Assembly (NCBI GenBank): GCA_963920705.1
Contig: OY987237.1
Span: 5,176,601-5,240,600 of the forward strand
Length of the DNA stretch: 64,000 bases
Direction of reading: 5' to 3'
From: Odiellus spinosus
Taxonomy: Eukaryota > Arthropoda > Arachnida > Opiliones > Phalangiidae
The notes under the pieces are model-generated. The model ran no database searches and was not told the DNA's origin. It was given only the letters and a program-made list of their open reading frames with translations. Shown here in pieces: positions 1-64,000 of the stretch. Numbering within the stretch: position 1 is the first letter of the stretch; the number at the start of each line of letters is the position of its first letter. A program made the position numbers and the translations under genes.

Positions 1-103
1 ATTACTTTTTCAATCAGATTTAATCTTGATATTTAAGGTTAAATATCGACACTTTGACGAATTTTGCGCGTTCATGAAGTAGGGCCAATAGTTTTGTTCG
101 TAT
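1..103. other. Short non-coding flank at window edge
   Basis: AT-rich sequence without a convincing coding frame. Its last seven bases, TTCGTAT, are the left target duplication of the family B element that follows. Confidence 0.5.
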
Positions 104-440
104 CAGAAGTAGATGAAACCCTCCTTTGAAGTCTACTACTCTAATGTTCGATATAGCGCTCCTCTCTGTATGGGTAAAATTCCCAATTTTACGAGATCGG
201 AGGGGTCCTACTTCATACCCCCTCTCTACGGAAAATTGGAAATTCTCTCTCTCCACAAACGACGACGTTTTTTTGACGAACTCCAAGGCTGCTAGAGATA
301 TTCGCTCGACGAACTCCCGCTCCGAAAATATCTACCGTTAGGAGGCGTACGAATCGCGCTTTTTGAAACTAACCCATACAGAGAGGGGTACACAAGACCA
401 AGGAGTAATTGACTTCTAAGGAGGGTTTCATCGGCTTCTG
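104..440 (+). mobile_element. Family B MITE, copy 1 (7-bp TSD)
   Basis: A 337-bp element with terminal inverted repeats that begin CAGAAG and continue with GATGAAACCCTCC at both ends. It is flanked by an exact 7-bp duplication, TTCGTAT (97-103 and 441-447). A second copy in inverted orientation lies at 9737-10074 and shares its interior. It has no coding capacity; the short open frames here are chance readings of the repeat. The transposase superfamily is not assigned. Confidence 0.85.
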
Positions 441-1438
441 TTCGTATGTTTAGTTATATAAACCAAAAATTAAATTTTTTTGAATCGTCATTTCAACACG
501 AAAACTAATTATTTAAAATTAGATGTATTTCATATCATTAATAGGTTAGCAATTAATCTATTACTCTTTTAAAAAAGGTTTAACTCTGGTTGAAATTAAG
601 TTTTTTTACAGAGAAACTTTAAATCTTACGTTGTTTTGGTTTCTGATCAATTTCACTTCGAATTTCAAATCTATCATTATTTCAAAAACGAATACTATTT
701 TTACTCAATCCCAATTTATAATTTGATTAAATATCTTTCATTAAACTTAACTATTACGTTAAAGTCACGGGTATAATTACGAAAAACGAAGTTACAAGCG
801 TAATCCTTTAAAACATTTCTTTAAATTCTCTGCCAAAATCGGATTAAAGAAGGTGAATAAAAAAATTGGGTTTATCTTTTGCTTTTTACGGTATTAAATT
901 TCCTATTCTATACTAAAATGGAGGGGAAGAAAATAATCTTAGTGGGTGTAGAAAAGAACGCATCGTCTAGTCTGCGGGCCGCTTAACTAAGGAATGACGA
1001 ATATGGCCTTTTGGCTTCTCCTTATCTTTTACTATAGCGAGCTGAGAACGAGTATTCCGAATTCCCTTCAGACATAGTTTTTTTTTCTTTCGCGTAACAC
1101 TGTCTATAAAAAATATTTTCTATAAAGAGAACTAGAAGCTAACTCAAGGTCGTAATCTCATTGGAATATTATATAAGACCCACCACACATACAGGATAAT
1201 TTATTTTTAAATTAAAAAAAAAAACGAGTCATTATTTTCACCCAATTAGAGCTCTGAATCGGATATCCATTATCTTTAACGTAATTTTTAATTGATTCCA
1301 CTTTTAATTTTTCAGCTGCTCCCTGTTGTATTATAGTTCACCTACTTTTTGAATGATATATATTTATGGTGATCATTCGGGTGTCCTGTCTAAATATATG
1401 TTGTGTGTTTCGGGCCTTTGAATATTTTCTCTCTGTTT
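441..1438. other. Non-coding AT-rich interval
   Basis: No gene or RNA recognised. It contains poly-A/T runs near 1080 and 1215. Confidence 0.5.
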
Positions 1439-1445
1439 CTAGTAC

Positions 1446-1726
1446 CAAGGAGGATCAGAGAAGGAGAGGAAATGTGGGGACGGCGCGGTTCCTACTGCGT
1501 CGGCCTAAACTCCCACTCTGGGAGAACGGGGGTAGAGACGTTTCGTGGTAAAATGTTGTCGCGTGGGTAAAACGAATCCTTTATGAGACGCGCTAGCTAG
1601 CGACCACGTGACAACAGTGTACCTCGAGAATTTCCTATCCCCCCTTTCCACCCGAGTGGGAGGTTGGCTCTTCTCTCTCTAACTCAACGCAGCCCCACAT
1701 TTCCTCTCCTTCTCTGATCCTCCTTG
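1446..1726 (+). mobile_element. Family C MITE, copy 1 (7-bp TSD)
   Basis: A 281-bp element with about 34-bp terminal inverted repeats that start CAAGGAGGATCAGAGAAG. It is flanked by the exact 7-bp duplication CTAGTAC (1439-1445 and 1727-1733). The interior has a second inverted repeat built around CACGTG-containing segments. Four more copies lie at 16684, 20116, 24753 and 44140. Non-coding. Confidence 0.88.
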
Positions 1727-1733
1727 CTAGTAC

Positions 1734-2907
1734 CACGTCATCCTATATATATTCTAGTAGGAAAATATTTCCAGGTCCCTAAGGATAATTCCATAGCCCC
1801 TTTATTTTCCTATTTGACTAGAAAACTAAAAGAACGCGGGCATATCTTTTCAACTGACATTCCAAACTGGATCATTTTTGGTTTCTGCGTGTAAAAATCC
1901 GTTTCATATTGCAGTACGTGTCAAGCGAAGCATTCATTTACATCTATTGTTGGTTTGTTAGAAATAAATGGGGGGCTAAGGCTACGCGAAGTTTGAAATT
2001 TCAAACTAATTCTGTCGATAGTCGGAACGTCCAAAGTTTTAGAAATGACATTTTTTATCAGGAATTTTTTTCGCTTCAGGAAAAAACTGTATACGCCATA
2101 CTTTATAATCAGTTTTAGTTTACAGTGTGTAAAAAGCTTATTCTCCCGTTTATATTTAAGGATCTTAATCGTATAGAATTCAAAGGAATTCTGCGTTAAT
2201 CGCGCTGTAAACTGACACTAATTTTAACTCTGAGGGTATGTAGGTCATGTCATAGTGCCTCATAGCGATTGATTTTTATCTAAAAAATTCGTCTTTTCTT
2301 TCTAAAAGTCGTTAGGGGTGTTTTTCAGGGGCGAAGGTATAAAAATGTTCTAGTCTCGGCTTTTAAGAGATAAGATCTTTTGAATTACTTTTCACGGTCT
2401 TTAAAGCTTCCGTAAATGCTTTGATATTAATAGAAAATGGAATGACGGGACGAGACCGTCTCGGGCCTCTGTTCTCTAAACGATAGATTATGTAAGATAA
2501 GGAAACGTAATGTTGCGTGATGGAAAAAATGTAAATAACGCTAAAATAAATATAACCGAAACGAATTGACCTGGCATGTAAATTTAGTAATTCACTTTTG
2601 TTTGAGCGGGAAGTAAAGGTTTCGTGTTATGTCAATTACGGAAACCAATAAGGTACAAAGCCGATTTGACTGAGATTTTAAGTTTTGGATCATTGTACAA
2701 GACCTAGGGATGGAATGGGGAAAAAAGAGCTAAACCCAAAGTGTAGTAATTCTGTCTTTAAATAATTAAACAAACTCTTTGTTAGATGTTAGTTTTTTTT
2801 TGACATTGCAGTATACCTTACTTGATTTTAATAAAAAATGTAACTAAAAGGCTTAGCATTCCATTACATCAAAAAAGAATAGTAAAGTTTAAAAAATTAC
2901 GCTTTAT
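1734..2907. other. Non-coding AT-rich interval
   Basis: No credible coding sequence or RNA gene seen. The last seven bases, GCTTTAT, are the target duplication of the following family A element. Confidence 0.5.
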
Positions 2908-3325
2908 CAGAGGTATATAATAACCCCTTTCGGGGGGAAGTATGAAAGGTAGGCAAAATCGACGAACAACAAGTGCCCGGCGTAAATCGCGGCGGATCGA
3001 CACACCGCTTTACTCCCAAAAAATAATTACATGATTTTGAACCTCACTAAATTTTCCCTACGCACACTTCCGGAACTCGCGAGCTGAAGTCAACCTTCGA
3101 CTCCATTTTAACAGACAGCCTGACTCCTGAGACAGGAAGTTCTAAACACAAATCGAGCCGCCTTGTTTATACAAAGACCATTTACTAGAGTAGCGACATT
3201 GAGAAGTCCAGCGCGAGCTAGTGGCCTAGATAGTCAGCAGCGGGCTCTTGTTGTTCGTGATTTTTAGCATTGGTACTATAGGGGCTTTCATACTTCCCCC
3301 CGAAGGGGATTATTATATACCTCTG
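2908..3325 (+). mobile_element. Family A MITE, copy 1 (7-bp TSD)
   Basis: A 418-bp element. The ends are about 41-bp inverted repeats that begin CAGAGGTATATAATAA and contain a run of six G. It is flanked by the exact 7-bp duplication GCTTTAT (2901-2907 and 3326-3332). A second copy lies in the opposite orientation at 9003-9419. Non-coding, presumably mobilised in trans. Confidence 0.88.
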
Positions 3326-3332
3326 GCTTTAT

Positions 3333-5624
3333 GTAATAACTGTTTTTAAAAAATTAATGCCCTTGATGGTGGGCTGTTGTTATATATATAAATACGCGTT
3401 TTATCTTTTTGAATTTAAGAGAGAAACTATTTGCGGGCTCGTAAATAATGGGGGCGAGAAGGTCACGTAAAACGCAATACACATATTCATCCATATACTC
3501 TCAGCCCATATAATAGACTCATCTGGAAGTTTAACACTAAAAATTACAACGCTAGCTTTTGTACTCGCGAGATGGTGTCGAGAAAGATTCGGTAGTCATT
3601 CGCCATCGTCTGTCAGGACTCGTCCTTTCATCCCTAAGTTGAATTAATCAAAGACTCGTAAACTGGGACAACTCTGCCAAGTAAGGGTGCCTCTACTGTG
3701 GCGGTGGCGCTTTTTGTTTCGGAGCGAGACTGATAAACGTCTTAAACATCAAAAGATGGGAGCCGTAGCTAAAATAGCGTGACGACTTTTCGCAGCAGTC
3801 GGAAAAGTTGAATATGCTCGCGATTCGTGTCAAGCGATAGTTTTGTTCACGATGCAACCAGGAATAGCATCCGAGGCTTCGTGTAGTTGCTTTCTTAAAG
3901 GGAAGATCAAGGGGAAAATTGCGTATTTTTTAAAATAATTATTGTAATTAAAATTAAGTGGTACTTTTAAACATCTGATAAATTTCCATAATCACAAGTA
4001 GACTCGGACGTCATTCACAAATCCACGTGATTGATCATAATCTGGGTTTAAATTTACAGATCACTACCGTTTAATTGGCAGTTAATACGACACAAAATAC
4101 ATTGTTATATTCTATTAACTGTCAGTAAACATTTCAAATGTCCGCGTTCTGAAAATTCAAGTCCCTGCTCCGAGGAATGACGTGGTTTTACTAATTTTGA
4201 ATTCAAATAATATACTCTTTACGCCTTTAAACGCTAGACCTCTAGACCGTAAAATATTCAAGGAGATTTAGCAACACTCATTTTTTTCCCTTCTAAGTTT
4301 TAACAACATGTATTACTCCGCCTAAACTTTCCTCTGGTCTGCAAACCGGTTTTAACCCATAACCTCGCTTCATCCCGCTTATTTCTTGAACTATCCACGA
4401 AGCTAGATTGAATACAGTGACTGTTAACTTACATTGAAGGCGAAACTGTTATCGCTAAATCCCAGGGGGTTTATAACGTGGCTTCATTCACCCTTATATC
4501 TTGCTTACAAAGACGAGATAAACTCACCGCAGTCTGTCTATTAACTTAGACGTAATATAGTCCAATGTAGTGAGAAATACAAGAGACGCTATATATTGAT
4601 ATCATTACCCAGATTTTGTTTTCTCCATGCGGTTCTCTCTTATTACGTTTGAACCAGTCTACGTACTATAAGCGTGACTGCGTAGGAAAAACGAGGAGCA
4701 GCAAAAACACAGGATTCATTGTGCCAAAAATAAACATATCTCTCTTGAATGCCGCCGTCGCGCGCTACAGTTTTATTTTCTTTTTTTTTTTTTTTAAATG
4801 AAGAATTTGCGTCTTTTCGTATTTTTCTTTCTTTCTTAAAAGGGGGAAAACGATTGTCCCTGATGACTTTATTATGTGGAACGCCCAAGTGGTTCCCTAT
4901 TTCTCCCTCTCCTAATTTTTTTCTTTCTCTTCTCTCTCATCTCTCACGCTTCATTGAGTTTTCATCCCAGGATAGGAAAATATTATAAAAAAAAAATGGT
5001 TGTCATAGTTACCGACGCTTTAACCAGGATGAGGGTCGACGGTATGTCGACTATGGCGACCCTAAACCTGGAGGGCTCACTGTTGGCGTTTATATACCGC
5101 GCAATGATGCAGGGTGCCAACAAAATATGGGAAAATATTTTGATGGTTCGCAAAAAAAAGGGGGTTTATCGTCATTTTAGCATCAACATAATAGGGTTTT
5201 TATCATAGGGTGTTTGATATTCGGGTCATCTTTTATACGTTTTTAGGTTTTCCAGGAAGAAATTTATTTAAAATGAGGTGGAAGGTTTAATTTCTCTTAG
5301 TTAGTACGAGCAATAAACTAGAAAAATAAAAAAATATTACTTTTCAACAAATTTTCAATATTGATTAGATGAAAATATCGTGTTAGTTTAGTTTGAAAGG
5401 GACTACTAAATTATAATGAGATAATGTTTGACCCATATTTAGCGCTATCCCTATAGATAAAATAACACTATGTTCGTAATTAAAAAAATATAGTAATTGC
5501 ACAATCTTAAATATTTGATATTCATTCCTTCCATGATTTTCCCAATATGTATCTGCTTGTTATAAATCTTTTTAATTAACAGTACAAGTCGTATAACTAA
5601 CAATATATATTTTTTAATTTGCAG
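3333..5624. other. Non-coding interval with poly-T tracts
   Basis: No recognisable gene. T-rich low-complexity tracts near 4775-4800 and 4915-4935 create spurious open frames in several readings. Confidence 0.5.
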
Positions 5625-5699
5625 GACTTGATATGAATATGCGATCTGATGAATATATTAAAAGATTCAAGTCTATGGAAACTTGAGGCATTACATGAG
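5625..5699 (+). pseudogene. Possible decayed exon with strong splice sites
   Basis: A 75-bp segment sits between a consensus acceptor (TTTAATTTGCAG, ending at 5624) and a consensus donor (GTAAGT at 5700). No single frame is open across it. One frame reads MNMRSDEYIKRFKSM and a neighbouring frame continues WKLEALHE up to the donor, as if one base had been gained or lost near 5674-5680. I do not recognise the protein. It could be a relic exon or chance. Confidence 0.2.
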
Positions 5700-6010
5700 G
5701 TAAGTTATCGTTTCTTAATTCTTATATATTTAAACAGTTTTGTGGCGAATGTTTTGGTTTGGGATTCACTACCTAATGGATATTAAGTTCAATATTAAGG
5801 GTTGATGAACAAAACCCTATTGATGAAATGCGTAAATATATTTAGAGGAACATTATTTGTATGTACAATAACTCAAGTCAATATATTGTTATTGCACCGT
5901 CTTATTACGTATATTTATTACACCAAAGGCGCCAACATGATTAAAAATCTCGAATATAAGAAGCACTCTCCTGTTTTTCATTATCTTTGTCACTCGAAAC
6001 CTATCGCCCC

Positions 6011-6089
<79 letters not shown>

Positions 6090-6427
6090 TTGTCGAGTGG
6101 TTTATCGTAATATAGAAAAAAAAACGCTTGAAATGGGGTCTCCAATCTATTTTTTGATAACTTTCCGCAAAGACCAGTACCGGCAGCTCGGATGCCGCCT
6201 GTATTTATTTTACTCATAATATGCCAATCATTTAATATCGCTTAACGCTTGATAAGTTATCAACACAATACAGTAGCTGTCTAACGTTATGAAATACTCG
6301 AAATGGATTTCGCACCTGTGTTTTTTTTTCCATCTTTCAAGTTTTCATATAGTAATAACAATCCATTTTATTTCATAATAATATTAATAATAATTATAGT
6401 AATATGTTTGACGTAAACAGTTTTTAA
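5700..6427. other. Non-coding interval containing a TA microsatellite
   Basis: No gene seen. It holds the long TA dinucleotide array listed separately and AT-rich flanks. Confidence 0.5.
6014..6087. repeat. (TA)n microsatellite, about 37 units
   Basis: Uninterrupted alternating TA of about 74 bp. It generates Tyr-Ile repeat open frames on both strands, which are artefacts. Confidence 0.97.
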
Positions 6428-6815
6428 AGGGAGAATGCAATCTAATTGTGAGTGATTTTTTTATCGGTTAAATAGGTCAAAAAAGTTAAATATTAAACTA
6501 TAAATCAATTTAAAACTTTCCATGAAAATAGGCTTAGCTGTATTCATGAAGATCCTGAATTTCTTCTCATTGATGCGTGTTAATCGAAGTCTCATAGAGA
6601 TCTTGTCTTAACGACGGGTCTTTCCTCATTGGTCAATGACCCTTCGTTGCGAAGAAATTCATGATTTCTATTAATCCAGCTAAGCCTATTTTTCGGCTAA
6701 GTTTTAAATTTATTTCTAGTTTAATATTTGTTTGTAAATATTTTACTGGTGCATTACGAATATTTAAACGATATGGAATCGAAAAAACTTATTAGGTAAT
6801 AACGAAAGTATTTAA
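6428..6815. mobile_element. Family D TTAA foldback element, copy 1 (diverged)
   Basis: It starts AGGGAGAATGCAA after TTAA (6424-6427). It keeps the family's paired arms: GGCTTAGCTG...TTCATGAAGATCC and its mirror image ending in TAAGCC. The right terminus is eroded and the end coordinate is approximate. The full-length relative is at 59010-59442. Confidence 0.65.
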
Positions 6816-9002
6816 ATGGTAGATGTAATTGACTATTCTGTCTCGTGGAAGGTAAAAATAGGCAAAATATAGTTTTAAAATATAAGAAGTCTTTAATTCG
6901 TGGAAAGACTTAATAGAGGTCGCTATAAGGGAGGATTAGAGAATAGAGGGCTATCAAGGGATAAAAACCCTACATCTCTGCACTACATCCCTGAAGTTCT
7001 AGTGTCCAACGTTCTCGGGTTAATAAATTAGTTCTTGTTGAGTAAGAATTATTTTTATCAGTTGGATAAATTCATTTCATCCTCGTTAAATATATCAAAT
7101 CCAGATTCGATTGGGATACTGTATGAAACGGTAACTATACCTCCATCACAACCAATATTTCAAACAATATCTCTCTTATATCGGGGGAAAACCCCAGAAA
7201 TTCAATGAAACGGAATAAAACGGATCAATACGTGGAAGAGCTACCTGTAGGGTTTAATAAATCATATCGTGCAGCTATTATACTATAGCTTGAGAAGCAG
7301 ACGCCGGTATCAGCTATACCGGCCGGTTATACTAACGTTGTCAATGTACACGCGGACGTATTGCTAGTTGCCATTGTTGATAAACGCGAGCAACAGTCGA
7401 AAGAGACGTATAATGTATTCTTACCTTTTCACGTTAAATACGGATCTGGATGGTCGGTCAGTACTTGGGGCTGGAAATGAGCAACATGGCCACTTCCTTG
7501 AGACCTCCCCGTTAATGGCTTCCTCGGGGTTGTTTCCAATGTCTCTCGGTTCCTTCGGAAAGACGGTAGCCACCGATATTACAGGCTGCTACGGATGAAA
7601 CGCGGTCGCGACTCTCGTATTTCTATTTCTGTTTAAGCTAGATAGTCTTCTTCTCACTGTAAAACCCGCCTGGCGCGGTGAAAAATCGATTGAAAATCCC
7701 GCTTTACTAGGAGGCAGCTAGAAGAGAAGCGGTCGAAAAACCCACCCCCAATTCTAAAACTGCTAGTAAGGCGCTCTTTCCACCACGCACCCCAAACTAC
7801 TAAGAGAAACAACGTCCACGCGCAGCTCCCGACACCGCGCGAATGCCTTCCGCCAGCTCATTATCCGCCTACTTGGCCATCCTACTACGAGTAGTAGGAT
7901 AAATTTAGGAGTTTTAATACTATCGATGGCATTTTTACTACTATATGGATTAGTAAGGCGACGCTTTCCGAAAGCGAATCGAGAACGTGCCGAAGAAGTG
8001 TTTCCACACTCTTAACGGTATTTTGTTTGCTAATGAAATTACAGTTAATTACTGATAATTTCACCATAAAATTTCAACTACCATTTTTTTGTGATGATTG
8101 TAATTTATACATAAAATTTGTAGCCGGTGCTAATATTTTAATTATAGAATATTTTAATCTCATAAATTATAGACGAACCTATACTTGGTGGGCATTTACC
8201 AAGAGATTCTACTTTAGTAGTGCTTAAATTGTCATAGTGACATCATTCATAATTTCATATTCACGTGAGCGTTTGAAACGCAGCCTAAGCCTAATCGGTT
8301 TCATAAATTTGTTCCAAATCCCTCAAATTTGCAAGATTTGCAACGAGTAGGAAAAGATAGCATTAGGAGTTCTTCAAGTTCGATTATTAAACTTTTATGT
8401 GTGCCACTCTAAGAGTTTGAGCAAAAAAAACCTTGTTTTTTTATGTAATTCGAAATGGAAACGCTCCTTTAAAGTTGTTTTCTCCTCAAATTCCTCCTAT
8501 TTTCGCGGTGGAAAAATGGGTCTAGGGGCATTTTTCTCTCCGCGGGTGATTGTAACAGATTGATTTTGTGTGCCGGTCGAGTAAAACTCATCGTGTTTTA
8601 CCCCCTAGCTGGTTTAGGTATGAATTTATTATTTCACTTTCACGACGTAACTCCGCTTTTGTAGCGAAGTAATTTAGATATCGTAAACATTATATAAGCT
8701 TCTCATACATTTATCCTCTTTCGTGTCGGTACAAAGTTTCGCTGTTATACCACGTGTCAAAACATGCTCTATTAATTTTAAATTTATAGTTCTGAATGTT
8801 CTTTTATAGTTTTAAGTACACAATATATTCGAAGTATGGCAATTCTCTTCCTCCCGCAAGGCGTTAAAGATTCTGTAATTTATTTAATAGAATAGTTCTC
8901 GTACATCTTTAATTAACTCTTAACTAACAAAGTTTATTATAGTGATCCTGACACAATTTTTTCGAAGGTCTATGGATTCGATTTTTAGTTTTTTCATACT
9001 AT
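6816..9002. other. Non-coding interval
   Basis: No convincing gene. There is a short perfect palindrome around 7303-7323 (GCCGGTATCAGC and mirror) and another at 7875-7900 (CATCCTACTACGAGTAGTAGGAT). The final bases ATACTAT are the target duplication of the next element. Confidence 0.5.
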
Positions 9003-9419
9003 CAGAGGTATATAATAACCCCCTTCGGGGGGAAGTATGAAAGCCCCCTATACTACCAATGCTAAAAATCACGAACAACAAGAGCCCGCTGCTGACTATC
9101 TAGGCCACTAGCTCGCGCTGGACTTCTCAATGTCGCTACTCTAAATGGTCTTTGTATAAACCAGACGGCTCGATTTGTGTTTAGAACTTCCTGTCTCAGG
9201 AGTCAGGCTGTCTGTTAAAATGGAGTCGAAGGTTGACTTCAGCTCGTAAGTTCCGGAAGTGTGCGTAAGGAAAATTTAGTGAGGTTCAAAATGGTGTAAC
9301 TATTTTTTTGGGAGTAAAGCGGTGTGTCGATCCGCCGCGATTTACGCCGGGCACTTGTTGTTCGTCGATTTTGCCTACCTTTCATACTTCCCCCCGAAGG
9401 GGGTTATTATATACCTCTG
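9003..9419 (-). mobile_element. Family A MITE, copy 2 (7-bp TSD)
   Basis: A 417-bp reverse-complement copy of 2908-3325. It has the same CAGAGGTATATAATAA ends and an exact 7-bp duplication, ATACTAT (8996-9002 and 9420-9426). Non-coding. Confidence 0.88.
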
Positions 9420-9426
9420 ATACTAT

Positions 9427-9736
9427 TAAAAAAATTTGAGCCGCTAGGTTTAAGTTAAATGCGAGATATATTAGATTTTTTTCCCATTAGTTTCGTTTTG
9501 TTAACGATGATTTTCATACGAATGATTGGGCTTTTTCGATTAAGTACTTTCCCAAAAAAGACCGCGCGAAAACGACCTTATCACGTGCCAGAAGGTGCGA
9601 GAGTCAAATATAGGCTCTACTGTAGCCTTGCAAGAATAAAATTGAAATTGTTTCTTCTAAAAAAATTGAAAAACGGCGATTATACAACTTTTATTTTTAC
9701 TGTTGTGGCTATTTTTAAATGAAATATATACATTAT
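9427..9736. other. Short spacer between two MITEs
   Basis: AT-rich. One open frame of about 87 codons has no recognisable domain and I do not call it a gene. Confidence 0.4.
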
Positions 9737-10074
9737 CAGAAGACGATGAAACCCTCCTTTGAAGTCTATTACTCCCGAGTCTTGTCTACCCCTCTCTGTA
9801 TGGGTTAGTTTCAAAAAGCGCGATTCGTACGCCTCTTAACGGTAGATATTTTCGGAGCGGGAGTTCGTCGAGCGAATATCTCTAGCAGCCTCGGAGTGCG
9901 TCAAAAAAACGTCGTCGTTTGTGGAGAGGGAGAATTTCCAATTTTTCCGTAGACAGGGGGTATGAAGTAGGACCCCTCCGATCTCGTAAAATTGGGAATT
10001 TTACCCATACAGAGAGGAGCGCTATATAGAACATTAGAGTAGTAGACTTCAAAGGAGGGTTTCATCGGCTTCTG
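9737..10074 (-). mobile_element. Family B MITE, copy 2
   Basis: A 338-bp reverse-complement copy of the element at 104-440, with CAGAAG...CTTCTG ends. The flanking heptamers (ACATTAT, ATATTAA) match at only 5 of 7 positions, so the duplication looks decayed. Confidence 0.82.
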
Positions 10075-13000
10075 ATATTAAATATGGTTTTTAACGATTT
10101 TTCCGAAAACTATGCTCAAACTCTGTTTATAAATCATTAAAAATGTGTGACAGCCTCACTTTAAATGAACTTTCATTCGCAATGAAAGTTTTTTCGCCAT
10201 TATTAAAATTTTGTGCAGATCACGCCTTACTATCCTTTTTCATTACTTATATCTTTTATCGCGTGGATAAATTGGCGTGAAATGAGAAAAACAGCTTTTC
10301 TCTCATTTTTTTATTGGTATCCCCGGGTTCATTCTTTATAGCTCACTTAAACTAAAAGCTCTATATAATAAGATAATCCAGCGTTACCCAATTAAAGTTC
10401 GGGAGGCCATGGAATTGACTATATATAAGGTGGGGGGGGGGGGGGGTGATATAGACGCGCCCCTAGCTTGACTATTATCGGCTCCTTTTCCTCCCGTTAT
10501 CAAACAATAAATTCACGCAAACGATATAAATTTTCATAATTAACTTATTGCTCTAATAAAAGTGCCAAAAACTGAAGTGCCTGAAAATCCCTAAAATTAC
10601 TGCCCCATCCCTGAGAAGCAGCGTGAATGGGGGAATGAAATGACGCGAGCTGGTGGCCATGCCATAGCTTTCCGAAGAGGCAATCTTGATGTAAACTAGG
10701 CTTATTTACAACGCCTTAATAGATGAAGATGAATAATACTACATGGCTTTTGCAAGAGTCCTCTAACGGCAAACAAGACTGTTTAAAACTGCAATTATTT
10801 TAAATTATCTACGCACAGGAACTGAACAGAGTTCTGTAACAGGAAATACGTCCCCTGACTTTCTCACATAAAATTGAGAGCTTTCATTTGATAAATAAGT
10901 AATATTTATCCCAAATCCTTAAATTTATGTATTATCTTCAGCAATGCACTATTTCACGTAATCTAACTAGAGTAAAAATACCATCCCCCCTTACTTATCA
11001 AGCCTATAGAGAATGGTAATTTGATATTAAATAATCTATATATAATGCTTTGATTAATAAATATTTTCTCATTGCCTTTTAATCGTGTTTAAAAACCAGC
11101 ATTAGATTTAGAATAAATATTCTTAAATTCAAGAGCCTACGCTTGTACGAGAACGGTTCTATTACGTTAAATTTCTGAACCTTGGAGTACTTATTTCGTA
11201 GTTAAGAACCTAGAGAAACTTTAGTTTAACTTGTGTTCGTAGAAAACGGCGCGCTATAAGACCTAGACCTCGGAAGTATACCTAAAATTAGCATAATCTA
11301 TTGTTCGCCTTTGTAGAAGGGAAGATTGTGGCTCGAGCTTCTCCCATTTTTAGCCTCACCTCCCTTTCTCCTCCCGTTGAATGGGCGTGCGACTTGAGTC
11401 TAAAATGAGAGGGAAACCATCCGCCTCCTTCAATATCACGGCGATAAAATGGTAGTCGAACACCAGTTAACGCGCCATAAAGTTCTTAGAATTGCCGCTA
11501 GAGGGACCGAAGAAAACCGCGCGCGTTGGCCGGCGCCCGCTCGCGTTTTGTCTAAGCGGCCAGGACAACCCCTATAGCTCCTCTTTTAACGCTACACCCC
11601 GCCCGCTAAGCCTAACTTAATGTGTCCTGGCGTTGGGGCGCGAGAACCGCAATAAGACTTTGGCACCGTGCGCCAACGAATATTACGAGCAGGGGGAAAA
11701 GATTATATAGCCATCCTTGTAGCTTCAGAGACCACGGAAAGTTTGGTATACCAACCGGTCGAAAAAAAAAATTTAAAGCGTTTTGTTTATGTAATATAAA
11801 GTTTCGCAGTTTCCTCCGCAATTTTTCCATATCATCAAATATGCTATGCTTGGCGTGGATCGAAATTGTGTCACGTGATGACTTTTATATAAGACCAACG
11901 GTAAATAGAAAAGCTTTGCATCATAACACGGGGGAGGCGAAAAACCGAACTTTCTGTAATAGGGTTTAATTTAGTGGTATAATTCTGAAGGTGGCTATAG
12001 AAACACATAGATCCGTGCAAGTTTCAGGGTCTCCGTCGCCGGCAAAAAATATGGCTTCTTGAAGTACAGAATACTGTCAAAAAAGGTTCTGTGATAATAC
12101 CCAAGATCTCATACCCAGACTAGAATTAAAACTTATAACGATTCTAACGGCAACCTCCCTAGGAGCCTTCTGTATATCTATATACCTCAAAATCTTCCAA
12201 TGTTTCCTATTGTGTTTCGCGCCAATAGGGTACCAGCCATCTTCAGTACAAGGGAAGCATCACAAACGACTTTTAATCGGTGTTGAGTGGTAACTTCTCC
12301 GAATTTTCTTCTGATTACACCCATTTCTATTACCGGAAGACCCGTATGAGATGAAAGCAGCCACAAACATTAGTTCAAATATCTTTTAAAAATGAATAAA
12401 ATAAAAAAAACTTTGGAAATTTCCGGAAAAGATGATACTCTTTTCAGTTTCAAAGAATCGAAACTTCACTCTTTTCTTCCTTATTTCCTTTAATTCGAAT
12501 TTCTCTTTGACTTAAGCCTATTTTAAGATCTCTCGAATAAAATAAGAACGGAAAACCGAATTTCTTGGTAAAAATAAAAAGTATTTTCTTAGTAAAAAGA
12601 TCTTAAGATTATACGGTTATTCAAAAACGGAATTGCCATCTCGAGAAATACGAAAATAACGTTAAATAAAAATTTTCGTCTCGCGATGTAATCTTCTTTT
12701 AAACTCATTTAGTTTTGTTTTTGGCTTCTTTTTTAAACATTTCTTAAAAGAAACCGAGGGAGAAGAAAAGATGGGAATGGCGGGGAAAAAGGGCGGGAAA
12801 ATGGATGAGACCCCAGGGTACGACAAGCGCGTGCGGATAGAGAGCGAGCGCCCGCGAGAGAAACGAACCAAGCGATATAGTCTGCTGAGGAAGAAATAAA
12901 AAAAAATTCTCGCGTCAAAGTTCATACGCAACAAATATTTCCTTTCATTCTAAAAGCTTTATATTAAAATGATAGTAACAATTTGAATGCCCAGGTTAAA

Positions 13001-16000
13001 ATATTTTTTTACCGTGGTTCATCTTCACTCTCGAACATACCGCGAAACAAGTGAAACACATTTACTGGGGCTATGGGAATAAACATTATCATTTCGCCCC
13101 TGTAGAAACATTTTTCCTGCCGTACGTTGATGCTCAAGGCACTTGAGCATTTTGAATCGAAAAACAGATGCAATTTAAAAGCTGTGAATCCAAGCCCACG
13201 GTTAACGTTTTAGTGGTATAATCGGAAGTATTTTTTAGCTTATTTCCGTTACTTAATTATTCATAACCTTTTAAAGTTAATTTAATAACTTAAGGCTATA
13301 TTTTTCTTAGCTTTATGTATGGTTACATTTTTGAAAAGTAAACCATTTGGAATGAAGCTATGATTTTGGCCGCTAGAATTCGTGCAGTCAGCTTAGGACC
13401 TCTATTCCTTATCCATATATCAGGATTCGGGTTACATGAGGACTTTAAAGACATTCGAGTTCGGGGAAGAAAAACGCGCGCGGGAAGATGTCAGAGCGAG
13501 GTTTCCGCCAAAATGGACGTTTCCGCGTAATACAACGTAGAAGGTAGAGCGCGATCGAGGAAGGGAGAGGGTGTATGGTAGGAGGATGCCAAAATAGGAG
13601 AAATAGGGGCTCTGGAAAACCCGCCAAAATGAAGGTTTTCTAGACTGGCACGCGCTGAACGCAAATGAAGGGGAGCGAAGAGCGTGCATGCCGTTCAACC
13701 CCTCAGTCTTATCGATTCGCCAACTCCTTATTTCTTGCCCTATATATTGTAAAGTCTTGCTGCGGCTTTAGACAAGTCTGTCCTATAGTTATAAATAGGT
13801 AATATATTCGAAAATTATCAGAGGATGGAAATAGTTTTTTTTTTAATATAATTTCCGTCTTTCCATTTCCACATTCTAACTAATTTAGATGCGCGGATAA
13901 TATCTTAATTATCTTCCCTTTGTTAATTACGCAAACTTCCCTTTGTTAATTAAGCAATTTTCCTACGTTAATCCTAACTGATTAGAGGTTATTTTGTACT
14001 CGAACATTTGCATTTTTTTCGAAACTAGGATTATTATTAGTTGGGTTAGAAAAAATATGCGCAACGGTACAATGGTTCCGTTCGAAACATCCGATTTACC
14101 AAGGCATACTTATTCCACGCGGCCACGCCACGACCTTGAAAAGGTGACTTACTGCTACCGGTTTTCAACTCTGACGCTATTTCGAAAATGTAAAAAGCTT
14201 ACCTATATTACGAACGAAAATAATTCCGATCTTATTAATCCAGTATTTAAATATTAGGCAACTTTAGTAATCCAAAAGAGATTTCAGGTCGGAATTAATG
14301 GGATTAGGATAATCGGATCTAAAAAAATAATAATATTAATAAAAAAATATCCAAAATAATCGTAAAAGAGACATTCTCGTCGGTAACACTACTTCAAACG
14401 CCTACACGTACACGTACGCGTTCCAGTAAGGATATTTTTCATATATTTACCTGTTCAATAACCTCTCTGAATTGCTCGTATTCGCTAGGATTGTTTTTTT
14501 AACTATATTATATTTTTAAATATTCCCTGAAAAGGGTCTTCACCGGATACACCGAAGTGCAGCCGTTAGAACACTTTTAAAGGCGCTGACCCGGAATTAG
14601 CTATCCCGTATTTATAATATCTAGTGATTAAAATAATCCTTAAAACGCAGTTAATTTTAAACTCTAGAAGTAGATCTTTATTAGGCCTACTTTATAAAAT
14701 TCAAATTAATTTTATAGACATTCGTGCATACCTCAACGCGACATCTTGTTACATATGAATCTAGGTAGGTAAATCCTTAATATAGCAAAGTATGTCGTAG
14801 AGAGAATCTCCGCGGACCAGGCTATTTTCCCACCTGTTTACTTGCAAGGAGGCAATGAAAGGTCGCGTGAACCCGTGATAACCGGGTTCCCTGCCCTCTT
14901 AGAGTAATGGAAGTATCTTCTATACCCATTTACCCATTTTTTTCACTCGTTTTTCGCTTTTTCTACTTTCTTTTTTACGTCACATCTCTTATATTGCTCC
15001 ATCTTCGACTTTTCCGCATCCTCATGATCGAATTTCCGAGGAAAACCACTTCCGGGAAGGGTTATATCTAGCCCGAGGCTCGCTAAGCTCTAGTATATAG
15101 ACGACCTATACTCCAAAATGGATTCCTAAACCTCTCTATAGTTCATTTTCAGGATATTTCTCGATAATGAGATGGCCTAGCTGCCTCAGTATCTCTAAAC
15201 GCTTTATGGGCAAATATAATATGCCTTTAGGTCTTCAAGACCTGATGACACCCATTCCATTAGATTGTTGCTATACATTTGAACTATAATAATTTCAACA
15301 AGTAGCGAAGAGTAGTTTGTGTTTATATTGTTGGGGCTATGATTTTTAAAACCTGATTTTATCTAATGGTAATTTAGATTTAAAATTTAAACATACATAA
15401 TGAAGTTATATATATATATATACCGATATACTTATGAGAATTCTATTTTTTTAACTGCAAATCCCTATATTAAATTATATTTCTAATAAAGCGTTAATTT
15501 GTTTCATCAGAAAATTCTAATTAAGCCTCTTTGATTATATTTTTCTTCTACTCATCTCTGCCAGAAAATATTATTCTTCAAAGGTTGAGATTAGATTTAT
15601 TTTCGGTACAGCTGTTAAGGCTGATAAGAACTTGGCTCTTTGACTGCTTTGCCGCGTTTGAGAGAGTATTAAAGTTGAGTAGCTTAGTTAAAGAAAAGAG
15701 GCGAGCGAAAAAAGCGCTCGCTAAGGGTCTTTGTTTGCGGAAAAGCCGACTGAGTGCTGAGAGACGAATCTATATTCACAATCATTCTTAAAACTTCAGC
15801 GCGTGTAAAGCTATAGGCTCCTTTATACCATTTTTAGAAATTAAACCGAGAGAAAGGATGCTTAGGTTTGTACCCGCTAGCGATTGAAATTGATTCTTAC
15901 TATATACGAAAAGAAAGCCAGAGAGAAGAGAGCGGACTTTTGGAATCAAAAAATCCTCTTCTAAAATCGCCGACTGCATCACTAAAAGTAAAAAATTGCC

Positions 16001-16431
16001 TCGACTTTCTTTTCGGCCACAGCTATTCTTCAATTTCCCCCTTTTGCTCGCGACTTCTACCCTCGAATTCCTACGTTCAGTCCCCTTAAAACTCTCTCAG
16101 CCTCGGGAGGAAGTTTTCGATCCGATAAAAAAAATTTACATAAAGCTTGTCGGCTGCTTTTTTTTCTTCTTTTTTTTTTTATTGTCCTAGCAATAACGGA
16201 AGTTTTTAAATAAAATCTTTCCCCTTTCTACGTTGCTTCAAGTATTCAAGTATGATTCGAAAAAAACAAACAGAGGTACTTGATTGAAATTAGATAAAAA
16301 CTACAGTCAGTTTGGAATATTTTAAGCACTTTCTAATTAAGCTAAAGAGATAAAGGGAATCTTAGAGCTTCAAACTTGCCGAAAATTCAAACCTGATTTG
16401 ATTATAGAAACATTTTGTTTATTTAATTTAA
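10075..16431. other. Long non-coding interval
   Basis: No recognisable gene. It contains a 15-bp poly-G run (10432-10446), a CpG-rich stretch at about 11390-11620 that could be a promoter-type region, a purine-rich CpG-containing stretch at 13440-13690, a short direct repeat of CTTCCCTTTGTTAATTA near 13915-13960, and a small TA array near 15409. Open frames of 60-115 codons here lack domains and codon structure. Confidence 0.45.
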
Positions 16432-17117
16432 AGGGAGACGATCAGAAAACATTTTTCATTATTCAGTTGCAACCTAATAGCAAGTGATTTTTTTTTATCA
16501 CTTCCTTATCGTTTAAATAGGCCTAATCCATCATTAAAAAAATTATAAACATATATTCATTTGGAATAAATTTAAAACTAGGCCTAACTGGATTCATGGA
16601 GATCCTGCATTCCCCATATAAGGCCATCGATCAATTGGTCGCTAGTTCTTATATGTGGAGTTCAGGATCTCCATGAATCCAGCCAAGAAGGATCAGTCAA
16701 GGAGAGGAAAAGTGGGGACGGCGCGGTTCCTACTGCGTCGGCCTAAACTCCCACTCTGGGAGAACGGGGGTAGAGACGTTTCGTGGTAAATTTTTGTCAC
16801 GTGGGTAAAACGGATCCTTCATCAGCTTCGTAGTAGTCGACGACGCTAGTGACCACGTGACAACAGTTTACCTCGAGAATTTCCTATCCCCCCTTTCCAC
16901 CCGAGTGGGAGGTTTGCTCTTCTCTCTCTAACTCAACGCAGCCCCACTTTTCCTCTCCTTATCTGATCCTCCTTGATCCAGCTAAGCCTATTTTTGATGT
17001 TAAGTTTTAAATTTCTAATTTATTATTTGTTTTGTGAACTTTTTATTGGTGGATTAGGCCTATTTAAACGATAAGGAATCGATAAAAAATCACTTGTTGT
17101 TATGCTGCATTCTCCCT
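16432..17117. mobile_element. Family D foldback element, copy 2, split by a family C insertion
   Basis: The left end, AGGGAGA, follows TTAA (16428-16431). Family D arms (AATAGGCCTAATCCATC, TAGGCCTAACTGGATTC) lie on both sides of a nested family C element at 16684-16975. The right end reads GCATTCTCCCT. About 40 bp of foreign sequence sits near the left end. Confidence 0.75.
16684..16975 (+). mobile_element. Family C MITE, copy 2, nested in family D
   Basis: A 292-bp element with CAAGAAGGATCAG and CTGATCCTCCTTG ends and the exact 7-bp duplication ATCCAGC (16677-16683 and 16976-16982). The target lies in the right arm of a family D element. It is the same heptamer used by copy 3. Confidence 0.88.
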
Positions 17118-17837
17118 ATTATGATTAAGACTTTTTTTATAAGGAATATCTTTTCAAATTGTCAGACATTTTCATTCCCTCTTTTAAGAGCCAATAATAG
17201 GCTTAGCTAAGGACGAAATAAAGCGTGCCATTTTTATCGCATTATGGTCATGGCAGCGTGCACGAAACTGTTCCGAGTTGCTCGCTAGCTCGCCGGCGCA
17301 TCCGCCAATTCAGCAAAAACCTAGACTTCATCGGTTTCCCGCGACATGCCATATTTCCGAAGGTAAAATTCTGTCTAAGAAGAAAAAAGGCGCCAAATTT
17401 CTTACAGGGAGTATAAGACTATAGTGAAAATAAAAAAAATGGCTAGAGAGCTAAGAAGATCCTTCATGCATGCATAATCTAAGCGAGAAAAAAAATTGGA
17501 CGCGTGGGGTGGAATAGGACCCAAATTGCTAGAGCGAGAAATGATGGGCCATGCCAGCAAAATTTTTTCTTATACCCAGCAGCTTTCCACCTCTTTTCGA
17601 AGTCTACGCTATACCAAAGTTTCTATAATGATATCAATGTATTTTAATGGTGACAACAGATTCCAAAAATGAAACATTTTGTGCTTAAAAGATAGCTACT
17701 TAAAAAACTACTCAAGAAAATATATGCTTCTGGTACTTTTAATTAACTAAATAGTTCGAATTAAATCGTTTCAAATGGAAAAATATCTCGAAAACTCCTT
17801 TCATGATAACAAAGAAATCATAATTGTATACGTCTGT
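17118..17837. other. Non-coding interval
   Basis: Nothing recognised beyond AT-rich sequence. A 63-codon open frame at 17225-17416 has no identifiable domain. Confidence 0.45.
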
Positions 17838-18154
17838 CCAAGAATTCATTCAGGTTCCATAAGAATATGGGAGCATGCTTAAGCCTCTGGTACCATCCTC
17901 CCAAACTTTGTAACAAAAGTTCGTCCGCAATTTTCGCAACATTTGTACGCTTAGATCTTTTTTCGGTCAGCTCCATTTTTATTACCCAAAATATTATGTC
18001 AAGGTCGTTAGTGGCACGGGTTAATAATAGATGTCAGGAGCGATTTACTTGAAAAATCGATTCGAAGCAGACGAACTTTTGCTACAAAGTTTGGGAGGAT
18101 GGTTATTGAATCGCGGCCCTCCCATATTCTTATGGAACCTGAATGGATTCTTGG
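17838..18154. mobile_element. Foldback element with long inverted ends
   Basis: The outer inverted repeat is CCAAGAATTCATTCAGG with mirror CCTGAATGGATTCTTGG. The arms continue through CATAAGAATATGGGAG and the CCATCCTCCCAAACTTTGT block. About 317 bp. The flanks share only GTCT, so no target duplication is claimed. The CAAG terminus resembles family C. Confidence 0.65.
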
Positions 18155-18464
18155 TCTAAATGAGAAAAGCTAAAGCGAATTGATACACAATTTTAATCTT
18201 GATTGCGAATAAGTAGTCCAGTCCAACTCACCTTGAACACAAATACCAAGATGGCAGACAATCGCGAATTCACTTTAATTAATGAGTTTTTTCATTAGAA
18301 TTTTGTTTAGAATTTATTATAAGTATATAAACAGGTCGTGAACTGTTGTGGTCCCAAATAAGCTTTTAACTGCACGAATTAACCCAGTAGGTGAAATATA
18401 ATTTAAGAAATAGTCTGTTAAATTGTAACAACAAATGTGACTTTAAAATAGACTTCTCTCCCAC

Positions 18465-18504
<40 letters not shown>

Positions 18505-19918
18505 CCCGCCTGCGAGGTTAGGGATGGTTAAGACATTTAGACTTTAAACGTCTGTAGATCGTCAGATCATAAATTTTTACAAAATGGGGTTATGTGATAA
18601 AAAAATAGAAGAAAACAAGATGGTTCGAATCGTGGGGCCATGATAGCAACGGCATGTTTTCATGGCCGTAGTTAGCTTGCAAATCTAGTTAGCTTGCTAA
18701 ATTTTAATGCCAACATGATGGGGCCATATAGTTAGCACGCTGTGTTTTCCAACGAATGGAAGCGTATTTTTTCGGTTAGGCTCCTGCCTTTGACATTGTC
18801 GGTGGGACGACGTTGGTGGACTTAGCATGATCGCTATAGTTACGAAAAACGAGTTTTTACGTAACTATAAAAAGAGTATAGGTTCACAGACGGAAACTTT
18901 AGTTATAAAACCATGCCGGCTCTAATTCACCATAGTTGTCACGAAAGATGCTTATGGAATGGTATTATATTCTATTCCTATTTTACTTTCGACCCTTTAA
19001 CTCACATTTTAGACGAGACAGTCCGTGATTTTCGTCGCTTTTTATTATATAAGTGAAGAAAAAAAAGACCTCATTAATAAAATAGACAATGGATTGCGCG
19101 TCACAAAAAATTAAATATTTGCGCGTACAACTTACATCCTTATTCCCACGTAACGGAATACGAGCCATACATTTTCTTTGGCCTTTGAGTTCATTTACAA
19201 TTTTTTCTATTGTCAATTTCTTAAAGGTAAATTAAGAGCTTAATCTTAAAGGGAAGGTAAAAAAAAGACAAGCATTGAGTGCCTTTTTTTATCGATTTTA
19301 TCTTTTTCGTAACAACATCACTTTAAATACTAAAACAAAGTGCTTCCGGTTTTGAATAACTCTAGTTCATAAAGTTTTTATTTTTATTCCGAGACAGAAA
19401 TTTTGATTCGCGCATTGTGTAAACTCGAACTGAAATAAGGCGAAGAAAATCATCTCACTTGGGAGCCCTTTAGCTCGCTCGACTCTGAAATATAAATCGG
19501 TGCAAATTTTTTTCCTCCCTTTTAGAGAGAATATCGTCGAAAAGCTCGTGGGGCCGAGTAAATAAGGGCCCGGCCGCGTGGAGGTATCTAGTTTCGTAAT
19601 ATGGAAGAAGCGGCCGAAAATATTCCCCTTGGAAAAATAGTATTTGGTCCGCGTTGGGGGAACCTATAAGGAGAATACTCCGCTACGAACATAAATCAGT
19701 TCTCCCAATTCCAGACGTACGTACGCGAGAGATACCATATACGAAATTATATTCTTGGAAAGATCTCAAGTTCCGTTCCTGTATAGGTTCATTGCTTAAT
19801 AGTGTGGAAGGTATAACTGCGTAGTTCCATCACTTTCAATATTCCCCATTTACAATATTTGATCGAGCCCAGAATTTCAGTAAATTTTAATTGCTAGCCC
19901 ACAGGTTCTCTTCTTTGA
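18155..19918. other. Non-coding interval with a poly-T tract
   Basis: No gene recognised. It contains a run of 33 T (18468-18500) and small direct repeats of GTTAGCTTGC near 18670-18700. Confidence 0.45.
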
Positions 19919-20545
19919 AGGGATAATGCAACCTAACAAGTGTTTTAATAGGTCTAATCAATCGATAATAAGTTTACAAACAAATATTAAACTATAGAAA
20001 TAAATTTAAAACTTACCATGGATTCATGGAGATATCCTGAACTTCCCATATAAGGACTGGCGACCAATCATCGATTACTCTTTCATGGGGAATGCATTAT
20101 CACAATGAATCCAGCCAAGAAGGAATAGATAAGGAGAGGAAATGTGGGGCTGCGTTGAGTTAGAGAGAGAAGAGCCAGCCTCCCACTCGGGTGGAAAGGG
20201 GGGATAGGAAATTCTCGAGGTAAACTGTTGTCACGTGGTCGCTAGCGTCGTTGGCTACTACGCGTCTCATAAAGGATCCGTTTTCCCCACATGACAACAA
20301 TTCACCACGAAACGTCTCTACCCCCGTTCTCCCAGAGTGGGAGTTTAGGCCGACGCAGTACGAGCCGCGCCGTTCCCACATTTCCTCTCCTTATCTAATC
20401 CTTCTTGATCCAGCTAAGCCTATTTTCTGGGTAAGTTTTAAAATTATTTCTAGTTTAATATTTGTTTGTATTTTTTTTTATTTTATTATTGGTGGATTAG
20501 GCCTATTTTAAGGGATATCACTTGTTATTTGGTTGCAATCCCCAT
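19919..20545. mobile_element. Family D foldback element, copy 3, split by a family C insertion
   Basis: Left end AGGGATAATGCAACC; right end GGTTGCAATCCCCAT next to TTAA (20546-20549). Family D arms flank a nested family C copy at 20116-20407. The left TTAA has decayed to TTGA. Confidence 0.7.
20116..20407 (-). mobile_element. Family C MITE, copy 3, nested in family D
   Basis: A 292-bp family C element in the opposite orientation to copy 2. It is flanked by the exact duplication ATCCAGC (20109-20115 and 20408-20414), the same heptamer and same family D arm as copy 2. Confidence 0.88.
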
Positions 20546-20549
20546 TTAA

Positions 20550-21050
20550 GCAGATAGAATCTGATAAGTGATGCATCCTCTACTTTTCTATTTAGTTGGG
20601 GAGGCTAATAACTATAATTAAATTAATTATAATATATAAATCTAGTTCTTCTTATCAATATCTACATTAATGCTATATTTAACACGAAGTTCTCTACATT
20701 TTTAAATGCAGGATTTCAATACTATAAAAAAATTACAAATATTATTTAATGGTGCCCATTCTAAATATGTGACTATGTATAGCGCGTCTGGAAGAGTGGG
20801 TGTATAGATTCCATCTGGGAATGGACGGTATCGTATTTAACCGAGGCGCTAGATAGCCTTTTAACTCTTCACACCCTCAGCTTCTTCCCGTTTGGTGGCT
20901 TCATTATATAGTGTATAAAAGAGAAACGTTTATATTCTTTATATTTCGCTTAACATCCGTACGCTCGTTGCAAATAAGCTTCGTTTCCATCGCTTTTAAT
21001 CTTCCTTTCACCGTTTCAAAGGGAAAATGAAAATATGAAAGATGTGTTAA
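20550..21050. other. Non-coding spacer
   Basis: AT-rich; no gene seen. It ends in the TTAA that flanks the family E element. Confidence 0.45.
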
Positions 21051-21509
21051 AGGGAGAATGAAAGGCCAAAACAACCTATTTTTAATCGATTAAGAATGTT
21101 AAAATAATGAGAAAAACAATAATATAACTCACCAAAAATATTTCGTTATTTTATAATCAATTTCCAAAGTTCCGAAACTTGCGGATCCTAAGTCTTGGCT
21201 GCATAGCTCGGCGAACTAGGCGAGCACGATCCTTATTTTTTAATATTACCGTCTGATCTAGTCGCCAATCACGAGCGAGTACGCGTATTTTTAAAATACG
21301 CGTACTCGCTCGTGATTGGCGACAAGAACAGCCGCGAATATTAAAAAAAAAAAAATACGGGTCGGGCTAGGCAGCCTAGGCTTAGCGTCGGAACTTTGGA
21401 AATTGATTATAAAATAACGAAATGTTTTTGGTGAGTTATTATTTTTTTCTCATTATTTTAACATTCTTAATCGATTAAAAATAGGTTGTTTCGGCCTTTC
21501 ATTCTCCCT
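21051..21509. mobile_element. Family E TTAA foldback element
   Basis: A 459-bp near-palindrome. It is flanked by TTAA on both sides (21047-21050 and 21510-21513), with ends AGGGAGAATGAAAGGCC. Arms of about 200 bp pair across the element, and the centre (about 21255-21322) is an almost perfect hairpin containing TACGCGTA. It shares the first ten bases of family D but differs inside. Non-coding. Confidence 0.85.
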
Positions 21510-21513
21510 TTAA

Positions 21514-24500
21514 AGGAAATATTCATTACATATTTATACCAAATGATGATTAAAATATATTTTCAAAAATTGTTCGAAGAAATTTAAATATTTTTAAAGT
21601 CAGGTTTGCTTAGCTTTCACTCAGATTTTTAAGCCTTTTTGATAAGAAATCGTGGAAGATTTTGAACGGAGAGAGAAACAGATTCTGAAGCTTGTTGATC
21701 CGTTAAAGTTTTGTCTTATAAGCAAACTGATGGCTTAGTACGTTTTCTTTTTCTGCTTCCAAATTAAATTTCACGCCAAAGGGAATCGCGTCAGGGATTA
21801 AGATACAATTTAAACGCATCGTCACCAAAGTAAACCGAAAATAGGAACTTTTCTTGTTTTTCTAGCATTGATTTAAAAGGAAACTATGGCCCATTTTTAC
21901 GACGTTTTTAATATAATTATCAATATTTTTAAGTAAAGCATTGCTCGTTGTACATTCCCATTTTAGGATGTTGATTTTCGTACCTTAATTAGTGTAGGAG
22001 AATATTTTTTTCTATTAACTCCACGATTCAACCATTTATTATTCCTATAATTTAGGAATACTTCTTAATCTCAAAATTCAAAGAATATGTAAAATTGTTC
22101 AGAATTTCCCCTGGGATATGAGCTTATAATATTCTTCATTCATAATTAATTTTGAAAGTAAAGGTGATTTTTAATTTCTCACTTCCGGTTTTAATCCAGG
22201 ACACATAACCATGATGGTCCCAAATTGTTCTTAAACCTTTTTCAAGTAGTGGACCACCCAATGAGTCTTTAAGTACCGTCACAAATGGGTATATTTTTAC
22301 TTTTAAAGAAGATTTAATCTCATGATCCCAAATTTAAAATCCATTATTATTCAAACCAAAATAATTAAAACCCAATCGCGCACCAAGAATCAGTTGACAG
22401 TTTGTCAATGTAATAGCCCACTCTCAGCCAGCATTTCCTAACAAATTTCGTGGCAATATGGGTTATTATAATCCGTAAGAGCCCGCTAGAGACTGGGCAT
22501 CACGAGCGTAATGCATTTCGTCGGGCGCCAGTAATTCGTCCGTTATAGCCCTAAAACGGTCCTGTAACTTAATCCTTAACGACTCCCAACGCTCGCAATC
22601 CCTTATATTCCTAGAGAATATGATCAAGGTGGTCCTATAGTCGTCTGACTCTCCTCGCTATTACAGTAAAAATATCCCCTTAAGAAAGTTTAACAGTTTC
22701 TTGTCCACATTTCTAATCATTCTTAAGCCTTGGTATATGCTTTCCAACACGCTGTCAGTTTACGCTGTTCTATTACAATTCTGTTTGGGGCTAAAACGTC
22801 GTGTGTTTTTCGCTAGTAGCTATTACGAAGCTTTGATCAACATTATACTACGTTGCATTTCACTTTTTTTTCGTGACTTGTTTTTGTAAACACATCCCAT
22901 AAATGGGCGAGTGTCCTGTCTGGTTACTTGTTCGCCATTTTTAACCCTTGTTACGTCTTCGCAAACAGTTCCTACTAGTTTTTAGTCTGTACTTAATAAT
23001 TAAGCCCATTTTTTTGGGCTTAAAACATCGGATTTTGTTAGTTGTTTTTCCGATGCTGGTCTCAGTTTCTTGAGATTCATATAACTTCATACGCACTGCC
23101 AAGATGATCCGTACCCAGTTTCTTTTTTTGGGGCCAAAACGTCGTGTTTTATAGGGAAAAGTGGTAGTTTTATTCGCTTTTTTTTGGAGGAGGGGAGGAG
23201 TTTTTGGGGTGGATCGGACGATTCTGGCGCGCGGCGACATCTCAAGGGACTCGTCCATCATTCTCCGGAGAGGCTATGTGCCGGTTCTTTCCGAATATAG
23301 CCTGCACACCAAGCCAGAAGAACAGAGTTTCTTATGGCCTAGACGACTCGGGGACTGAGGACATTAAGGAATGTATAAAAAGGGGGAAATAAGGATAGGT
23401 TATGGTTGCGCGGGAAAAAGAGATGACGGGAAAAAGAGATAAGAAATTTATACGAAGTCAATGAAGTGATATTATTCTCCATCTTCTCCTTTGATGGACT
23501 CTTTTTTTTTTTTTTTTTTTCTTTCCGTGTAATTGCACGCGAGTTTATCATAATTGTTTCTAGGGATAATTTTATTATACGTCAATATTATCCTTGACTA
23601 TATTGACCCATGGGTTAACTATATTTATTTTCATCCTTAGAAATCCACCATTTTTCTCATAAGGTTCTGAAAAACATAATGGTATAGAGTAGCTTTGGAT
23701 AGAATTCTTGTAATATTACCAGGAAATATGTTGAAGCTTTTTAACCACGATTCGGGAGGACTATTGTTTTAGTTGAGACTTATTTTTGAATTATCGGCAG
23801 TGAGAAAAATGGATTAGAAAATTCAGTAAATGTAAGGTAGTGAGTAAAAAATCTGCGACACACAATCTTAAGCACCTTAAAATTATGTTTCCACCCCTGA
23901 AAAAGATCTTGGGGCCATGCAGGGTAAGATTTGAAACCACAAAATTCCACTCACAGAAAAACATAAAAAATAAAGTTAAAAATTTTACCCAATTTTTAAT
24001 TTTTTTATTTTTATCGAATCAATTTGTAGGGCTCATTATTTCTTCGAATCTCAAACTATTCATCTAGCGTTAATGATATGATAAGCAATAGAGGTTGAAG
24101 GCGGCACAAAGGAATTCGCGTAATACCTAGCTTAGTTAGGCTGATTATCTCTCGCTGACTTTTGTGGTAGCGGTCGAAACGTTGCGTTGCGTGTACTTTA
24201 AACAACGTAAAACGTGACTGGAATAACTAATTTCTAATAATTTGCAAGGTGTTGCTTGCTATAGAAATTACATCACCGTTTATAAATACCCAATACTCCC
24301 AGATTCAAGAAAAAGGGTCTTGATCCAATTTCTCCAAACCCTAGCTTTTTTCTCTTTTTGTAGCGTTCATTAGTATTCGTTCTTTTTTAAATATAAAATT
24401 TACCCGGAAAGGGTAATCAAGTGTTAAACACCGTATAAAAGGTGAAAAATATCACTCACACGCAAAATATAACATTGTAACATTTATATTTAAGTAATGT

Positions 24501-24745
24501 AGAAGCTTGCATTCAAGTACAAGTCACATGTACTCTGAGGATACAATTTTTTTTCTGTGGTCAGATATTTTTCCGGACTTTTTATTCAGGTGCCAGGATT
24601 TTTACCCACGCAACCTGAGATCGAGGTCTTAGCTGACCTTTATTTACTCGACAATAATTTGAAACCTATTTTAGGGGGGCCTCTTTCGTTTGGTTTCGAG
24701 GCCCTTTTGAGTAGATTTTGGGGTCCCCTTGAAAGTTACACGTAG
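21514..24745. other. Non-coding interval
   Basis: No recognisable gene. The motif AAAACGTCGTG recurs near 22793 and 23136. There is a poly-T run near 23500. A 106-codon frame at 22941-23261 is low-complexity and has no domain. Confidence 0.45.
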
Positions 24746-24752
24746 GCTATAG

Positions 24753-25044
24753 CAAGAAGGATCAGATAAGGAGAGGAAAAGTGGGGCTGCGTTGAGTTAG
24801 AGAGAGAAGAGCCAACCTCCCACTCGGGTGGAAAGGGGGGATAGGAAATTCTCGAGGTAAACTGTTGTCACGTGGTCGCTAGCTAGCGCGTCTCATAAAG
24901 GATTCGTTTTACCCACGTGACAACAATTTACCACGAAGCATCTCTACCCCCGTCTGTCCCCCGTTCTCCCAGAGTGGGAGTTTAGGCCGACGCAGTAGGA
25001 GCCGCGCCGTTCCCACTTTTCCTCTCCTTATCTGATCCTTCTTG
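24753..25044 (-). mobile_element. Family C MITE, copy 4 (7-bp TSD)
   Basis: A 292-bp family C element with ends CAAGAAGGATCAGATAAG, flanked by the exact 7-bp duplication GCTATAG (24746-24752 and 25045-25051). Confidence 0.88.
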
Positions 25045-25051
25045 GCTATAG

Positions 25052-25868
25052 CATACTTAGTCTACCCTGACACCCTTTGAACTTGCTTAATTCCATCAAA
25101 CAAAAAGGTTTGAACTTTCTTCTATTAACTCTTGCTAGTTTTTGAACCATCGAAATCATGATAAAGTTTAATTTTGGTGCATACTATATTGACTCGACAA
25201 CCACACTTTATAGTATATGCCTTCAAATGGTAGCCTGCAACTTCATTGCGAAATAAATTTTATTATTAAATAATTAGAGGGTTTACTTGAAATATGGGCC
25301 GTTGAATTAAACTCTGCAATGATGCTGCTATGTGTGGCAGCACCGAAGCGTAACCAAGGGTAACTAAATGTAAAATGCAAGAGAGCTAGCTAATGGGCGG
25401 AGGCGAGTGGAAATGTTTTATCTTTTTGGTCGGCCCTTCTCGATCCCCCTTATGCTGGGAAGGATATTTTACAGGTACTTTATTAAACGCGCTGCTAATT
25501 GTTTATCCGACCACTTTACACTGTAGATACAGAGCTTGTGTAGCTCTCTTGTAAATGAATCTAATTTTCTATATAAAAGTACGTTTTCCAATTGCGATTA
25601 CGTCTTTTCCAAGGTTATAACTTTGGATTTAAAATTGCAATCAACTATAATGGGTTTTCTCGTGTCTTGGGAATACATGGACATCGTCATAATTATCCTA
25701 GGGGTTTGCTCTGTTAGACATTTCTGGGGTCTTTACACACAAGATTCTTAAATTTCGCGTAGTAGAACATTCGGGAAACATCTCTGATCTGCGCAGAAAA
25801 TCTGAAACGATTTCGACATTGTATTAAAAGGATAAAATCCGATTCCTCCCATGGCTTCCTAAAATATT
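25052..25868. other. Non-coding interval
   Basis: No gene recognised between the family C element and the dispersed repeat that hosts the Polinton. Confidence 0.45.
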
Positions 25869-25939
25869 CGCGACTTGTGCTGTTGTACGCACGAAAATAA
25901 CCATGAATGAGATACAAAGAGTGTGCCGCAGCACGTGTC
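25869..25939 (+). repeat. Dispersed repeat X, left part (Polinton target)
   Basis: The sequence around GTGCTGTTGTACGC, ACGAAAATAA and TGAATGAGAT matches 63700-63780. The last six bases, CGTGTC (25934-25939), are the Polinton target duplication. The repeat resumes at 40762. Confidence 0.7.
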
Positions 25940-25969
25940 AGTAAATAAAAAATGAGAGTTGACTATCAC

Positions 25970-26362
25970 GGGGTGGCAGTTTTGATCATGGGTTCTATGG
26001 GGTGGTAATGTTAATTTTCCTTCGACGGACATTTCCCCGGATATTCTCCCGGCAATTGAAAGGCGGTATAGCCGCAGACCTATGCCAGCGACACCCCGCA
26101 AAGGGGTGTGATAAGACTCCGCTGTTTCGGAAGCTCACAGCGGCAGATAAGAAATCGTGAATATCGGGGTGGCAGTTTTGGTCTTGGGTGCTATGGAGTG
26201 GCAATGCTAATTTGGCTTCGACGGGTAAGAGCGTCGATTTAACGTCGGGTAGAGAAGAACGTTCACCCCGTGGAGAGCTACCCTTGGTTCTACGTATAGA
26301 GGGTGTGATAAGACGCCGTAGTTTCGGAAGCTTACAACGGCAGATAAGAAATCTGGAATATC
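25970..26362 (+). repeat. Tandem duplicated module inside the left TIR
   Basis: Block A (GGGGTGGCAGTTTTG...TTCGACGG) occurs at 25970-26028 and 26164-26223. Block B (GGGTGTGATAAGAC...GGCAGATAAGAAATC...ATATC) occurs at 26103-26163 and 26301-26362. The A-B unit is therefore repeated at a spacing of about 195 bp, with diverged spacers. The mirror image lies at about 40339-40731 in the right repeat. Subterminal repeats of this kind can be binding sites for integrase or replication proteins; that role is inference. Confidence 0.85.
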
Positions 26363-26624
26363 ACTAGTTCCAAATGCTTATCAGCGTTCGAGTTCGGTGT
26401 TTATCTTTTGAAATAGAGCTAATAGGGAAAGAAGGCTGCTATGATTAAACGAATTATTTATTCTTAAAGTCTTAAAACAGAGGAGAGGGCGAAAGGGTGT
26501 CATCCCGCGACGTGTGGGTAATTAACCGCGCGCGTTTTAAATTAGAATCGGTAGACTGACGGGAAAACCGAAATATTTCACGTCGGAAATTCTTGTAGGC
26601 TTAACCGGTATTATATTTTAGGCT

Positions 26625-26634
26625 TATATATAAA
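26625..26634 (+). promoter_or_regulatory. TATA-like box inside left TIR
   Basis: TATATATAAA, about 155 bp upstream of the first left-hand gene. Being inside the repeat, it is mirrored at 40067-40076, so each arm would carry the same inward-facing promoter element. Confidence 0.4.
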
Positions 26635-26687
26635 TGAAAAGTGATTGGTGATAAGTGTTTTCAAGAGGTAATGTAAACAAGCGCTAG

Positions 26688-26696
26688 TATAAAAGG
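26688..26696 (+). promoter_or_regulatory. TATA box upstream of the 155-aa gene
   Basis: TATAAAAGG, just inside the TIR boundary and 93 bp before the ATG at 26789. It is a close match to the consensus TATA box and the best promoter candidate for the left-most gene. Confidence 0.55.
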
Positions 26697-26788
26697 TCTC
26701 GACGATGAGTCTGGGTGAACATATTCGCTACGTAAGTAACCGTTTTCACACGGAGAATTAACCGTATTCCGAAAGGCTGTTAATTCTG

Positions 26789-27256
26789 ATGGCGAAGACA
26801 TGTATTCTCGAAGCTAGCTTCCTGCGGGCTAATGGCGAGTACATAATAAAGGAATTGGCGTACTACATCGTGGAAACGGGAGAGAATGGAGTCTTCTCCT
26901 TTAAACCGCCATTTCGGTACAACGAGCTCAGCTACAAAGACAGGCGTTTGAACGGATGGATTACCCGTAATATAGGAGGGATGTTTTGGTGCGACGGAGA
27001 ATATAATTACAAGGACTTCGAAGATATTTTAAGGGGTCTTTTACAAAAAGCAAACGTGTTTTGGACGAAGGGACTCGATAAGTCAATTTTCCTGTCGAGA
27101 TATCTCGGTCATGACGTAGGAAATGCTGAGTCACTTGGCTGCCCTAAATTTACGAGAGAACCGATATTTGATTATTGTAAATACCACAAAAATAACGCCC
27201 AGTGTTGCTCTTTTAAAGCTTATAAATTAAATTTGTGGTTTAAAAAACAAAGTTAA
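26789..27256 (+). CDS. Conserved Polinton-type 155-aa protein, function unknown
   Basis: An intact 155-codon frame from an ATG, with an AATAAA-type polyadenylation signal about 15-30 bp after the stop. It is rich in aromatic residues. Features include IIKELAYYIVETGE (about 20-33), FSFKPPF (about 37-43), the WITRNIGGMFWCDGEYNY segment (about 57-74), KGLDKSIFLSRYLGHDV (about 94-110), and a C-terminal C-x(n)-C-KYH-C cluster (GCPKFT, YCKYH, CCSF), probably zinc-binding. The overall pattern (KELA, PPF, W..N..G..W..G, KG..K, GCP, C..H, C) resembles a short protein that I recall from arthropod mobile elements, possibly with a nuclease-like fold. That recollection is weak and I see no clear catalytic set. 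It lies next to the left TIR and reads inward. Confidence 0.8.
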   Translation: MAKTCILEASFLRANGEYIIKELAYYIVETGENGVFSFKPPFRYNELSYKDRRLNGWITRNIGGMFWCDGEYNYKDFEDILRGLLQKANVFWTKGLDKSIFLSRYLGHDVGNAESLGCPKFTREPIFDYCKYHKNNAQCCSFKAYKLNLWFKKQS

Positions 27257-27484
27257 GTGTTTGTATATAAATAAATAAAATTCGATTCGCACTCTTACTG
27301 ATTTCTCAATTTAGTATAAAATACAAACGAACTTACTTTAAGTGTTTACCAATGATATACTTTGAAAAACTACCCATATATTAGAGTACTTAAGTTATCG
27401 ATCGCGAACGATTTTATTTGGTATTAAAAGGAACGGTATAGATTGGAAATATTATTCTCTCGTTGGTCCCTTCTCATAGTAACT
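27257..27484 (+). other. Intergenic spacer and possible 5' UTR
   Basis: Contains the polyadenylation signals of the preceding gene (AATAAATAAAAT near 27270). A pyrimidine-rich acceptor-like site (TCCCTTCTCATAG) ends at about 27479, just before the next ATG, so the next transcript could have a 5' UTR intron. Confidence 0.35.
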
Positions 27485-28335
27485 ATGGATGCTAAGAACC
27501 CCCTCCCAACCATCTGCAGTTTGTTGTATACCGCCACCCTAGGATTAATATCACAGAACCTTGAATTAACATTCAAGGTTTTTATGATAATAATCCAAAA
27601 ATATCATAAGCGCTGGCATAACGGGATCTACCCCAACGAAGCTACAGGACAAATCAGGGTGGATCTCCCATATAACGCGAATCTGGAGAACGTGCGGACT
27701 AACGGCCTAAAAGGAAGTCAAAAATTTATATCCGTAAGATTATTTTTTAAAAATTACTATGCTAGTTGGGTACTTTAAATTATTATTAAGTTTATTCATT
27801 AATATGTCTTTATCAGGTAAAAAAAATCGATATCCCGGTCGAAGGTGAAGCAGAGGTGGCTGACATCCTGAGTTCTCTAGGGATCGAGGTTAATATCTCC
27901 AAGCAGGGTGTTCCGATTCCCGCCTCCACCCAGTTGTCAATCCCTGCGGCGATACCCATCCCACAACAAGAACCCATTCCGACAACGTCACAGGCTCTGG
28001 ACCTCGTACAACTGTTGAAAGACAACAACGGTGTTCAAACGTCTTCCACGATCACCCCGCAGGTGATATCTCAAATCAGGGAACCAGATGTCCCCAGTCT
28101 CGAGAATTTGATCGTTCCAGACTCTGCTCAGCCTCGCACTGGGGTTTTAGCGTCATCGGGGACCTCAAAAATCCTCGAATCTAATCCTCGGAAAAGATCT
28201 AAATCCGCGGATAAGGTTTTGATTAAAAAGAGAGCCCGGAAATCTAAGCCTGTTATCGAGACGGATGATTTACAGCATTTAATCAGCCTGGAACAGATCT
28301 GCCAATCGATCTTGGATGACCCCGAGGGTGATTAA
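27485..28335 (+). CDS. Spliced Polinton protein of 255 aa, function unknown
   Basis: Two exons, 27485-27733 and 27817-28335. The 83-bp intron has a GTAAGA donor and a TTTATCAG acceptor, and the frame is continuous across it (phase 0). Exon 1 begins MDAKNPLPTICSLL and has a hydrophobic/helical stretch (about 8-32) followed by basic YHKRWHNG. Exon 2 is Pro/Ile/Ser-rich in its middle (PIPASTQLSIPAAIPIPQ) and has a strongly basic bipartite nuclear-signal-like segment, NPRKRSKSADKVLIKKRARK, followed by an acidic end. I do not recognise the family. A DNA-binding or terminal-protein-like role near the polymerase gene is possible but speculative. An AT-rich tail with AATAAA signals follows. Confidence 0.72.
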
Positions 28336-28413
28336 AAAAAAAATAATAATAAAAAAAAAAAAAAAATAAAAAAAATAAAAAATAAAAAAATAAAAAAAAA
28401 AATATATATATAT
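28334..28413 (+). repeat. A-rich low-complexity tract
   Basis: Poly-A with interspersed T, then a short TA array, in the 3' flank of the preceding gene. AATAAA signals follow near 28440-28455. Confidence 0.9.
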
Positions 28414-28530
28414 GTATATTAAAATATTTTCAGTAAAGAATAAACAAAATGAATAAAGTTTTCCTTTAATATCTATCTCTTCTCTCGAGTATATTCGAGA
28501 ATTTCAAGTTTACTGATAAACGAGGGCTGA

Positions 28531-28538
28531 TATATAAA
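28531..28538 (+). promoter_or_regulatory. TATA-like box upstream of polymerase B
   Basis: TATATAAA, 76 bp before the polymerase ATG. A short leader with its own ATG (28564) and a GTAAGT at 28588 lies between, but I could not find an in-frame acceptor to make it a first exon. Confidence 0.45.
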
Positions 28539-28606
28539 CCCACCCAGAATTTTTTGTTTCATTATGGACTACAACATCGTAAAACTAGTAAGTACTTTAT
28601 AAAAAT

Positions 28607-31442
28607 ATGTTTCCCTGTGGGGTTTGCGGCTGTGAATTTAGGAGAAAAGATGTGTTAACGAGACATGTTCGCGAACAACATGAGGGGGTCAAATACACTT
28701 GTGATACATGTGGAAAACTTTTCGCGCGTAAAACACATTTAACGCGACATTCCCGGATACATAGAAATTCTCCTGTTACCCAACCTGTAAACGACGCTTC
28801 GTCAACCGAAAACCTATCTACGTTGCCCGAGAATGGTTCCATGCCGTCCGAGGATGAACCCACACCTCTTGAAAAGGATGCAATTCGCCCTGAGGAGATT
28901 CTCGTCCCTGTCGAGAATGATTTTGCCTCCGGTGCGGAGGAAATGTTAGCCTTAGGGGATGCGATTCTAAGTGCTAGATTCACCCCACCTGATTGTCAGA
29001 CGGACCTTGAACAATTTATGACCCCGCTCATCCCTAGTTTAATCAGATATTTGGAGCAACAGCTTATTAAAAGAAAGGGAATTAAATGGAATATTATAAT
29101 AAGAGTCCGCTATATTAAAGTACTACCCAACGGTGATGAGATGGAGCACATCCCGTACCTACGAAGTAGAACTCAGACTACACTCTTAGCGGATGAACTC
29201 GAAAATCAGATCAACGGGTGCGTTCAAACCATTTCTAATCAGATGCAAGAATTCCAGGAGCTAGGGAGCAATTGGGTGGTAGATAGAATTCTATACCTCC
29301 AAGTGGATGTTATCAAGTATCTACCCCTTGTCGCAGGCTCCTACATAAACACCCCCGAGGGGGTTATAGAAACAAAAAGCGTTCTCAACATAAAATCGAA
29401 CGATGGGATGTGTTTTAAATGGGCCTGCTTAGCCCATCTTCATCCTGTTGAATTGAACGCCAATCGTGTCTCCGGATATAAACAATATGAGAACGAATTA
29501 GACTGTTCGGAAATAAGCTTCCCCTTTTTACTCCACAATATGAAATTAAAAAAATTTGAAGTTAAAAACAATCTCTCGATTAACGTGTTTGCTTGGGAGG
29601 GAGGAGTCTTCCCCCGCTACGTCAGTGAACAGATAGTAAGCGAGGAAAGGGAGATTGATCTCCTGCTTCTGACTGAAAAAGATAAAAAACATTACTGCCT
29701 TATACGAAGCCTAAGTCGACTTCTGTCGCATTTTACCAACCACAACGGAAAAATATATATATGTAGAAGATGCCTACATAGGTATTCCGGGGCAAACGCC
29801 AAAAAAAATCACGCCGAACATAAAAAACATTGCTCCATCCACGCACCCCAACGAATTGAGATGCCCCTCAAAAAGCCTGTTCTATATTTTGAAAAATTCG
29901 AGTGGATGCAGAAGGTAAATTATTTTCTAAATTCTAGTCGGTTTCCCTATCTTACACGCTATTCGTTTAGTGTCCGTTCGTTATTTACGCCGACTTTGAG
30001 AGCATTTTAAACCGTTATCAAACTTGTTCAAATAACTCGACTCTTTCCTCCACCACAAAACTCGCCGAGCATGCCGCCTGTGGGTTCAGCTACGTAGTAA
30101 TCGGACAAGATGGTAAGTCTCTGGCTTCTTGACGTCGACCTAGTTTCTAACCAATTTCACCAGGTAAGCCCCGGCTACCTGTCACGTATCGTGGGATAGA
30201 CGCTGTCGAGGTGTTTCTTGAGAGTTTACTAATGGAGGAGGAAAATATATTGGAGATTCTACAAAAGAACATTCCAATGGACTTAACCCCGAATGAATTA
30301 GAAGCCAGTAGAAAATCAACACACTGCTATATATGTACTGGAATTTTGACGACAGAGGATTACGGGGTGAACGACCATTGCCATCTAACAGATGAGTTTT
30401 AAAATTATTTAGCTTATTAGTTCTGTATTTCATTATCCTTCATTTTAAGTAGTTTTCGGGGTCGCGCTCATAACAGCTGTAACCTCAAGATGCGGATGGA
30501 CAAAAAAATACCTGTTGTTCTTCACAATATGTCCAAGTAAATATCTCCAATCCCATTATAAGTACTGATTATTTTTATAATCTTCACCCTCTCTTTAAAG
30601 CTACGATTCGCATCTGATCCTACAGAAGATGGGTATTTTCAAGGAGCAGAATATAGAGGTCATCCCAAATAACTCCGAACGATATATCTGCATCGGATTT
30701 AGCTGTCTACAATTTATAGATTCAATGAGATTTATGCCAGCCTCGCTCGACACCCTGGTTCAAAATTTGGCTCAGGACGGGATCAACAAATTTAGCATCC
30801 TCGCTGCATCGTATAACCCTGAGCAAGTATGTTTAGCTCTCAAGAAGCTGTCATACCCCTATGACTATATGGACTCGATGGCACGGTTTGAGGAGACTCA
30901 ATTACCACCTAAAGAAGCTTTTTATAATATTCTAACTGACGAGCATATATCCGATGAAAATTACCAACACACTCGGGATGTTTGGGAGAAATTTGAAATA
31001 AAAAATCTAGGAGATCTTCACGACACATACGTTCAAATTGATACGCTACAGTTGGCGTGTGTTTTCGAGGAATTTAGAACCATGTGTTTGGATTATTATC
31101 GCTTAGACCCTGCACATTCATACACAGGACCAGGATTAGCCTGGGAAGCCGCCCTCCTGAAGACAGGTGTAAAATTAGATTTGCTGTTGGATCCGGATAT
31201 ACATCTCTTTATCGGTAGTTTCATTTATATTTATTTTTAATACTTGACATTAATGTTTTCCTGTATTGTAGAACGTGGGATTAGAGGTGGTGTATCTCTG
31301 ATAAGCAATCGATACGCCGAAGCTAATAACAAATATCTCCCCGATCACGACGAATCCAAACCTAGCAACTATATCGTATATTTAGACATAAACAATTTAT
31401 ATGGTAAATATAATAATTGGAAATCTTCAATAATTTCATGCT

Positions 31443-31479
<37 letters not shown>

Positions 31480-32937
31480 AAGGCAAAGTTATGAAGGACT
31501 ACCTCCCGATGAACAACTTCGGGTGGATCGACCCCGATAGTGATCTTCTGGCCTACACACTGAAGTATATTTTGGATCTGCCAGACGATTCACCATATGG
31601 ATTCATCCTAGAGGTTGATTTGGACTACCCGGAGGAGCTACACAACACACATAATTGTTTCCCTCTCGCACCGGAAACGAGGAAAATAACGATCGACATG
31701 TTTTCCCCGACCTACAAATTGCTAATGACGAAGAACGGCCTTCCCTTAAAAGACACACTACCTAAACTCCTACCGACCTTAAATAACAAGTCGAACTACG
31801 TTACACATTATAGGAATCTTAAATATTATATCTCTCAGGGTTTGAAATTAAAAAAAGTACATAGAGTACTATCGTTCGGTCAAGGACCTTGGCTTAGTCC
31901 ATACATTGATTTCAACACGGAAAAGAGGAAGATCGCCACTACAGAATTTCAACGGGATTTTTTTAAGCTGATGAACAACAGGTATAAAGCGCACGGAATT
32001 AATTCAATTATTTTTATTAATCTCTGTAATACATTAGCGTTTTCGGTAAAACGATGGAGAATTTGCGAAATAGAATTGATTTCACCCTCGTGCAGACAGC
32101 TGAAAAAGCAATCAAAAAAGCATCGTCGCCCGCCTTTCAAAAGTTCATTGTGTACCATAATGAATTGGTCGGGATTCAACGAGCTAAATCATTTCTTTAT
32201 CTAAATAGACCCATATTCACGGGCTTCTCGATTTTAGATCTCGCCAAGTTATTTCTGTATAAATTCCACTATGACTTTATCAAGGAGAAATACGGCGGTA
32301 ACGCGGTACTACAGTTTACTGATACGGGTATTAGTTTATCTTTCACACTATTTGCCGCATACTAACTTTTTCATTCATAGATAGCTTAATGTACGATATA
32401 AAAACCGAGGACGTGTACGCCGACTTCAAAAAGCATGGCGATCGGTTTGATTTCTCGGGCTACCCAAAATCGCACAACCTTTTCAGCGACACCAATAAGA
32501 AGGTTCTGGGTAAAATGAAAGACGAGATGAATGGTGGGATTATAAAAGGTGATTTTTGTGGATAAGTTTCTGTATTAAATATGTGCTAATGTATTTTTCT
32601 ATCTCTATTAGAATTCGTCGGACTTCGACCGAAACTTTATTCCATTTTATCTGAGGTGGGGGAGAAGAAGACTGCAAAGGGGATCTGTCGCCGTGTTGTG
32701 AAACGTTCTATCCACCACTCAGATTACCGTGAATGCTTATTCGGTGAGGCTGAGACATCCTGCGTTATGAAAAGGATTGTCAGCGACAAGCACAACCTAT
32801 ACACAGTTAGCCAAAGAAAGAAGGCGCTATCCGCCTGCGATAACAAGAAATACATTCTTCCTGGGGGGATACGAACCCTATCATACGGTCATCGTTTAAT
32901 AAAAAAATTTAACGACCGAGTTAGGGAAATTAAATAA
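28607..32937 (+). CDS. Protein-primed DNA polymerase B with N-terminal C2H2 zinc fingers
   Basis: Replicative polymerase of the Polinton. I read ten exons: 28607-29914, 29971-30112, 30164-30395, 30453-30536, 30601-31214, 31272-31403, 31483-31981, 32038-32327, 32381-32548, 32612-32937. The nine GT-AG introns are 51-79 bp, and the total is 1,264 codons with the frame kept throughout. Two C2H2 fingers (about 4-51) precede an acidic linker, the N-terminal polymerase region, and a CxxC...H..C cluster near 385-410. Exo I reads VIYADFES (about 440-447) and Exo II HNMSNYD (about 584-591). Polymerase motifs: [10 protein letters not shown] (about 829-837); [12 protein letters not shown] (about 1002-1012); C, FTDTDSLMY (about 1096-1104). 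The C-terminal GIRTLSYGH is typical of the family. Introns 4 to 9 fall next to conserved motifs, which fixes the joins well. AATAAA signals follow the stop. Confidence 0.93.
31445..31474 (+). repeat. Poly-T tract in polymerase intron 6
   Basis: Thirty T residues between the donor at 31404 and the AG at 31481-31482. This probably is the polypyrimidine tract, lengthened by slippage; its length may vary between copies. Confidence 0.85.
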
Positions 32938-33001
32938 ATAAAAATAATAAAGTTGGAATAAAAAATAAGTATTGAAGATTGTTGATATGAAATTAAATAA
33001 A
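32938..33001. terminator. Convergent 3' ends of the two Polinton gene sets
   Basis: A 64-bp AT-rich gap between the polymerase stop (+) and the protease stop (-). It carries AATAAA-type polyadenylation signals for the + strand (near 32948 and 32957). The minus-strand ATTCAATAAAATT overlaps the end of the protease region. Confidence 0.6.
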
Positions 33002-33463
33002 TTATAATTTTATTGAATATCTTTTGTACATAAATTCTTTTATCATATTGTCGTTAGAAATTGTGTTCTTAGAAAACCTGGATATAATGTTGTACATTTT
33101 AACACCGCGACATCTATTGAGACTGAAATATATCGAATACCCCCCACAGGTCCAACTCTTATTCCCTTGTAACTGCAAAGAATTATACGAAATCATTCGA
33201 CTATTTTTCTCCGCGAATTCATTAAATTTAAACACGTCGGGAGGGTTTCCATAACTTTCAAAAAACTCTAAGTTTTTCGAGCTAGTAAAATACATAAGAC
33301 ACCAATGTTCTCCGTCCTCGCTAGATGATGCGGTATTTACGATAAAAAGCGATGGGAATGATTGCACGGTTTTTGGTAGAGTATTTGCCGCGAACACACC
33401 ACGAAAAATATCCCTGGTGTATTTATCGTTCTCCAATATGTTCTTTATTTGCGTAGTGTCCAT
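33002..33463 (-). CDS. Adenain-type cysteine protease (virion maturation)
   Basis: A 153-aa protein starting MDTTQIKNIL. An upstream extension of the frame exists but overlaps the major capsid gene and has no ATG that fits the family. It has the adenovirus protease layout: His53 in GEHWCLMYF, acidic Glu69 in FFESYG, Gln99 in LQLQG and Cys106 in SWTCGGYS. The Gln-Cys spacing of 7 equals that in adenain. It is shorter than the about 200-aa adenovirus enzyme but normal for Polintons. The expected role is cleavage of capsid precursors. The ATG is 1 bp past the capsid stop. Confidence 0.9.
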   Translation of the reverse strand: MDTTQIKNILENDKYTRDIFRGVFAANTLPKTVQSFPSLFIVNTASSSEDGEHWCLMYFTSSKNLEFFESYGNPPDVFKFNEFAEKNSRMISYNSLQLQGNKSWTCGGYSIYFSLNRCRGVKMYNIISRFSKNTISNDNMIKEFMYKRYSIKL

Positions 33464-33464
33464 T

Positions 33465-34790
33465 CTAATCAACGACGATAACGGTTCTGTTCTTATCAAT
33501 TTCAATGAGCGACTGAAATTCAGCGTAAACAATTACAGCCACAGTCTCCGTAAGAGGGGCGGCGAATTTTAATTCAAGTCTTAAATTCCCGTTTTTAACC
33601 AAATGGAAATGGGAAGCGTTTGAAGTCAAATCCACTGTGAGATCGAAGCAATAAAGGCAGTTACCGCCGGCAAAATCATCCCGACTTATTTGATTACCCT
33701 CGTCAAGTTGGAACTGCCCGGTCATTAGAGTTAGATTATTATACGCCTGGATAAAACTATTCTGACCGAAATTTGGAGTAAGTGGTTTGTGGGGGACGCT
33801 ACTCCCGTCGATAGACAGCCCAATATGATTTAAATTAAAATTTTGAAAGTTAAACGGACATAACTTTAGTTCCCCTAAGTAGGCGCTTTGCGAGACTAGG
33901 CCGATAACAATTTTCTTGGGGGTTGAGCCTGTGAAAAGGTGATCTTGAACTACGCTCATATTTCCCGTAGGTATAGAGAAAGACGTACACTCTGTTCTAT
34001 TAATTGGATATTTCGCTCTAGCTACCTGCATCACTTTGGCGTGTGCGAGACCGATTTCGGGGATAAGCTTCATTTTTCTGATATACAGCGCGGCGGACTT
34101 AATTTCAACGCGACCCGTTACATCACCGTGTAGACAGAAATCGAAGTTCGGCTTCCCGAAAACGAATTTCAAATCTACTAGATTTAGTAGATATCGCGGT
34201 TGTTGACATAAATCCAGATGCAAACCACCGATCATATCAATTACACCACTCTGGGCAAATTTAGCTCTTTTTTGAAACCCTTCGTTAGCGTTAAAATTAT
34301 CGAAAAATTCCGCTGTATCCCGATAATATAGAGAGCTCGTCAGATGGCTATTTTTAGCCGGATCCCCGTATGTTAACAGCGTTTGAATCATACTTTTATA
34401 TGGATAATTTTGAGCCGAGGGTGTAACGGACTTCTCGTTTAAATACAGGTGAACCTCGGGGAACATACTATGTAGAAATAAATTGGTTGGAGCCAGATTA
34501 TCCATCAGGGTCGCTACAGTACCGTCAGCGGCAAAAACCGTAGCTAGCGGGTGGGAGCCGCTGCTTTTCTTAATTTCCACTTGAACGTGCAGCAGAGTTT
34601 TTGATAGATCGACGTAAGTCTCGGAGTTCCCGTTGATGTGGAATGTTAAAGATGAATTATTCGAAATACTTGATATTGGATTATGCTCAACCCATTCTCC
34701 TGATATGACACTCGTCTGGGTCATAGGTACTTCGAATAGGTTGAGTTCGGAATTTACGCAGCTATTCGAGTGGGGGTGTAGCAAAGCCAT
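33465..34790 (-). CDS. Major capsid protein (double jelly-roll, hexon-like)
   Basis: An intact 441-aa protein. It begins MALLHPHSNSCVNSELNLF and contains the hallmarks of the Polinton capsid family, often annotated in animal genomes as F54H12.2-like: TQTSVISGEWVEHNPIS (about 25-41), NLFLHSMFPEV (about 102-112), AKNSHLTSSLYYRDT, IDMIGGLHLDL, AKYPINRTE, PFNFQNFNLN, EGNQISRDD and VIVYAEFQSLIEID near the C-terminus. This family forms trimeric double-jelly-roll capsomers. It begins 2 bp downstream of the pVI/pX-like gene and is followed after 1 bp by the protease, so the virion genes are packed as in a phage operon. No intron or break seen. Confidence 0.95.
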   Translation of the reverse strand: MALLHPHSNSCVNSELNLFEVPMTQTSVISGEWVEHNPISSISNNSSLTFHINGNSETYVDLSKTLLHVQVEIKKSSGSHPLATVFAADGTVATLMDNLAPTNLFLHSMFPEVHLYLNEKSVTPSAQNYPYKSMIQTLLTYGDPAKNSHLTSSLYYRDTAEFFDNFNANEGFQKRAKFAQSGVIDMIGGLHLDLCQQPRYLLNLVDLKFVFGKPNFDFCLHGDVTGRVEIKSAALYIRKMKLIPEIGLAHAKVMQVARAKYPINRTECTSFSIPTGNMSVVQDHLFTGSTPKKIVIGLVSQSAYLGELKLCPFNFQNFNLNHIGLSIDGSSVPHKPLTPNFGQNSFIQAYNNLTLMTGQFQLDEGNQISRDDFAGGNCLYCFDLTVDLTSNASHFHLVKNGNLRLELKFAAPLTETVAVIVYAEFQSLIEIDKNRTVIVVD

Positions 34791-34792
34791 TT

Positions 34793-35233
34793 CTATCTTG
34801 AAAAAATATCCGAAGGAGAGGGGAATCGTCGAGGTGCTCTCTTCTTCCTAGCCTTCCTTAATGTGGTCGGGGATTTTTTGGCACGCTTCTTTTTAAGTCC
34901 CGAACCTATCATATCTTGGATGGCTTCGGAGGCGGCGGAAATAGTTTCTTTCCCTGCCATTTTCGAGCGGGATCTTAACGACGCTTTCACAGGTATACCA
35001 CTCGCGACATCACCCACGACCTTCCCTCCTGTATTTAATAATTTCTTCCCCAAGTACGATAAACCCTTTTTAAGTAACGGCATAGCGCTGCGAAAGGCGG
35101 ACGCTAAAATGTTACCCAAACCATAACCCCTTTGTACGCTTATGCCCTGATATACAGGAATCGAACCGTATCCGGCCTGATTTAAAAATAAATTTTCATA
35201 TTCCTCCACGGTATGGTATACCGGCGTCCTCAT
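34793..35233 (-). CDS. Small basic amphipathic minor virion protein (pVI/pX-like candidate)
   Basis: 146 aa. The N-terminus, MRTPVYHTVEEYENLF, is followed by a Gly/Tyr-rich part, then an amphipathic helix region (GLGNILASAFRSAMPLLKKG, about 38-57) and a strongly basic C-terminus (LKKKRAKK, RKARKKRAPRR). The combination of membrane-active helix and basic tail is like adenovirus proteins VI and X. The assignment is by composition and position between penton and major capsid genes, not by a motif. It ends 2 bp before the capsid ATG. Confidence 0.75.
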   Translation of the reverse strand: MRTPVYHTVEEYENLFLNQAGYGSIPVYQGISVQRGYGLGNILASAFRSAMPLLKKGLSYLGKKLLNTGGKVVGDVASGIPVKASLRSRSKMAGKETISAASEAIQDMIGSGLKKKRAKKSPTTLRKARKKRAPRRFPSPSDIFSR

Positions 35234-35292
35234 GATGTTGACAGTACGTTTATCTCTATACGAGTGACCGCTGATAGAGGGGTGTCTTACTA

Positions 35293-36060
35293 TTATAGCC
35301 GAAACCAGGATCTCAGAGGTCTGAAATGCAGAGTCGCGTGAATCTTACCACGCTCGAATTGAACAGGGTTTCCGAGGTCATCCATAATATTTATTTCGAT
35401 TGTCTGTATTTGGTGTGACGCCACGGGAATATAGTGCGGTCGTGTAAATATAGCGTCTATCGTCTCGCCGTCCTGTCCCCTAACACTAATTAATCTAAGA
35501 AGTGGAACGTTACGATCCCCCACGATTGTTTTCTCAGCGACGTCTGAGTATACGAACAGGGAATGTAAGGACGCGTTCATGTCAATCGCATACGGTGCCC
35601 TTGCAGAAGATTCTATCCTTATAACCTCCCCCGTATCTTCGCGGGTGAAGCCCAACATATTAGCAATGTGGGTGGGTATGTCCAATTTAACCCCATCTTT
35701 TAGCTCGACGGAAACACGTTTACTGAGCACCTCGTAACTGAACGTCACCCCGTTCCCACTACTAAGTTCAATCATCTCCAGAAGTTCGTGAACCGTGTTA
35801 TAATTTCCAGGTGGAATCTGAATTAACCGCTGAAATTTGAATCCTGGGTCCCCGGGTTTACCTTCAGTCCAACTACGTATGAAGTACTCTTGCTTTACGT
35901 TGTTCCAACTATGGGGGTAGGATAACTCTGAAAGGCCTACTTCGTAGGGTCCCGAAAATTTCACTATTTCCGGGAGATAGGTTCGGAATTTGCTGACGGT
36001 ATTATTGGGGAAGTAATTCATCGATGAATCTGAGGGGAGCGTGATATAGAAACTGCTCAT
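35293..36060 (-). CDS. Minor capsid protein (penton-like single jelly-roll)
   Basis: 255 aa, beginning MSSFYITLPSDSSMNYFPNN, the typical start of Polinton penton proteins. It continues with YEVGLSELSYPHSWNNV (about 39-55), IPPGNYNTVHELL (about 82-94), MLGFTRED, LFVYSDVAEKTIVGD with NVPLLRLISVRG (about 168-195), and a C-terminal GKIHATLHFRPL. The family supplies the pentameric vertices of the capsid. Its ATG overlaps the integrase stop by 4 bp (ATGA). Confidence 0.93.
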   Translation of the reverse strand: MSSFYITLPSDSSMNYFPNNTVSKFRTYLPEIVKFSGPYEVGLSELSYPHSWNNVKQEYFIRSWTEGKPGDPGFKFQRLIQIPPGNYNTVHELLEMIELSSGNGVTFSYEVLSKRVSVELKDGVKLDIPTHIANMLGFTREDTGEVIRIESSARAPYAIDMNASLHSLFVYSDVAEKTIVGDRNVPLLRLISVRGQDGETIDAIFTRPHYIPVASHQIQTIEINIMDDLGNPVQFERGKIHATLHFRPLRSWFRL

Positions 36061-37127
36061 TGTAGATCAACTTCTCTAACCCAATCGTTAAAACGAGAAT
36101 TATAGCCCAGGAACTTTACAAAAAGGTCAACCGTGTTGTCGGGATTTCTTCTTCTCTTTATTACTTTTTCGATCTTAAACGCGAATGTGGCTAGGTCTTT
36201 GTAAACCTTTAGAACCTGCTCGGAGTAAAAAGTTCCTAAAACTGGCTCAGACTTTAAATCCTCGAGCATATATACCGGCGGTTTCCGCGGTAGTCTTTTA
36301 ACCACCCTGAACAGCTCCTCCGAAAAGTTTGGTTGGTACCCCTTTTCGAAAAGCCGCTTACTCCTACTTATTCGAACAATATCCCCCAACTCCAGCGTGT
36401 AGGGAATTGGCATAGTCGGTCTTTGATCTCCGTATAGTATTTCCCAAACTCTTTTGGTGTTTTGTGACGTCACTTCTACCGGTTTGCATTTGATAGCGGA
36501 ATGGTATGAATTGTTGTAGCTAGAAACCAAATCTTGAAGGACGTCTGTGTATTTTAATGTACCCTTACCCGTAAAATATCGATACATTTTTGTTTGTATT
36601 GTACGATTCCATCTCTCGATCACGGCACACTTAATTTCCGAGTGATGGGTATAGAATTTTATTCCCCGTTGTTTCAACTCTTTTTGCACTGCTTGGGCTA
36701 TAAACTCGGATCCATGATCTGTATTCAAAGAGGCGGGGCTTCTCCCCCGATCGAATATTTGGACCAGCGCCTTGGCGATCGTCTCACCCCTCTTGTTATT
36801 GACGGCTTCGATGAACCCCATTTTACTAAAAACGTCAATACAGGATAAAAGATAGCGTTTCCCCTCGTTATGTTTGGAAATACGTTGCACGTCGATTAAA
36901 TCGGCCTGCCAGAGGGCGTCTACACCACTAGATATAGTTTTATTCCGTTGAAACCGTATTCTTGCGGGCTTATGTAAACCGTATGCATCTTGGTGGGCCA
37001 GATATTCTCTGACGTTTTTTATCGTAACATCAAGCCCCCTTTCTCGGGCCGAGCGATATAGCCCTAAAACACTGGCGTACCCTCCAGGATCTGCGACATT
37101 ATAATAAATACCGTCTAATTTATCCAT
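36057..37127 (-). CDS. Polinton integrase (retrovirus-type DDE with chromodomain)
   Basis: 356 aa. The N-terminal part (DPGGYASVLGLYRSA, YLAHQDAYGLHKPAR) is typical of Polinton integrases. The rve catalytic core has Asp76 in WQADLID, Asp137 in NTDHGSEF and Glu171 in VIERWNRT, with 33 residues between the last two. A beta-rich linker (LELGDIVRISRSKR) is followed by a C-terminal chromodomain (about 315-356: FKIEKVIKRRR, LFVKFLGYNSRFNDWV). It would cut and join the element ends and generate the 6-bp duplication seen here. The chromodomain may steer it to modified chromatin. It overlaps the penton start by 4 bp and the upstream small membrane gene by 8 bp. Confidence 0.95.
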   Translation of the reverse strand: MDKLDGIYYNVADPGGYASVLGLYRSARERGLDVTIKNVREYLAHQDAYGLHKPARIRFQRNKTISSGVDALWQADLIDVQRISKHNEGKRYLLSCIDVFSKMGFIEAVNNKRGETIAKALVQIFDRGRSPASLNTDHGSEFIAQAVQKELKQRGIKFYTHHSEIKCAVIERWNRTIQTKMYRYFTGKGTLKYTDVLQDLVSSYNNSYHSAIKCKPVEVTSQNTKRVWEILYGDQRPTMPIPYTLELGDIVRISRSKRLFEKGYQPNFSEELFRVVKRLPRKPPVYMLEDLKSEPVLGTFYSEQVLKVYKDLATFAFKIEKVIKRRRNPDNTVDLFVKFLGYNSRFNDWVREVDLQ

Positions 37128-37314
37128 TTAAAGTGAAATTGTTATTACCGGTCTCGCGAGGGTGTGAGAAGTACTCAAATAAAAAGTCGGATACTTGTAT
37201 TATAATTATTACTAATAATATTAATAGAGCTGTAAGAGCTTTTGGGGATTTTCTAAAAAAGTTGAGAAGTTGTGTTAACGTAGAAGCGGTCAAAACTTCC
37301 GCGCAACCTTCCAT
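37120..37314 (-). CDS. Small single-pass membrane protein candidate (64 aa)
   Basis: It starts MEGCAEVLTASTLTQ and has one hydrophobic helix, ALTALLILLVIIIIQVSDFL (about 25-44), followed by a short tail. It overlaps the integrase start by 8 bp. A longer upstream frame exists but would overlap the previous gene and lacks an ATG. No family recognised; small membrane proteins are common in related virus-like elements. Confidence 0.5.
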   Translation of the reverse strand: MEGCAEVLTASTLTQLLNFFRKSPKALTALLILLVIIIIQVSDFLFEYFSHPRETGNNNFTLNG

Positions 37315-37379
37315 GTTAGTGTCTACAATTGAAATAAATGATATCGGTGGAGGGTAAAATGTTTTATTTGCTAAAAATA

Positions 37380-37973
37380 TTATACATAAACCCAAGTCTT
37401 CGATCTTGATGGTGGAGTGTTTAAAATAATCGAATTAATAAACGATTTTCTCGCCGGGTTTTTTATGATCTTTTTTGGGACATTATATTTATTTAACATC
37501 TTGTAAAACATCTCGAAACCTTCAGGGTTCGTTACACCGCTGCTTTTCCTAACTCCATCGTAAATTAAATCAACTACATTCGTTCCAGTTACAGGATGCC
37601 CGGAAATTTCCAGTTCACCCAGTTTGGACCATGTTAAATCCTTTTGCCTCTCGATCCAGTTGTATAGCGTTATCCCGTCATTAACCAGGCTACTGGGTAA
37701 TCCAGTAGCAATCTCAGCAATCCAGGATGTCTTTTTCTCTGACGGCTTTTCCGTCGCTGTCTTCTCCACGGTTTTTCGATTGGAATTTAGATGTCTTTGG
37801 AGAGTTTGGTTATATAGCGCTAATTTGTCTGACCCTGAAATTGTGTTATTCTCTAGGATATTTTTCATATCCCTATCAAGACTAGGTGCTTCGAGCTCCT
37901 CCCTTTTTTCTTCCGAAGAGTTTTTTAACCGCTTAAGAACATCCTCCGAAACCAATAACATTTTTCTAGCCAT
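37380..37973 (-). CDS. Conserved Polinton protein of 197 aa, likely virion-associated
   Basis: Begins MARKMLLVSEDVLKRL. A first part has a helical, charged segment ending with MKNILENNTISGSDKLALYN (about 36-55) and LQRHLNSN. A Lys/Thr linker leads to a second domain with ITLYNWIERQ, GHPVTGTNVVDLIYDGVRK (about 126-144), and KYNVPKKIIKNPARK near the end. I recall this two-part layout (LLV start, M..IL, K..LYN, then the NVVDLI segment) from Polintons of many animals, where it has no firm function. Its location in the late block suggests a structural role. Confidence 0.72.
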   Translation of the reverse strand: MARKMLLVSEDVLKRLKNSSEEKREELEAPSLDRDMKNILENNTISGSDKLALYNQTLQRHLNSNRKTVEKTATEKPSEKKTSWIAEIATGLPSSLVNDGITLYNWIERQKDLTWSKLGELEISGHPVTGTNVVDLIYDGVRKSSGVTNPEGFEMFYKMLNKYNVPKKIIKNPARKSFINSIILNTPPSRSKTWVYV

Positions 37974-38004
37974 TACTGTGTTTTAATTATATTTATATAT
38001 TTCG

Positions 38005-38352
38005 CTAGATGGCCCTGCTTATAGCCGCACCTGTTACAGATCCTAATACCGAGAGCAGGGGTGCCAATAACAGAGGTAAAAAACCACCTTTTTGTACTAG
38101 AATTTTTTTCTTTTTAGAAACTGGAATATTTTCTGAAATACTTCGAATAAATTCGCGATGTTTAGCTAGCCGTTTCTTCTCTGCGACTGATAATTTGACA
38201 TTCCCGCTTAGTATATTTAAACAACATTCCGTCAAAGCTAGAATCTCATCCCTTTTGGCTAGCTGTATTATGGCTCGACGCTGTTTGGTGTTACATACGC
38301 ATAAAAACTTTAAAAACTCGATATTGTGCTTCAATTTTTCTGATTTATTCAT
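38005..38352 (-). CDS. Conserved Polinton protein with GGFLPLLL tail (115 aa)
   Basis: Begins MNKSEKLKHNIEFLKFLCVC. The middle is basic and helical (KRDEILALTECCLNILSGNV, about 33-52). It ends in a Lys-rich stretch and a hydrophobic C-terminus, QKGGFLPLLLAPLLSVLGSV. This helix-basic-KGGFLPLLL pattern recurs in animal Polintons. Function unproven; a core or membrane-associated minor virion protein is plausible. The ATG lies 3 bp after the ATPase stop. Confidence 0.75.
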   Translation of the reverse strand: MNKSEKLKHNIEFLKFLCVCNTKQRRAIIQLAKRDEILALTECCLNILSGNVKLSVAEKKRLAKHREFIRSISENIPVSKKKKILVQKGGFLPLLLAPLLSVLGSVTGAAISRAI

Positions 38353-38355
38353 GTC

Positions 38356-39050
38356 TCATTTAGGTAGAAACACAGCCGCTTCCTCTCCTGGTATGATACC
38401 GGTCCGCAGTCTATGTTCATCTGAGGTATTTGGTTTCAGATCGATGAATAAATACCCATATTTTTTAGCTACAGCCTGTTGGAAGGCGTCTATAACGTAT
38501 TTAGTATTTGTCGGCGATATTTGCTTGGCTAGGGTATAAATACTCGATTTGTCTCTAGGTGTTGCAAAGAGACATATATAGTGGGAGTTTAAATTCAGGG
38601 TTCTTATTTCTTTCCCCGGGTAGTATAAGTTTTGCATTAAAATTAAAACACTCGTATTTCGATGATGTGAGCCACGTATGAATAAATTTGTAATGCTTTT
38701 ATTATTGGCTACTTCACAAAGCAGATCGTCGATAATAACTAAATTTCTAGTCCCAGAGTTCAAATCATTATCATCGAGCAAACCCTCGTGAAATTCTACC
38801 GAAGGAACCTTTTCATGGATCCAATTAAATAACTTAGGTTGAAATTCTGTATAGCAATAAATTATTCTTTGTGGACAGGGATTTATAGTTACTTCCTTAT
38901 GCGCTATAAGATTCGCTACGAAATAGCTTTTCCCGCTCTGAGTACCTGAAATTAGATAAATTGTACGTTTCTATGCGGTTGGTTGTAAATTTATTTGTCC
39001 ATACTTCCTGCGATCAGACCGGTGAATGGGTGACTCAGACTTAGGTCCAT
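38356..39050 (-). CDS. FtsK/HerA-type packaging ATPase, one intron
   Basis: A genome-packaging motor subunit of 211 aa from two exons, 39050-39005 and 38945-38356. The 59-bp intron has a GTATGG donor and an AATTTCAG acceptor. Exon 1 encodes MDLSLSHPFTGLIAG. The intron lies just before the rest of the P-loop, whose joined core is AGSTQSGKS (about 14-22). Walker B is NLVIIDDLL with Asp88 and Asp89. The segment VLILMQNLYYPGKEIRTLN is the conserved polar region with its Gln sensor. Without splicing, the frame would lack a P-loop, which supports the intron. The position between two conserved late genes fits. Confidence 0.9.
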
Positions 39051-39141
39051 GATTGTAATGAGACCATCTCCGTAGGTACGATAGGTTTTATATTAAAATT
39101 AAAAATTAGAGACTCGGTTCGAAAATGAAGGATTGATTTTA
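39051..39141 (-). promoter_or_regulatory. Spacer with TATA box for the ATPase gene
   Basis: On the minus strand TATAAAA occurs at 39092-39086, about 36 bp before the ATPase ATG. The 3' signal of the upstream gene (AATAAA at about 39141-39136) overlaps its stop codon. Confidence 0.4.
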
Positions 39142-39910
39142 TTAGGGTGTAACATCTTCAGTTTTCAATAGTAATTTTTTGGAGATACAGGCAATATTAC
39201 AAAGTATATATTCGCAGAATTGTTCACCCAGAAATGTATTCGATACGAATTCATCCGTGATCTCGGAGTAGCTCATCTTACCCATGGCCGTTGCGTAGTT
39301 CATTTCCACCCGGGTATTCCAGTCGTACATCACGCAGTCGTGTTTTGTTTGGGATGGGTGGTCGGTTTCACACCCGTAGCACATTGCGGTGATTGTTTCC
39401 GATAACTGCCCGAGTACGCTTTTTTTAATTTTATCATAGACCCGTTTGACTTCTTCCAGGAAGGTTATAACCTCGTCGAATTTCTCCAAGAAAGATCGCC
39501 ATAGGAGTTTTGAAATGGCAAACCCAACTCTTGTGGGGTATAGTTCGCCGTAATTTGCCCCGCTACCAGGTCGCATCTCTCGTATGTTGAGAATTCTGAT
39601 GTCTCGAAATTCGGTTAACTCAACTCGCTTCGTTTCAGACCCCTCGAAGAACCAAGCAGGCGGGGCAATTTTCTGATCCTCTAGGAATGACGTGATATCC
39701 GCTCGAGCTCGGTATAGCTCCAGGAATTCTGCCTCGGTCAACGTTATTAGGGAACTTCCATTCAGACATCCTAGTTGAATTTCGCAGTTCGGCGTTACCC
39801 CAATTCCTTTGAGGGGTGAGATTGGAAATATTTTGGCGGTGAGCCTAAATAGAAAATACCGTTATTCCAAGTCCGGCTATCGTCTAATAAGCTACTTTAT
39901 ATACATACAT
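39142..39910 (-). CDS. Polinton Cys/His protein (about 234 aa) with an apparently split start codon
   Basis: The main exon, 39844-39142, is open but has no ATG near its start. A strong acceptor (TTTTCTATTTAG) ends at 39845. A strong donor (GTATGT at 39908) follows AT at 39910-39909. Joining them gives AT+G, an ATG in frame with LTAKIFPISPLKGIG, removing a 64-bp intron like others in the element. The protein has a beta-like N-terminal part, a helical segment (LTEAEFLELYRARADITSFL), IREMRPGSGANYGELYPTRV, and a Cys/His cluster MCYGCETDHPSQTKHDC that looks zinc-binding. I recall similar C-x2-C...SQ..H.C proteins from Polintons and other mobile elements. Function unknown. It is the right-most gene, next to the TIR. 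Confidence 0.7.
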
Positions 39911-39964
39911 TTTCAATCCTTTCGCAGTCGATGAGAGAATAAGTAAAAATTTAATTGTATATTT

Positions 39965-39972
39965 CTTTTATA
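39965..39972 (-). promoter_or_regulatory. TATA box for the right-most gene
   Basis: Minus-strand TATAAAAG, about 55 bp before the proposed split start codon at 39910. It matches the TATAAAAGG just inside the left TIR, so each arm has one right after the repeat ends. Confidence 0.55.
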
Positions 39973-40021
39973 CTACCGGTTGTTTACTTTTCAATTTAAA
40001 AAGCCCCTCCTACACGTAACT

Positions 40022-40761
40022 GCTTGTTTACATTACCTCTTGAAAACACTTATCACTCACTTTTCATTTATATATAAGCCTAAAATATAATACCGGTTAA
40101 GCCTACAAGAATTTCCGACGTGAAATATTTCGGTTTTCCCGTCAGTCTACCGATTCTAATTTAAAACGCGCGCGGTTAATTACCCACACGTCGCGGGATG
40201 ACACCCTTTCGCCCTCTCCTCTGTTTTAAGACTTTAAGAATAAATAATTCGTTTAATCATAGCAGCCTTCTTTCCCTATTAGCTCTATTTCAAAAGATAA
40301 ACACCGAACTCGAACGCTGATAAGCATTTGGAACTAGTGATATTCCAGATTTCTTATCTGCCGTTGTAAGCTTCCGAAACTACGGCGTCTTATCACACCC
40401 TCTATACGTAGAACCAAGGGTAGCTCTCCACGGGGTGAACGTTCTTCTCTACCCGACGTTAAATCGACGCTCTTACCCGTCGAAGCCAAATTAGCATTGC
40501 CACTCCATAGCACCCAAGACCAAAACTGCCACCCCGATATTCACGATTTCTTATCTGCCGCTGTGAGCTTCCGAAACAGCGGAGTCTTATCACACCCCTT
40601 TGCGGGGTGTCGCTGGCATAGGTCTGCGGCTATACCGCCTTTCAATTGCCGGGAGAATATCCGGGGAAATGTCCGTCGAAGGAAAATTAACATTACCACC
40701 CCATAGAACCCATGATCAAAACTGCCACCCCGTGATAGTCAACTCTCATTTTTTATTTACT
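40022..40761 (-). repeat. Polinton right terminal inverted repeat (740 bp)
   Basis: Reverse complement of 25940-26682. It ends ATTTACT at 40761 against CGTGTC (40762-40767). It contains the mirrored duplicated module (about 40339-40731) and the TATA-like box at 40067-40076. Confidence 0.95.
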
Positions 40762-40840
40762 CGTGTCGCGGGGATTGGTGAGACTTCTTTTGATTAGTCG
40801 GAGGTTCTCCTTTTATGTGTGAATTCGAAAATCAGGTATC
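40762..40840 (+). repeat. Dispersed repeat X, right part
   Basis: Resumes the repeat interrupted by the Polinton. CTTCTTTTGATTAGTCGGAG and GGTTCTC match 63809-63832. It begins with the second copy of the target duplication. Confidence 0.7.
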
Positions 40841-42628
40841 CTAGTTCTGAATGTTTTGCAGTCATGTCTTATTTTTTAAAGCAGAATCAATAAATAAATC
40901 ACTTTATATTCCTATTCACTTTCCCTTTAAGTGATTTCTTCCGAATTTCGTTGAGTGTCCGACCATAACGTCTGCCCTACGTCATTGTAATTGAAATACC
41001 CCAAACGTACATCTTACGTCTCATACTTATATCATACTCTACGATATCATAGACTTATGGCGTAGCTTGAACGTGGCATTTGGATAAGATATAACTCGCG
41101 ACCTTTAGAAACAAACCTGTACCAGGAAAAATTATTAGCCACGGCGCGAAACATGCCTTAATTATCAAATAGCCGCGAATACAATTATTAAAGGTGGCAC
41201 CGGCATCTAACTCATTCTAAATCTAAACAATGTTGCCGATTCTTATCACGAAATGGAAGCGGGTTCGTCTCCGCTAGTATATAGGGTACGCTAAGCCGCG
41301 GAGTCCTTAACGAGATAGGTCGCCCAGGTATACGGTGGTGTATACGTGAATTGTTCGAACGTGTTTACTTTGCTAGTCATTTTAATCAGCGTACATTGTC
41401 TACTATACTCTTGTACAACTTTGGAAAGGGTTTAAGTTCACGCTGGAAAACCGGTATTAGTATAGGATAATTTAAGCTCATTGTAAGGTTGCATCCGAAT
41501 CGGTAGCTTAAGTGGGAGGTTCGCGAATGTATAGTTAGAGAATTAAGACGTCATAGGATAAAGGCTTGACCAGCTAAGCGGCCAGTTGGGCGCGCGCGGA
41601 TAAAGCGTGACAAACGGACGTTTATTCTCGCATGGAGGGGGAGACGGATAGCACCACTCTCGCTCCTAGGCCTCAAATAAAGGGCGACTAAAGGCGAATA
41701 ACGAATTTAATTCCATAGCTATTGACCAACCTCCAAACCAACTATAGGTCTGGATCTATAGTCTCGTTTAAGTTCAATGCAGTTGGCAAAATACTACTTA
41801 TCTCTCTACGCACGACACTTGACGATTCTTACGCGGGTTAGTTAACACTTAAAATTAGTAGGAAAAGCTACCTTCTCAGGTCAGTTCATAATTTTAGGTT
41901 GGACCAAGTACAATTTCGGTAGGGCCAAGCACCATTTAGGCATAGGGCCAGTCAAAAATTAACTAAGACTAACGAAACTTTTGGTGGAACAAAACACAAT
42001 TTAGGGATGTTGGGCCAGGGACAATTTAGGGAGTTGCTGTTTATCTAAAAGTGTAGTTAATATCCAGTACAAGTACTTGGGAAGGTTATCTTTGGTGTAA
42101 TCGAGATTAAGGGACACTTTGAATATATTGATTTTCTTTTTGAGCGTCCCTTGAACACTCTGCGCGCGTTACTGGATAAATTACGGGCTCTTTAAAGGTG
42201 GGAATATTTGTATGACCGGACCTGACTGGGCCGCGCGGACTGAATATGTGTGTTTGTATGACCACCCCCCTTACATTCTAACTGCTGACTGTCACGTTTC
42301 GCTAATAAATATTTTTGCTGATTTAACGTTGACTTAAACAACTGTAATCCAGTCAGTCGCGTTTAAGTGGCAACGCGTGGCAACAGATTCGAAGCTTATA
42401 TTATACGCTAGATAAAGGCGTGAAATCGTACTGACATACATTTGGAAATTACGACTTATTAAGGGCAATTTTAATGCTAATTTTGGGATAGCCAATAGCT
42501 ATAAATAACCCTTTTAATTACTTTCTAGAAGCTTTATATATATTTCCACTGTTTTGTTACATTTTTTTTTTTGTTGAGAATCGCTTCATTGGGTGGCGTT
42601 TTGGTCCTGTTGTAAGGTTTTTACTCAA
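40841..42628. other. Non-coding interval
   Basis: No gene recognised. There is a degenerate repetition of GGGCCA...ACAATTTAGG-like phrases at 41893-42036 and a CpG-containing stretch at 41570-41700. Confidence 0.45.
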
Positions 42629-43126
42629 AGAGAGAATGAAGGCCTAATTCACCACTAAAAACTTAAATACAAATATTAAAATATCAATCTATATTTAATT
42701 TATTCGTAAGGTAGGCTTAACAAGGATCAACATTGGTTAGTTTAATAGTGATATTCTATCCTTTCCTTGTCGTTAAAATAGGCCTTATTCACCACTAAAA
42801 AATTAAAAACAAATATTAAAATATCAGTCTATTTAATTTATTCGTAAGGTAGGCTTAACAAGGATCAACATTGGTTAGTTTAAAATCTTATTGTTTATAA
42901 TTCTTCGCAACAATCGCGCGAAAAAGTTTCAAACTATCGGCACTTTTGTTCCTTGGTTGCAGGCTATTTACCGCCGTAATATCATTAATCTTTGTTAAGC
43001 CTACTTTCCAAGAAATTTTAAAATTGACTTCTAACTTAATAATTATTTGTAATTTTTTACTAGCGATGAAGGCCTTTTTAACGGTAATATATTGTTAGAA
43101 AATCACTTTTTGTTGGGTTGTATTCA
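42629..43126. mobile_element. Family D-like foldback element, copy 4, with duplicated left arm
   Basis: Starts AGAGAGAATGAAGGCCTAATTC; ends at GGTTGTATTCA before TTAA (43127-43130). The left arm is present twice in tandem (about 42650-42765 and 42780-42885, spacing about 130 bp; TTCACCACTAAAAA and GTAGGCTTAACAAGGATC recur). The right arm has the mirrored TTGTTAAGCCTAC. Confidence 0.65.
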
Positions 43127-43130
43127 TTAA

Positions 43131-44132
43131 AGAACAATTTGCAATCAAATCGGCGTAAAAGGTTTTTTCGTTAGTTTAGAGTCAATATTAAAAATTGCGA
43201 TTTGATTCCACGCAAAATATCATTGTTGTACACGCTTTCTTTTGGACACTCCCGTTATATTACTCCATTGAAAACGTTTTATTCCAATCTGAAAAAAAGG
43301 CGCGAAAATAACCTTTGTGAAAACCGAAAATTACATAGAAGGTACCATAATTTTGTTATGTTTAAATAGTGAGCCACGCACGGTCAATTATTTAATCATA
43401 TCGGGCGTGGTCATCGCGGGACGCTAAAATACTCTTCCTCTCCACCTTCCTTCCTATTGTTACGTGTTCCATCGCTTCCACGCGTGTTTCTTAAAGGCCT
43501 GTGCCTTTTTTTTTTTTTTTTCAGGCGTCTGCTTTCGCTACTTGACATTGTGTAGCCCAAAATCCCCGCCTGGAGAGCCCACGTTCGTCGCTTAATTTGC
43601 ATGTACCACCACGGCTTCTAATCCATCACTCGCCTGTCAGATACGCGCTCCGCTCCCCCGCCTGCAGGGTGAACCCCCGAAGTAACATCTTACTACCAGC
43701 TTAAGCTGTCCCCGCAACTAGCTATCCAAAGCGTATTCCTAAAGGCTGACGCGTTATTCAATTGATTAATGCGTTCCACCTTAAGTTGATAGTGAACGTT
43801 AGTTAGGGTTCGTTTTCATTTTAACTAGTGTTAAAGGAACCACGCGGTGTAATTTTCTGTCTGAAAAATACGGGACAACCAAGGGGGATCCAGGGAGACT
43901 CAGACGGCTATAAGTTTCTATTTTCTGTCTAATAGGTGAATCCATGGACTGACTGATAATAAGAACATAGTCGTTAAAGTTGTTAGAATTTCTGATCAGA
44001 AATTTTTAACTGAAGTCGCCAGGCTTTATTTAATGTTGATCGACTTTTAAGATTTCGTATTTAGTCGCTATCGACTTTGAAATTTCAATTTTCCAGATAA
44101 TCTATACTTACAATAACATTTTTTCGGACATG
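43131..44132. other. Non-coding interval
   Basis: No gene recognised. It contains a poly-T run near 43508-43521 and a small GC-rich patch at 43620-43690. Confidence 0.45.
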
Positions 44133-44139
44133 GCTCGAG

Positions 44140-44419
44140 CAAGGAGGATCAGAGAAGGAGAGGAAATGTGGGAACGGCGCGGCTCCTACTGCGTCGGCCT
44201 AAACTCCCACTCTGGGAGAACGGGGGTAGAGATGCTTCGTGGTAAATTGTTGTCACGTGGGTAAAACGAATCCTTTATGAGACGCGCTAGCTAGCGACCA
44301 CGTGACAACAGTTTACCTCGAGAATTTCCTATCCCCCTTTCCACCCGAGTGGGAGGTTGGCTCTTCTCTCTCTAACTCAACGCAGCCCCACATTTCCTCT
44401 CCTTCTCTGATCCTCCTTG
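44140..44419 (+). mobile_element. Family C MITE, copy 5 (7-bp TSD)
   Basis: A 280-bp element with CAAGGAGGATCAGAGAAG ends and the exact 7-bp duplication GCTCGAG (44133-44139 and 44420-44426). Its interior closely matches copy 1. Confidence 0.88.
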
Positions 44420-44426
44420 GCTCGAG

Positions 44427-46806
44427 GAAAAAACCTTTAAAAGCTATTTTTATAAACAATTTAAACTTATTTTTTTCTGTAGATTTTAAAATATCTTTAT
44501 ACCTCGATCCTCATGGCTATTCTAAAACAAAAGCAATTTTTAGCACGAGTAGAGTCCGATGTTACGCCTATTCTGGTCCACTGTGGACTGTCCAATATGT
44601 CTATTTCTGCCCAATTTCCCCGAAAACCGAGAGTTCTGGCACAAATAGACAACGTATATATAATAATGAATTTAATTTCATAAAGATTCATCTTATCAGC
44701 GTTGAAAATATGTCTCAAATGGCTTTTATTCTTATTAAACTTTACGAAAAGTCCAAAGAATTTTTTTAAATAGGTATACAGCTTACTTACCCGAAGTTCC
44801 AGCCTATTTAACTTTTCGAAAGCAATACCTACAAAGTTTGATGGTTGGGTGTTCTTAGCAGCCTTCAACTGGCTTTCCTCTATACCTTTAAGAAGTGGGT
44901 TTCATTGTGTCGTGTTAAGTCGTATTCGGTGTGTAGAAAGGCGGAAGTTTTAAAAACGTTCATTTCCCGACGGTATTCCATAACGTGAATGAAGAATAAT
45001 TACTCCAAGTGAAGAGACCTTTTTTCGATCGAATTAATCACCCTGTAATGCAAATGATATAGATTAAAGGAATACCTACCCCCTCACGCGCCTCTACACC
45101 GTATTGCTATATTAAGACGCGTTTTCATCTTATTGAAACCGCTACCGAGAATAAATGTTGTATATAGTATCATAAGTAACATACAGGCGAGGGGGCAGAC
45201 ACTCGCGAACTCAGGTGTAAAAATTTTTGAACTCTTTGCCGAGGGGGCTGACACTCGCGAACTCAGGTGTACAAAATTTTTGAACTCTTTGCACTATCAA
45301 ATCTGAACTCATAGTTCATAAGAGTACGAACTCAATGAACTGTCAAAGCTGAACTCAGTGAGCTCAGGTGTACAGCGAATTCAAGAGCGATTAAGTGGTT
45401 GTAGAGGGGCACTATAGCAAATCGAGCGCCCAAGAAATCTGCTGATACCCAAATCCGAGCGATTATTTTACTAAAATTTGGAAAAACCTGACGTTATGAT
45501 TACTGGGCTCGAAGCTATTGAGGGGGCGTGATGAATGTTGGACTTTCAAATTAGGGGGCGCGTATAATTTTTGCCACCCGGCGCCAAATCGCTTAATCTG
45601 CCCCTGATAATAAGGCGTACGTTGGGCTACACTTTTTTAACCCCATTGATCATTAAAAACGGGACTTGAAGTATAAGAACTCGTAAAAATTGTTATGAAG
45701 CAGTTGTTATAGAAATTCCACGTGTACGCGTATAGTATTTGAGACATCTTCTAGATAGTTTTACAGTCCATTGTATCGTTGAAAACGCGGCTTTTGTCTC
45801 CTTTCGCACACTCCCTAACGTTCCCTTGAAACCGAAAAAGTCATCAGCGGATCATTAGTCGATCTCCGTAGGGAACTAAACCCCTCGTATCCCCCCTGCC
45901 TGAGCCACCCTCTTTTTTTCAGTCTTCCAATCATTTACATTTTAAAAATCACGGAGTGAAAAAAGGGGTATTTTAAATCGATTCTCAAGAGGACGCGAAA
46001 AATCTTCATATTCCATTACGGAAATTTGCGATTTAAATTTTTTGCTTGAAAATTAAGGGCCCAACTTATTACTTTCTAGTATATACGTGTTTCGCTATGC
46101 TGGAAAAATTGATCGAAATTCAACAGGAAGAAATTAAAAGCAAATTACTAGGAATATTTTGGTCAAAGAGCACTATTATATACATTCCAAATTTTATTAA
46201 AAGTACGGTTGCACTTAGATTTTTTTTCTTTGCTTTGCTTTGCTTGGAGATGATAGCTTGTGATTCTTGATAGCTAAGGGTAAACAGGTTGGATCATGGC
46301 AGTGTATTTTACTGAAGATACACTCGACAACGCAGGCCTAAGATTGTAGCTAGGGGGCAGACACTGTCAAAGCTGAACCCAGGTGTACAGCGAATTCAAG
46401 AGTGTTGGACCCCTCGGATTGTAGATCCATCTATCCTTCGACATAAGCCTGGGCCCGAGTTTACCGCTTTGCATGCCGGTAAATTTAAAGTGCCAAGTAT
46501 GGGGGCGAGCCAAGGTTCATAAAAATGCCAGCCGCACTCAGTAACCTCTCCGTATTCTTATCTTAAGATCAAATACCCTGGTGGCAAACCTTGGAACCCT
46601 TTGTTGAACCCACAAAAGGAGTGACGTGTCACACTTCTTTTTAAAACAACAGTTTAAAAAAATTAGAATACTTATTTTAAAGAGTAAAAAAACGCATACG
46701 AGATTTTTTTCGGAATTTTTAGACACGTTTTTGATGATTAAATTAATTTCTGATGTTTGGTAAAATTTGAATAAAATTAAATATAAATTCGGGCCAATCA
46801 TATAAT
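44427..46806. other. Non-coding interval with short repeats
   Basis: No firm gene. The minus strand at 44879-44791 has an open stretch between an AG and a GTAAGT that could be an isolated exon, but I cannot support it. The tandem repeat at 45188-45292 and its relative at about 46351-46410 are listed separately. Confidence 0.4.
45188..45292 (+). repeat. Two-copy tandem repeat, unit about 52 bp
   Basis: The units begin CGAGGGGGC(A/T)GACACTCGCG at 45188 and 45240 and end in TTTGAACTCTTTGC. Degenerate pieces (GAACTCA, GGTGTACAGCGAATTCAAGAG) follow to 45390 and reappear at about 46351-46410. Confidence 0.8.
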
Positions 46807-46946
46807 TTCAGCTTTCAACAGTGCTTGTTAATGTCCTAACATTAAAAGAATGGGCCGGGGTTTGATACCCAAGGTCTTACGCATCATACGCTGGCCTATT
46901 CTTTTAATATTAAAACATAACAAGCGTTGTTGAAGGCTGAAATAAT
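46807..46946. repeat. Foldback repeat, about 140 bp
   Basis: Arms of about 50 bp pair: TTTCAGCTTTCAACAGTGC...AAAAGAATGGGCC with GGCCTATTCTTTT...GCGTTGTTGAAGGCTGAAA. It is probably a small inverted-repeat transposon; no clear target duplication. Confidence 0.7.
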
Positions 46947-49900
46947 ATGATGTCTACTTCACTTTTATTCAAACTTTAACTAAATTTATAAATTAATTTA
47001 AATACTAAAAAACCTGTCTAAAAACTCCGAAAATAAATTCAAAAGCTGTTCTATTTTTAGCTGCAAGTTTCCCTTTCTTTATTAATTATTAAACATCGAA
47101 AAAAATAGGCAAAAATAATAATTGAAGTCTTGAAATTTAATTTATATGGTATCTAATTTTAATATTTATTCAAACACGATTCATTTCCTTCCTTACATAT
47201 TTATCTAAGAAAAAAACTTTATTTTTTCTTTTCAAGGTCTATTGAGAGGGGAGACTCGAGAAAGGGGGTGGCGCATTTTAAAGAATCGGCTCTGGAGGTT
47301 GACCGAAACCACGCGGGGTAAAGGAAAGAACGGACAGGTTTTTCGTTGGTGTGCCAGTCTGAGTCCTTTTTTTCCGCGAAAATGGCGAACAACGAAGAAT
47401 AATTCAGGTAAATATTCATCTTTTTTTGGCTTCATTTCACTAGGATATTTACCGATTTAAACACCATTTCTGAATCAGATTTGTACGTCAATTTATGGTT
47501 ATAAATTACGTACCTAAGCCTTTGTTTAATTTGGTAATTAATCGGCAGACGGTATGAGGATTGATGCTGTTTTAGCTAAGCCTTGGTTTCTTGACAGTAG
47601 ACTCGCCGTAGTTACTAGCGTGAATGGGAGGGGGCTGGGCTAAAGCTGGGTGTAGATTATGAAGCCGCGTTCACACTTGAAAAAACTAACCACATGAATT
47701 TAAATCGGGCCTGAATTAAGTTCTAAATTTAAGAATTAATTTAGGATTATTAATTAAACAATTAAGTAAAATAATATTAAGATATGATTATAATTCTACT
47801 ATTATTGTTCGGTAATTTGCTTTCAAGACTTGTCTTCAGACCATTAAATTCAACCACTGTCTTAAATATTCAAATTACGAAACAATTAGTGTTTAAGTAG
47901 TATTTAATTGGAATATTTAACCACTTACTCCTCACTTGATAATTCATTTTATTATTATGTCTAATTAAAATCACCTTTGATAAACCAATCTTAATTCGAA
48001 TTTAAAAATTGATCCAAGTGTATTCCACCTCACTTTATGGTGAGATGAATAATGACAGCAAAGGCGTTATTAGATAGACCTTAATTAGACGGGTAGTATG
48101 ATAATCGTGTAATCCGTGTTAAAATATTTCCTAATTATTTTGAACCTTACACCAAATGCGGAAAAAAATATATTTACTTCGGGAAACACGTGATCTTTCA
48201 TGAATACAACCTCCCCGGGGGTGTAGGAGGGTGTAATTAATCTAAAGGGTAATTAGTGAAACAAATGAGACGGAAAGAAATGGCACTTCGTTAGCTATTC
48301 GAAAAACAATAAGAACTTACAAATTATAGTTTTATTCCCTAAAAGGTTTAACAGGAAATGGCGGAAATAGTATTAAATATTTGCTGCATTCTTTTTTGGG
48401 GGCGTTTTTATACGTTTTTATACACGAATTTTTAAAATAAAACAAAGTTTTTTTTTGCGCATCTCTTATTGATAAAACTTGGTCCAAATTAAGCTTTAGC
48501 TCAGCCATGCTTGTCATAATCCGATAAATATCATACATTCTCCATAGAAATGGTCGAAAAAACCTTAGATGTAGGTCAAAAAGGTCACGAGAATTTGGGC
48601 CCTCAAGAATATACTATTCTTTTTATAGGAAAAAGGGGGAGGATCCTACCTAGTAATAGAGCGCTGTCAAAGACACCTGCCCCGCTTTGACCTTCTTTTT
48701 TGGGTCCTTAATTAATGGTTCTACTATTGTCTCCATTACTATCAAGATAGCGTGACGTCTTGAGAACGAAACGAAGAGGAACGCCTTCCAAGTAGGCTGC
48801 CCATTGTTACGTTCCTAAATTTTTCTAAAAAGCTTTGAAAGGCTTTTCTAATGGTTGTTTCGACCTAACGACGGCCGGCTCTTTTATCGAAGTTTGCGCC
48901 ATTTAGTTTCCATGTATCTTTTCACTTTTCCGTCCTTCGCGCGTGCGATAGTCATTTGTAGCTCATTTCGGTGAACAAGAGCGGAAAAAGCAATTTTTTT
49001 GTATACGGAATCGTGCTCATCGATATATCTATAACATTGTAAGACTAAGAATAAAAAGGTATTGTTTAATATCTTGAAAGTACTACATTACCAATTCTAA
49101 ATTGGAATTTAAAACCTTGTGTTTGAAGCCTTGAATAGGAAGGCAGCAAAGATCCATGGGGGAAAGAAAGCCTGGCGTCATGAAACCCTTTCAAGGGCGA
49201 ATACTGTAACTTCCTCAATAAGGGGGATGACACCGAGGTGGGAGATTGAGACCTCTGACGTATCAAGTCTCCCTTGCTGACTCCCTATACCAATTGGAAA
49301 TAGTTTACAACCTTGAAAGTACTACAATACCAATTGCAAATAGGTTACAACATTGAAAGTACTATACACTACCAAATGGAAATTGTTTAAAAACACAGTA
49401 TATTTAAAGAAACTTTTATTTACGAGAAGTTTTGAGCCGACCCCCCCCCCCCCCCAATTGTCTTTTTGGAGAATAATTTAAAACAATTCAAATTTACAAG
49501 TTAGTACCGTAATTATGCCAGAGTGCACCAAATGTCAACCTCGAAACGGGCTTGACAACAATCTATAAAACTCTCGCGTCAATTTACGCAAATCCATAAA
49601 AACGAGGGGTTAATTCTTCGCATCCAGGGAACTAAATTAGTTTGAAGCTTGACCGGAGCATTCCGTGATCAGAACCATTTTCCAAGCCAAACCCCCCTCA
49701 TTTCACTGATTAAAGTTGTTTTATTATCGCGAAAAACGCTACCGGTCGTCCTTTCGCCGTCATAAAGTTGCTATTTTTGTCGTGTTGACCGTTTCTACCT
49801 AATGACATTTTGAATTTCTCGTCGTGATTGCAACATGGTTAAAGGGATAGTGAAAAAGATAAATTTGGATATTTTTTTTAATCCATTACAGAATGGTTCT

Positions 49901-50259
49901 CGAAAATCTTCAGTTACAACATCGTCGCAAAATTCTAAATCACTCGCCCATTTTTAAACCTTGTTTGATTAACTGTAGATTTTCTGTTTCTGTCTAGCAT
50001 TTTATAATTTGGAAATCCAAATGAAAATAAGTAGTATTTTCGGAATATCGATTGAAACTGTCGTTTGACTCGTCTTCATTATCCCTTTAAGACGCAATTC
50101 TACAACGATTCTGCCATTTTGCATTTATTGTTTATTATTCCTTCAAGTTTTAATATCGTCGTTTATTCGCTATATTGCAAACTGCTTTAAAAAAAAGTGT
50201 AGGTCAATCGTTTTTGTCATGCGGGGTCATTTTAGTACGAGTTGATGGCAGTACCATTA
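46947..50259. other. Non-coding interval
   Basis: No recognisable gene. It contains degenerate direct repeats of TTGAAAGTACTA(C)...ACCAATTG (about 49071-49110 and 49287-49395) and a run of 15 C (49441-49455). Confidence 0.45.
49071..49395 (+). repeat. Degenerate direct repeats of a unit about 42 bp, interrupted
   Basis: Three or more copies of a unit reading CTTGAAAGTACTAC..TACCAATTG.AAAT...TTTA. The first copy (49071-49110) is separated from the others (49287-49395) by about 180 bp of unrelated sequence. Confidence 0.6.
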
Positions 50260-50921
50260 AGGCTGGTTTTCACGGGGCGGAAATTGAGGCAAAACCGGGC
50301 GAAAACTTGCCGCGGCTGAAAATATTTCGGCGGGCCGAAACGAAAAGTCTCTTTCCGCGCGACTAGAGAAAAGTTCTATATTTTAGCGGCCGAAACTTTC
50401 CGCAGCCAATCATACCCCTGGATTTTCCCACGCGAGATCTCGTCGTTGGCGAGGTTTTCCGAGATTCTAGAGTAGATTTTAAATGGCGGACGCTCGAATG
50501 TCGAAAGTACCGAAAAAAGCTGTTGACAACGAAGAATTTATTGAAGAAATAAGGAAACAGATTTCTTTATGATGGGAGTTTAAAAGAGTATAAAGACTCA
50601 ACCATGAAGGATAACTGTTGGTCCAGTATAGGGACGAAATTCGGACTTAGCAGTAAGTAAATTTTATTTTACAAAGGGCATGTATTTAAATGCAATACCA
50701 ATACCTGATACATGATATAATTAGGAGAAGACATAGACATAGACATGTCTATGAAGGACAGGACATAGACAATTGTTAAAAATCGTAAAACCAAACATTT
50801 TCGGTTCACCAAAAATGGTTACGTGAAAACCAATCGCCGTCGCGTAAGCAAAAACAGACGGAATTTCGCGGCGGAAATGCGACATTCAGCCTTAAAATTT
50901 CGGTCTCGTGAAAACCAGACT
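50260..50921 (+). mobile_element. PIF/Harbinger-like non-autonomous element
   Basis: The ends AGGCTGGTTTTCACG and CGTGAAAACCAGACT are 15-bp inverted repeats with one mismatch. They are flanked by the trinucleotide TTA (50257-50259 and 50922-50924), the expected PIF/Harbinger target type. The element carries a MADF-like exon, a domain often found in PIF/Harbinger accessory proteins. No transposase is present. Confidence 0.6.
50483..50652 (+). pseudogene. Frameshifted MADF-like exon inside the Harbinger-like element
   Basis: From an ATG the frame reads MADARMSKVPKKAVDNEEF then IEEIRKQIS. After a one-base shift near 50566 it continues YDGSLKEYKDSTMKDN then CWSSIGTKFGLS, up to a consensus donor (GTAAGT at 50653). 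FIEEI, the K.Y.D segment and the following W..I are the pattern of the MADF DNA-binding domain. The shift introduces TGA in the original frame, so this copy is broken. No further exon is seen before the element ends. Confidence 0.5.
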
Positions 50922-50924
50922 TTA

Positions 50925-53255
50925 CGCGAAAGTGTCTAGGATATGGAGAAAGTGTGGGCGCTGCCATTGGGGATGCAATGGGAATAAAAGCACCGCTGTC
51001 GAAGGCGTACGATGTAAGTTCATGGCGACCGTTTTCGAACAAAAGGAATTCGCAATTAACAAGGTTCCCTCTTTTTTGACCCTTATGATCTCGTGGTAAT
51101 TAATCTACCAATAGAAAGCGCTAATCTCTGGCTCCCTAATGACTCTGGTTTGCTTTATTTTAACGAATTGGGTGTTAATTAATTAAAATGTTTTGTAAAT
51201 CTTGTAATTTAAAAGAATTGAATTACAGTTAAAATTCTCTTGGGTTGCTCTTTTTAGGGGCATCCCTAATCAGACTTGGCAACGCGTCTTATACAGTATT
51301 AGCTCAATCATTCCTTCAAACCCCCTATACACGTCACAAAACACCCTCGCATTTCTGCACCATGGATTCGCGCGTTGAATTCTAGATCCCCCACCAATAT
51401 ACCGATGGGAATCGGCCTGTTTAATTAGACCGCAGACATTGGCGCATGATAAATCGCACTATGTACCCCCATTTCCCCCTTTTCAATTCAGCATACCCCT
51501 TATTCAATATATATAACTATTGATAAAGTCAGTCCAAGATTGCAGCACCTACATAACAACCCTCTTACGTATCTCTTGGATATTAATATATTAAAGGTTG
51601 ACTGATAAAGTTTTTTTAATAATTACCTTAGTTTGTTTCACAATGATAAACTTCATAGATAAAAAAAGTAGTCCATGCAAGTTCATATTGAATAAGATCT
51701 AGGACAGATGAATGAGAAAACCTGGCGTTCATAAACGTCCTCAAACGGCAAATAGTGCATGCAAAACCAAATCTCGTGCGCGTATACCGATATTCTTTAT
51801 CCATATCTGTTTGCCGTTAGAGAACACTAATGAACGTCAAATTTTTTTCCCTATCTTTATTACAAAAAAGATGTAAAATAAATCTTTTTCAACCTCTCTT
51901 TTTTTAGATATGAGAATAAGTCTATAGTCTGTTAGACTTAAAATTGGTAGTACTGATAAAGATGAGGGTTCCCGTTATCTCTAAGTGAAGAATCGTAGGG
52001 ATAATAGAGTATAGCTAAGCTTTATTCACGCTGTCAACTTTTGGTTGAATGTAATAAAGCTTAAATTGGAAAGTTACCACTGAACCAAACAGAAGATGGG
52101 CCTGTCTGACAGTTTCAATATTTGGGGGATTTTGCTTGGTGCATGGGAGAGACCCCAACACCCGGCCTCTATTACGCCAGATATACGTAGTCAAAGACTA
52201 TACTAATATATAGCGAAGGTATACGTTGGGTATGGATATTAGGGGCACGCGGTATAAGCGTAAGCGTTGATTTAATACGCGAATAAATGGCCCACCGTAT
52301 TTACCGAATTCAAGGGAAGGAAAGGTATATAAATTACAAAACTTTACTAGGGACGAAACCAAAACGTGTATGGGGGGGAACTCCCTCTTGATTGGATAGT
52401 AAAGCTAAGAGTGGAAATAACATTGATTGATTCCTATATTGAAATTTGGTATCGGTTAATTCAATATTTCAATGCTAAAAGTAAGCTAGAAGTTATAGTT
52501 CATTTTACTGAGCAGCCCTGAATACAGGCTTGTCTTTAAGAGGGTTAAACCACTAACTCTTTGAATACTTTAAACCGTTCTCGGGGTTTATTCAAGAAAG
52601 TGGACAACAGACATTTTCAATTTTGCTCCACTTATTCTATCTCGTTACTCTATGAACGAGTAACAATGACATTATGTAAAAACCATTCTTTAAAATGAAA
52701 TTCACATGTTTGGCGCGAGATGAATTTCACATGGTTCGAACAGTTTTCAAAATTGTTTTAAATATTATCACATTTTTGCGTTGTTGGAAAAACCACGCTT
52801 ACATAGTTTGTTTGAAGTCTCAACCCCTTCGCTATCTCGTTTCGGCCTCTTGACTTTATTTTCTTTTGGGGTCTGTCTTTCCGCAAAATGAATCTCTAAG
52901 GGTTTTTCAGCATCCGTCCTCGATAATTAACGCCAACTCAAGCGTGCGATAAATGCGGTGATGGCGACCAACTCTTTGTTTCAAAAGCTAGAAATACGTG
53001 GAAAAACCCCCTGGAAAAACTAATTTTTTTTGTTCCCGTATGCTCTTTAGTTCCCGACCGACTGTTTCCATTCGACTCCTTTTTTTTCCCTTATTTATCT
53101 GGGAAAGCCTTTTTCGTTCCGCATCTTATGCATCAGATTGGGTTGCTATTGGCAACCAAATACAAACAAGACGTAGCGTTTTAAATAAATGATATTCAGA
53201 GTTTAAAAAAAGTTTCATCCAAATACTTTTATTAGAAATCCGTTAATTCGTAGAA
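50925..53255. other. Non-coding interval
   Basis: No gene recognised. A small imperfect inverted repeat (GCGTTCATAAACGTCCTC... with mirror ...GAACACTAATGAACGTC) spans about 51724-51838 and may be a minor MITE. The repeated GACATAGACATAGACATG near 50728 is a short tandem/palindrome. Confidence 0.45.
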
Positions 53256-53262
53256 AATATAG

Positions 53263-53579
53263 CAGAAATAGATGAACCGAAATTATCAACGAGAGCTTAG
53301 ATTGGGAAATGCATTTTATTTGGAGTGAATGGGGAGGGTAAGCACTGGGGGAATGGGCTTCCTCGGCCTCAATGAAATACCGAGGAGGATCTTGGGAAAC
53401 TGATCGCCCCACGTAGTGACGGCTGCAAACCAAGCCAGGTGGCGCATTCAACGTTTCTCGGCTAGGCGAAATTCCGCGGGGGAGGGGGCTACAACTGTCG
53501 TCTAAGAGAGGGGAAACGGAGAACTTGCCTGTGGCGTTAGAGGAATAGCTCGTTGATAATTTCGGTTCATCTATTTCTG
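53263..53579. mobile_element. Family F MITE (7-bp TSD)
   Basis: A 317-bp element with about 31-bp terminal inverted repeats that start CAGAAATAGATGAACCG. It is flanked by the exact 7-bp duplication AATATAG (53256-53262 and 53580-53586). The terminus resembles family B (CAGAAGTAGATGAAACC). The GC-rich interior creates a 135-codon minus-strand open frame (53622-53215) that crosses both repeat ends and is not a gene. Confidence 0.85.
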
Positions 53580-53586
53580 AATATAG

Positions 53587-54432
53587 TAAAAGGAATAGAA
53601 GCTTCAGCGAAAGCTGTTCCAATCCAAACTGGATCTATTCAACTTCCGGTAATCAGCTCCACGTGATAGGACGTGCCATATTTCCCGTCCAGCAAAGACT
53701 AAAATTGCGAGGTCTATTATTTAGTCTTTAGTGTTTTTATCGACTAAAAATAGTTGGGAGAGCTACCGGAAGTAGAGATAACCCCAGTTTTAGATCAACG
53801 GAACAGGCCGGAAGTCGTCGCTAAAATTATGAGGGTATTGAAACCCATCCATATTTAGCCTAACCATAAGTCCGATTCAAATAAATCCCAATTTTCCATT
53901 ATAAAGGGGAAGAAAACGCTTCACGTTATATTACCAGCGTTTTTCCCCATCACTGTACGGTGATACATTCTAACGAGCCTAAAAAGATACCCTCGCTTAC
54001 ATCATATATAAGAGACGCAAAGTTTTTTCTTCTTCTTCTGGAGAAACCCCCTCTTTGTATCCCTCACATGGGATTTTCATATTTTTTCTCAATGTTTGTT
54101 CTCTGTTAATGAGGTGATGCCTAATTTACCCCTAACGGATTTTTTTCACGAGCTCTTTAGTAATTTATCGTTGCGAAGATATTAGATCGAGGGTGGGAGT
54201 TAGGCTTAGCGATATTTTTTATCCGCTGAATATTTTCAATGTCGTTTTTACGAAGAGTCTGTGGTTGGTTAGGGACTTGGGTTAATTGCGCCTGAAAATC
54301 TCCTAAGATTTTAATCTGAAAATAATTATGTTTTTATATATTCTATTACGTGTTAAATGTCTATTTTTTAATTACGGTTATTTTTAATCTTTTACAGTTA
54401 ATCTTTTTCGTAATCAATATCATCTTATCAAA
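53587..54432. other. Upstream region of the BTB gene
   Basis: No coding sequence. It presumably holds the promoter and 5' UTR of the BTB gene. The palindrome-like TATTTAGTCTTTAGTG...CGACTAAAAATA lies near 53720. Confidence 0.4.
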
Positions 54433-54614
54433 ATGAGTGCCCGTGTTCAAGCTTCAGCCGCTTTGCATTTTACGGACAAGTCGTTTTCCGGTGTACCGAG
54501 ATTACTCGAAGATTTACAGCGATTGGCCGAAGACCGTGACTCGGCAGATTTGGTCTTTATCGTCGGAAGAGAGGAAGCCCCTGTCTACGCTCACCGACTT
54601 ATTTTGCGAGCCAG
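54433..54614 (+). CDS. BTB/POZ-domain protein, first coding exon only (host gene)
   Basis: An ATG in a good context (TCAAAATGAG) opens 60 codons plus two bases, ending at a consensus-like donor (CCAG|GTAGGA, donor at 54615; phase 2). The segment RLLEDLQRLAEDRDSADLVF then IVGREEAPVYAHRLILRA is the start of a BTB/POZ domain: the D..SADLVFIVG strand and the AHRLIL helix are diagnostic. BTB proteins commonly serve as substrate adaptors for cullin-3 ligases or as dimerising transcription factors. Which subfamily this is cannot be told. I found no later exon before the end of the window, so the first intron would be at least 9 kb or the exon is orphaned. Confidence 0.7.
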
Positions 54615-54993
54615 GTAGGAAATTTTGATTTTTACCTTTTTGCCGGGGTTGGTACGAAAGTACACGAGTACATCGCCGCTTAATTATGTCTGCTGTTATG
54701 GTGACATACTATTTTTTTGTGTAAGTACAAAATCCATGCGTAATTATGTCTTCTTCTTTGGTATCGTACGTACAAATGTATGTACTCGTTAACATTATTG
54801 GAAATTTAAAATACACGTTTATGCCGACATAATTATCGGTACCTTTGAAATAAGCATTTGTCAAATATGTACGAATTGTCAAATCGTGAATTTGAAATCA
54901 TGCCAAAAATTTCGAAATATTGTCGTAGTCAACTGTCCTTGGTTAACTCTGATAGAAGCAGTTATCAATACTGCCCTTAGTTAACTGGGAGAT

Positions 54994-55474
54994 AAGCAAT
55001 TGTCAACATTGTCCTTGGTTGACAAGATAGAAGCAATTGTCAACATTGTCCTTGGTTGACAAGATAGAAGTAATTGTCAACATTGTCCTTGGTTGACAAG
55101 ATAGAAGCAATTGTCAACATTGTCCTTGGTTGACAAGATAGAAGCAATTGTCAACATTGTCCTTGGTTGACAAGATAGAAGCAATTGTCAACATTGTCCT
55201 TGGTTGACAAGATAGAAGCAATTGTCAACATTGTCCTTGGTTGACAAGATAGAAGCAATTGTCAACATTGTCCTTGGTTGACAAGATAGAAGTAATTGTC
55301 AACATTGTCCTTGGTTGACAAGATAGAAGCAATTGTCAACATTGTCCTTGGTTGACAAGATAGAAGCAATTGTCAACATTGTCCTTGGTTGACAAGATAG
55401 AAGCAATTGTCAACATTGTCCTTGGTTTACAAGATAGAAGCAATTGTCAACATTGTCCTTGGTTGACAAGATAG
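54994..55474 (+). repeat. Minisatellite, 13 units of 37 bp
   Basis: Exactly 13 x 37 bp. The unit runs AAGCAATTGTCAACATTG..CTTGGTTGACAAGATAG. Units are nearly identical, with GTAATTG for GCAATTG in two units and one GTTTAC. More diverged units flank it at about 54923-54993 and 55475-55742. Each unit contains GTCAAC and GTTGAC, so it can form a small hairpin. It lies just downstream of the BTB exon. Confidence 0.95.
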
Positions 55475-58400
55475 AAGCAATTGTAAGCACTGTTCTTATT
55501 GTTAACTGGGAAATAAGCAATTGTCAACAACGTCCTTAGTTGACATTGATAGAAGCAATTGTCAGCACTGTCCATGGTTGACACTGATAGAAGCAGTTCT
55601 CAACACTGTCCTTAGTTATAACTGGGAAATAAGCAATTGTTATGACTGTCCTTGGTTGACAATTATAGAAGTAGTTGTCAACATTTTCCTTAATTGGTTA
55701 ACAAGAAAAGAAGCAATTGTCATCACTGCCCTTCATTAACTGTGAAAAAAGGAATTAACTGTGAAAGGGAATTAAGAAGTAAGCTCTGAAATGATCATTT
55801 CCCGGCATTTATAGGAATTAAGCTCGACCTAAGGAATAGTTGGAAATTTACTGTTGAATTAATTTTCCATCTTTTAATTATACCGTAGTTAATTCCTTAA
55901 GAACTAATGAAAATTCGAGACAAAAATAGTGGTGGGATAATAGTATTTAAGCCGCGCATCAACGTTATAAAGTGTTCACTCGCACCAATCGATATATTTC
56001 AAATGCAATTAGCGTCAAACAAAAGACCTCTTCCGTCAAAGAATTAATACCCTTGGCTAATTAAATTAAATATTCAACCTTTGCACGGTAAATACCCTTA
56101 TATCTTTCGTGTTTAAAATTTAATTTATTCAGTTTTAAAAATCTCATAAGCCTTAGATACGGGTATTGACGCCCAAGACGGTGCAAAGCTTTCTTCCCGT
56201 CTAACGTTGTTATTCCGCTCTTTTATCCAAAAATTTATTCTTTTATAATTCATCTTAGACGTTCGTTTCAAAAGTGGGAATAAAAGGGGCGAAAGAAATA
56301 GATCAAATCATTTTAAAAATTCAGAAGGTTCAAACATAAGCCTCATTCATTGTTTCTTCCAGCTCTGTTCATATACGTAGCGTCTACTTTTATGCGTGCT
56401 GATGTTTCAGCCTGATTTAGAACCCATCTTGAGTTTTCAATACATACAGAGATAGATATCCTTCCATCTTCACGTATTTATAAGCAAAAATTGGAGTGCA
56501 GATATATCGTAAAGTTGAATTTAATATTTTTTCTGAAATTTCACTCTAAATGAATCCGTTTATCTATCATTTAGATTAGTAAAATATTTCATAGAGATAT
56601 GGGAAGTAATAAGTTGGTACTATTAGACATTTAAAACTGAGTACAACTACTTGTCCTTCCGCTTAGCTAGCCCCATTCCCTCTATCGACACGACCCCGCG
56701 ACTAGTTATTGATCCAAGATTTCCACCTGTCTCTGTTCCCACCATCATGGGTCCACTCTTTTTGATTGCCAGATAGTATTTATAACAAGAACTACGTATA
56801 TCTTGACTTAAAACCCTATCAAGATACATTTTTTTGACTCTAAGGATACGTTCTATTTTCAACGTTCCCTGGATATACGATTTTACTTGATGCCTCCCTA
56901 CACCTACACCCCCATCACTTCTTCTTCTATACCTTTGTGTTTACACGAAAATCCTGCTCTAAAGGGGCTTAGTTCGCTTCCCTTTAGGAACCTGCGAGGA
57001 AAAACGTATTTTCTATACAACCTTCGCTTATTCAAAGGGATAGTGTAGTTTGATGTAAATGACACTGATTTTTAAGTCATTTTTTACATACATTCACTGT
57101 CACGTGTAATGTAGCGATTGGTCGAGATAATCGCGTGTTATGACGTGTGCTTCTCGATCCATTAATCTATATTGTTTCTATATATAAATATAAATAATTG
57201 TAATATTTTCTTATAACTCAATTTAAATTACGTCGTTAATTATAGGAGGTGGAAATTAATCCTTAACTTCATAGAAATTAAATTTATACCGTGACGTAGT
57301 TTGATTGGGCTATTTAGAATATCAAAGCTGTTTTATTGACTTTTAAGTTTTGATATAATGAGGTTCCATAACTAAAAAAATTGTTTGAAAAAGTAGGATC
57401 ATCAAAATTGGCCTAACTCGTTTCCTACCCTTTCTTAATTCTCATTCAGACTTATTAATTAACCAGTAAACCATTAGCGTTATGGTCTTTGACTACTGGA
57501 TATCCAGAATAAGTTATGAAGTTTTGAAAACATCAAAGTTTTTAATAATATTTTTAGCTTTATAAATTTTGAACAGAATCAGAATCTCAAACTTTAAACG
57601 TATAGTTTTTGTGACTCTTTTCCTTTAGAGTTCCACGTATTTTTCTATCCTTCTTGACATTGAGTAATTTTCGATAGATTTTTCCTCTAGTTTGATGTCT
57701 CTGTCGTTCGCTTACAAAATTAATGATCGGTGGGTCGGCTTAGGGAGGAAACTTGTATCTCTCATCAGAGCGACGCGTGCTTTTTCTTTTCTCATATCCG
57801 GAAACTGGAGAAATATCTATATTAATGCGCTTAAACTAGGGGGGGAAACAAGCTCTACATAGTCAGAATCGCTTCGTTTTCAGCACGAACCTAAAACTAA
57901 ACTCTATAGATAATTTAGTCGCTTACGAACAGGAAAATTGGAGGGAAATATATCTATGTATTTAATTAACGCTTGACGTGGGCTTCTTGCTTTTCTAAAT
58001 AGTGATCTTAAATGTTAATTGTATTTAATTAATGATTTTAGGAAAATTCGTTAATTTATTATTAAACTTAATTATAATTGCATTATTAAGCGGCCATATA
58101 AGATAAAAGATTCTTTGTGTAAAGTTAATGCTTATTTATTAAAATATTGCTACAACATAAGCTAATACCCTCTTCAGATCAGGCGTATAAATATCCGGTT
58201 TTGTAAACGAGGTTTACTTAGACTTCTCATTACTTTAAACCTCGGTTAAGTCTAATTAAATCGGGTTAATACGCCTCGTCTGAAGAGGGTACTAACTGCA
58301 GTTAGTTAGATTTCCATAATAGGGTATCCACTTATACTTATGGATTTTTTCTAAATCGTATATCGTCTTTTTAAACTTATCTTGAACACTGCAAAAGATT

Positions 58401-59009
58401 TTTTGAATGAATTACTCAATATATTCACATTGATTTGATAACAAGTACGAAGCCAGGCTACCCCTCTTCATCTCTATGATCTGTTTATTCAGCTATAACG
58501 TGTGGTGTAGCTTTGATCTTGCTGCAAAATCAGGGTTAAATCTTGACTATAAGTATAACTTCGTCCATCTTCTCTCGATGAAAAGTGTAACATCTGTTTT
58601 CCTACACGGATTTCGAGAGTAAATACTTTCCTAAGCCGGTATTCGAAAGGTTTTTACGTAAACCCCACCCATAGATACTCCATCTTTTTCTACATATAGG
58701 ACGGATCAGCCTCTCCTTAGGTTTCTGTCATCGTTTTACAAGAAATTTAGGCAGGCGGATAAATATGTCGCATCGTCTTGGGAATTTTGCCGAGCTGTTG
58801 GTGTTTACTAGAGATCTATATAAGAAGTTTAAGAGTAATGATTTTTTTCTCCACAATTTTTATTTTAGATTTTTCCGAAACATTTCCGCATTTTATTTTA
58901 AAGTGAGGCTTTCACCATTTTTTTTTTCGAATTCCTATATGAATTGTATTTTTAGTTTCATCACATTCCTACTGTTAAAACGACGTATTCAAAATTTTAT
59001 ATCTCTTAA
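55475..59009. other. Degenerate repeat flank and non-coding interval
   Basis: Diverged minisatellite units to about 55742, then AT-rich sequence with no recognisable gene. It contains the foldback at 58167-58291. Confidence 0.45.
58167..58291. repeat. Small foldback repeat
   Basis: TACCCTCTTCAGATCAGGCGTA pairs with TACGCCTCGTCTGAAGAGGGTA at the other end, and further in AACGAGGTTTA pairs with TAAACCTCGTT-like sequence. About 125 bp. It may be a small MITE; no clear target duplication. Confidence 0.65.
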
Positions 59010-59442
59010 AGGGAGAATGCAACCTAATTACAAGTGATTTTTTATCTATTCCTTATCGTTTAAATAGGCCTAATCCATCGATAAAAAGTTTACAATACAA
59101 ATATTAAACTAGAAATAAATTTAAAACTTACCCTGAAAATAGGCTTAGCGGGATTGATGGAGATCCTGAATCGCGTCCGTGTAAGGTCTAGCGACCAATG
59201 AGCGAAGACCCGTCGTTCACGCGAGATCTCCACGAGACTTACGTCGCGCGCGATTGGTCGCTAGACCTTACACGCGAGGAAAACAGGAGCTCCATGAATC
59301 CCACTAAGCCTATTTTCAGGGTAAGTTTTAAATTTATTTCTAGTTTAATATTTGTTTGTAAATATTTTCAGTAGTGGATTAGGCCTATTTAAACAATAAA
59401 GAATCGATAAAAAATCACTTGTTGTTAGGTTGCATTCTCCCT
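59010..59442. mobile_element. Family D TTAA foldback element, copy 5 (best preserved)
   Basis: A 433-bp near-perfect palindrome flanked by TTAA (59006-59009 and 59443-59446), ends AGGGAGAATGCAACCTAA. The arms of about 200 bp include AATAGGCCTAATCCA, GAAAATAGGCTTAGC and GTAAGGTCTAGCGACCAAT, each mirrored. TTAA targets are used by piggyBac and Kolobok superfamilies; no transposase is present to decide. Confidence 0.88.
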
Positions 59443-59446
59443 TTAA

Positions 59447-62400
59447 GATCAAATTTAAACTCTCCAAAAAATATAGCTTCATTTGTTTTTTTGATATATG
59501 ACGTATGAAAACATATTTAATTGTAATATATTATGCACGTTTCTGATATATGAACCAGTAAACATAGGCCTTTAATCAAAGATGACTTTTAAAAACAAAT
59601 TTTGTATATATACGTATGCATACTGTATTTTCGTTCTCCTAAGGCTCGCTACTCTTTTTCTAAGAATCTGTTTAGTAAGTTAGGGAAAAACTATCTTGTA
59701 ATTCTTGGTAAATATTCTTTTAACAAAGGTCAACCTTTTTTTCCTAGTAATGTATATACATCCTAAGAACTGATTTGATTTTATTCACAAAAGATCTTTA
59801 GATACACTCTAGAGATATACTCGAGGCCATGAAGCCAAATTTTCTGTTTGCTCAACCCAAAGGTCTAAAAGAACTCGCATTGAATCCTTTTCTAAGGATT
59901 CTTTTCTTGTAATATTTCCTATCCAATCTTCCAATACCCCTTTGTTATTCTCGGAAATAACCAGATCCACTTGGCCCATTTTTAGAAAACTCTTTAAAGC
60001 AAAAAGGTTTAAAGGAAGCCTGCATATAATAATACCACAACTTAAATTTTAGATTTCTTAGACCCAAAAATATGATAGTAAAACAAATATGTATCTGAAA
60101 GAGTTTAATTGCGATAAAACGCCTTTTAAAAACGTTAAATTTCTGGGTTCCAGGTCCACAACCATTTTGAATCTCGTTCTGAGAGATATTTTGCATAAAT
60201 CAGAATTTTTTTCGAATGCTTGTCTTAAAATCATTTGTTTTTCCACTTCACCCTCCCTTCAGATAATTGATTTATTGGCTATAAATAAACCAAATCAAAA
60301 CCCCTTAAAGTCAAATGCAGCTCCAATAGTAAGTTGCAATCTTGATATTAGACAAAAAACCTAGGTTTTGATCCAAAATTATGGTTTTATATTTACCATA
60401 TAAAATATCTATAAAATACTGAAATAGTTCGATAGTATTAATACAAAACAGTTCAACATCCTTGAAATAACCAAGATAAGGCCAGCTAAAACCCGTTTTT
60501 CTACTTCAGAAATCGAATGATTCCAAACTTGCGAATAAATATAGATTTTTTTTTTTTAATGGAGAAAAAAATAACGATATTACGTTGTTACTTCTATTTT
60601 ATTATTCTGTATGCTTAGTAAATCCTGGTAACTCCGGTCAATGTCTAAATGGGATTATAACTTACAAAATATTGGCAGTTTTAGTCATATAAAACGTATA
60701 ATAAATTTTATATTGTAGTAAAAAGTTTTTTTATCGCGTCGATCGGAACCACTAAGTAGTATCATCAATTTTCGATTTGGTTTTTTCACGTCTAGAGATC
60801 TCACATTGACCGCCAAAATCTGTCAATTGATTTTGAAACAATAGTGTGAAAGGCAGCCAGACGAGAAAGACATCATTACATTCTATTAAGCTCTTTTCAC
60901 TTCGTTGTTTCTAAGTCCATGCTTTGATAAACTTGTTTAAAAATAATCAAAAGCGAATGAAGTAACGTTAACGTAGTTTTATCAACAACGAATGAAATTC
61001 ATCTCTTCATATTCGTTCACGTTGCTTCAAATTCTTTAAACACACTATTGTATAGGCTTAAGTAAAATCATTTTGAGATTTCAATAGGTAAAAACCTACA
61101 AGATTCTTTAACACTAGTAATAAATTTCACCTTAAGATTGCAGAACGTTCAAAACTGCACTCCAATGAGTTTCTATTATTTTGTTTCTTAGAATATTGTA
61201 TTTTCCGTGACTTCAAGATGAGATAAACAGTCAGTTCTTGCGCGTCTTACCTTTCTGGCACAAACCTTTTGAATTTAATTTCAAAAAGAGATAGGTTTAG
61301 TAATTTACCCACTAATACTTAAACTGATCTCTTCCATAGTGGATTCCTACTCGAGTTAGCAGCGCACTCGTAGCTGTGATCCCTTTTATCTATCTATATA
61401 TACGTAAACAAATCAAATAGATAAATCAACATATACCTTTCAACGTGGTGCCAAATCAAAGTGGAATAGTTTTCGTATGATTCCGTTATTAAATGTTATC
61501 AATTTCACCTTAATTTGACAGCAAGCTCGATGCTAAAGCAAATTACTACGTAGAGTTAGCCTTCGCGGCTTTATACTTGCTGAAAACTTGCGAGTGATTC
61601 CGTAATAGTGCGCTAGTTCTAGGGCGCGCGCGTGTGTCAGCTTCAATTAGGCTTAGCTTTTTGTCATTTGTAAGGTGTAAGGGTGGAGTGGGATAGAGTG
61701 AAGTCTACTTCTAAAGGGATCTTGACTTCTTGAGCCTAATGATAAGGTGGAATCCGTGGGGTGGGGAGAAGAATTGGGCGAAGGGACTGTCAGACGCAGA
61801 ATCGTAAAAAACCAAGTGGAGAGTTTGGAAAGGTTGGGTGGTGGGATAAAAAGCTCTTTTGAGGTTTCCTTCGTTTCACTTGTATAGGGTGGAGATTTTT
61901 AAAAGTCTATCTCGATTAAACTTTTACTCCCAAGTCCCAATTCGAACTTTTCGCTTTTTTTTTCTTTTTTTTTATTCTTAAAAAAAGGGTAAAGTTTTTT
62001 TTTTTTTTTCGTCCAGTTTTATCTTTGTGAGTGGGATATTTAACCCTTTTTTTGTTTTTGATAAGGATGATTTGATATGGGAATTTCTACTTTGTATTAT
62101 TTGCTCTGTTGAGTAGATTCAGTATGGAAAGCGGAGTTTATTCAACTCCAGATAAGCCCAGAAATATTTAATTTGCAAAACATAGTTTTAATTTTAAACG
62201 TGTCTAATATGGGCTCTTTAAACCCCCTCTCCATTCCTAAAAAAAGTGGGTTTATTGTAAACTCCTGGGTAAATTTAATGGTTTGTCATAAATTATAATT
62301 TGCAAAAACGTGGGGGAAATTTTGATTTGGTTAGACGATGCTGTACTTTTTCATTTATTTCTAAAAGAGAATATATTTACACCTTAGGTGAGATGGAAAC

Positions 62401-62970
62401 TGTTTTTAAATAAGTCGTGATTTACGGGTATAGAGAATTGGGAGAAACGCCATTTATTTTCTCGGAACTAGAAGTTTCAATTCGGGTGGCTGGGGAAAAA
62501 TAAATATATCAAAATATGATATTTTAGTAATAAATAACAACCATTTCCCCGCGTGGTGTCCAAAAGTTAATTGAATTTTGAGAATTGTATATATTTGGAC
62601 CGTAAGTTCTCGTAACCCATTATTTACAACTTCAATAAATAATATTTTCAAGTTTAGTTTTGGAAATAACGTTTTTTTTTCCTCCTCTTCAATTCGGCGT
62701 ATTTTGGGAGTTCAGTTAATTTGAGTTTACTGCTCTTCGAAACTGTGTGAAATAATCTTAAATTTTACTTTATATATTCATTTTTCGTATTTATTTACTC
62801 TGCTGAAAATGCTACATCGTAAAGTTTTGATTCTCCAATGTTAGATTATTTAGCTCCTGGATGGGCTCTTCTCTTTGAACGCGAAAGCATAGAGGGTCGA
62901 ACACTTTTACAGGCGCTATAGGCTTACGCTAGTGAATGTTTTCTATTGTAATGTTACGTACAATCTTTAA
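59447..62970. other. Non-coding interval
   Basis: No gene recognised. Poly-T rich patches lie near 61955-62010. Confidence 0.45.
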
Positions 62971-63145
62971 TGGAAGAATTCAAGCTAACAACAAGGGAAT
63001 TTTGTTTATCGATTACTTATCATTTAAATGGGCCTAATCCACCAGTAAAAAAATTGCGAACAAATATTAAACTAGAAATAGATTTAAAACTTACCCGAAA
63101 AATTGGGTTAACTGGATTCATGGAAAAGTTTTAAAATTTCTATTT
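62971..63145 (+). mobile_element. Family D foldback element, copy 6 (left arm only)
   Basis: TGGAAGAATTCAAGCTAACAAC, then AAATGGGCCTAATCCACC, ATTAAACTAGAAATAGATTT and TTAACTGGATTCATGG, match the left arm of family D. No right arm is seen. Confidence 0.55.
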
Positions 63146-63692
63146 ACAAAGAATAGGAGTTCAGGAAGAATTTGGTGATTCCAATAATAAATGAAACTTA
63201 AGTTTCTTTTAAAAAAATTTATATTAAATTTATATTCTGAGCATTTCTTGGTGTTTTTCTCCCAATTTATAACAAGCCGAGTCTGACGTGTATGTTTCTC
63301 TTAGAAGTCTGTTTGAATTGAAAATAAAAGGATTGGATGAATGGATAAAATAAGAAGCACGTAAAGGGCGTACCATATTTTTTTTTTATTATTTATATAC
63401 CATAGACTAAAAAGCTTTTTAGAATCTTGACACGAATGGTTAGAAAAGTTACAACAAAAAATCCGAAGCTTCTTTTGATATGAAAAAACCGAATACGAGG
63501 GATAAAAACAACAAGAAATGCGTGTTTCGAGACAAAAACAGGAAACTAAACATAAGTCTCTGATATAACAAAAGAGAAAAAAAAAAGGCCAACGGGGGAA
63601 AAAAAAATTCAAGAATAAAGGCAAAAGTTCAAAGGGAAGTTGAAGTATAAAAATTGGATTGATAAAGTCACCTCAAAAGACTCCCTACCTTT
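63146..63692. other. Non-coding interval
   Basis: A low-complexity A-rich stretch near 63575-63605 and no credible gene. Confidence 0.45.
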
Positions 63693-63860
63693 GGCGTCAT
63701 ATCCGTGACACGCGCTGTTGTACGCGCGAAAATAATAATGAGATTTAGTGAGGTGCAAATAGTTTGCCACGACAGCTGTCGAGGAGATTTTACTAAAGGT
63801 GGGACGTCTTTTGATTAGTCGAAGGTTCTCGTTTCAATTAAAATGCCAAAATCAGAATAT
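63693..63860 (+). repeat. Dispersed repeat X, copy without Polinton (empty-site relative)
   Basis: Matches both flanks of the Polinton in order: GCGCTGTTGTACGCGCGAAA and AATGAGAT (left flank), then CGACAGCTGTCGAGGAG at the insertion point, then CGTCTTTTGATTAGTCGAAG and GGTTCTC (right flank). Confidence 0.7.
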
Positions 63861-64000
63861 TTCCGTCATTTTTTTATAATTTAGAGACGCAGAATTTATT
63901 TATATCACAAAATGTGCCTCTTCTACCTCCCTTTAACGGGGTTAGGTTCTTCTTTTGTTTACTTTTATAACATGTTGAACGTTTTTGGGAGCATTGGGGT

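What the first reader, a model, noticed from the sequence alone, without database searches (positions are those of the whole stretch)
25940..40761. Complete, apparently intact Polinton/adintovirus-like element with full virion gene set
Both TIRs, an exact 6-bp target duplication (CGTGTC), and intact polymerase, integrase, ATPase, protease, major and minor capsid genes are present. The TIRs show only one visible 3-bp difference. Intact elements with a complete morphogenesis module are candidates for endogenous viruses still able to produce particles.
Basis: partly seen in the sequence, partly recalled or inferred. Interest (0 to 1): 0.9.

Follow-up and report, generated by a model that had tools for sequence, protein, structure and literature searches.

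The report
Young, complete virus-like Polinton element
This stretch is a complete, recently inserted copy of a virus-like mobile element (a Polinton) present in many near-identical copies in this genome, and some of its relatives there are mirror-image versions that look like integrated defective virus genomes.

Summary
TIRs of 743 and 740 nt are identical except for one 3-nt length difference; an exact 6-bp target duplication flanks a gap-free 14,822-bp element. The MCP models as a double jelly roll, the minor capsid protein as a penton; the integrase matches rve. Polymerase and ATPase are split by short GT-AG introns, not visibly broken. Polymerase, ATPase and protease rest on motifs, position and (protease, last polymerase exon) selection: no profile reached its cut-off. 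Ten copies in this genome are open in five mapped genes; nine have both ends with matching duplications. The six closest copies differ at 5-7 of 8,860 sampled bases. Capsid genes show Ka/Ks 0.06-0.20 against an older subfamily. Particles and transcripts could not be tested. This is what protein-primed linear replication with template switching would leave.

The parts
25934..25939 (.). target site duplication, left (CGTGTC)
   Evidence: sequence
25940..26682 (+). left TIR, 743 nt, with internal repeats of about 60 nt spaced 196-197 nt
26687..26695 (+). TATA-like GTATAAAAG just inside the left TIR; the right end has one too
   Evidence: function inferred
26762..27256 (+). terminal gene 'O', 164-aa frame, unknown function, found in many Polintons of this genome
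   Evidence: no Pfam hit
27488..28335 (+). two-exon gene of unknown function; candidate GT-AG intron 27734-27816
   Evidence: start and splicing inferred
28592..30007 (+). polymerase N-terminal exon frame: two C2H2 zinc fingers, then a region read by eye as the OTU-like domain
   Evidence: PF00096 E=1.1e-6; OTU reading recalled and by eye
29990..32937 (+). [quoted passage not shown] introns 30113-30163, 30396-30452, 30537-30600, 31215-31271, 31404-31482, 31982-32037, 32328-32380, 32549-32611 (all GT-AG)
   Evidence: motifs by eye; Pfam negative per exon
33002..33463 (-). adenain-like cysteine protease, 153 aa
   Evidence: motif (GEHW / ESYG / W-TCGGYS) by eye; Pfam and PDB negative; Ka/Ks
33465..34790 (-). 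major capsid protein, double jelly roll, 441 aa
34793..35233 (-). small basic protein between MCP and penton, possibly pVI/core-like (label recalled)
35293..36060 (-). minor capsid protein, penton-base fold, 255 aa
36057..37127 (-). retroviral-type (rve) integrase, weak C-terminal chromodomain
   Evidence: PF00665 E=8.7e-14, Chromo E=0.005 under cut-off
37120..37434 (-). small frame with a hydrophobic segment (by eye)
37380..37973 (-). unknown gene, 197 aa
38005..38352 (-). unknown gene, 115 aa
38356..39050 (-). FtsK/HerA/A32-type packaging ATPase, two exons; 59-nt intron 38946-39004 in the Walker A region
   Evidence: Pox_A32 E=0.017 under cut-off; intron read by eye from sequence printed
39142..39861 (-). 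terminal gene 'Q': PC4-like domain plus C-terminal Cys/His cluster
   Evidence: PF02229 E=2.7e-4, under cut-off, here; over cut-off in relatives P0122 and P0124
39965..39973 (-). TATA-like GTATAAAAG inside the right TIR's inner edge
   Evidence: function inferred
40022..40761 (-). right TIR, 740 nt
40762..40767 (.). target site duplication, right (CGTGTC)
   Evidence: sequence

Best explanation
A young, complete Polinton (Maverick), that is an integrated double-jelly-roll DNA virus, of an intron-bearing subfamily that amplified very recently in this genome. Inferred cycle: the terminal genes are transcribed inward from TATA boxes next to each TIR; polymerase and ATPase mRNAs are spliced; a free linear copy is replicated from both ends by the protein-primed polymerase with strand displacement; it is packaged or stays in the nucleus; the rve integrase then inserts it with a 6-bp duplication. 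Shown here: structure, target duplications, copy number, recency, purifying selection on capsid genes. Inferred: splicing, replication mode, packaging. Occasional template switching during linear replication would explain the symmetric double-ended relatives and the change found in both TIRs of the same copies.
Against: No RNA, particle or polymorphism data. The polymerase exons and the protease reach no Pfam or PDB model in the searches made, and the window is not among the PF03175 matches listed (77 of 571 candidates scored). Against the intermediate subfamily the protease shows nonsynonymous excess (L024 8:0, L025 and L026 12:1), which I read as decay after insertion. Several sister copies carry stops or deletions, and some of the five reference loci have stops of their own.
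Confidence: 0.85

Rival explanations
1. It moves only inside the germline as a transposon, and the capsid genes are carried along or used for something other than infectious particles.
For: Many near-identical copies in one genome at different sites; no particle or transmission evidence available.
Against: MCP Ka/Ks (0.06-0.09) is about as low as that of the last polymerase exon (0.05-0.06); penton is somewhat higher at 0.14-0.20. MCP, penton and a packaging-type ATPase are kept beside integrase and polymerase.
Confidence: 0.3
2. It is a dead fossil: polymerase or ATPase are broken and the gaps between frames are lesions, not introns.
For: Frames of polymerase and ATPase are interrupted; no transcript was seen; no Pfam hit on the polymerase exons.
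Against: All eight delimited polymerase gaps are 51-79 nt with GT...AG, and the motifs continue across them by eye. For the three gaps that I could compare in three relatives about 15% diverged, GT is seen in 7 of 9 donor positions (2 not aligned) and AG in 9 of 9. The mapped polymerase exon is identical and open in 12 rows including the window.
Confidence: 0.06
3. The copies and mirror-image elements are assembly or segmental-duplication artefacts.
For: Some copies do share flanks (a C11 pair and C17 copies) and one pair of ends lies on two contigs (C169 and C9). No read data.
Against: 17 copies have 17 different target duplications. The window has no gap bases. The same symmetric spacing recurs on different contigs (e.g. 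9,825 on C2, C11, C232), though without flank sequence I cannot exclude segmental duplication for those three.
Confidence: 0.05
4. The symmetric elements are independent insertions of two copies head to head, not double-ended genomes.
For: For the B-type and other symmetric elements I have gene positions only, not sequence or TSDs. At least two of the 71 pairs (Q pairs near C17:1.69 Mb and on C150) look like neighbouring elements.
Against: Independent insertions would give as many same-strand as opposite-strand pairs; observed 1 against 71. The C5 copy has left-type TIRs at both outer ends inside one TSD. Several pairs share scores and frame lengths found in no other listed row.
Confidence: 0.12

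Closest known systems
Intact vertebrate Mavericks/Polintons (PMC8097293, passages seen)
   Same: TIRs, 6-bp TSD, two gene modules, PolB, integrase, ATPase, capsid genes, purifying selection, intact copies in a genome
   Different: They are reported intronless (134 elements); here polymerase, ATPase and one more gene have short introns. The polymerase frame begins with two C2H2 zinc fingers.
Adintoviruses (definition in passages of PMC11071296; Drosophila-associated adintoviruses of 13.3-14.6 kb in passages of PMC8363768)
   Same: size, PolB with integrase, protease, ATPase, capsid genes
   Different: OTU-like domain and reciprocal hexon match not shown here; chromodomain only below cut-off.
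Spodoptera Sf Mavericks (PMC5803895, passages)
   Same: two distinct lineages in one genome, 52% identical on average there, about 55% for the MCP here
   Different: They carry a parvovirus-like capsid gene and no homologue of the double-jelly-roll (PY) protein; here the MCP is double jelly roll.
Adenovirus light intermediate / incomplete particles carrying left-end DNA (PMC5033970 passages); symmetric adenovirus DNA is recalled, not read
   Same: linear genome with terminal protein and ITRs; partial genomes built from one end
   Different: Here symmetric arrangements are integrated in host DNA and both end types occur.

Membership tests
Polinton/Maverick (Polintoviricetes) | TIRs of hundreds of bp and 6-bp TSD | tested here: met
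[quoted passage not shown]
   palm motifs and order by eye, Ka/Ks 0.05-0.06 on last exon, one exon 42-45% identical to uninterrupted frames of 1,121-1,320 codons; Pfam negative per exon; exons not joined
Polinton/Maverick (Polintoviricetes) | retroviral-type rve integrase | tested here: met
   PF00665 E=8.7e-14 over cut-off
Polinton/Maverick (Polintoviricetes) | double-jelly-roll MCP | tested here: met
   relative P0015 hits PF21738 over cut-off
Polinton/Maverick (Polintoviricetes) | single-jelly-roll penton minor capsid | tested here: met
   fold match
Polinton/Maverick (Polintoviricetes) | FtsK/HerA/A32 packaging ATPase | tested here: inconclusive
   Pox_A32 E=0.017, below cut-off; Walker A continues across a 59-nt intron (by eye)
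Polinton/Maverick (Polintoviricetes) | adenain/Ulp1-type cysteine protease | tested here: inconclusive
   no Pfam or PDB match; catalytic pattern by eye only
Adintoviridae | N-terminal OTU-like domain on PolB | tested here: inconclusive
   Pfam shows no OTU in 28592-30007; region looks like it by eye
Adintoviridae | hexon reciprocally found by BLASTp with reference adintoviruses | not tested
   reference sequences not fetched
Adintoviridae | integrase with C-terminal chromodomain | tested here: inconclusive
   Chromo E=0.005, 17.2 bits against cut-off 25.1

The most novel reading that the evidence does not exclude
Polintons in this genome regularly generate symmetric, double-ended genomes, mirror images built from either end. 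These are integrated and in part amplified as their own families (for example PC4-to-PC4 arrangements at 11 places, 10 of them with spacing 8.66-8.90 kb, and double-polymerase arrangements at 16 places, 15 of them with spacing 5.5-6.4 kb): endogenous counterparts of defective-interfering genomes of linear protein-primed viruses. The same end-copying, caught in the double-left copy of this very subfamily, could explain how the terminal genes O and Q came to sit at opposite ends of the core in lineages A and B.
Probability: 0.5. Interest if true: 0.78.

Novelty: new variant of a known kind. Interest (0 to 1): 0.6.

Why it matters
Polinton virions have long been inferred but, by two 2021 abstracts seen in listings (PMC7805220, PMC8097293), had not been observed. 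A genome with about ten almost identical complete copies is a good place to look for transcripts and particles. Integrated double-ended genomes, if confirmed, would be a sequence record of how these elements replicate: free, linear, primed from both ends. That would also raise whether they act as satellites or interfering genomes of the complete virus.

Tried and rejected
Packaging-signal idea: I first thought only the O-gene end is duplicated. The polymerase and PC4 maps show the other end is duplicated as well (6 Q+P+P-Q- clusters), so there is no end bias to argue from.

Sequence searches that found nothing useful: the IMG/VR scan with the MCP confirmed no relative. PDB by sequence gave nothing significant for the protease, one polymerase exon, or the penton and MCP profiles. 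PF03175 over the genome listed other polymerase families, not the window (capped list). Papers: no paper holds F54H12.2. Searches with 'palindromic' (15 of 41 listed), with several palindrome and defective words (15 of 126 listed) and with intron words (6 listed, 2 listed) showed nothing on the point by title and abstract start; I opened none of these for that question except PMC8097293 (passages). Starrett 2021 and Jeong 2023 are not held. Host species not identified.

The empty-site search in the genome did not complete. In one search the protease row for L017 is an alignment artefact of a deletion and is not used. 'Outer TIR homogenised, inner edge not', my first reading (notebook), was too simple: see the full report.

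Rows dropped: the maps used 118 of the 150 O rows listed (32 weak or split rows left untyped). One search repeats the count with all 150 and gives the same pair and cluster-type numbers (244 instead of 220 clusters). Pairs of the shorter element class were left out of the TSD count.
Full report
Checking the observation. CGTGTC abuts both ends. The window has no gap bases. As a control I took the lineage-A copies for which I had both ends on one contig: 17 of 17 carry an exact 6-bp duplication, all different. An 18th pairing (C169 with C9) was made because its flanks match, so it proves nothing and may be a chimera. Mismatched pairings among the 18 agree in 0 of 306 cases.

Introns rather than lesions. 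The polymerase is open in pieces. Eight gaps of 51-79 nt begin with GT and end with AG; I chose their edges by eye so that the reading continues, so GT-AG is partly by selection. Read by eye, with motif names recalled, three fall in or beside palm motifs A (NNLYG), B (NNS/VFGKTMEN) and C (TDT/DS), the others at other points of the gene. A 59-nt gap of the same kind lies in the ATPase Walker A region (38946-39004), and an 83-nt one in the gene at 27488-28335. Three of the eight could be compared in three relatives with 14.7% exon divergence: GT is kept in 7 of 9 donor positions (2 not aligned) and AG in 9 of 9. Intron divergence there (15.7-18.2%) is only a little above exon divergence; in two closer relatives introns diverge clearly more (4.1-4.7% against 0.6-1.6%). 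Intact vertebrate Mavericks are described as intronless (passages of PMC8097293).

Copies and age. MCP search: 94 rows (92 of 928 candidates scored), 33 of them at 87-100% identity (lineage A, this element) and 61 at 49-57% (lineage B); 13 rows are full length, 99-100% identical and without stops. Ten copies including the window are open over the full query in all five mapped proteins, of which the polymerase is one exon; nine of the ten have both ends on one contig. A 4,377-nt stretch around the MCP is identical in the window and four other copies. Over three sampled pieces the six closest copies differ from the window at 5-7 of 8,860 nt (0.056-0.079%). Four of these differences are private to the window within 27363-27425. 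With a recalled insect rate near 3.5e-9 per site and generation (the host is not known to be an insect) this is of the order of 10^5 generations or less. Other copies carry stops, deletions or insertions.

Selection. Against the older A subfamily (Ks 0.23-0.34 in capsid and protease genes, 0.68-0.72 in the last polymerase exon), Ka/Ks is 0.06-0.09 for MCP (five loci), 0.14-0.20 for penton (five), 0.07-0.13 for the small basic protein (five), 0.10-0.15 for protease (three) and 0.05-0.06 for the last polymerase exon (three). The five loci share most of the changes, so this is nearly one comparison, and some of them have stops of their own. It says the lineage passed through working capsid genes before the burst. 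Against it: the intermediate subfamily shows nonsynonymous excess in the protease (8:0 and 12:1), and pairwise Ka/Ks is a crude tool. In that subfamily MCP Ks is 0.10-0.11 while neighbouring genes are at 0-0.06, which suggests mosaic genomes.

TIR behaviour. In 15 copies with a left and a right end (one of them the C169/C9 pairing) the left TIR is longer in 13 and the right is always 740 nt. So this asymmetry is inherited through transposition. In contrast a substitution at TIR position 320 (26259 and 40442) is concordant at both ends in 10 of 10 copies compared, so it must have passed from one end to the other. But a change at position 341 (26280) is shared by the left ends of two copies and absent from their right ends. 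Exchange between the ends is therefore occasional, not a rule of each cycle.

Symmetric elements. One copy of this subfamily (C5:3410593-3423799, TSD CTCACC) has left-type TIRs at both ends. Next to its integrase lies left-end sequence equal to window 27426-28066 at 99.5%, and gene O occurs at both ends in opposite orientation. The right end has therefore been replaced by an inverted copy of about 2.1 kb or more of the left end; part of that arm I inferred from the O match only, and an unrelated insert splits it. I then mapped five genes over the genome (O, polymerase exon P, MCP M, integrase I, PC4 gene Q). Adjacent same-gene pairs 1.2-14 kb apart are on opposite strands in 71 cases and on the same strand in 1 (O 10:1, P 26:0, I 10:0, Q 23:0, M 2:0, repeated with all O rows). 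The lists are capped (for P, 150 rows listed of 188 matches), copies of one palindrome are counted separately, and one element can count for several genes, so this is not 71 events; at least two Q pairs look like neighbouring elements. 55 of 244 clusters hold an inverted pair. Both end types occur: Q+P+P-Q- six times; inverted O or I pairs in 12 lineage-B clusters and in the C5 copy (a 14th cluster, on C150, looks like two neighbouring elements). Canonical orders are O+ P+ M- I- Q- in 20 clusters (type A) and O+ I+ M+ P- Q- in 19 (type B), so the core is inverted relative to the end genes between the lineages.

Mechanism. Template switching of a strand-displacing, protein-primed polymerase on a linear free genome would give such products. 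Adenovirus light particles with left-end DNA are the nearest parallel that I read (passages of PMC5033970). What is shown is the gene arrangement and, for C5 only, TIRs and TSD. Arms and ends of the B-type elements were not sequenced here.

Verdict. The element itself is a new member with unusual introns. The symmetric derivatives are the part most worth following.

Noticed in passing
27363-27425: Four substitutions private to the window copy clustered in 63 nt between genes; 11 of 11 compared copies agree with each other there.
   Followed up: partly
31445-31474: A run of 30 T inside a polymerase intron next to motif A, a likely spot for assembly or slippage errors.
   Followed up: no
25969-26362 and mirror 40339-40732: Each TIR contains internal direct repeats of about 60 nt spaced 196-197 nt at 87-89% identity.
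   Followed up: no
L022, L024-L027, L033: Intermediate subfamily has MCP Ks of 0.10-0.11 but 0-0.06 in neighbouring genes, suggesting recombinant (mosaic) genomes.
   Followed up: no
G000, many contigs: PF03175 finds many further Polinton-type polymerases, a good number with uninterrupted frames of about 1,270-1,300 codons (161 matches, 77 of 571 candidates scored): a Polinton-rich genome.
   Followed up: no
L073 and G000:C5:3411437-3412181: An unrelated insert splits the left arm of the double-left copy; window bases 26777-26784 seem to lie on both sides, as an 8-bp target duplication of a hAT-like element would give (inference).
   Followed up: partly
L061 and L064; L066 and L076; L070 and L071: Some copies share flanks, so they are likely segmental duplicates rather than separate insertions.
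   Followed up: partly
G000, several contigs: A class of shorter elements shares the TIR at about 94% but has another interior and no MCP match; part of it is withheld and I left it alone.
   Followed up: no
28592-28800: Two C2H2 zinc fingers open the same frame that leads into the polymerase; whether they bind the TIR is untested.
   Followed up: no
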